Shown: positions 1 to 33,949 of the stretch, piece by piece
How the letters are laid out: every line of letters begins with the position of its first letter
Position numbering within the stretch: the first letter of the stretch is position 1
NCBI GenBank assembly: GCA_019686175.1
Contig: JADGHJ010000009.1
Span: forward strand, 1 to 33,949
From: Chloroflexota bacterium
GTDB taxonomy: Bacteria > Chloroflexota > UBA6077 > JAJPHF01
Direction: 5' to 3'
DNA length: 33,949 nucleotides
Made by a program: the position numbers and the translations under genes
Notes under the pieces: model-generated
What the model was told of the DNA's origin: nothing
The model's database searches: none
What the model saw: only the letters and a program-made list of their open reading frames with translations

Positions 1-1167
1 GGCGAGACGCTGGCGCGGCTCCTCCTGGTCGCCCCGGCGAGCGCCGATGGCTGTCCGAACCCGATCGCCCCGGGCTGGTGTCGGCCCTCGGGGGCGGTCT
101 TTCAACCGCATCCCATCTTGCGGTGGGCGTACCGGCCCCGGGTCACCGAGCGCGTGGTCATGGCCGGGCACCCGGAGGGCGGTTTCCTGTTCCACACGAA
201 CAGTCGGGGGCTGCGCCAGGACACCGAGGTGATCGTGCCGAAGCCGCCAGGCGTGTTTCGCATCCTGGTCCTGGGCGACGAGCAGACCGCGGGCTATGTC
301 CACAACGCGGAAACGTATCCGGCGCAGCTCGAAGCGCGTCTGCGGGAGCGCGGGATGACGGGCGTGGAGGTCGTCAACGGGGCGGTCGCCATCTACGAGG
401 CGCCGTGGTACCCGCTGTGGTACGCGGTCCATGGGCGCGAGCTGCAGCCCGACCTCGTGATCGTCGGTCTCTGCCTGGGCAATGACCTGGCCAATCTCAC
501 GCCGCCCACGGAGCCACTCGAGGACCCCGATGGCACGCTGCGGCTCGCCCCCACGGCGCAGCTCCGGTATCAGGCGCGGCTCGCCCGAGACTGGCTACGT
601 GATCACTCCCTGTTCTGGCGCGGGCTCGGCGACGGCTCGCTGCTCGCCGCCGTCCAGCACCCCGGTCCGCCTCTGGTCCGACGGGCGGCCACCACTCCTG
701 CGCCACTGCGCGAGTGCTGGGGCTGCTGGACACAGCATTTCGGCCAGCAACCGTGGACTTTGCCCGAACGCGTCACGCGTACGCGGGCGGGGCTGGAAGC
801 CATCCTGGCGCGACTCGAGCGACAGGTCAGTCGCGACGGCGCCCGGTTGGTCGTGCTGCCGATCCCGACCAAGGCGATGGTCGAGCCGGACGACGAGCGC
901 CAGGCGATCGACGCGGTCATCCAGTTCATGGGTCTCAGCGAGGAGGCGGTGCGCTCCTACGACCAGCCGCTCGCGATCACGCTCGCGGCCGCCGCGGACC
1001 TGGGGCTGCCGGTGATCAACCCGCTCGCGGCGCTCCAGGACACCGCTACGAGCGCGCGGCTGTTCTACCAGCGCGACTGGCACCTGACGCCCGCGGGACA
1101 TCATGCGCTGGCCGAAGCTCTCGCCGCCGCACTTCTCGACCCGGCTCTCGTTTCTCGGCAGCCCTGA
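1..1167 (+). CDS. SGNH/GDSL-like protein, 5'-truncated, nucleophile Ser replaced by Glu
   Basis: The frame is open from base 1, so the start lies left of the window; 388 residues are visible. It aligns throughout with the intact paralogue at 2927-4219, including an APGWC segment, an ECWGCW motif and a PIP(T/S)KAMVEPDDE segment. SGNH block I reads LVLGDEQ (bases 271-285), where the paralogue has LVLGDSQ, so the nucleophile serine is Glu (codon 280-282). Block II also differs: the paralogue's NAGVGAY is NGAVAIY here. Block III (LGND) and the C-terminal DWH acid/base motif are kept. Family members are esterases or acyltransferases, some acting on polysaccharides. This copy is probably catalytically dead or altered. 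The internal ATG at 118 is not the true start, because homology extends upstream of it. Confidence 0.85.
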   Translation, partial: GETLARLLLVAPASADGCPNPIAPGWCRPSGAVFQPHPILRWAYRPRVTERVVMAGHPEGGFLFHTNSRGLRQDTEVIVPKPPGVFRILVLGDEQTAGYVHNAETYPAQLEARLRERGMTGVEVVNGAVAIYEAPWYPLWYAVHGRELQPDLVIVGLCLGNDLANLTPPTEPLEDPDGTLRLAPTAQLRYQARLARDWLRDHSLFWRGLGDGSLLAAVQHPGPPLVRRAATTPAPLRECWGCWTQHFGQQPWTLPERVTRTRAGLEAILARLERQVSRDGARLVVLPIPTKAMVEPDDERQAIDAVIQFMGLSEEAVRSYDQPLAITLAAAADLGLPVINPLAALQDTATSARLFYQRDWHLTPAGHHALAEALAAALLDPALVSRQP

Positions 1168-1215
1168 GCCGCTCACGGCCCGCGCCTGCTTCGCGACTGC
1201 GCCGCACACCACGCC

Positions 1216-2883
1216 GTGCCCCTGTCAGCCCGCGAGACGGTCAACGCGCCCAGGATCGACTACGAGTACGCGCCGGGAGCAACGATCGTGGCCAGTGTCG
1301 TCTCGCGTCCTGCGCTGCCAGTGGCGCTGCCCTGGTGGAAGACCTACGCCCCGGCCATCTCGCATCTACTCGCGGTCGGCCTACTGCTCGCCGCATCCGC
1401 CCCAATCCTATGGTTCAACGCCTGGACCAAAGCGATGCCGCTCGAATTCGCGGGGCTGTACACTCTCGCGGCTGAAACACTTGTCCACAATGCCTATCGA
1501 CTCCCGGACCACCTCCCGTTCTACGGACCTGGCGGCACTCCCTTCGTGTATCCGCCAGTCGGTTTCTATGTCATGGCCTTCGCTACCGACCTCTTCAACA
1601 TACCGACCCTTACCTACCTACGAGTGGTGCCGGCCGTATTGGTTAGCGGGATCAGCATCGTTGCGTACATCTTCGCTTATCTCCTGTTTCGGTCTCGCCT
1701 GGCAGCATTCGCCGCCGCACTTATGTTCGTTTCGACGCCAGAGCTGTTGCAGGTCGAACTGTTCGCCGGCGGCGTGATTCGCGCCTTGGCCCTGCTATGG
1801 CTGCTGGCAGGGCTGACGACAACCTACCTGACGCTGATCACAGGACGCCGTTGCACTGTCGTGCTTAGCGGTCTACTCCTCGGACTCGCCATTATGACGC
1901 ATCCCAGCGCCGTACCCTTCATTGCCATAAGCTTGCCAGCGCTGCTACTGCTGCAGCCGAGCCGGGGCAACACCCTTCGGATCGGTATCATTGCGCTACT
2001 AAGCCTGATCACTGCGGCACCCTGGTGGGCCACGATCTTGGAACGGCACGGGGTGGATGCGTTCACCTCTGCCTCCGGAGTCATGCCCATCGTCGCGGCA
2101 GCACACAGCCCGGGCCCTACCGCCGGCATCCACTCGTTGGTAACAGCGATCGCGGTTCGTATGAGCGTGACACCATCCATCTGGCTTCCCATCGCCCAGT
2201 GCCTGGCCTACATCGGCGCCGCCTACTGTTTGGCAGTCGGCAGGCCGGTTCTCCCACTGTGGTTTCTGTGCTGTCTCGCGACGCTGCCGCTGGGGATTCC
2301 GTACTACTACCTACCAGGTAGCCTGATGGCCGCAACCATGTTGATGGTAATGTGTGACCACGCCAGCCGCTTCCGGCGTCAGACCGCCGCGCTCCATTAC
2401 AGTACGTTGATCGTATTGCTGGGCTTCACTCTCGGCTATCTCTGGTGGCGTGGATTCGCCTGGGTACGTCAACAAGTACCGGCGCTCTCAGAAGATGATC
2501 TAGCCATCGGGCGATGGATACAAGCCAACACCTCGGAGAATGCGACCTTCCTCGCCCTCAGTGCGACGGGCCGCGAAGCCGACCTGGAGTGGTTCCCATA
2601 CTTGTTGCGGCGGACTCCGGTGTTCGGCAAGTGGGGTGCGGAATGGACCGGGCGACTGGCAGAAGAGGAGCGCCTACAAGCGGCGTCGATCGAATGCACG
2701 ACGACGTTGACGCGCGGCTGCATTAGCCGGTTCTTGGCGGACAACCAGCTCACCCCAGACTACATCATCCTGAAGGGTGCGCAGCAGTTGCACCCGTTGC
2801 AACAGGAGCTGGAGCAGCTCCAGCAGATGACAGTGGTGTTCACGACGCACGAGGACGCCGTGCTTCAACGGCCGCGGCCGTAG
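1216..2883 (+). CDS. Polytopic membrane protein, GT-C glycosyltransferase-like
   Basis: A 555-residue integral membrane protein with about ten or more hydrophobic segments between residues 50 and 420, followed by a soluble C-terminal region of about 130 residues. A loop after the first membrane helix (roughly residues 75-115) carries acidic residues and a FVYPPVGFYV segment. This is the layout of GT-C enzymes that use polyprenyl-phosphate sugars. The GTG start at 1216 is the first usable one after the upstream stop; no clear ribosome-binding site precedes it. It sits between the two SGNH paralogues. Its third positions appear less GC-rich than those of its neighbours, suggesting separate acquisition. 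The substrate is unknown; an O-antigen polymerase-like role is a weaker alternative. Confidence 0.75.
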   Translation: MPLSARETVNAPRIDYEYAPGATIVASVVSRPALPVALPWWKTYAPAISHLLAVGLLLAASAPILWFNAWTKAMPLEFAGLYTLAAETLVHNAYRLPDHLPFYGPGGTPFVYPPVGFYVMAFATDLFNIPTLTYLRVVPAVLVSGISIVAYIFAYLLFRSRLAAFAAALMFVSTPELLQVELFAGGVIRALALLWLLAGLTTTYLTLITGRRCTVVLSGLLLGLAIMTHPSAVPFIAISLPALLLLQPSRGNTLRIGIIALLSLITAAPWWATILERHGVDAFTSASGVMPIVAAAHSPGPTAGIHSLVTAIAVRMSVTPSIWLPIAQCLAYIGAAYCLAVGRPVLPLWFLCCLATLPLGIPYYYLPGSLMAATMLMVMCDHASRFRRQTAALHYSTLIVLLGFTLGYLWWRGFAWVRQQVPALSEDDLAIGRWIQANTSENATFLALSATGREADLEWFPYLLRRTPVFGKWGAEWTGRLAEEERLQAASIECTTTLTRGCISRFLADNQLTPDYIILKGAQQLHPLQQELEQLQQMTVVFTTHEDAVLQRPRP

Positions 2884-2926
2884 CACACCCCGTCATGCCT
2901 CGACATGTGACGCGGGAGTCAGTGAC

Positions 2927-4219
2927 ATGAACGGCGTGGAACGCACGCTTGCGAGCAGCCGGCAGTCTCGCGAGCGAGGACTGCGGCACGGCGGCGCCGG
3001 GGGCGCCCGGGTCGGGTTGGTGCTCTGTCTGGCATCGGTCCTCGTCTTCTTCCTTGGCCTCGAGCTGGTCGCACGGCGGGCGCTAGCCAGTAGCGGCGTG
3101 GAGAACGGCCAGAGTTGTGCCGCGCCCGGCTGGTGTGGCCCGTCGCGAGCCGCTCGTCAGCTACACCCCGTGCTCCGCTGGGAGAACCGGCCGCTCGCTA
3201 CCGAGCATGTGCCCCTCGCCGAGCATCCCGACGGATACTTCGTATTCCGCACCAACGCACAAGGGCTGCGCCGCGATGAGGACGTCGCGATCCCGAAACC
3301 AGCAGGACTCTTCCGCATCCTGGTGCTGGGCGACTCCCAGACCGAGGGATACGTCAACAACGCCGAGCACTACCCGCAGGTGCTGGAGTCACGGCTGCGG
3401 CAGGCGGGTATCGCGCAGGTGGAGGTGCTCAACGCGGGAGTCGGGGCGTACGAGGCCGCCTACTACTACTACTGGTACCTCGTCCACGGCGTGGCGCTGG
3501 AGCCCGATCTGGTACTGGTGGGACTGTACCTGGGCAACGATCTGGGGGACCTGACCCCGCCGACGGCCGCGCGCGAGGACGACAACGGCGACCTGATCAT
3601 CGACTGGGACCTCCAGTCGCGGTACTACGCCCGCCTCGCCCGCGACTGGCTACTCGATCACTCGGAGCTACTGGCGGGGCTGGCCGATGGCAGGCTATCG
3701 CTGCACCTCCCGGGCCGGCCACGGGAGGACAACCGGTCGCCCGGACTCCGCCGGCTACTCGGCGAGTGCTGGGGCTGCTGGTACCAGCACTTCCGGCAGG
3801 GCGCCTGGACGGATCCTCAGCGAGCGACCGAGGTGCAAGGCAAGCTTACCGAAATGCTCGCGGAGTTCCGCCAGCAGGTGACCCGCCACGGCGGCCAGCT
3901 AGCGGTCGTGCCGATTCCCTCGAAGGCGATGGTGGAGCCTGATGACGAGCCGGCCGCCCTGGCTCGGGCCCAAGCACTGCTGGGCCTCACCGACGAGGAC
4001 ATGGCCTCGTTCGCGCGCACGCATGAGATCGCCCTGGCTGCCGCGGTCGCTGCCAGCGTTCCTGTCGTGGACCCCTCGCCGGTCCTAGCCACGGCTGCGG
4101 AGCACGAGCGGCTGTACTATCGCCGCGACTGGCACCTCACGCCTGCAGGGCACCGCGCGCTAGGGGAGTTCCTCGCCGACACGCTCCTAGACCAGGGTTG
4201 GGTGCCGGCGGCGCATTGA
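2927..4219 (+). CDS. Membrane-anchored SGNH (GDSL-type) hydrolase/acyltransferase-like protein
   Basis: 430 residues. An N-terminal hydrophobic helix (about residues 29-52) predicts an extracytoplasmic anchored domain. SGNH blocks are complete: GDS with Ser137, NAGVG around Gly171, LGND with Asn204, and DWH with Asp401 and His403. A conserved ECWGCW motif in the middle is shared with the upstream paralogue. The C-terminal DWHLTPAGH resembles the DxHW-type motif of AlgX/AlgJ-like polysaccharide O-acetylation proteins, but assignment to that branch is inference. Start ATG at 2927, 43 bases after the preceding gene. Likely role: adding or removing acyl groups on the polymer made by this cluster. 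Confidence 0.85.
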   Translation: MNGVERTLASSRQSRERGLRHGGAGGARVGLVLCLASVLVFFLGLELVARRALASSGVENGQSCAAPGWCGPSRAARQLHPVLRWENRPLATEHVPLAEHPDGYFVFRTNAQGLRRDEDVAIPKPAGLFRILVLGDSQTEGYVNNAEHYPQVLESRLRQAGIAQVEVLNAGVGAYEAAYYYYWYLVHGVALEPDLVLVGLYLGNDLGDLTPPTAAREDDNGDLIIDWDLQSRYYARLARDWLLDHSELLAGLADGRLSLHLPGRPREDNRSPGLRRLLGECWGCWYQHFRQGAWTDPQRATEVQGKLTEMLAEFRQQVTRHGGQLAVVPIPSKAMVEPDDEPAALARAQALLGLTDEDMASFARTHEIALAAAVAASVPVVDPSPVLATAAEHERLYYRRDWHLTPAGHRALGEFLADTLLDQGWVPAAH

Positions 4220-4228
4220 CTCCGCGCC

Positions 4229-4240
4229 TGCGTCGACGCA
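4229..4240. other. 12-base perfect palindrome upstream of the SDR gene
   Basis: TGCGTCGACGCA in the 69-base gap between the SGNH gene and the SDR. It could be an operator half-site pair, or chance in GC-rich DNA. No promoter elements were recognised beside it. Confidence 0.25.
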
Positions 4241-4288
4241 TCGTCCCGCTCGCGTTGCCATCGGTCAACGTCGCGTTGGAGGCTGAAT

Positions 4289-5317
4289 ATGCACGTGCTC
4301 GTCACTGGTAATCTGGGCTATCTCGGACCACCCATCGTGCAGGCGCTACTTGCGGCCGGCCACGAAGTGCAGGGGCTGGACAGCGGGCTGTTCGAGGCGA
4401 CCGCCCTGGAGCCCGGCCCGGCCATCTATACGTGCCGGCGGGATATCCGCGATGTGGAGCCCGACGACCTGCAAGGTGTCGAGGCGGTCGTCCATCTGGC
4501 CGGGCTGTCCAACGATCCGCTAGGCATGCTCGACCCGGCCCTTACCGCCGAGATCAACCTGGTGGCCACGGTCCGCCTGGCACACCTCGCCCGCCGCGTG
4601 GGCGTGCGGCGATTCCTGTTCGCCTCGTCGTGCAGTGTCTACGGCGCCACCGAGCAGCCCTGGGTGGACGAGCACACCCCGCCACGGCCCGTGACCGTGT
4701 ACGGGGAGTACAAGGTGGCCGCGGAGCAGCGGCTCGCAGCACTAGCCACGCCCACCTTCTGTGTCACCTCGGTACGCAACGCCACGGCGTTCGGCTACTC
4801 CCCCAACCTGCGCACCGACCTCGTGGTGAACGATCTCGTCGCTGGGGCGCTCCTGCACGGCGAGATCCGGCTGAATAGCGACGGCTCGGCGTGGCGGCCG
4901 CTGGTGCACGTGCAAGACATCGCTCAGGCCGTGGTGCTCACCCTGGCCGCGCCCGTCGAAACGGCCAATCGCGCCGTGTTCAACGTCGGCTCGGAGGCTC
5001 AGAACTACACAGTGATCAGCATCGCACGGGCGGTGGCCGCCCATGTGCCCGGGAGCCGGGTCACGATCGCCCCGGGCGCCAGCGCCGACCGTCGCAGCTA
5101 CCGCGTGCGCTTCGAACGCATTCGGCACATCCTGCCCGCGTTCCACTGCGAGTACGACCTGCACGCCGGGATCGACGAGCTACTGGCCAACTACCAGCGG
5201 GTCGGGCTGCGCTCGCGCGATGGGGGCGTGCGGCTGGCGCATCTCCAGCGGTTACGCACCGGAGGACAGATCGACAACCGCCTGCGGTTCTGCACTCCCG
5301 CGGAGGCTTCAGTATGA
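4289..5317 (+). CDS. NAD(P)-dependent sugar-nucleotide epimerase/dehydratase (extended SDR)
   Basis: 342 residues. The N-terminal Rossmann signature is GNLGYLG (Gly7, Gly10, Gly13). The active site includes SSCSVYG near residue 114 and a YxxxK pair at Tyr138/Lys142. This is the extended SDR fold acting on NDP-sugars in the cytoplasm. The start is set by GGAGG at 4278-4282, six bases before the ATG. The stop overlaps the next start (ATGA at 5314-5317), so it is translationally coupled to a deoxysugar-type methyltransferase. That pairing suggests a 4-ketoreductase or epimerase in branched deoxysugar formation. The exact substrate cannot be read from sequence. Confidence 0.88.
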   Translation: MHVLVTGNLGYLGPPIVQALLAAGHEVQGLDSGLFEATALEPGPAIYTCRRDIRDVEPDDLQGVEAVVHLAGLSNDPLGMLDPALTAEINLVATVRLAHLARRVGVRRFLFASSCSVYGATEQPWVDEHTPPRPVTVYGEYKVAAEQRLAALATPTFCVTSVRNATAFGYSPNLRTDLVVNDLVAGALLHGEIRLNSDGSAWRPLVHVQDIAQAVVLTLAAPVETANRAVFNVGSEAQNYTVISIARAVAAHVPGSRVTIAPGASADRRSYRVRFERIRHILPAFHCEYDLHAGIDELLANYQRVGLRSRDGGVRLAHLQRLRTGGQIDNRLRFCTPAEASV

Positions 5318-6573
5318 TCACGCCGCTCGCCGCCCCCGCCTGTCGCGTGGTCGACGCGTGCCTCGTGTGCGGCTCGCGCGACCTTGCGCCGCTGCTCGAC
5401 TTGGGCGAGCACGCGCTGGCCAACAACCTGGTCACGCCGGACGCCGCCGACACGGCAGAGCCGCGCTATCCGCTCGGGATCCAGCTCTGCCAGAGCTGCC
5501 TGCTGGTCCAGCTCACCCATATCGTCGACCCCGCCCTGATGTTCTCGTCGTACCTGTACGTGCCGTCCACGTCCACGACCTGGCTGGCCCACTGCGAGGA
5601 GCTCGCCGACGATGTCTGTGCTCGGGCCGAGCTGGGGCCGGACAGCCTGCTGGTCGAGATCGGCAGCAACGATGGGACCCTGCTGCGCGCCTTCCAGCGC
5701 CGTGGGGTGCGCGTGCTCGGCGTGGAGCCGGCGACGAACATCGCTGCCGAGGCGAACGCGGCCGGCGTCCCCACGTTGAACCGCTTCTTCGACGAGGCAA
5801 CCGCCGAGGCGATCCGCCAGGAGCACGGCCCCGCGCGGGTCATCGTGGCGACCAACGTCCTCGCCCACGTGCCAGCGCCAGTGCGCGTGCTGTGTGGCGT
5901 GCGACTCCTACTGCAGCCCGGCGGGGTGTTCGTGAACGAGTCGCCGAGTTTGTGCGACTTGGTCGAGCACACCGAGTTCGACACGATCTACCACGAGCAC
6001 GTCTCCTACTTCTCGCTCCACGCGCTGCGGCTGCTGTGCGCGCTGGCCGGGTTGCGGATCGTCGACGCGGTGCCCCAGGCGATCCATGGGGGGTCCCTGC
6101 GCCTGGTCGCGGTACGTGCCGACCAGCCCTGGACGCCAGCGCCGCAGATCGGCGCGCTACTGGCCCGCGAGCAGGCCGCGGGCGTGGTGAGCAGCGCAGG
6201 CCTGCGGGCCTTCGCGGAGCGCACTGCCCGGCTGCGCGAGCGCCTGCAGGCGGCCGTGCGGGAGCTGCAGGCCGCCGGCCAGCGGCTCGCCGCCTATGGG
6301 GCGACGGCGAAGGGCAACACGCTGCTGGCCTACTGCGGGCTCTCGCGCGACGACATCGCCTACATCGTCGATCGCAACCCCCTGAAGCAGGGGCGGCTCA
6401 CGCCCGGCACACGCATCCCCATCGTGTCACCGGACCACTTGGCGGCCGACCCGCCAGACGTACTGCTGCTGCTGGCATGGAACCTGGCGGACGAGATCCG
6501 CAACCAGCTCGCCTGGTTCCACGAGCGCGGTGGGCACTTCCTCGTGCCGGTGCCCGAACCGCGGCTTTGCTAG
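5314..6573 (+). CDS. SAM-dependent C-methyltransferase, NDP-deoxysugar type
   Basis: 419 residues in the three-part layout of NovU/TylC3-like sugar C-methyltransferases. An N-terminal zinc site has two CxxC pairs (CLVCG near residue 12 and CQSC about 50 residues later). A Rossmann SAM site reads VEIGSNDGTLL. The family signature FDTIYHEHVSYFS follows, then a C-terminal domain with AYGATAKGNTLL and DRNPLKQG. The start ATG at 5314 has GGAGG at 5302-5306 and overlaps the upstream stop by four bases. Family members C-methylate NDP-4-keto-6-deoxy sugars. With the coupled SDR it probably builds a branched deoxysugar for the polymer. Confidence 0.88.
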   Translation: MITPLAAPACRVVDACLVCGSRDLAPLLDLGEHALANNLVTPDAADTAEPRYPLGIQLCQSCLLVQLTHIVDPALMFSSYLYVPSTSTTWLAHCEELADDVCARAELGPDSLLVEIGSNDGTLLRAFQRRGVRVLGVEPATNIAAEANAAGVPTLNRFFDEATAEAIRQEHGPARVIVATNVLAHVPAPVRVLCGVRLLLQPGGVFVNESPSLCDLVEHTEFDTIYHEHVSYFSLHALRLLCALAGLRIVDAVPQAIHGGSLRLVAVRADQPWTPAPQIGALLAREQAAGVVSSAGLRAFAERTARLRERLQAAVRELQAAGQRLAAYGATAKGNTLLAYCGLSRDDIAYIVDRNPLKQGRLTPGTRIPIVSPDHLAADPPDVLLLLAWNLADEIRNQLAWFHERGGHFLVPVPEPRLC

Positions 6574-6581
6574 TGCCCACC

Positions 6582-7883
6582 ATGCAGCGTCACACCGAGA
6601 TACGAAAGGGAACGCGGGTGCGCCACACGTTCCACGTATTGGGGAGGCTCGGGGCGGTTGCAGGACTCGCGGCCGTCGGGCTCTTGGTCCGCCTCGCCCT
6701 GATCGCCACGACACCGGCCAGCTTCGATGTCGAGTCGTATGGGGTGGTGGCGGGTCTGCTGGTCGCCGGGCGCCCCGTGTACCTCGAGACCGAGCGGTAC
6801 AACTACGCGCCCGTCTGGATGTGGCTGCTAGGCGGCATATGGCACCTCGCCACCTGGGCGGGAATCGACTTCACCCTGCTCGTGCGCGCGGTCGTCGCGG
6901 CGATCGACACGGCCCTCGGCCTGGTGATCTACGGCCTGCTTCGCCGACGGCACAAGGTTAGCCAGCCGGCCGCACTCGCACTCTCGGTGCTCAATCCGAT
7001 CCTAGTGCTCAACGCCGGGGTGCACGGCCAGTTCGACCCACTCGCCACGCTCCTGATGCTCGGGGCCATCGTCATGTTGCCTACAGGAGGACCGCGCGAA
7101 CCCAGCGGCTGGCGTCTCCCCATGGCGGGCCTGCTGCTCGGGCTCAGCATCGCCGTCAAGCACTTCCCAGTCCTTGCGCTCCCCGCGCTGCTGGTGGCGC
7201 AGCCCCGCTGGCGCGATCGGCTAGTGCTCGCCGCGCTGGCCACGCTGCCCACCCTGGTGGCCTTCGCCCCCGTCTGGCCGACCCAGGCCGAGGGCGTGTT
7301 GGGCAACGTCGTGGGCTACTCGGGCGGGAAGTTCCCCTGGTGGGGCCTGGGAGCGGTGGCCTACGCGCTGGGCAAGGCGGCGACCTGGCCCGGGCTGGAC
7401 ACACTGGCCCTCCCGATCGCTACCCTGCGCGAGTGGCTGCTCGCTTACTCACGGTATCTCGCCGCGGCCGCCATCGGCATGGTCGCACTGATGGGTGCGA
7501 GGCGGGTCTCTCCCAACACCCACGTGGTGCTCGCCTTCCTGCTGTTCTACGCGCTGGTCGTGAACTTCGGCGCCTATTACCTGGTCTGGATCGTACCGTT
7601 CATCGCGCTGTACGGGGCGGAAAGCAAGGGGGGGCTCCGGCTGGCGCTCCTCTGGACGTTGCTTGCCTCGCTATACAGCGCCGCTAGCCACGGCTACGAG
7701 GCACTCATCACCGTACAGGCCAACGGGCCGGTACTGCAGATACTGTTCGGGGCAACAATCTTCACGGGAATCCTCGCCTGGGCAGCTTGTCTGATGATGG
7801 CCGCAATCATCGTCCGCACAGTGGACTCCACAGCGCGCAGAGTTATCGTGGCGAGGGAATCGGTGGTGCCCTTCACCTCTTGA
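6582..7883 (+). CDS. Polytopic GT-C-like membrane glycosyltransferase
   Basis: 433 residues with roughly ten hydrophobic segments. After the first helix, a loop with SFDVESY supplies the acidic residue typical of GT-C catalytic loops, and a later loop reads VHGQFDP, as in polyprenyl-sugar-dependent mannosyltransferase-like proteins. I took ATG 6582. A GTG at 6618 has AAAGGG at 6605-6610 and would shorten the protein by 12 residues, so the start is uncertain. It lies nine bases after the methyltransferase, probably in the same transcript. Predicted to transfer a sugar outside the membrane. The donor is unknown. Confidence 0.78.
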   Translation: MQRHTEIRKGTRVRHTFHVLGRLGAVAGLAAVGLLVRLALIATTPASFDVESYGVVAGLLVAGRPVYLETERYNYAPVWMWLLGGIWHLATWAGIDFTLLVRAVVAAIDTALGLVIYGLLRRRHKVSQPAALALSVLNPILVLNAGVHGQFDPLATLLMLGAIVMLPTGGPREPSGWRLPMAGLLLGLSIAVKHFPVLALPALLVAQPRWRDRLVLAALATLPTLVAFAPVWPTQAEGVLGNVVGYSGGKFPWWGLGAVAYALGKAATWPGLDTLALPIATLREWLLAYSRYLAAAAIGMVALMGARRVSPNTHVVLAFLLFYALVVNFGAYYLVWIVPFIALYGAESKGGLRLALLWTLLASLYSAASHGYEALITVQANGPVLQILFGATIFTGILAWAACLMMAAIIVRTVDSTARRVIVARESVVPFTS

Positions 7884-7932
7884 CTGTGTACTCTCCAGGT
7901 AGCCGGGATTGACGAGACGCGCCCTCAACCAC

Positions 7933-7947
7933 GGAGGAGCGACATTG
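7933..7947 (+). promoter_or_regulatory. Ribosome-binding site deciding a TTG start
   Basis: GGAGGAG at 7933-7939, a five-base spacer, then TTG at 7945. The match to the anti-Shine-Dalgarno sequence is near perfect and supports a rare TTG initiation codon over the TTG at 7909. Confidence 0.7.
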
Positions 7948-9279
7948 CAGGCACGAGGATCGAACGCTTCGGTGCTGGCCCAACTTGCCGGAACCGGGCT
8001 GGCGGGGCGATCCCTACAGACCGTAGCCCATCTGAGTCGCCAATGGTGGGTGCGCCTCTTGCTCATCGTCTTATCGGCAGCACTCAACGGTCGCTCCCTC
8101 TGGGCCGTGTACCAGGATACCGGCCTGCTGAACGCCATTGGGATCGACTACAAACTGTACTATCTCATGGCGCGTGCGTTCTGGTCTGATGATCCAGGCA
8201 ACGCCTACCATCCAAGTACATGGGTTCCCTATCTGGCAGCGCTTCGCCCGTACTACGCGCATGCTGACTCCGACCCCGCCCCGCCTGGTCTCGTTCTCTA
8301 TCCTCCGTTGTTCCCGTGGGCATTCCGTCCATTCCTGGACCTCTCGCCGCATGTGGGGTTCTTCCTGTGGACCGCGCTCAACATCGCTGCGGCCGCGTAC
8401 CTGACTTGGCGCGTAGCCCAGCGCTTTCCTCGCAGTCAACAATTCTGGATCGCCCTCCTGCTGTGGAACTCGCTGGCCCTATGGTCCGCGCTAGTGTCCG
8501 GCCAGATCCAAGTGCTGCTCGCCTGCGCCTTCGCCGAGAGCTACCTCGCACTGCGAGCCGGACACGATGCGCGTGCTGGCTTCTGGCTCGGCTGGTTGCT
8601 CGTGAAGCCGCAATACGGGGTGTTGCTGGGTCTGGTGCTCGTGTGGAAGCGGCGGTGGCGGGTGGTCGTGGGAGTCGTCGGTGTGGGCCTGCTTCTGCTG
8701 GGGAGTTCCCTGTTGGTCGCGGGGCTCCCAGCGTTGATCGCGTTCATGACTACCGCACAGCGCTACGTGGATTTTAGCGGCACGCTCGATCCGTATGTTG
8801 CGCCCCAGTTGATGCTCAACTGGCGAGCACTGGTCCTGTATGGCCTGCGCACGCTCGGCGACGAACCCCGCCTGTGGCTGACGCTCGTGCTGAGTCTGGG
8901 CACCACGCTCGGCGCGCTGGCCCTCTGGCGCGGCCCGTGGTGTCCCACGGAGCCCAACTTCCCGGCCAAGATGACCGTGTTGATGCTGGCCACGATCCTC
9001 ACCGCGTACCACAGCCACAGCTATGGCCCCCTGCTCCTGCTGATGCCACTGGCGGACCTACTCGTGGAGTGGCGACCGGCATGGCTCACCCGCCTAGTGA
9101 TCGTCGCGGCTGCAGTCGGACCGATGCTGATGATCACGGTGGTATCGTTCAACAACATGGCCCGGGGCACACTGCTCTTCACCGCGCTGCTCCTGGCGTG
9201 CTATGGCTGTTTGCTCGTCGAGTTCTGGAGGCGACCGGAGCGTGGCGCCGCTCCGGTCGCCATGCGGGAAGCAGCGTGA
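7945..9279 (+). CDS. GT87 (DUF2029) family membrane glycosyltransferase
   Basis: 444 residues and polytopic. Typical GT87 features are the DYKLYYLMARAF segment after the first helix, a loop ending in LVLYPPLFPWAF, and the GQIQVLLACAF ... LVKPQYGVLLGL pair in the middle. The start is decided by GGAGGAG at 7933-7939, five bases before TTG 7945; an upstream in-frame TTG at 7909 lacks such a site. Family members use polyprenyl-phospho-mannose-like donors. The stop overlaps the next start as TGATG, so it is coupled to the following GT4. The 5' part looks less GC-biased than the neighbouring glycosyltransferases. Confidence 0.82.
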   Translation: MQARGSNASVLAQLAGTGLAGRSLQTVAHLSRQWWVRLLLIVLSAALNGRSLWAVYQDTGLLNAIGIDYKLYYLMARAFWSDDPGNAYHPSTWVPYLAALRPYYAHADSDPAPPGLVLYPPLFPWAFRPFLDLSPHVGFFLWTALNIAAAAYLTWRVAQRFPRSQQFWIALLLWNSLALWSALVSGQIQVLLACAFAESYLALRAGHDARAGFWLGWLLVKPQYGVLLGLVLVWKRRWRVVVGVVGVGLLLLGSSLLVAGLPALIAFMTTAQRYVDFSGTLDPYVAPQLMLNWRALVLYGLRTLGDEPRLWLTLVLSLGTTLGALALWRGPWCPTEPNFPAKMTVLMLATILTAYHSHSYGPLLLLMPLADLLVEWRPAWLTRLVIVAAAVGPMLMITVVSFNNMARGTLLFTALLLACYGCLLVEFWRRPERGAAPVAMREAA

Positions 9280-10409
9280 TGATCACACCCGAGCACACCC
9301 CCTTGTGGGTGCGGCTGTTTCACACCCTTCCCAGCGAAGGTCGCACGAGCATGGAGGTGTACGCTGCGGCGCTCGCCGCAGCGCTCGCCCGCTTGACCAA
9401 CGGCCCTCGGGTCATGCACTGCCGGCCGCGCAGCCGCCTGCGCCCGGCGCTGGAGCGCTGGGCGCCGCTCGCCCGCGTCAGCGGGTACTTCGACCGCTAC
9501 GTCGCCTACCAGTGGCATGCCTGGCGGCACGACGCGGACGTGAACCACATCGTCGATCACGGCTACGGCCATCTGGCGTTCGGCCTGGATCCGCGCCGCA
9601 CCATCGTGACGTTCCACGACGCGGTGCTCCTGCGCGCGGCCGCCGGCGAGCTGCCGGCCGACGGCTACGCCCGCTCGGCGGTGCTTGGCCATCGGCTCAG
9701 CTTGCGCGCCATCGCCCGCGTGGCCCGTGTGATCGCCGATTCCGAGAGCTCGCGCGCCGACCTGCTGCGCTTCACCGGCTACCCGCCCGAGCGCGTGCGC
9801 GTGGTGCCGCTCGGGGTCTCGCCGATGTTCCACCCTGTGCGCCCGACAGATCGGCCTATGGATGGCGCCGTACGCCTGCTCCACGTCGGCCACTGCGGCC
9901 CATACAAGAACGTCGAGACGCTGCTGCGGCTGGTGCCCATGCTGCGCCGGCGGCTCGACCGACGGGTGGTCCTGGTCAAGGTGGGCGGCGACTTCACCCC
10001 AGCGCAGCGGGCACTGATCGCTCGGCTGGGCATCGGCGCCGACATCGAGCACCACGTGCACGTGCCACTCGCCGAGCTGCCGCGACTCTACGCCAGTGCC
10101 GACGTGCTAGTGCAGCCCTCGCTGTATGAGGGCTTTGGGCTGACGGTGCTCGAGGCGATGGCCTGCGGCACGCCGGTGGTCGCGGCGACGGGCGGTTCAC
10201 TGCCCGAGGTGGTGGGAGACGCGGGCCTGCTCGTGCCGCCCACCGACCTCGCGGCGCTCACCGAGGCCGTAGCACGGGTACTCACCGACTCCCCGCTGCG
10301 CACGTGGCTACGCGCGCGCGGGCTGGAGCGCGCACAAGCCTTCACCTGGGAGCGCACGGCGCGCGCCACGCACGCCGTGTACCGCGAGGTTCACGAGGAG
10401 AGCAAGTGA
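9279..10409 (+). CDS. Glycosyltransferase family 4 (GT-B)
   Basis: 376 residues. The C-terminal half has the GT4 layout: RLLHVGHCGPYKNVETLL (start of the donor domain, with GPYKN in place of the usual GRxxxxKG), then PSLYEGFGLTVLEAMACG with the E-x7-E pair that binds the nucleotide-sugar. The N-terminal half contains a FHDAVLL strand-turn usual in the acceptor domain. The ATG at 9279 overlaps the upstream TGA by one base (TGATG); GTG 9276 is an alternative. No membrane segment is seen, so it is a cytoplasmic enzyme extending the lipid-linked repeat unit. The donor cannot be predicted. Confidence 0.88.
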   Translation: MITPEHTPLWVRLFHTLPSEGRTSMEVYAAALAAALARLTNGPRVMHCRPRSRLRPALERWAPLARVSGYFDRYVAYQWHAWRHDADVNHIVDHGYGHLAFGLDPRRTIVTFHDAVLLRAAAGELPADGYARSAVLGHRLSLRAIARVARVIADSESSRADLLRFTGYPPERVRVVPLGVSPMFHPVRPTDRPMDGAVRLLHVGHCGPYKNVETLLRLVPMLRRRLDRRVVLVKVGGDFTPAQRALIARLGIGADIEHHVHVPLAELPRLYASADVLVQPSLYEGFGLTVLEAMACGTPVVAATGGSLPEVVGDAGLLVPPTDLAALTEAVARVLTDSPLRTWLRARGLERAQAFTWERTARATHAVYREVHEESK

Positions 10410-11140
10410 CCATGGCGACGCGCCGGAGTCTCCCGACCGCCGATCGCCTGTACACGCGGCTCATGGGGATCGACCGCGCCAAGCTGGTCCGCGCCGCCGA
10501 CGCGGCGCCGCCGCTGCCGCTGGTAGCTTACTACGCGTACCACAAGGGGTTCTGGGCGTACCTGCGTGGCCTGACGCTGCGGCCGCGCCTGCGCGCGTGC
10601 GCCGGGCGCTTCTTCCTCGGCCGACAGACGCGCATCCTGTTCCCCGACTACCTATCGGTGGGCCGCAACGTGGCCATCGGCGACTACGTGTACATGACCT
10701 GCTACGGGCGCCGCGGGATCACACTGGGCAACAACGTGCGCCTCCGCGAGTTCGGCTGGGTACAGGTCACCTCGCACCTGACCAATCCGGGCGAGGGGCT
10801 GATAGTCGGCGACAATACGTACATCGGCCCGCACTGTCTGCTGGGCGCTGGTGGGCTCATCACCATCGGCCGCGACGTCGCCCTCGGCGCCTACGTCCAG
10901 TTGCTGGCCGAAAACCACAACTTCGCCGACCCCGCGCTCGCGATCAACGAGCAAGGGGTGACGCGCCGTGGGATCACCATCGAGGACGGCTGCTGGCTCG
11001 GCAACAGCGTGATCGTGCTCGACGGGGTGCGTATCGGCGCGCGCTCGGTGATCGGCGCTGGGGCCGTGGTCACCCGCGACGTGCCGCCCGACTCGGTCGC
11101 CGTGGGCAACCCGGCGCGCGTGGTGAAGAGCCGCACATGA
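10406..11140 (+). CDS. Left-handed beta-helix (hexapeptide) acyltransferase
   Basis: About 244 residues. After an alpha-helical N-terminus, hexapeptide repeats run to the C-terminus (VGRNVAIGDYVYM ... IGPHCLLGAGG ... IGARSVIGAGAVVTRDVP) and end in VGNPARVVK, typical of trimeric acyl-CoA-dependent sugar O- or N-acyltransferases. AENHNF holds the likely catalytic histidine. GAGGAG at 10395-10400 is five bases from GTG 10406, which overlaps the upstream stop (GTGA); ATG 10412 is the alternative start. The downstream gene overlaps by ATGA. It probably acetylates a sugar of the repeat unit. Confidence 0.88.
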   Translation: MTMATRRSLPTADRLYTRLMGIDRAKLVRAADAAPPLPLVAYYAYHKGFWAYLRGLTLRPRLRACAGRFFLGRQTRILFPDYLSVGRNVAIGDYVYMTCYGRRGITLGNNVRLREFGWVQVTSHLTNPGEGLIVGDNTYIGPHCLLGAGGLITIGRDVALGAYVQLLAENHNFADPALAINEQGVTRRGITIEDGCWLGNSVIVLDGVRIGARSVIGAGAVVTRDVPPDSVAVGNPARVVKSRT

Positions 11141-12291
11141 GCGCGCGGACGATTCTCTACCTCAACGCCACAGCCGAGCTGGGCGGCGCCGACACCGACC
11201 TGTTCGCCACCGTGCGGGCGCTCGATCGCACACGCTTCACGCCCATTGTGGTGCTGCCCGGTCCGGGGCCGTTCGACGAGGCGTACGCGCGCCTGGGCGT
11301 GGAGGTGCTCCACCTGCCGCTGCCGGCGGTCACGCGCGCCGCGCGGCCACGGCAGCTCCTGCGGGATACGGTCCCGAGCGTCAGCCGGCTGCACCGCCTG
11401 ATCCGCGAGCGCGGCGTCGATCTGGTGTACACCAACTCACTGCTGCTCCTCACGGGCGGGATCGCGGCGCGCCTCGCGGGCCGGCCGGCGCTGTGGCACA
11501 GCGGTGAGTTCCTCGACCGTCCGCGACTGGTCGGGCAGGCGCTGTACTGGACCACGGCGGCGCTGGCCAGCCGGATCATTGTCAGCTCGGCCGCGGTGCG
11601 CGCGCGGTTCCCACGCTGGGCGCAGCGCAAGATCGACGTGGTGCACAACGGGATCGACCTGCAGCGCTTCCATCCCGACCGCGACGGTACCGCCACCCGC
11701 GTCGCGCTCGGCATCCCCTGCGAGGCGCCCGTGGTCGGCTTCGTCGGCCGGTTCATCCCCTGGAAGGGAGCCGAGCTGTTCGTCGAGATGGCCGCGCAGG
11801 TGCGCCGGGCTGTGCCCGGCACGCACTTCTTGATCGTGGGCTCGCGGCTGGCGGCCTATCCCGATTACCTGCCGCGCCTCCAGGCGCGCATCGACGCCCT
11901 TGGTCTGGCCGGCTGCACGACCGTCCTGGTCGATCGGCGAGATATCCCCGACCTGCTCGCGGCGATGGACGTCTTCGTGCACTGCTCGTTGCGGCCGGAG
12001 CCGTTCGGGATCGTCATCGTCGAGGCGATGGCCGCGGGCAAGCCGGTGGTGGCGGTGGGCGCGGGCGGCGTGCCCGAGATCATCGACCGCCCGGAGGTGG
12101 GCCGTTTGGTCCCCCTGGGCGACCGCGCTGCAACGGCGGCCGCCGTGACTGAGCTGCTCCGCAACCCCAGCGACGCCGAAGCCCTCGGCCGCGCCGCCCG
12201 CGACCACGTCGTGGGCCGCTTCGACATCGCGCGGGTCACCGCCCGCGTGGAGTCAATCTACGAGCGGGCTCTTGTTGCTTCGGCACATTAG
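11137..12291 (+). CDS. Glycosyltransferase family 4 (GT-B)
   Basis: 384 residues. N-terminal GT-B domain with the Gly-rich loop TAELGGADTDL; C-terminal donor domain beginning VGFVGRFIPWKGAELFVE and carrying RPEPFGIVIVEAMAAGKPVV with the E-x7-E motif, followed by GAGGVPEII. Cytoplasmic and retaining by family. It starts inside the stop of the acyltransferase gene (ATGA, 11137-11140), so the three genes 9279-12291 form one coupled block. It is the last gene before a hairpin at 12315-12354. Donor and acceptor are unknown. Confidence 0.9.
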   Translation: MSARTILYLNATAELGGADTDLFATVRALDRTRFTPIVVLPGPGPFDEAYARLGVEVLHLPLPAVTRAARPRQLLRDTVPSVSRLHRLIRERGVDLVYTNSLLLLTGGIAARLAGRPALWHSGEFLDRPRLVGQALYWTTAALASRIIVSSAAVRARFPRWAQRKIDVVHNGIDLQRFHPDRDGTATRVALGIPCEAPVVGFVGRFIPWKGAELFVEMAAQVRRAVPGTHFLIVGSRLAAYPDYLPRLQARIDALGLAGCTTVLVDRRDIPDLLAAMDVFVHCSLRPEPFGIVIVEAMAAGKPVVAVGAGGVPEIIDRPEVGRLVPLGDRAATAAAVTELLRNPSDAEALGRAARDHVVGRFDIARVTARVESIYERALVASAH

Positions 12292-12314
12292 CCCTCGGTT
12301 TGCCCCGCTGCCCC

Positions 12315-12354
12315 CGACGACTCGGTGGCCCCGGCCGCTAGGCGGGAGTCGTCG
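12315..12354 (+). terminator. Stem-loop in the gap before the radical SAM gene
   Basis: A perfect 9-base inverted repeat, CGACGACTC (12315-12323) and GAGTCGTCG (12346-12354), with a GC-rich 22-base loop. There is no T tract, so it may be an attenuator or a factor-dependent terminator dividing the cluster transcript. Confidence 0.4.
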
Positions 12355-12377
12355 AGCGGCAAGCTAGGAGCGTTCGC

Positions 12378-13787
12378 ATGGATGATGATGACCGTAGGCC
12401 TCCGGTGCTTCCTCACGACGCGGCTAGTACCCCGACCCACGGTCTCACGTGCTCCGAGCACGAGCGCACGATCATCGCACTGCATCTGCTTCGTCCGTCC
12501 ATCCCGGCACGTCAGCTCATGGAGATCCTGCAGGTAAGCCTGGCGGAAGTGAAGGCAGCCTACCGCCGACTGCAAACGGATCCAGATATCGCACAGTACA
12601 CGGCCTCTCCCTACTATGCGCGCCGGCTGCTGTACGCTTTCGCCCGCGACACTGTCCAGGATTGGATCGCCGATCCTGCGTATCCGCGGCGCCTCCTGCA
12701 AGGCGAGCCGGTGGCCTCGCGGGTTGTGGAGATCCACGCTACCCCGGGCAGTTGTCAGTATCGCTGCGCCATGTGCCTGTGGTCTGATAAGGAGAAGCTA
12801 ACTTATGCCCGTCGTGGCTTGGCCGCGCAGCGGTACGTCGACCTCGATACGTGGACGGATACGTTGGCATCCCTGCGGGCCCATGGTGCGCACACCGTGG
12901 TGCTGTCGGGCGGCGGGGAGCCGCTCCTGTATCCAGCTCTGCCCCAACTGATCCTACGCGCCCGCGAGCTAGGCTATCGCGTGCACCTGTACACGAACGG
13001 CCTCAACCTGGCACGCCACTCCGACACCCTGTTCGGCGCCCTGCTGGCCGCCGACCGCGTGCGGGTGAGCATGCACTCCCCGCATCCCGAGACCTACGAC
13101 CAGATCGTGGGCCTCCCCGCCCACGTGCGCGCGCTGGAGCAGGTCGCTCACGGACTGCAGCAGCTCGTGGCGGCGCGCGACGCGAGCGGTAGCCCCTTGC
13201 AGGTGGGGATCGGCTTCGTCATCCAGCCGCTCAACGTCGGGCAGGTCCGCGAGATGTGCGCCTTCGCTCGGGAGGTGGGAGTGGACTTCCTGCACGTACG
13301 CCAGGACGAGGTCGCGGTCACCGCCGAGCTCGGGGCCGCGCAGCTCGTGGAACTGCGCGGCCAGCTGGTCGAGATCCGAGAGGCTATGCTCGCGGGCGGT
13401 TACGGCGATCTGAAGATTGACTTCTCCGACGATCTGACCGCGCTGGCCAATGGCGAGTCGCCGCTGACCGAGCGGGCTAGCGAGTGTTACGCCAAGTACT
13501 ACCGCCCGGCGATCAGTCCCTACGGGCTCGTGGCCGCCTGCGACTTGATGGCGGAGCCGCGGTTCGCCAATCTGGAGCGGACCTTTGGCAACCTCACCAG
13601 CGGCTCGATCCCCCAGGTGCTGGCCGCGCTGCCGGCCAAGCGGTTGACCGCCGACTGCGCCCAATGCATGCCGAGCGGGCGCAGCGGCAACTTGGTGTAC
13701 GAGAAGCTGCTGCAAGATTACCAGCTCGGCATCGACTTCGCGGAGCAGCCGTTCGCCTCGCCCACCCTACTGGGTGCACGCGCCTAG
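12378..13787 (+). CDS. Radical SAM enzyme with N-terminal helical domain and C-terminal SPASM-like cysteines
   Basis: 469 residues. Residues 1-115 form an acidic N-terminus and a helical segment (about 26-70) reminiscent of a helix-turn-helix. The radical SAM core begins at CxxxCxxC (Cys126, Cys130, Cys133), which binds the [4Fe-4S] cluster, and continues with GGGEP (178-182) for SAM. Four C-terminal cysteines (370, 388, 427, 430) suggest an auxiliary cluster of SPASM/twitch type. AGGAG at 12366-12370 is seven bases before the ATG. Its position among glycosyltransferases suggests sugar or lipid tailoring, but peptide modification is equally open. I cannot name a specific function. Confidence 0.85.
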   Translation: MDDDDRRPPVLPHDAASTPTHGLTCSEHERTIIALHLLRPSIPARQLMEILQVSLAEVKAAYRRLQTDPDIAQYTASPYYARRLLYAFARDTVQDWIADPAYPRRLLQGEPVASRVVEIHATPGSCQYRCAMCLWSDKEKLTYARRGLAAQRYVDLDTWTDTLASLRAHGAHTVVLSGGGEPLLYPALPQLILRARELGYRVHLYTNGLNLARHSDTLFGALLAADRVRVSMHSPHPETYDQIVGLPAHVRALEQVAHGLQQLVAARDASGSPLQVGIGFVIQPLNVGQVREMCAFAREVGVDFLHVRQDEVAVTAELGAAQLVELRGQLVEIREAMLAGGYGDLKIDFSDDLTALANGESPLTERASECYAKYYRPAISPYGLVAACDLMAEPRFANLERTFGNLTSGSIPQVLAALPAKRLTADCAQCMPSGRSGNLVYEKLLQDYQLGIDFAEQPFASPTLLGARA

Positions 13788-13796
13788 TCGTTCGGC

Positions 13797-13915
13797 GGGG
13801 GGGGCCGCCCGCGGGGGGCCGCCGGGGTGTTTATAAAAAACACGCCCCCCCCCCCCGTTGGGGGCCCCGCGGCTGGGGGGGGGGGGGGCCCGGGGGGGGG
13901 GCGCCCCCCCCCCCC
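13797..13915. other. Homopolymer-rich G/C stretch, possible artefact over a terminator
   Basis: Runs of 8 G (13797-13804), 12 C (13845-13856), 14 G (13875-13888), 10 G (13892-13901) and 12 C (13904-13915) fall within about 120 bases, unlike anything else in the window. They surround a small hairpin at 13824-13848. The stretch lies entirely in the gap between the radical SAM gene and the GT2 gene. It could be real G-quadruplex-capable DNA, or low-quality consensus where polymerases stall. Confidence 0.75.
13824..13848 (+). terminator. Hairpin after the radical SAM gene
   Basis: GGGGTGTTT (13824-13832) pairs with AAACAC-G-CCCC (13838-13848) with one bulged G and a short AT loop, 37 bases after the radical SAM stop. 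It resembles a terminator, but the flanking bases are suspect. Confidence 0.35.
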
Positions 13916-13953
13916 GGCCCGATGGATAGAACGCATCCCGACCTCGAGGTGGT

Positions 13954-14904
13954 ATGATGCCGCGCCCACCGATCTCGATCATCACCGTGACCTACAACAG
14001 CGGCGACCGCATCTGGGCCTGTCTGCGCACCTTGTGGCCGCAACTCCGGGCCGCCGATGAGGTGTTCCTGGTCGACAACGCCTCAACCGACGATGGGCTG
14101 CGCGGGATCCCAGATGCGTTCCCCACGCTGCAGATCATTCGCAACCCGCGCAATGTGGGCTACGCCGCGGCCAACAACCAGGCGCTCCAGCTCGCGCGGG
14201 GGCAGTACATCCTCTTGCTGAACCCCGACGTGATCCTGGAGCCGAACGCGCTCGACATCGCGCTGGCGTACCTGGAAGCCCATCCCGATGTCGGCATCCT
14301 GGGCCCCAAGATCCTGCTGCCCAATGGCCGACTCGACCCGCCGGCGCGGCGCACGTTCAAGACCGCCTCGACGTATGTGTACAAGCTGACCGGACTCAGC
14401 TGGCTGTTCCCGCGGCACCCGCAGTTTGGCCGCTACTACCTGTCGTACCTCGACGACGACCAGATCACCGATGTCGACGCGGTGGTCGGCGCCTTCTTGC
14501 TGATTCGGCGCGAGACCGCCGCACAGATCGGCCCGCTGGACGAACGCTTCTTCATGTACTGCGAGGACGAGGACTGGTGCTGGCGTGCGCGTCGAGCGGG
14601 CTGGCGGGTGGTGTACCACCCGGGCGTGCTCGCCCACCATTACAAGGGCAGTAGCGCCCGCAGCCGACCGTTCGCCATGATCTATCACTGGCACCGCTCG
14701 ATCTTCCTATTCCACCGCAAGAACATCGCCTCCCGCTATCCGCTGGCCGTGAATGTCCCGATCTATGCGGGGATGGGCGCGAGCTTGCTGGCCACGGTCG
14801 GGATCAACGTGCTTCGCCGCACGACCGAGCGACTAGCTATAGGCACGCCACGCCCCCCCACGCCACCGGTCGTCACCTCCTGGAGCAACCGCCAGCTCCC
14901 GTAG
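13954..14904 (+). CDS. Glycosyltransferase family 2, rhamnosyltransferase (WbbL)-like
   Basis: 316 residues. The GT-A fold starts ISIITVTYNSGD, with VDNASTDD binding the nucleotide and LLLNPDVILEP containing the metal-binding acidic motif. A later GPLDERFFMYCEDEDWCWR segment, with the ED catalytic base region, is typical of WbbL-like rhamnosyltransferases. Two ATG codons stand in tandem (13954 and 13957); GAGG at 13946-13949 is better spaced for the second. A C-terminal hydrophobic stretch (about 269-285) may touch the membrane. It adds a sugar, possibly a deoxyhexose, to the lipid-linked repeat unit. Confidence 0.88.
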   Translation: MMPRPPISIITVTYNSGDRIWACLRTLWPQLRAADEVFLVDNASTDDGLRGIPDAFPTLQIIRNPRNVGYAAANNQALQLARGQYILLLNPDVILEPNALDIALAYLEAHPDVGILGPKILLPNGRLDPPARRTFKTASTYVYKLTGLSWLFPRHPQFGRYYLSYLDDDQITDVDAVVGAFLLIRRETAAQIGPLDERFFMYCEDEDWCWRARRAGWRVVYHPGVLAHHYKGSSARSRPFAMIYHWHRSIFLFHRKNIASRYPLAVNVPIYAGMGASLLATVGINVLRRTTERLAIGTPRPPTPPVVTSWSNRQLP

Positions 14905-14956
14905 CTCCCATGCTCCCTGAGGCCCCTCACGGCCCGTGGTTGGTGGAGTGATCCCG

Positions 14957-15631
14957 ATGCTGACCTTGCGTGCACGAGACCGGTTGGACGTGCTGCTGAC
15001 GCCGCGCCCAGCGACGACGAGCTACGCGGTGCAGCGCGCACTCAAGCGCGCGCTCGACGTGGTGGGAGCGCTGGTGTTGCTGGTGGTGCTGGGGCCGTTG
15101 TTGGCAGCGATCGCCCTGGCGATCCTGCTGACGAGTGGGCCACCCGTGCTGTATCGCTGGCGCGTGGTCGGCCAGGGCGGGCAGCCATTCACCAGCTACA
15201 AGTTCCGGACGATGGTGCCCAACGCCGACGCGCTGAAGCCCGCGCTGCTCGCCCAGAACACGATGCGCGGGCCGGTGTTCAAGATCCCCAATGACCCGCG
15301 CGTCACGCCGCTCGGCCGCGTCTTGCGGCGTTGCAGTCTCGACGAGCTACCGCAGCTGTGGAGCGTCCTGAAGGGCGACATGAGCTTAGTCGGCCCCCGC
15401 CCGCCCCTGCAGGCGGAGTACGCGCACTTCACCGAGCAGCAGCGCCAGAAGCTGGCCGTGAAGCCCGGAATCACCTGTCTGTGGCAAGTGTCCGGCCGCA
15501 ACCACATCCGCGACTTCGACGAGTGGGTGCGGCTGGATCTGGAATACATCCGCCGTTGGTCGTTGTGGCTAGACTTGCAGATCCTGCTGCGCACCATCCC
15601 GGCCGTCATCAGCCGGCGGGGCGCCTCGTGA
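14957..15631 (+). CDS. Polyprenyl-phosphate phosphoglycosyl transferase (initiating sugar transferase, small form)
   Basis: 224 residues. One membrane-penetrating hydrophobic helix (about 34-59) precedes the catalytic domain with KFRTM (82-86), the catalytic pair SLDELPQ (Asp129/Glu130) and LVGPRPP (144-150). These mark monotopic phosphoglycosyl transferases of the PglC / WcaJ C-terminal type, which move a sugar-1-phosphate from an NDP-sugar to undecaprenyl phosphate. The long N-terminal multi-helix domain of WbaP/WcaJ is absent. The start is set by GGAG at 14945-14948, eight bases before the ATG. This is the priming step of the cluster. Its stop overlaps the Nudix start (GTGA). Confidence 0.92.
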
Positions 15632-16155
15632 GGCGACGCGGGCTCCGCGCGCTCGCACGCCTGTGGGGCGCCTGCCCGGCCGAACGACTCAAGCTCTGGC
15701 TGCTGGCCCGGCTCGGTCCCCGTTTCCTGGTGAGTGTCTGGGCGGTCGTGGTCGCCGCTGACGGGCGCGTGCTGCTGTTCCGGCACACGCACGACCGCGC
15801 ACACCCTTGGGGCCTGCCGAGCGGGCGCCTGGGCGCCCACGAGTCGCCCGAGGCGGCGTTGCGGCGCGAGTTCGCCGAGGAGGTCGGCGGGGAGCTGCGC
15901 CCGCTGGCCCTGGTGGCCGCCCTGTGCGAGCCGAACCTGCCGGCGCTACGGCTCGTGTATCGCTGCGCGCTCGTGGTGCCGCCCTGCGCGCCCAGCGTCG
16001 AGGTCGATGGCTGGGCCTACTTCGCGCCCACGGCTCTGCCCGCCAGCGTGCGGCCGCTGCAGCGCGTGGCCATCACGCAGGCCCTTACCGTTACTGCCGG
16101 ACACGCCGCCGGCGAAGCACGGTCATCCCTGACGGAACCGGAGGTATATCGCTGA
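15628..16155 (+). CDS. Nudix hydrolase
   Basis: 175 residues. A complete Nudix box lies at residues 66-88: Gly66, Glu72, Arg80-Glu81, Glu84-Glu85 and Gly87, matching GX5EX7REUXEEXGU, whose glutamates bind the divalent metal. The family cleaves nucleoside diphosphates linked to another moiety. The GTG start at 15628 overlaps the sugar-transferase stop (GTGA), and its own stop overlaps the next SDR start (TGATG), so it is coupled on both sides. That placement suggests NDP-sugar hydrolysis or housecleaning tied to polymer initiation. No substrate-specific motif was recognised. Confidence 0.85.
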
Positions 16156-17282
16156 TGAGCCCATTGTCCTGGAAGGTATTGGTGACAGGCGGGGCCGGCT
16201 TTATTGGCTCGCACACGGTCGACGCCCTGCTCGCGGCCGGCCACGAGGTGCGGGTGCTCGACTCGTTCGAGCCACCGGTGCACCGGGGCGAGCCACCGTA
16301 TCTCCCGCGCGAGGTGGAGGTGCTGCGCGGCAGCGTGGTGGACCGCGCTACGCTGCGCCGGGCCCTGCAAGGCGTCGACATCGTGTTTCATTTCGCCGCC
16401 TACCAAGACTATCTGACCGATTTCTCGCGCTTCTTCCTGACCAACAGCGTGGCGACAGCGCTGCTGTACGAGCTGATCGTCGAAGAGCACCTGCCGATCC
16501 AGAAGGTGATCATGGCGTCATCGCAGGCAGTGTACGGCGAGGGCAAACACTGCTGCGCACGACACGGCGTGCAGTATCCAGAGCCGCGTCCCTCGGAGCA
16601 GCTGGCGAGCAGCGACTGGGAGGTCCGCTGCGGAGCGTGCGCCGAGCCGCTTGTGCCGCTGTGGACGGACGAAGCCGTCACACGCCCCCACAACAGCTAC
16701 GCGCTGTCCAAGCGCGATCAGGAGGACCTGGCGCTGAAACTGGGTCGGCGCTACGGCATTCCCAGCGTGGCACTGCGCTATTCGATCGTGCAAGGGCCGC
16801 GGCAGTCGTTCCGCAACGCCTACTCCGGCGCCTTGCGCTCGTTCACCGTGCGCGCGCTGACCGGCAATCCGCCGATCGTGTACGAGGACGGTCGTCAGCT
16901 CCGAGACTACGTGTCGGTCCACGACGTAGTGCGCGCGAACCTACTGGTGCTCCACGACGCGCGCGCGGACTATCAGGTGTTCAACGTCGGCGGCGACCGG
17001 CGCGTCACGGTCTACGAACTGGCACAGAGCGTGTTGCGGGCCGCGAGTAGCCGCCTCGAGCCCCGCCTGCCGGGGCTGTATCGCGTCGGGGATACGCGCC
17101 ACATCTTTTCGGACGTGAGCAAGCTGCGCCAGCTCGGCTGGGCGCCACAAGTGTCGCAAGAGGCGATCGTTCGCGAGTATGTGGCCTGGGCCGCCGAGCA
17201 ACCCGACCTCCACGACACCTTTGCCGCCGCCCAGGCCCGCATGCAGGCGGCGGGCGTCCTCCGGCTCGCGCAGTCAGCATGA
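16155..17282 (+). CDS. Extended SDR sugar-nucleotide epimerase with Cys/His insertion (dTDP-L-rhamnose 4-epimerase-like?)
   Basis: 375 residues. Rossmann motif GGAGFIG (12-18), active-site SSQAVYGEG (122-130) and YxxxK at Tyr182/Lys186. Between these lies an insertion of about 45 residues with His132, Cys133, Cys134, His137 and a CGAC pair (Cys159, Cys162), which looks like a zinc knuckle. From memory, proteins annotated as dTDP-L-rhamnose 4-epimerases have similar Cys-bearing insertions, hence the tentative name. The start overlaps the Nudix stop and the end overlaps the next start (ATGA). Predicted to interconvert an NDP-deoxysugar used by the glycosyltransferases here. Confidence 0.85.
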   Translation: MSPLSWKVLVTGGAGFIGSHTVDALLAAGHEVRVLDSFEPPVHRGEPPYLPREVEVLRGSVVDRATLRRALQGVDIVFHFAAYQDYLTDFSRFFLTNSVATALLYELIVEEHLPIQKVIMASSQAVYGEGKHCCARHGVQYPEPRPSEQLASSDWEVRCGACAEPLVPLWTDEAVTRPHNSYALSKRDQEDLALKLGRRYGIPSVALRYSIVQGPRQSFRNAYSGALRSFTVRALTGNPPIVYEDGRQLRDYVSVHDVVRANLLVLHDARADYQVFNVGGDRRVTVYELAQSVLRAASSRLEPRLPGLYRVGDTRHIFSDVSKLRQLGWAPQVSQEAIVREYVAWAAEQPDLHDTFAAAQARMQAAGVLRLAQSA

Positions 17283-17779
17283 GCCAGCGACGACGCCCGG
17301 CTGCCGCGGGACTGTCGCTGACCGCCTGGATCGTCGGAGGGCTCGTGGCGCTGAGCCTGGGGATCGGCGGGGCGCGGCTATGCCTGGCGCCAGTCGACCT
17401 CAGCGGCAGCGGCTCACAACTCAGCGCGGCGCTCACGCCGGCCAAGAGCCACGACGCCCTGGTATATGAGGTCCATGCGGTGCTGGGCACTCTTCTTCGA
17501 ATCGGGGGCTGCGCCCCCGAGGCCGAGGGCCTGCAATGGCTGAAGGCCGCGGCCCATGCAAGCTCCGACGAGCAGGTGGCCCGCGCTGCGGCGGGCCTGC
17601 GCCAGGCGCGCGCCCGCGCCGCGCCAACCTCGGTGTTCGACACCACATTGTGCCGCTATGTGACGCGCGGATTCGCCCGCCCCGAGCAAGCGCGCGCCGT
17701 TGCGGCGGCAGCGATCGGCTGCTCGCCGACACGAGACGCTCCCCATACGGCCACACACCACACCATGGGAGGGAGTTGA
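17279..17779 (+). CDS. Small membrane-anchored hypothetical protein coupled to the Wzz/kinase gene
   Basis: 166 residues, not recognised. One N-terminal hydrophobic helix (about 15-36) predicts an anchor or signal, followed by an Ala-rich helical domain with cysteines at 35, 77, 123 and 147. Translation is coupled to the upstream SDR by ATGA overlap, and the Wzz/BY-kinase-like gene starts four bases after it. Being sandwiched there suggests a structural or regulatory role in chain-length control or export, which is inference. The reading frame has the codon bias of its neighbours, so I regard it as real. Confidence 0.7.
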   Translation: MSQRRRPAAAGLSLTAWIVGGLVALSLGIGGARLCLAPVDLSGSGSQLSAALTPAKSHDALVYEVHAVLGTLLRIGGCAPEAEGLQWLKAAAHASSDEQVARAAAGLRQARARAAPTSVFDTTLCRYVTRGFARPEQARAVAAAAIGCSPTRDAPHTATHHTMGGS

Positions 17780-17783
17780 TCCG

Positions 17784-19367
17784 ATGACCTCGCTCTATAT
17801 GTATCTGCAAGCCTTTGTCCGCTACTGGTGGTTGCTCGTAATCGTCCCGCTCATCGGCGTGGCGGTGGCGTATCACAGTAGCGCCACGGCCCGCTCGCAG
17901 TATCAGTCCGTGGTTACCCTCCAGCTCAACCCCGCCGCCCGCAGCGCGTTCCTCCCGTATGGGACAGGCAACACCGGGAGTAACGAGATCTCCGTCTTGG
18001 CCGCCTCCTATGGGGAGGTACTGCGCAGTCGCGCCTTCGCTGAGACGGTGATCGAGCGCCTGAACCTGCCCCTGGCGCCGGAAATTCTCGCCAGCTCGAT
18101 CAGCACGGCGCTGGCCCCCAACACCAATATCTTGCGCATCACGGTCACCAGTAACCATCCCGCGGACGCCCAGTGGCTGGCACAGTCGATCGCCCAGATC
18201 TTCGTGACCGAGACCATCCAGAGCCAGGGGCAATCCGCCGGACTGCCCTCGCGGCTGGCGGAGATGGAAGAGGCGGCGCGGGGCTATCCCACGCGGATCG
18301 CCGCCTTACGCCAGCAGCGCGACCGGCTCGACCAAGCGGTGGCTCGCGGGGATTTGAGCCGGCTCACCGAGCTCAACAGCCTGGAGAGCCGGCTGGCCGC
18401 GTTGGAGTCGAGCCACGCCAACCTCCTGGTCGAGATCAACCGTGCGCGCAGCAGCATGAACACGGCGTCGATCCTGGACGACGCCTCGCCGGCGGTGCGC
18501 ATCAGCGGGCTGCCGCTGAGTCGCACGCTGCCGTTCGGCTTCGCCAGCGGCCTGGGCATCGCCGTGGCCGTGATCCTAGGACTGGTCCGCCTGGATAACC
18601 GCATCCGGGGCCCGTGGGATGTCAAGACCGTCACCGGAGCCCCTCCATTGGTGCAGGTGACCGCGGACCGCGCGGACAAACGGGATCGCTCCACAGGGCG
18701 GGGCGTGCTAGTGGATCCCAACCGGGACGTCGCCGAGGCCTTCCGCATCCTGCGCGCCGACCTCTACGCCGCGCGCGCCGAGCAGCCGTGTCGGACCATC
18801 ATCGTCACCAGCCCGCATCCGGGGGAGGGCAAGACGTTCGTGGCCTCCAACTTGGCGGCCACCTGCGCCCGCGCTGGCGAGCGTGTGCTCCTAGTCGACG
18901 GTAACCTGCGTCATCCCTGTCTGGACCAGCTGTTCGAGCACAGCAACGGTCACGGGCCGCCCGCGCCCCTCCAACTCGTTCCCACGCTGACCCAGGCGGC
19001 CCCGGCGCCCTCCGGCGCGGGTACCGGGACCGCGGTGGCGACGGTCGAGGCGCCCCCGATCGCTGGCGTCACCGCGAGCGGGCACGACAACCTCTCGCTG
19101 CTGCTGACGGGCCCCGCCGTGGCCGACGCGGCGCCCGCCCTCGCTCAGCTCCTCCCGCGCCTACGCGAGCACTGGGATGTGGTGATCGTCGACAGCGCCC
19201 CGATCCTGCCGGTAGCCGACACGCGCCTGCTGGTGGCGAACGCCGACGCCGTGCTGGTCGTCGCCCGTCAGGGCCAGACCACCCAGGACGCGCTGATCGA
19301 CTGCCTTAGCCGCGTGCGCAAGGCGGGTGCGGCAGTGGTCGGGGTGGTGCTCAACAACCCCCGCTAG
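17784..19367 (+). CDS. Fused Wzz-type chain-length determinant / BY-kinase-like ATPase lacking a Tyr tail
   Basis: 527 residues. An N-terminal helix (about 15-31), a periplasmic region with a coiled-coil segment (about 155-225) and a second helix (about 250-268) form a Wzz domain. The cytoplasmic ATPase domain has Walker A SPHPGEGKT (343-351), Walker A' LLVDGNLRHP (Asp372) and Walker B VVIVDSAP (Asp470). Unlike canonical Wzc/CpsD kinases there is no Tyr cluster; the protein ends VVLNNPR. The segment at 388-455 is Pro/Ala/Gly-rich and lacks the usual PPNPSELL-like motif. GGGAGGGAG at 17768-17776 precedes the ATG. It probably controls polymer length and export. Kinase activity is doubtful. Confidence 0.85.
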   Translation: MTSLYMYLQAFVRYWWLLVIVPLIGVAVAYHSSATARSQYQSVVTLQLNPAARSAFLPYGTGNTGSNEISVLAASYGEVLRSRAFAETVIERLNLPLAPEILASSISTALAPNTNILRITVTSNHPADAQWLAQSIAQIFVTETIQSQGQSAGLPSRLAEMEEAARGYPTRIAALRQQRDRLDQAVARGDLSRLTELNSLESRLAALESSHANLLVEINRARSSMNTASILDDASPAVRISGLPLSRTLPFGFASGLGIAVAVILGLVRLDNRIRGPWDVKTVTGAPPLVQVTADRADKRDRSTGRGVLVDPNRDVAEAFRILRADLYAARAEQPCRTIIVTSPHPGEGKTFVASNLAATCARAGERVLLVDGNLRHPCLDQLFEHSNGHGPPAPLQLVPTLTQAAPAPSGAGTGTAVATVEAPPIAGVTASGHDNLSLLLTGPAVADAAPALAQLLPRLREHWDVVIVDSAPILPVADTRLLVANADAVLVVARQGQTTQDALIDCLSRVRKAGAAVVGVVLNNPR

Positions 19368-19560
19368 GCGAGCGGCACAGTGGCACAGGCACAGCGGGCG
19401 TTCGGCGCCGCACGAGGTGCTTGCAGGCAGCCGAGGCGTCGGCAGAGGGTGACGCCGGCCGCCCGCTACCACCCTACCTGGCTCGTAAGCGTTCAGCCCC
19501 AGCGTTTGATGGTACCGCCGAGGGCTTGTGAAACCGCCCACGCCGCGCCACAACCGCAGC

Positions 19561-19830
19561 ATGAGCGACGATGCTTCTGCGTACCAAGTGGTGCGGCGTC
19601 GCTGCGCGCAGTGTGGGAAACGCGCGCGAGCCGGGCTCCCGGCCACAGTGTCACGACGACCGTTCGGGGTGCGCCTGAAGGCGGTGATCGTGCGGTGGAG
19701 TGGCCGCTATCGGTTGAGTCGCCGGGAAGTGCGGCAGCGCCTCCTGTGGCAGGTGCGGGTGTCGCTGGGCGCCCTGAGCTGCCCGCTCCTAGAGGGGTCG
19801 GCGGAGATCGTGCGGGCTGGAGCAGCGGGC
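19561..19830 (+). pseudogene. IS66-family transposase remnant
   Basis: Around 19588-19790 the frame reads RRRCAQCGKRARAGLP, then FGVRLKAVIV, SGRYRLSRREV and RVSLGALS. This matches the zinc-finger and following helical region of IS66-type transposases (CxxCG ... LP ... FGPRLxAL ... GRYRLSxRxxxxLL ... GVxxSLG). Only about 80 of the usual roughly 450-500 residues remain; neither the N-terminal region nor the DDE core was seen on either side. It fills part of the 590-base gap between the polysaccharide cluster and the FAD oxidase gene. Terminal inverted repeats were not recognised. Confidence 0.65.
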
Positions 19831-19957
19831 AGCGCCGGGCCGCCCGAGATCCTGGCCCCGGGCGAAGAGCTGTCGTCGCCAGCCCGCCGCGCGTGCGGTT
19901 GGCCGCGGGCACCGCGAGGCAACGCCTGTCCGGCAGAAGCGAGGAAGGAAAATCGCC

Positions 19958-21352
19958 ATGACGCTCGGACTACCTGCGGAATCGACTCCAGCCCCCGACG
20001 AGGCAGCCATCCTGGCCTTCGCGGCGAGCCTGGGCGGCGCACTGCTGCGGCCCGGCGACCCGGGCTACGACGACGCGCGCCGGCTGTTCAACGGAATGAT
20101 CGATCGGCGGCCGGCGCTCATCGCGCGCTGCGCGACCGCGGGCGACGTGATGAAGTCCGTCCGCTTCGCCCGCGAGCACGCGCTGCCGGTCAGCGTGCGC
20201 GGTGGCGGGCACAACGTCGCCGGCAACGCGCTCTGCGATGGGGGCCTGACAATCGACCTGTCCCCGATGAAGGGCATGCGGGTCGATCCCCGCGCGCGCA
20301 CGGTGCGCGCCCAGGCGGGGCTGACCTGGCGCGAGCTGGACCGCGAGTGCCAGGGGTTCGGCCTGGCCACTACCGGTGGACAGATCTCGTCGACGGGCAT
20401 CGCCGGGCTAACCCTCGGCGGGGGGATCGGCTGGCTCGGCCGCAGCTACGGCCTGACCTGCGACAATCTGCTCTCGGCCGACGTGGTGCTGGCCGACGGC
20501 TCGTTTGTGACGGCCAGCGCGGCCGAGCACGCCGACCTGTTCTGGGGCCTGCGCGGCGGCGGCGGCAACTTCGGGGTGGTGACGGTGTTCGAGTACCGCC
20601 TGCACCCCATCGGCACAATGCTCGGCGGCATGCTGCTCTACCCTTTCGACCGGGCCAGCGAGGTGCTGCGCTTCTACCGCGAGGTCACCCAGGCGGCGCC
20701 CGACGCGCTGGCGGTCTACGCCGTGCTGCTGACCGCGCCGGACGGCAGCGGCCCGGCGGTCGCCCTGCTGGTCGGTTACAACGGGCCGCTCGCGCAGGGC
20801 GAGGCGCTGCTTCGGCCGTTGCGCGAGTTTGGCCCGCCGCGGGCCGACCTGACGGGGCCGATGCCCTACGAGCAGCTTCAGACCCTACTGGACGAGGGCT
20901 TTCCCTTCGGCCTGCGCAACTACTGGAAGTCGAGCTTCCTGGCGAGCCTCCCTGACGCGACCATCGACAGCATCGTCGAGCGCTTCGCCGCCGTGCCTTC
21001 GCCGCTGTCGGCGGTGGTGATCGAGCCGCTGGGCGGCGCCTACGGCCGCGGCAGCCGCGAGGAAACAGCCTTCGACCACCGCGACTACGATTACAACCTG
21101 CTGGTCCTCGCGCGCTGGGAGGATGCGGCCGACGACGAGCGGCAGATGCGCTGGACGCGCGACCTCTGGCAGGCCGTCCAGCCGGCCGCGGCGGCCAGCG
21201 TGTATGTCAACTACCTGGAGGCGGGCCAGGAAGGGGCGGCGCGCATCCGCGCGGCCTACGGCGCCAGCTACGACCGCCTGGTGGCCCTGAAGAACCACTA
21301 CGATCCGACGAACTTCTTCCGCGGCAACCAGAACATTCAGCCGACCGCCTGA
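19958..21352 (+). CDS. FAD-linked oxidoreductase, berberine-bridge-enzyme/6-HDNO-like
   Basis: 464 residues. An N-terminal PCMH-type FAD domain contains RGGGHNVAGN, with His85 in the position that carries the 8-alpha-histidyl flavin bond, then TGIAGLTLGGGIG and YGLTCDNLLSADVV. The cysteine of bicovalent BBE enzymes is not at its usual place before this Gly-rich loop, so single covalent attachment is predicted. The C-terminal BBE-type segment YDPTNFFRGNQNI is present. AGGAAGGA about eight bases before the ATG supports the start. Such enzymes oxidise sugars, alkaloid-like amines or phenolics. The substrate is unknown. Confidence 0.88.
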   Translation: MTLGLPAESTPAPDEAAILAFAASLGGALLRPGDPGYDDARRLFNGMIDRRPALIARCATAGDVMKSVRFAREHALPVSVRGGGHNVAGNALCDGGLTIDLSPMKGMRVDPRARTVRAQAGLTWRELDRECQGFGLATTGGQISSTGIAGLTLGGGIGWLGRSYGLTCDNLLSADVVLADGSFVTASAAEHADLFWGLRGGGGNFGVVTVFEYRLHPIGTMLGGMLLYPFDRASEVLRFYREVTQAAPDALAVYAVLLTAPDGSGPAVALLVGYNGPLAQGEALLRPLREFGPPRADLTGPMPYEQLQTLLDEGFPFGLRNYWKSSFLASLPDATIDSIVERFAAVPSPLSAVVIEPLGGAYGRGSREETAFDHRDYDYNLLVLARWEDAADDERQMRWTRDLWQAVQPAAAASVYVNYLEAGQEGAARIRAAYGASYDRLVALKNHYDPTNFFRGNQNIQPTA

Positions 21353-21853
21353 GCCAGCCTGCTCACGGCGGGTCAGTGTACTGTCCTGCGGCCGGATCGG
21401 CGAGCTGCCTTCAGCTGTCCGTCCCGTAGGGCTCCAGTGAGATAGCGGCCACGCGAGGCGGGGCGAGCAGCGCCCGCCCTGCGCTACCGCCCGCTGCGAG
21501 GCCCGGGCGCGGCGTCGGAGGGAAGGAGCCGTAGGCCGTGCACCCCTCCCCCAGCAGCCCGAGCGTCGCCTCGCACGCCGACGGCCGCGGCCAAGCGGTC
21601 ACCACGGCCATATTGGCGACTATCCACCTGTACAAGCGTCCTGGTCCCCCTCCACCTTCGCTCGCCACCCGGCTGAGGCGCTGCATCCGAGGCCCCGGCG
21701 TCTGTCTCCCCTGCCCACTTCGGCTCTTGGGCAGTGGTCATGTGCCAGGCGCGCCGCTACAATCGTTGCAGGAGCAGCGATGCACGACCGGTGCCGTGCG
21801 GTGTCCGAGCGCGGCCGCGACGGGGCAGCGGGGCCCCGGAGGAGGAGTGAGCG
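21353..21853. other. 501-base intergenic region without a recognised gene
   Basis: No convincing coding region was found on either strand. A weak GC-rich inverted repeat (GGCGGG at 21457-21462 and CCCGCC at 21473-21478) may terminate the FAD oxidase transcript. The right part carries the promoter candidate at 21735-21763 for the dioxygenase. Confidence 0.5.
21735..21763 (+). promoter_or_regulatory. Sigma-70-like promoter for the gentisate dioxygenase-like gene
   Basis: TGGTCA (21735-21740), 17-base spacer, TACAAT (21758-21763). The start site would be near 21770, giving a leader of about 84 bases before ATG 21854. Confidence 0.45.
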
Positions 21854-22912
21854 ATGGCCACGGTGCAGCAGTCCCCGAACCGAGCACAGGCGCTCGAGGC
21901 GTACTATCAGGAGCTGCGGCAGTTCAGCACCGCGCCCTTGTGGACCGTGCTGAAGAGCCTACTGACCCCCACGCCGCAGCCGCGCGCCGTGCCGTTCATC
22001 TGGCGCTGGCGGGAGCTGCGCCCCTACGTGTACCGTGCCGGCGAACTGATCGGCACCGAGGAGGCCGAGCGCCGCGTGGTGATGCTGTGCAACCCGGGGC
22101 TCGACGGTGCTGCAGCGGTCACCAACACGCTGTACGCCGGCCTCCAGCTCATCCTGCCCGGGGAGATCGCCCGCACGCACCGCCATACGGCAGCGGCCAT
22201 CCGCTTCATCGTCGAGGGTCACGGCGCCTACACAGCCGTCGACGGCGAGCGCACGCTGATGAACCCGGGCGACCTGGTGCTCACCCCGAACTGGACGTGG
22301 CACGACCACGGCAACGAGTCGGCCGAGCCGATGGTCTGGCTCGATGGGCTCGACCTCCCGTTGGTCAACGCCATCGACGCCATGTTCTTCGAGGAGTACC
22401 CTCAGACCGTTCAGCCGGTCACCAAGGCGCTCGACGACTCGCGGCGCAAGTACGCCCAGGGGACGCTCCTGCCCGCCTACGAGCGTCATCTGGGCCACTA
22501 CTCGCCGTTGCTGAACTACACTTGGGAGCGCACGCACGCCGCGCTGATCGAACTGGCCGCGCACGACACGGGCAGTCCCTACGACGGCGTCGTGCTGGAG
22601 TACGTGAACCCGCGCACCGGCGGCCCGGTCCTGCCCACCATGGCCTGCTACGCGCAGCTCCTGCCGCCGGGGTTCGAGGGCCAGGCGCGCCGCCGCAGCA
22701 TCAGCGCCATCTTCCACGTCGTGGAGGGCGAGGGCTACACGGAGGTCGGCAACCAGCGCCTGGACTGGCAGGCGAAGGACACCTTCTGCGTGCCGAGCTG
22801 GGCGCCCTGTCGCCATGTGAACACGTCCAGCGGCAAGCCGGCATTCCTGTTCTCGTTCACCGACGCGCCGGTGCTGCAGGCCCTCGGCTTGTACCGCGAG
22901 GCTGCCGAGTAG
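21854..22912 (+). CDS. Gentisate 1,2-dioxygenase-like bicupin
   Basis: 352 residues, normal for the family. The N-terminal cupin has the Fe(II) ligands in THRHT (His109, His111) and TWHDHGN (His150), with RFIVEGHGAYTAVDGE between them. A second cupin follows (FHVVEGEGYTEVGN) and ends near VPSWAPCRHVN. These enzymes use oxygen to cleave gentisate or related 2-hydroxy-carboxylates such as salicylate or 1-hydroxy-2-naphthoate. GGAGGAGG lies about ten bases before ATG 21854. No maleylpyruvate isomerase or hydrolase gene is nearby, so the exact substrate is open. Confidence 0.85.
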   Translation: MATVQQSPNRAQALEAYYQELRQFSTAPLWTVLKSLLTPTPQPRAVPFIWRWRELRPYVYRAGELIGTEEAERRVVMLCNPGLDGAAAVTNTLYAGLQLILPGEIARTHRHTAAAIRFIVEGHGAYTAVDGERTLMNPGDLVLTPNWTWHDHGNESAEPMVWLDGLDLPLVNAIDAMFFEEYPQTVQPVTKALDDSRRKYAQGTLLPAYERHLGHYSPLLNYTWERTHAALIELAAHDTGSPYDGVVLEYVNPRTGGPVLPTMACYAQLLPPGFEGQARRRSISAIFHVVEGEGYTEVGNQRLDWQAKDTFCVPSWAPCRHVNTSSGKPAFLFSFTDAPVLQALGLYREAAE

Positions 22913-23026
22913 GTTGCCCAGAGCACTGCAGCAGGGGCGTGCGCCGACCGTGTAGTGCGAGGACGCACTGGCCGAGGCATGGCACGCTCGCGGGGCGCCC
23001 CGTGTGGGGTAGAGACGAGGTGGGCT

Positions 23027-24091
23027 ATGCGGCGCGGCATCCTAAGCGCTGCCCTGGTAACCGGATTGCTCGTCGCCTGCACTTCCCCGCCTGCGGCGCC
23101 CCGGCCGTCGCCGAGCACGGCGGAGGAACCCGCCCGGGCGGCGGTTGCGAGCATCCCGCCGGCTGCTCCCACCACCGCACCGTCTGCCACGCTCCGCCTG
23201 GGCCACGTGAGTCCTACCGCGCTCAACTGGGTCGAGTTCGTGGCCGAGAAGCGGGGGCTCTTCGCGGACGAGGGGCTGGCGGTCGAGACCACGTTTACCA
23301 GCGCGGCGGCGAACTCGGCCCAGCAGCTCGTGGCCGGCGAGCTACATGTGGCGACCGGTGGCGCCGACGCCTTCTTCCGCGCCATCGAAGCGGGCGCCGA
23401 TATCGTGCTGGTCAGCGGCCAGGCGCGCGTCCCGCCCTATAACCTGGTGGTCCAGCCCACCATCCGGAGCTACGCCGATCTGCGGGGCAAGAACGTCCTC
23501 ATTGGCGGCGTGAAGGATCCCACCGTGTACTTCACGGTCAAGATGTTCGAAGCGAACGGCTTGCGGCTGGACGACGTGGACCTGGTGTACGCCGGCTCGA
23601 CCCGCGACCGCTACGCCGCGCTGGTGAGCGGCTCGGTGGCTGCGACGCTCATCACGCAGCCGTTCGATCTCACCGCTATCGCAGAGGGCTATCCGACCCT
23701 CGGCTGGTCGGGCGACTACGTACAGAACTATCTGTTCACGGGCACGGCGGTGGCGCGGGGCTGGGCCGCCAGTCAGCACGCCATCCTGGTTCGCTACCTG
23801 CGTGCCACGGCGCGCGCTAGCCGCTGGCTCGAGCAGCCCGCGAACAAGGCGGAGGCCGTGCAGATCCTCGTGGACATCTCCAAGCAGGATGAGCCGTCGG
23901 TGCGCGCGACCTACGAGCTGTACTTCGAGCAGGGCAAGCGCGTCTTTTATCCCGACTCGCGCGCCGATCCCGCCGATGTCGCCGGCACGCTGGACGCGCG
24001 CCTGGCCCTGGGCGAGCCGCGCCCCACCCTGCCGATCGAACGCTACCTGGACCAGTCGTACATCGACGAGGCGCTGGCCAGCCTCCGCTAG
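23027..24091 (+). CDS. ABC-transporter substrate-binding lipoprotein, SsuA/THI5/NMT1-like
   Basis: 354 residues. A lipobox LVAC (Cys18) follows a short signal sequence and a Pro/Ala-rich linker (about 20-60). The binding domain follows the NMT1/SsuA pattern: LGHVSPTALNWVEFVAEKRGLFADEGL, ending in a C-terminal helical segment, with no partner permease or ATPase gene in the window. GAGG a few bases before ATG 23027 supports the start. It lies 114 bases after the gentisate dioxygenase-like gene, so it may bind an aromatic acid or other growth substrate. Related proteins bind sulfonates, pyrimidine precursors, nitrate and phthalates. Confidence 0.82.
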   Translation: MRRGILSAALVTGLLVACTSPPAAPRPSPSTAEEPARAAVASIPPAAPTTAPSATLRLGHVSPTALNWVEFVAEKRGLFADEGLAVETTFTSAAANSAQQLVAGELHVATGGADAFFRAIEAGADIVLVSGQARVPPYNLVVQPTIRSYADLRGKNVLIGGVKDPTVYFTVKMFEANGLRLDDVDLVYAGSTRDRYAALVSGSVAATLITQPFDLTAIAEGYPTLGWSGDYVQNYLFTGTAVARGWAASQHAILVRYLRATARASRWLEQPANKAEAVQILVDISKQDEPSVRATYELYFEQGKRVFYPDSRADPADVAGTLDARLALGEPRPTLPIERYLDQSYIDEALASLR

Positions 24092-24140
24092 GCCGCGCAC
24101 GGTCCCGCATCGGCTGTGTCACCCGGGAGTCACGCCTGGC

Positions 24141-24191
24141 ATGCCGCACCCCCTGACGTGCCCAGATGGGCGCGCCAGGGGGTGCGTGCAT
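24141..24191. terminator. Bidirectional hairpin between convergent genes
   Basis: GCACCCCCTG (24146-24155) and CAGGGGGTGC (24176-24185) pair perfectly, extendable outward by CATGC/GCATG with one bulge, and an inner GCCC/GGGC stem fits in the loop. It lies between the ends of the lipoprotein gene and the minus-strand amidohydrolase gene. It lacks a clear T tract. Confidence 0.65.
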
Positions 24192-24208
24192 GTTGGGGCA
24201 CCACCGAC

Positions 24209-25159
24209 TTAGACCGCTGCCGCAGCACGCCGCGGCAGGCGGAACAGCGCAATGGCGTTCTCGCCGAGGATGGCGCGCTCGGCCTCGGCCGGCAGCCCCA
24301 GCTCGCGCACGATCTCCACCGAGCGTGCCAGCGGGATCGGCAGCGGGGGCGTATCGGTCCCCAGCAGCACCTTGTCAGTCCCGAACGTGTCGATCGCCGC
24401 TCGAATCGCCGGCGGCCAGAAAGCCACGGTATCGACCCAAAGCCGCCGGGCGTAGGCGCTGGGCGGCAACGGCAGCTCTGGATCGAGCGCGTAGGTCGGC
24501 TGATGGCGAATGTCGTAACTGTACTCCAGCCGGCCGAGCAGCGAGGGCAGCCCGCCCCCGACGTGGGAAGCCACAACCTTCAAGCGGGGCATCCGCTCCA
24601 GCACCCCGGTCATGATCAGCCGCCCCAGCGCGACGGTGGTCTCCAGCCCCCGGCCGATGGTCTCGTCCAGCCGACACACGGCCAGGTGCGGCTTGGCGAA
24701 CGTGACCCCTGGCGGGTGCAGGTACACCGGTACATCGAGTTCGACCGCTAGCGCCAGGAAGTCGTGCGCTTCCGGCGCGTCGAGCCACAGGTCGCCGTAG
24801 CGCGGACAGACCATCGCGCCCCGCATGCCTAGCTCGCGAACACAGCGCTCGAACTCGCGCACCTGCGGCGCGCCCCCCTGGGGCCACACGGCCGCGAGCG
24901 CCACGAAGCGGTCGGGGTAGCGAGCCACGAGGTCGGCCAGGAAATCGTTGCAGCGGCGGGCCAGGTCGAGCACGCGCTCCGGCCCCTCGTGCAGCCGCGC
25001 CTCCAACAGCAGTGGCTGGCTGAGCACGCTGAAGTCGATCGGGCTTGCCTCGTGCGCGCGCAGGAACCCCTCCACATCGGCCATCAGGGTCATAGCCGCC
25101 ACGGCGTTGGGCGGCACGAACTCGCGGGGGATCAGGTGGCTGTGCACGTCGACGATCAC
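24209..25159 (-). CDS. Amidohydrolase-2 family decarboxylase, ACMSD-like
   Basis: 316 residues. Metal ligands of the ACMSD / gamma-resorcylate decarboxylase branch are all visible: HxH (His6, His8), YLHP (His148), ASHVGG (His199) and LGTDTP (Asp269). Family members are zinc- or manganese-dependent decarboxylases or hydrolases of carboxylated ring or muconate-type compounds. The start is GTG at 25159, preceded on the minus strand by GGGAGGAGAG. With the semialdehyde dehydrogenase-like gene 1.1 kb away it could decarboxylate a carboxy-muconate semialdehyde. A hydrolase role is not excluded. Confidence 0.85.
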   Translation of the reverse strand: MIVDVHSHLIPREFVPPNAVAAMTLMADVEGFLRAHEASPIDFSVLSQPLLLEARLHEGPERVLDLARRCNDFLADLVARYPDRFVALAAVWPQGGAPQVREFERCVRELGMRGAMVCPRYGDLWLDAPEAHDFLALAVELDVPVYLHPPGVTFAKPHLAVCRLDETIGRGLETTVALGRLIMTGVLERMPRLKVVASHVGGGLPSLLGRLEYSYDIRHQPTYALDPELPLPPSAYARRLWVDTVAFWPPAIRAAIDTFGTDKVLLGTDTPPLPIPLARSVEIVRELGLPAEAERAILGENAIALFRLPRRAAAAV

Positions 25160-25249
25160 CAGCTCTCCTCCCTCGAGCGGCGGCCGGGCCGAGCAGCCTC
25201 GACTACCGCGGTAACGCGGCGCCGTCCGGGCGCGAGCAGGCGGGTCTCG

Positions 25250-25624
25250 TCAGGCGGGCCGCTCGTCGGGCAGGACGAGCGAGAGCACGAACGAGACGAT
25301 GCTGACCACGATCGAGCCGAACAGCGCCGACCAGAAGCCGTCGATGTAGAACCCCACGCCGAACAGGTTGACCGCGAGCCAGGAGGCCAGCCCGAGCGTC
25401 GCGGCGTTGATGACGAGCAGGAACAGGCCAAGGGTCAGCAGGATGAGCGGGCAGGACAGGAAGGTGAGCAGCGGGCGGACGAAGGCGTTCACTAGGCCTA
25501 GGACGGCGGCCATCACGGCCACCGCTACCCAGGCATTCTGATCTTGCACGCGGATCCCCGGGATCAGCCAGGCGGCGATCACCAGCGCGATGGCCGTGAT
25601 AAGCCATCGGACGATCAGATACAC
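25250..25624 (-). CDS. Phage holin family 4-like small membrane protein (YvlD-type)
   Basis: 124 residues with four hydrophobic helices and the family landmarks IPGIRV, GLVNAFVRPLL, FLLVINAATLGLASWL and a final LPD. This is the widespread YvlD/holin-4 superfamily (PF04020), usually chromosomal and not part of a phage; no other phage gene is seen here. Function is poorly defined; envelope-stress roles have been suggested in some bacteria. It is downstream of rpsO on the same strand with a 130-base gap, and upstream of the amidohydrolase. Confidence 0.88.
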   Translation of the reverse strand: MYLIVRWLITAIALVIAAWLIPGIRVQDQNAWVAVAVMAAVLGLVNAFVRPLLTFLSCPLILLTLGLFLLVINAATLGLASWLAVNLFGVGFYIDGFWSALFGSIVVSIVSFVLSLVLPDERPA

Positions 25625-25754
25625 GGCACGCCCCTCCCCTGCTCCCGCTCAGCATACTGGCCAGCTCCGCCGCGTACAAGCGGGGGGCGCGATGAGCGTG
25701 CACCGGGCGTGGATCGGCGCGAGGAGCCGCGTACGAGGGGCGGGCGTGGGCGCC

Positions 25755-26024
25755 TCAGCGCCGCAGGCCTAGCCGTTGGATGAGCGTACGGTAGCGCTCG
25801 GGGTCCTTGCGCTTGAGGTAGTCGAGCAGGCGACGGCGCTGGCCGACCAGCATCAGCAGCCCGCGGCGGGTGTGATGGTCCTTCTTGTGGACTTCGAGGT
25901 GACTCTGAAGGTAGCGGATCCGCTCGGTGATCAGGGCTACCTGCACTTCGGGCGAGCCCGTATCCTTCTCGTCGCGAGCGTACTCCGCGATGATCGACTT
26001 CTTCTGCTCAGCCGTCAAGGTCAT
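25755..26024 (-). CDS. rpsO: 30S ribosomal protein S15
   Basis: 89 residues, the usual length, with [24 protein letters not shown] and [12 protein letters not shown], all diagnostic of S15. It binds the 16S rRNA central domain early in small-subunit assembly. AGGAGG lies eleven bases before the ATG on the minus strand. A promoter candidate (26117-26146) and an unusual structured leader (26047-26082) lie upstream, consistent with autoregulation as known for S15 in several bacteria. pnp, its frequent neighbour, is absent. Confidence 0.97.
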
Positions 26025-26046
26025 CGGCTACTGCGCCTCCTGCCAA

Positions 26047-26082
26047 CACTCGCCGCACACCGCGAGTGCCCGCGGGCGGCAC
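26047..26082 (-). promoter_or_regulatory. Structured rpsO leader with two mutually exclusive stems
   Basis: On the minus strand, GTGCC (26082-26078) can pair with GGCAC (26070-26066), while CACTCGC (26068-26062) can pair with GCGAGTG (26053-26047). The stems share 26066-26068, so they cannot both form. The second lies just upstream of the Shine-Dalgarno sequence. This is a candidate S15 autoregulatory element. Confidence 0.4.
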
Positions 26083-26116
26083 GATATCTCTCACCTTCGG
26101 CTCGGGGACGCTTGGA

Positions 26117-26146
26117 ATGTTAGCAGCTTCCGCATGATCGCTTCAA
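26117..26146 (-). promoter_or_regulatory. Promoter candidate for rpsO
   Basis: On the minus strand: TTGAAG (26146-26141), 18-base spacer, TAACAT (26122-26117). The leader would be about 85 bases. Confidence 0.4.
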
Positions 26147-26311
26147 GCCGCGCATGAGGGTGAGTGGTAGTATAGCGGAGAGCAGGCAAGCCTTTGCCGC
26201 CGGCTGCGCGAGCCCGCGCGCTCGCTCGTCACCAGCACTGCCCCCAGCGCCGCGCCGCAGCCGCGACCGTAAAATAGCAGGGAGCCGACCAGCAGATCGC
26301 GAGGTGGACAG

Positions 26312-27775
26312 ATGACGGAAGTGGTGACGCGCCCGGCGGTGAAGCAGCTCTTCATCAACAACCAGTGGGTGGACGCGGCCACCGGCCGGACGTTCGAGGA
26401 TGTGAATCCCGCGACGGAAGAGGTCATCGCGCATATCGCGGAGGCCGATGCCAGCGATGTGGATCGCGCGGTGCGCGCCGCGCGGCGCGCGTTCGACGAG
26501 GGCCCATGGCCGCGGATGCGCGCCGCCGAGCGCGCCGCCCTGCTGCGCCGCGTCGGTGAGCTGATCCTCCAGCACCAGGACGAGCTGGTGCAGCTGGAGA
26601 GCCAGGACAACGGCAAGCCGGTGCGCGAGAGCCGCGCGCTCGACATCCCCCGCTCGGCCCATAACTTCATCTTCTTCGCCGAGTTCATCAACAAGGTCAC
26701 CAGCGAGGCGGTGAACCAGGACGGCCAGTTCCTGCACTACGAGCTGCGCGACCCGGTGGGCGTGGCCGCGCTCATCACCCCGTGGAACTTCCCGCTGTTG
26801 CTGGCCACCTGGAAGATCGGGCCCTGTTTGGCAGCCGGGAACACCTGCGTGCTCAAGCCGGCGTCGGTCACACCGCTCACGGCGCTGCGGCTGGCCGACC
26901 TGGTAGCGGAGGCCGGCCTGCCCGAGGGCGTGTTCAACGTCGTCACCGGCCCCGGCTCCACCGTGGGAACCGCGCTGGTGTCGCACCCGGGCGTGAACCT
27001 GATCTCCTTCACTGGTGAGACGGTCACCGGCCAGCAGATCATGGCCGCCGCCGCGCCGGGGCTGAAGCGAGTGTCCGCCGAGCTGGGCGGCAAGGCGCCG
27101 AACCTGGTGTTCGCCAGCGCCGACCTCGACGCCGCCATAGCGGGCTCGCTGCGCTCGGCGTTCTTCAACCAGGGCGAGGTGTGCTTGGCCACCCCGCGCT
27201 TCCTGGTCGAGGAGAAGATCTACGACCAGTTCCTGGAGAAGTTCGTGGCCGCCGCCCGCGCGCTGCGCATCGGCGATCCGCTGGACCCGGCCACCGAGAT
27301 GGGACCGCTGGTGTCCAAGAGCCACTACGAGCGTGTGCGTGGCTACATCGCGCTGGGGCGCGAGGAAGGCGCCACGCTGGTCACCGGCGGCGAGCGCCCG
27401 GAGGGGCTCGCGCGCGGGTACTACCTCCAGCCCACCGTGTTCACCGACGTGCGACAGGACATGCGCATCTGCCGCGAGGAGATCTTCGGCCCCGTGGCCT
27501 CGATCCAGCCGTTCCGCAGCGAGGAGGAGGCCGTGGGGCTGGCTAACGACACGCCGTACGGGCTGGACGCCACCATCTGGACCAACGACCTCAAGCAGGC
27601 GCACCGCGTGGCGGGCCGCCTCGTGGTGGGCACAGTGTGGGTGAACTGCTGGTTCGTGCGCGATCTGCGCGTGCCGTTCGGCGGCGCGAAGGCGAGCGGG
27701 ATCGGGCGCGAGGGCGGCAAGTATAGCTGGGAGTTCTACACCGAGGCCAAGAACGTCTGCATCGCGCTACAGTAG
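26312..27775 (+). CDS. Aldehyde dehydrogenase, 2-hydroxymuconate-6-semialdehyde dehydrogenase-like
   Basis: 487 residues. Catalytic residues are present: Asn159 in PWNF, Lys182, Glu257 in AELGG and the nucleophile Cys291 in NQGEVC. The C-terminal segment with NCWFVRDLRVPFGG and EFYTEAKNVCI is characteristic of hydroxymuconic- and aminomuconic-semialdehyde dehydrogenases (XylG/DmpC/AmnC group), which oxidise meta-cleavage semialdehydes with NAD. GAGG is about six bases before the ATG. It is divergent from rpsO and ends at a strong bidirectional terminator. No extradiol dioxygenase or tautomerase is in view, so its pathway partner must be elsewhere. Confidence 0.9.
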   Translation: MTEVVTRPAVKQLFINNQWVDAATGRTFEDVNPATEEVIAHIAEADASDVDRAVRAARRAFDEGPWPRMRAAERAALLRRVGELILQHQDELVQLESQDNGKPVRESRALDIPRSAHNFIFFAEFINKVTSEAVNQDGQFLHYELRDPVGVAALITPWNFPLLLATWKIGPCLAAGNTCVLKPASVTPLTALRLADLVAEAGLPEGVFNVVTGPGSTVGTALVSHPGVNLISFTGETVTGQQIMAAAAPGLKRVSAELGGKAPNLVFASADLDAAIAGSLRSAFFNQGEVCLATPRFLVEEKIYDQFLEKFVAAARALRIGDPLDPATEMGPLVSKSHYERVRGYIALGREEGATLVTGGERPEGLARGYYLQPTVFTDVRQDMRICREEIFGPVASIQPFRSEEEAVGLANDTPYGLDATIWTNDLKQAHRVAGRLVVGTVWVNCWFVRDLRVPFGGAKASGIGREGGKYSWEFYTEAKNVCIALQ

Positions 27776-27790
27776 GTCCCGAAGAGCAGG

Positions 27791-27828
27791 GCGGCGCCGG
27801 TCGTGCGCATCTCCACGACCGGCGCCGC
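27791..27828. terminator. Bidirectional rho-independent-type terminator
   Basis: A perfect 15-base stem (27791-27805 with 27814-27828; GCGGCGCCGGTCGTG and its complement) around an 8-base loop, followed on the plus strand by TTGCTTGTT. It serves the aldehyde dehydrogenase and the convergent MFS gene. Confidence 0.85.
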
Positions 27829-27870
27829 TTGCTTGTTGCCCAGGTTCCGGGCGGGATCGCGCGGACGCGG

Positions 27871-29169
27871 TCAGGCCACGTGGCTGGGCGCGAGGGCCGG
27901 CGCGGCTAGCGCCCGCGCTCGCACGCGCTTGAGCACCAGGATCGCCAGCAGGGCCCCGGCCCAGTCGAAGGCAACGGCCAGGAGGAAGATGGGTAGCCAG
28001 CTCCCGGTCGCGCCCTGGACCAGGCTCCCAATGGGCACCAGTAGCGAGGCGGTGCCCTTCGCCGTGTACAGCATCCCGTAGTTGGTCGTGGCGTACTTGG
28101 AGCCGAACAGGTCGCCCGAGATGGCCGGGAACAGGCTGTAGATCTCGCCCCAGGCGAAGAACGTCAGCCCCGACAGCACTACGAACAGCGCCGGCACGTG
28201 CGCGAAGCTGACCAGCAGCAGGATGGCTACACCCTCGAGCCCGAAGGCGATGAACATCGTGTTCTCGCGCCCGATGTGGTCCGATACCCAACCGAAGAAC
28301 GGCCGCGTGAAGCCGTTGAGCACGCGGTCGAGCGACAGGGCAAAGGGCAGTGCCGCGAGGGTGAGGCCGAGGATGGTGACCGGCACGTCAGCCACCCCAT
28401 AGTCGCGCGCGATGGGGCCCAATTGGGCCGTGGCCATCAAGCCGCCCGTGGCGACCATGGTGAACATCACGTACAGCAGCCAGAACACCGGGCTCCGCAG
28501 CGTCTCCAGCGGAGTGTACTCGCGGGTCGTCTGCTGCCGCTCCGGCTTGACCTTGGCCGCGGTCTCCTGCGCGGTGGGCGTGCGCATCAGCAGCGCCATG
28601 ATCAGCACCAGCAGGCCCTGGCCCAGCCCGAACCAGAAGAACGCGGCCTGATAGCCCTGCGACTCGATCATCTCGGCGATGGGCACCACGGTGAGCGCCG
28701 AGCCAGCGCCGAACGCCGCGGCCGTCAGGCCGGCCGCGAGTCCCCGGTGATCAGGGAACCACTTGAGCGCGTTGCCGATGCTGGTGCCGTACACGATGCC
28801 GGCGCCGATACCGCCGATCACGCCGCCGAGCCAGAGGACCGGCAGCGCGTTGGCCTGAGCGTTGAGCACCCAGGCAACGGCCACCAGCACGCCGCCGATC
28901 CCCACGATCAACCGCGGACCGAACCGGTCGACGAGGTACGCCTCGAACGGCACGAGCCACGTCTCGGCGAGTACGAACAGCGTGAACGAGATCTGGATCG
29001 CCGCCTTGCCCCAGTGGAACCGGTCGTCGATCGGGTTGACGAACAGGGTCCAACCGTACTGCAGGTTGGCCACCGCCACCATGGCGATGATGCCGACGAG
29101 CAGCTGAAGCCAGCGGTGGCGCATAGGGCTGGCCGGTGACATGGACACAGAACTCGATGAGAGCGCCAT
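27871..29169 (-). CDS. MFS transporter, oxalate/formate antiporter (OFA) family
   Basis: 432 residues with about twelve membrane helices. MFS motif A-like segments are DRFGPRL (81-87) and GWVSDHIGREN (293-303). Lys371 in YTAKGTAS and Arg289 in NGFTRPFFGW are spaced much like the oxalate-binding Arg and Lys of OxlT (from memory). OFA members exchange or import small mono- and dicarboxylates. The start is set by an AGGAGGAG sequence about ten bases before ATG 29169 on the minus strand; the frame is open further upstream but that extension is Ser/Arg-rich and unlikely. It probably shares the promoter at 29724-29751 with the small protein upstream. Confidence 0.9.
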   Translation of the reverse strand: MALSSSSVSMSPASPMRHRWLQLLVGIIAMVAVANLQYGWTLFVNPIDDRFHWGKAAIQISFTLFVLAETWLVPFEAYLVDRFGPRLIVGIGGVLVAVAWVLNAQANALPVLWLGGVIGGIGAGIVYGTSIGNALKWFPDHRGLAAGLTAAAFGAGSALTVVPIAEMIESQGYQAAFFWFGLGQGLLVLIMALLMRTPTAQETAAKVKPERQQTTREYTPLETLRSPVFWLLYVMFTMVATGGLMATAQLGPIARDYGVADVPVTILGLTLAALPFALSLDRVLNGFTRPFFGWVSDHIGRENTMFIAFGLEGVAILLLVSFAHVPALFVVLSGLTFFAWGEIYSLFPAISGDLFGSKYATTNYGMLYTAKGTASLLVPIGSLVQGATGSWLPIFLLAVAFDWAGALLAILVLKRVRARALAAPALAPSHVA

Positions 29170-29292
29170 AGGTTGTCTACTCCTCCTGCATCCCCTAGAG
29201 CTACTCGGGCGCCATTCCCGCGACCACCAGCCGCCAGAACGCCGAGCAGACGGCGGCAGCATGGCGGGCACAGCAGTCGGCGGCCGCGCCGA

Positions 29293-29640
29293 TCAGCAGC
29301 GCAGCGGGTACCAGGTGGGGCGCGCCGGCCTGGGCGCCGTGGCGCACGGCGCGAATCCGGCGCGGCAATCCGCCCGTGAGAGGAGCGCGAAGACAGTGAG
29401 GGCGCCGGCCAGGGGCGCGCGTGGGAGATCGTCGGTCGCGTCGGTCAGGCTACAGAGCGCGGCCGCTGGCAGGCCGAAGGGGCGCCCGTGGCCGGCCGCG
29501 GCCACGAGCGCGCTGGCCGAGGGGAGTTCCCAAGCCGCAGCGACGCTGTTCGGCGCGGGAGGCAGCAGGGCAGCGACAAGGACGGTACAACCCGCCAGGA
29601 GAGCCAGCAGCCGCCAACGCCCCGCCCGCCGCGTGTTCAC
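29293..29640 (-). CDS. Small membrane or exported hypothetical protein
   Basis: 115 residues, not recognised. A basic N-terminus followed by a hydrophobic helix (about 11-28) looks like a signal anchor; a second hydrophobic stretch is near 76-88, and five cysteines are present (18, 63, 92, 98, 115). It is 123 bases upstream of the MFS gene on the same strand and directly downstream of a near-consensus promoter (29724-29751), which supports it being transcribed. The ribosome-binding site is weak. It could be an accessory protein of the transporter, or the region could be a long leader. Confidence 0.42.
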   Translation of the reverse strand: MNTRRAGRWRLLALLAGCTVLVAALLPPAPNSVAAAWELPSASALVAAAGHGRPFGLPAAALCSLTDATDDLPRAPLAGALTVFALLSRADCRAGFAPCATAPRPARPTWYPLRC

Positions 29641-29674
29641 CTCGCCGCCTCACCGCTGAGACGTTCGGTATTGG

Positions 29675-29699
29675 CCTTATGGCCTGACCGCCTTATGGC
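29675..29699. repeat. Two direct copies of CCTTATGGC in a promoter leader
   Basis: CCTTATGGC occurs at 29675-29683 and 29691-29699, 16 bases apart, between the minus-strand start site and the small-protein start codon. The spacing suggests a tandem operator, possibly for the divergently encoded regulator. Confidence 0.4.
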
Positions 29700-29723
29700 T
29701 TGGCCAGCTTGCGGTTGGCCCGT

Positions 29724-29751
29724 AGTATAGCGCGGCTGTGCGGGCTGTCAA
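29724..29751 (-). promoter_or_regulatory. Near-consensus sigma-70 promoter facing the MFS side
   Basis: On the minus strand: TTGACA (29751-29746), 16-base spacer, TATACT (29729-29724). The -35 is perfect and the -10 matches five of six. It would drive 29293-29640 and probably the MFS gene. Confidence 0.65.
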
Positions 29752-29770
29752 GACTAACCGCTCGCGTATG

Positions 29771-29776
29771 TATACT
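29771..29776 (+). promoter_or_regulatory. -10 element of the regulator-tup operon, leaderless-type
   Basis: TATACT lies six bases before ATG 29783, so transcription would begin at or next to the start codon. No good -35 is seen at normal spacing (best: CTGTCA at 29745-29750, 20-base spacer). No Shine-Dalgarno sequence precedes the ATG. Confidence 0.45.
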
Positions 29777-29782
29777 TGTCCC

Positions 29783-30913
29783 ATGACAGATCAGACAATC
29801 GGCCACCGAACTGCACCGGACGGTTATCGGGCGATCGCCGCGGCGCTCGTCCATCAGATCGCCGCGGGCGATCTGGTGCCCGGCACTCGCCTGCCGCCCG
29901 TGCGCGAGGCCGCCGCGCGCTGGGGGGTGAACGTCAACACCGTGCAGCGCGCCTACGCGCACCTTGCGGCACAAGGACTGGTGGAGGCGCGCCCCGGCCG
30001 GGGCACCCGGGTGGCGCCAGCCGCGGCGCAGGCCGCGGCTGGGGCACGGGCCGCACGGCTGCACGTGCTGGTGGGTGAGGCGCTGAGCGGCGCACTCGCG
30101 CTGGGCTACCGGCCGCCAGAGATCGCCGCTGCGTTCACGGCGCAGCTCGCGCGCTGGCAGGCGGCACGGCAGCGGCGAGACGACCGCGCCCCGGCCTCGG
30201 GCCGCCCGCGGGGCGTGCGACTGGCGGGCAGCCACGATCTGTGCCTGGAGGTGCTGGTAGGGCAGCTGCGCGCTGCTCGGCCGCGCTGGCCCGTCTACTG
30301 GCGGCCGTCGAGCAGCCTGGCAGGCCTGTTCGCGCTGGCAACCGACGCCTGCGACCTGGCCGGCACGCATCTGCTGGATGCGGCCACCGGGGAGTACAAC
30401 GCGCCGTTCGTCGAGCGCCTGCTGCCGGGCGAGCCGGTGCTCTTGGTCACGGTAGCCGAGCGGGAGCAGGGCCTGCTGGTCGCGCCGGGCAACCCTGCGG
30501 GCGTGCGCGAGGTGCGAGACCTGGCGCGGCGGGGCGTGCGGTTCGTCAACCGGCCCCGCGGCAGCGGCACCCGCCTGCTGTGCGATCAGCTGCTGGCCGC
30601 GGCGGGGGTATCCCCCTCGACCGTGAACGGCTACGACCGCGAGGCGCCGACGCATCTGGCCGTAGCGGCCGCCGTGGCCGCCGGCACGGCCGATGTGGGG
30701 CTCGGCATCCGGGCGGCGGCACAGGCGGCAGGACTCGACTTCGTGCCGCTGGCGCGCGAGCGCTACGAGCTGGCGCTGCGTGCCGCACGTCAGGACCGCC
30801 CGGGGGTGGCTGCGGTGTTGGCGGCGCTGCGCACGCCGGCGTTCCGTGCGGCCGCGGGCATACTGGGCGGCTACGATCCGACGCAGGCCGGCAGCATCCG
30901 CCGCGTCGGGTGA
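29783..30913 (+). CDS. GntR-type regulator fused to a PBP-like (molybdate/tungstate-type) sensor domain
   Basis: 376 residues. An N-terminal winged helix-turn-helix (about 12-80) is of GntR type: GTRLPPVREAAARWGVNVNTV with the wing GLVEARPGRGTRV. After an Ala/Arg-rich linker, residues about 145-365 form a periplasmic-binding-protein-like domain (PF12727 pattern) with TGEYN, EQGLLVAPGNPAG, FVNRPRGSGTRLL and VAAGTADVGLGI. Such one-component regulators often accompany oxyanion transporters and are thought to sense molybdate or tungstate. ATG 29783 was chosen because a -10 box lies just before it; in-frame GTG 29738 and ATG 29768 precede that box or overlap it. The next gene is tupA. Confidence 0.85.
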   Translation: MTDQTIGHRTAPDGYRAIAAALVHQIAAGDLVPGTRLPPVREAAARWGVNVNTVQRAYAHLAAQGLVEARPGRGTRVAPAAAQAAAGARAARLHVLVGEALSGALALGYRPPEIAAAFTAQLARWQAARQRRDDRAPASGRPRGVRLAGSHDLCLEVLVGQLRAARPRWPVYWRPSSSLAGLFALATDACDLAGTHLLDAATGEYNAPFVERLLPGEPVLLVTVAEREQGLLVAPGNPAGVREVRDLARRGVRFVNRPRGSGTRLLCDQLLAAAGVSPSTVNGYDREAPTHLAVAAAVAAGTADVGLGIRAAAQAAGLDFVPLARERYELALRAARQDRPGVAAVLAALRTPAFRAAAGILGGYDPTQAGSIRRVG

Positions 30914-30934
30914 GCGGGGAAGGAGGAGATGTCG

Positions 30935-31822
30935 ATGGCGGCAGAGCGCGGTCTACCGAGCGTTCGGCGGCGGCTGCTGATAGCCCTGGTCGCCCTGCTC
31001 ACTAGCACGCTGCTGCTCCAGCAGCCCGCCACGGGCGCGCAGGGCCCCGCACCGACCGAGGTGATCCTGGCCACCACCACTAGCACCTACGATACGGGCC
31101 TGCTCGACTACCTGCACCCCCGGTTCGAGCGCGCGACCGGCTACCAGGTGAAGACCATCAGCGTGGGCACCGGCCAAGCGCTGGCGCTGGGCGAGCGCGG
31201 CGAGGCGGACGTGGTCCTGGTCCACGCGCCCGAGGCCGAGCGTGCCTGGATGGCGGCCGGCCACGGCACGCGGCGGCTGCTGGTCATGTACAACGACTTC
31301 GTCCTGGTCGGGCCGCCGAGCGATCCCGCGGGCGCCCGGGGCCAGCCGATCGGCGACGCCCTCCGCGCGGTGGCCAGCAGCGCGAGCACCTTCGTCAGCC
31401 GCGGCGACAACTCGGGGACCCACATCCTGGAGCGGCAACTCTGGCAGCGCGTGGGCCTCACCCCGGAGGGACAGCGCTGGTACCTGGCGGTCGGCCAGGG
31501 CATGGGCCAGACCCTGAACATCGCCAGCGACCGCCAGGCATATACCCTCACCGATCGAGGCACCTGGCTCGCGCGGCGCAACACGCTCGACCTTGCGCTG
31601 CTGGTGGAAGGCGACCCCGTGCTACGCAACATCTATCACGTGATGCCCGTCAACCCGGCCAAGTCACCGCATATCAACAACGCGGGCGCCGAGGCGTACG
31701 CCGACTGGCTCGTGGGCCCGGAGGCGCAGGCGGCGATCGAGGCGTTCGGCCGCGACCGCTACGGCCAGTCGCTGTTCATCCCGGCGGCGGGGCGGAGCGA
31801 GGCGGAGTTGCTGGGTGAGTGA
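30935..31822 (+). CDS. tupA: Tungstate ABC transporter, substrate-binding protein TupA
   Basis: 295 residues. A signal peptide (about 1-35, ending near ATGAQ) exports it. TupA hallmarks are ATTTSTYDTGLLD (TTTS at 47-50), SRGDNSGTH (155-163) and YTLTDRGTW; the Thr/Ser and Arg residues bind the tungstate oxyanion. AGGAGGAG at 30921-30928 is six bases before ATG 30935; ATG 30929 directly abuts the site and is less likely. It follows the sensor gene by 21 bases and leads into tupB and tupC, giving a complete importer. Tungstate is used for tungstopterin enzymes. Confidence 0.93.
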   Translation: MAAERGLPSVRRRLLIALVALLTSTLLLQQPATGAQGPAPTEVILATTTSTYDTGLLDYLHPRFERATGYQVKTISVGTGQALALGERGEADVVLVHAPEAERAWMAAGHGTRRLLVMYNDFVLVGPPSDPAGARGQPIGDALRAVASSASTFVSRGDNSGTHILERQLWQRVGLTPEGQRWYLAVGQGMGQTLNIASDRQAYTLTDRGTWLARRNTLDLALLVEGDPVLRNIYHVMPVNPAKSPHINNAGAEAYADWLVGPEAQAAIEAFGRDRYGQSLFIPAAGRSEAELLGE

Positions 31823-31828
31823 GCGGCG

Positions 31829-32527
31829 ATGGACCTGCTGGGCAGCGCGGTGGTGCAGGCCGTGCGGCTGCTGCTGAGCGGCGACGGCGAGACGTGGCAG
31901 GTCACTCTGCTGAGCTTGCGCGTGTCGCTGACCGCGACGGCGATCAGCCTGCTGGCGGGTGTACCGCTAGGCACCTGGCTCGCGCTGGCCCGCTTCCCGG
32001 GCCGCGGGCTGCTGCTGGCGCTGGTGAACACCGGCATGGGGATGCCGCCGGTGGTCGCGGGCCTCGTGATCACCATCCTGCTGTGGCGGACGGGGCCGCT
32101 GGGGCAGCTCCGGCTGCTGTACACGCCGACGGCGATCGTGATCGCGCAGGTGGTGCTGGCGCTGCCGGTGGTGATCGGGCTGACAGTGGCAGCCATCCAG
32201 CAGCTCAACCCGCGGCTGCGGCTGCAGATCCTGGCGCTGGGTGCCACACGCTGGCAGTACCTCTGGCTGCTCGTGCGCGAGGCGCGACTACCGCTACTGG
32301 CGGCGGTGATGGCCGCGTTTGGGGCCGTGATCAGCGAGGTGGGCGCGGCGATGATGGTGGGCGGCAACATCCAGGGGCAGACGCGCGTGCTGACCACGGC
32401 GACCGTGCTGGAGACCAGCAAGGGCAACTTCGACCTGGCGCTGGCCCTGGGGCTGATCCTGCTCGTGCTCGTCTACGCTGTCAACCTCGCGCTGACCTGG
32501 ATCCAGCAACGGAGCCGGCCGCTGTGA
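31829..32527 (+). CDS. tupB: Tungstate ABC transporter permease TupB
   Basis: 232 residues with about five to six membrane helices and the BPD_transp_1 fold. The EAA-type coupling loop is around ALGATRWQYLWLLVREARLP, followed by AFGAVISEVGAAMMVGGNI, typical of TupB/ModB-like permeases. It starts six bases after tupA. It forms the membrane channel with TupC. Confidence 0.93.
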   Translation: MDLLGSAVVQAVRLLLSGDGETWQVTLLSLRVSLTATAISLLAGVPLGTWLALARFPGRGLLLALVNTGMGMPPVVAGLVITILLWRTGPLGQLRLLYTPTAIVIAQVVLALPVVIGLTVAAIQQLNPRLRLQILALGATRWQYLWLLVREARLPLLAAVMAAFGAVISEVGAAMMVGGNIQGQTRVLTTATVLETSKGNFDLALALGLILLVLVYAVNLALTWIQQRSRPL

Positions 32528-32615
32528 GAAGGTGCTGGAGTGCCACGAGCGGCTGCAGTCGGGAGCGGATAGGGCGTGCGGCTGCGCCCGAGAGAGCCGG
32601 GGGCATGGGACGGCG

Positions 32616-33383
32616 ATGAGCGACGCACGGCCCGTGCCCGAGCCGCCCCTGATCGCGCTGCGCGACGTGCGCGTGCGGCGCGGGGGACGGGTCGTGCTCG
32701 ACGTGTCGGCGCTGACGGTGGCGCGCGGCGAGCGGCTGGCGATCGTGGGGCCGAACGGCGCGGGCAAGAGCACGCTGCTGCAAGTAATGGCGCTGCTGCT
32801 GGCGCCGGAGCGGGGCGAGGTGCGCTTCGCCGGCGAGCGGGTAGACGCAGGGCGGAATCCGGTGCCGACGCGACGGCGGATGGCCATGGTGTTTCAAGAG
32901 CCGCTGCTGTTCGACACGAGCGTGTTCGAGAACGTGGCGAGCGGCCTGCGCCTGCGCGGAGTGCCGGAGCGGGAGGTCCGGGCGCGCGTGACAGCGTGGC
33001 TGGAGCGCCTGGGCATCGCGGGGCTGACGCGGCGGCCGGCGCGGAGCCTGTCGGGGGGGGAAGCGCGGCGCACGAGTCTGGCGCGGGCGCTGGTGCTGGA
33101 GCCGGAGCTGCTGCTGCTGGACGAGCCGTTCAGCGCGCTGGACTACCCGACACGGCAGGGGCTGCTAGGCGAGCTACCGGGGCTGCTGGCGGCGGCGCGA
33201 ACGACGGCGGTGCTAGTAACGCACGACCCCGTGGAGGCGCTGTGGGTGGGCCAACGCGCGGTCGGGCTGGCGGAAGGACGGATAGTGGCCGAGGGAGCGG
33301 TGGGCGAGGTGTTGGCGGCGACAGGCCTGGGAGCTGGCGTCCTGCCGGCGAGCGCGATGCAGCCGGGGCAAGCGGTCAGGTGA
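32616..33383 (+). CDS. tupC: Tungstate ABC transporter ATP-binding protein TupC
   Basis: 255 residues. Walker A GPNGAGKS (45-52), Q-loop Gln94 in VFQEP, signature LSGGE (145-149), Walker B LLLLDEP (Asp169-Glu170) and H-loop His203 are all intact. It has no C-terminal TOBE extension, in keeping with TupC-type rather than ModC-type ATPases. An 88-base gap separates it from tupB, longer than other spacings in the operon, and the upstream in-frame extension to 32532 looks non-coding. Its 3' end overlaps the convergent DUF3237 gene by eight bases. Confidence 0.92.
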   Translation: MSDARPVPEPPLIALRDVRVRRGGRVVLDVSALTVARGERLAIVGPNGAGKSTLLQVMALLLAPERGEVRFAGERVDAGRNPVPTRRRMAMVFQEPLLFDTSVFENVASGLRLRGVPEREVRARVTAWLERLGIAGLTRRPARSLSGGEARRTSLARALVLEPELLLLDEPFSALDYPTRQGLLGELPGLLAAARTTAVLVTHDPVEALWVGQRAVGLAEGRIVAEGAVGEVLAATGLGAGVLPASAMQPGQAVR

Positions 33384-33858
33384 GCTGATAGGCGTCGTAG
33401 AGGACGCGGTTGGCGAGGCGCACGGCGGCAGCGACGAACAGGCGGGTAGTGAGCCAGCGGTAGGCCGGGTGGCCGGTCTCGAAGGTGACGCCGACGCGGA
33501 AGTAGTAGGCGGAGGGATCGACGACCTCGCCGGCGGCGATGCGCTCGAGGACCGCGGGCGGGCCCGAGCGGACGCCACGGGTGGCGATATAGACGACAGC
33601 GTCGTCATGGGTGCGGAGAGTATAGCGTGTATCGATGAGGGCCGTGCCGTCGGGAAGGACGAGCTGCCAGTCGGCGCCCCCGGGGAGGATAGTGCCCTGG
33701 AAGGCGGGGCCATGGAAGTGACCGCCGAGGATGGGGATGACGCGGCGACGGCCGGTGCCGACCTCACCGAGGTCGAGGGGGTCACCGATAGCGACGTCGA
33801 AGCGCGCAAGGTGCTGGAGCGCGGGGACGGGAGGGGTAGGTACAGCAGGCCGGGCCAT
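33376..33858 (-). CDS. DUF3237 (UPF0311) family protein
   Basis: 160 residues. The family pattern is clear: GRRRVIPILGGHFHGP, GTILPGGADWQLV, DTRYTLRTHDDA and DPSAYYFRVGVTFETGHPAY. The family is a small soluble beta-barrel of unknown function, often near aromatic-degradation or ester metabolism genes. AGGGAGG precedes the ATG at 33858 by about eight bases. The 91 bases upstream to the window end show no clear promoter. Confidence 0.88.
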   Translation of the reverse strand: MARPAVPTPPVPALQHLARFDVAIGDPLDLGEVGTGRRRVIPILGGHFHGPAFQGTILPGGADWQLVLPDGTALIDTRYTLRTHDDAVVYIATRGVRSGPPAVLERIAAGEVVDPSAYYFRVGVTFETGHPAYRWLTTRLFVAAAVRLANRVLYDAYQLT

Positions 33859-33949
33859 GGCGAGAGCCTCCCTAGCGTGCAGGCCGTGTGGAGCGGATGA
33901 CAGACCGCACCTTGGCCTTCAGTATCCCTCAAGCGGATCGAAGGACTGC

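Follow-up and report, generated by a model that had tools for sequence, protein, structure and literature searches.

In the Chloroflexota genome examined here, the genes for a tungstate-type ABC transporter (tupABC) are headed by the gene for a regulator with a GntR DNA-binding domain and a PBP_like sensor, and they diverge from oxlT, which encodes an oxalate/formate antiporter. The explanation that we consider probable is that the regulator-tupABC operon is self-repressed through an inverted repeat, TTGTC-N13-GACAA at 29776-29798, when tungstate is plentiful, and that oxlT has a promoter of its own on which the regulator does not act directly. The DNA analyzed (the window, 33,949 nucleotides) is part of a 4.36-Mb draft genome in 425 contigs. 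An earlier note, made from the letters of the window, had suggested that the regulator might control both sides of the divergent region and so tie tungsten supply to oxalate/formate transport; it made no mention of the repeat. The features on which the argument turns are as follows.

27871-29169, minus strand: oxlT, oxalate/formate MFS antiporter, 432 aa (TIGR04259, 597.2 bits versus a cut-off of 335)
29674-29683 and 29690-29699, minus strand: the sequence GCCTTATGGC, present twice without mismatch at a distance of 16 bp, in the predicted 5' leader of oxlT
29724-29729, minus strand: TATACT, -10 of the oxlT-directed promoter (TTGACA-16-TATACT, score 11/12)
29746-29751, minus strand: TTGACA, -35 of the oxlT-directed promoter, with a 16-bp spacer to the -10
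29771-29776, plus strand: TATACT, -10 of the regulator-tup promoter, continuing into TTGTC
29776-29798, plus strand: predicted operator, the inverted repeat TTGTC-N13-GACAA, overlapping the plus -10 and the regulator start codon
29783-30913, plus strand: regulator, 376 aa, GntR (YtrA-like) winged HTH and PBP_like sensor, from family searches
30929-31822, plus strand: tupA, tungstate-type binding protein (NF041772, 220.6 bits, E 2.3e-65; equivalog cut-off 400)
31829-32527, plus strand: tupB, permease (best named match NF041773, 171.8 bits; cut-off 320)
32616-33383, plus strand: tupC, ABC ATPase (PF00005, E 2.5e-34, cut-off passed)

The regulator and the tup operon

TupA retains the pocket motifs ATTTS and SRGDNSGT, TupB passes the cut-off of the general permease model NF038017 ABC_perm1 (275.4 bits, cut-off 100), and the best NCBIfam match of tupC is tungstate WtpC (160.7 bits, cut-off 440). 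The genes tupB and tupC lie just beyond the interval considered in the earlier note (29641-31822). The gene order regulator-tupA-tupB is kept in five relatives (G003, G002, G005, G017, and G022), and tblastn matches to tupC are found at the corresponding place in the relatives' tup clusters. It is likely that the operon transports tungstate rather than molybdate, but this is not certain because TupA, TupB, and TupC all score below the equivalog cut-offs of NCBIfam. A need for tungsten can plausibly be explained from the gene content of the genome, with oxlT left aside: two genes for a formate dehydrogenase alpha subunit have an in-frame TGA where Sec is placed, tRNA-Sec is matched with 73 bits, and three genes belong to the AFOR family, of which the one on contig C364 matches AFOR_N and AFOR_C strongly. 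By their sequences the formate dehydrogenases may hold either tungsten or molybdenum.

The regulator was described in the earlier note as carrying a tungstate-type binding domain, which agrees with its match to the PBP_like family PF12727 (E 1.6e-70, 236.6 bits) and with its place at the head of the tup operon. Its DNA-binding domain belongs to the GntR family (PF00392, E 2.4e-18, 66 bits), and in a profile search residues 4-119 match GntR structures of YtrA size, including the two-helix dimerization region. A fold search of the PDB with a predicted model of the protein (mean pLDDT 84) gave anion-binding proteins and effector domains of the LysR type; these matches fit a periplasmic-binding-protein fold and do not give the choice of ligand. 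Arg257 and Thr263 of the sensor align with two residues of the oxyanion pocket of Desulfovibrio alaskensis TupA, Arg118 and Thr124, but the sensor carries GSHD where TupA carries TTTS, a replacement that leaves room for molybdate as well as tungstate as its ligand.

The regulator resembles the YtrA subfamily of GntR in its N-terminal 120 residues, in the wide spacing of GT and AC in its candidate operator, and in its association with an ABC-transporter operon, but YtrA proteins end after two helices, whereas this regulator adds a sensor of the PBP_like type, about 230 residues long (PMC4494728). The TaoR family likewise couples a DNA-binding domain to a PBP-like sensor and is tied to tungsten genes, but its DNA-binding domain is of the HTH_17 type (PMC11980592), of which a Pfam scan of the present regulator gave no match; the latter has instead a winged HTH of the GntR family, helices like those of YtrA, and a palindromic candidate operator with wide spacing. 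With ModE it would share the control of an oxyanion ABC transporter in response to oxyanions, but its HTH is different and no TOBE domain was found in the same scan. TaoR is also said, in the study that describes it, to repress tupABC. A literature search found, by the terms searched, no GntR-type regulator of tup genes, and the site described below is a specific candidate for the operator at which a tungstate-type regulator with a GntR domain would act in a sparsely sampled group.

The same genome encodes a second regulator with a PBP_like sensor, in this case with an XRE-type HTH, directly before its modABC set (L062, contig C232, 3196-7067), so that one genome places the same sensor on GntR (tup) and XRE-type (mod) DNA-binding domains. 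In a Coriobacteriia MAG the sensor is fused to an ArsR-type HTH (L021, 5623-6612).

The divergent promoters and the predicted operator

The promoters on the two strands are back to back within 29724-29776, and the compact divergent region proposed in the earlier note is thereby borne out. The near-consensus promoter that it placed on the minus strand at 29724-29751 is exactly in position and scores 11/12; it is the sole match of at least 10/12 in the 33.9-kb window (both strands, spacers of 15-19), and another 134 kb of this genome contained no 11/12 site. The plus -10 box is also present where it was claimed, at 29771-29776, but the -35 of this promoter is poor, matching at best 3/6. With an assumed spacer of 17 bp, the plus -35 region falls at 29748-29753 and thus overlies the minus -35 (29746-29751). 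The start sites estimated from the positions of the hexamers are about 66 bp apart, that of oxlT being predicted at 29717.

The inverted repeat was examined in the regions upstream of the class orthologues of the regulator. In an unbiased search of all 5-base arms at spacings of 0-20, TTGTC-N13-GACAA was the best common palindrome, occurring in 5 of 6 upstream regions, a count to be read with the limit that the motif evidence rests on only six class orthologues; in 60 shuffled sets the same search gave 2-3 of 6 and never more than 3. With one mismatch or none and with its spacing unchanged, the repeat precedes the window's own regulator and those of G003, G005, G017, and G022; it is missing upstream of the G002 orthologue. 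The left arm runs straight on from the -10 (TATACTTGTC) in the window and in two further loci (L058 and L061). By sequence and conservation the repeat fits the wide GT/AC palindrome of the YtrA type; in motifs of that subfamily GT and AC lie far from the center, and the sites are almost never located between divergent operons (PMC4494728). A shorter alternative, TGTC-N4-GACA, is present within the same site of the window. At more distant regulators of the GntR-PBP_like type (L059, L060, and L123-L127) the N13 form was not seen.

Among the matches listed in a search of the whole 4.36-Mb genome with one mismatch permitted, a single one, that of the window, is an exact copy of TTGTC-N13-GACAA; among the one-mismatch sites, 13 of 14 examined fall within open reading frames and 1 outside, with three further sites outside this count. 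In the whole window the N13 search gave one match, at 29776. No N13 match was found upstream of the AFOR, formate dehydrogenase, oxalate oxidoreductase, mod, or oxlT genes, and the 400 bp that precede the start codon of oxlT hold no copy with up to one mismatch at any spacing from 0 to 20. Near-matches with other spacings, N10 (TTGTCAGAGTCTCGCGACAG) at the formate dehydrogenase of contig C280 and N12 upstream of the mod regulator, were discounted because near-matches of arbitrary spacing are expected by chance. On these grounds TTGTC-N13-GACAA is likely to be an operator for autoregulation of the regulator-tupABC operon.

On contig C280 (L072), near 11170 on the minus strand, the gene for a Sec formate dehydrogenase has the promoter TTGACA-17-TACCAT, and the N10 near-match, TTGTC-N10-GACAG, comes just after this promoter; its spacing is unlike that of the tup operator and it may be due to chance. 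At L060, the repeats TTGATGACAAGGCCTTGTCATCAA occur at about 1820-1900 before a regulator of the GntR-PBP_like type, whose gene is located after one for a TupB/ModB-like permease, and are possibly the operator of a related but different regulator.

Control of the two operons

In the preferred explanation, a dimer of the regulator would bind TTGTC-N13-GACAA at 29776-29798, its PBP_like sensor would bind tungstate, and tungstate would be the effector. Because the site takes in the plus -10 as well as the first codon of the regulator, the bound dimer would block the regulator-tup promoter, and plentiful tungstate would prevent initiation. Transcription of the divergent oxlT gene would start from its own near-consensus promoter, independently of the regulator.

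The proposal of the earlier note can be put as direct action of the regulator on each of the two operons, with repression of tup, activation (or repression) of oxlT, and a resulting tie between tungsten supply and oxalate/formate exchange. It has some attractions. The operator center at 29787 precedes the estimated oxlT start by 70 bp, and some activators work from such a distance; TaoR provides the precedent of an HTH and PBP-like regulator described as controlling a tungsten aldehyde oxidoreductase (PMC11980592), and the genome has two Sec formate dehydrogenases. However, the sole predicted operator is located at the plus -10 and start codon, and the oxlT promoter has no copy; the almost complete absence of YtrA-type sites from divergons (PMC4494728) also counts against the proposal, as do the neighborhoods of related genes. 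Orthologues of oxlT (57-63%) in G027, G001, and G013 are in no case near the regulator, adjacency of oxlT and tup occurs in none of the relatives examined, and the gene upstream of the regulator varies, being a sulfatase in L055, an alpha/beta hydrolase in L057, and a PhyH dioxygenase in L061. Direct co-control of tungsten and oxalate genes is therefore unsupported, and we regard it as distinctly improbable. An indirect connection could arise from the promoters themselves: if both are used, polymerase probably cannot hold the two overlapping promoters at one time, so that a repressor on the plus -10 could free the minus promoter and raise oxlT expression at plentiful tungstate. Such exclusion is favored by the coincidence of the two -35 regions and by the distance between the start sites, but the weakness of the plus -35 may make competition negligible, and the idea is read from sequence in a divergent oxlT/tup arrangement that is seen in the source genome only, the sole genome of its family in the comparison; we consider it unlikely. 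The broader scheme in which one operator-bound tungstate sensor both shuts off tup and raises oxalate uptake, whether by freeing the overlapping promoter or by action from -70, appears quite improbable. If such control in opposite directions were true, it would mean that reducing power is derived from oxalate only when tungsten enzymes can be built.

A different doubt concerns the signal. The regulator might answer to molybdate or another oxyanion, or might act as an activator, and not as a tungstate-bound repressor. The substitution of GSHD for the TTTS of TupA would permit this, as would the occurrence of the same PBP_like domain in the XRE-type regulator beside modABC and the results of the fold search, in which anion-binding proteins and LysR-type effector domains favor no ligand. 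On the other side, the regulator goes together with tup genes in the close relatives as well, the equivalents of TupA Arg118 and Thr124 are kept, and an operator that overlaps the -10 occupies the position of a repressor site. We judge this alternative rather unlikely, and self-repression of the regulator-tupABC operon by the tungstate-bound regulator is retained as the preferred explanation.

OxlT, its predicted leader, and its probable partner enzyme

The gene on the minus strand was claimed in the earlier note as that of an OFA transporter, and its TIGR04259 score, far above the cut-off, marks the product as a genuine OxlT-type antiporter that is predicted to exchange oxalate for formate. 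It aligns over nearly its full length with OxlT of Oxalobacter formigenes (PDB 8hpj, E 9.6e-70; PMC10070484), and Gln34, Thr38, Arg272, Trp324, and Lys355 of that structure are retained in the alignment, Arg272 and Lys355 being the oxalate-binding residues. A difference is that the source genome has no oxalyl-CoA decarboxylase above cut-off; an oxalate-oxidoreductase-like enzyme is the likelier partner.

Oxalyl-CoA decarboxylase was considered as a partner of OxlT and rejected, the best match in the genome being 278 bits against a cut-off of 739. In G027 (L128, contig C58, 2471-7563) the oxlT orthologue lies directly after a three-gene oxalate-oxidoreductase-like operon, and for the two of its three genes that were compared with the PDB the best solved relatives are subunits of oxalate oxidoreductase. 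The source genome has an orthologue of this set (72%) on contig C180 (L144, 4574-8173), for which the best NCBIfam matches are the oxalate oxidoreductase alpha, beta, and delta models, all below their cut-offs. The gene order in G027, the orthologues on C180, and the lack of an oxalyl-CoA decarboxylase above cut-off make it the simpler reading that OxlT imports oxalate for an oxalate oxidoreductase; this enzyme, ferredoxin-linked and encoded elsewhere in the genome, is probably what OxlT serves, and the oxalate route to which the genome points is one of oxalate oxidoreductase with OxlT. The suggestion in the earlier note of a link to a tungsten formate dehydrogenase thus stands in part: formate dehydrogenase genes are present, two of them with a Sec UGA, but the G027 gene order favors the oxalate-oxidoreductase-like enzyme as the partner of OxlT.

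The predicted leader of oxlT has features that may bear on its own regulation. The two copies of GCCTTATGGC have a chance expectation of 0.07 in the window, and the pair was not found in the other loci of the source genome that were examined; possibly they are an independent regulatory or RNA element. The first 57 nucleotides of the leader fold with a z of -3.0, and only 1 of 200 shuffles folded as well. A riboswitch was sought by an Rfam scan of 29000-33949, which gave only a match at chance level (E 0.56). The leader also contains a candidate open reading frame of 115 codons (29293-29640, minus strand); it has a lipobox-like LLAGC at its start, its codon-position pattern is atypical, and family searches gave no match. 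A FadR-type operator, TGGTCCGACCA, is absent from the oxlT region and is present before the oxalate oxidoreductase genes. In G027, a GntR gene of the FCD type is divergent to the oxalate-oxidoreductase-like set.
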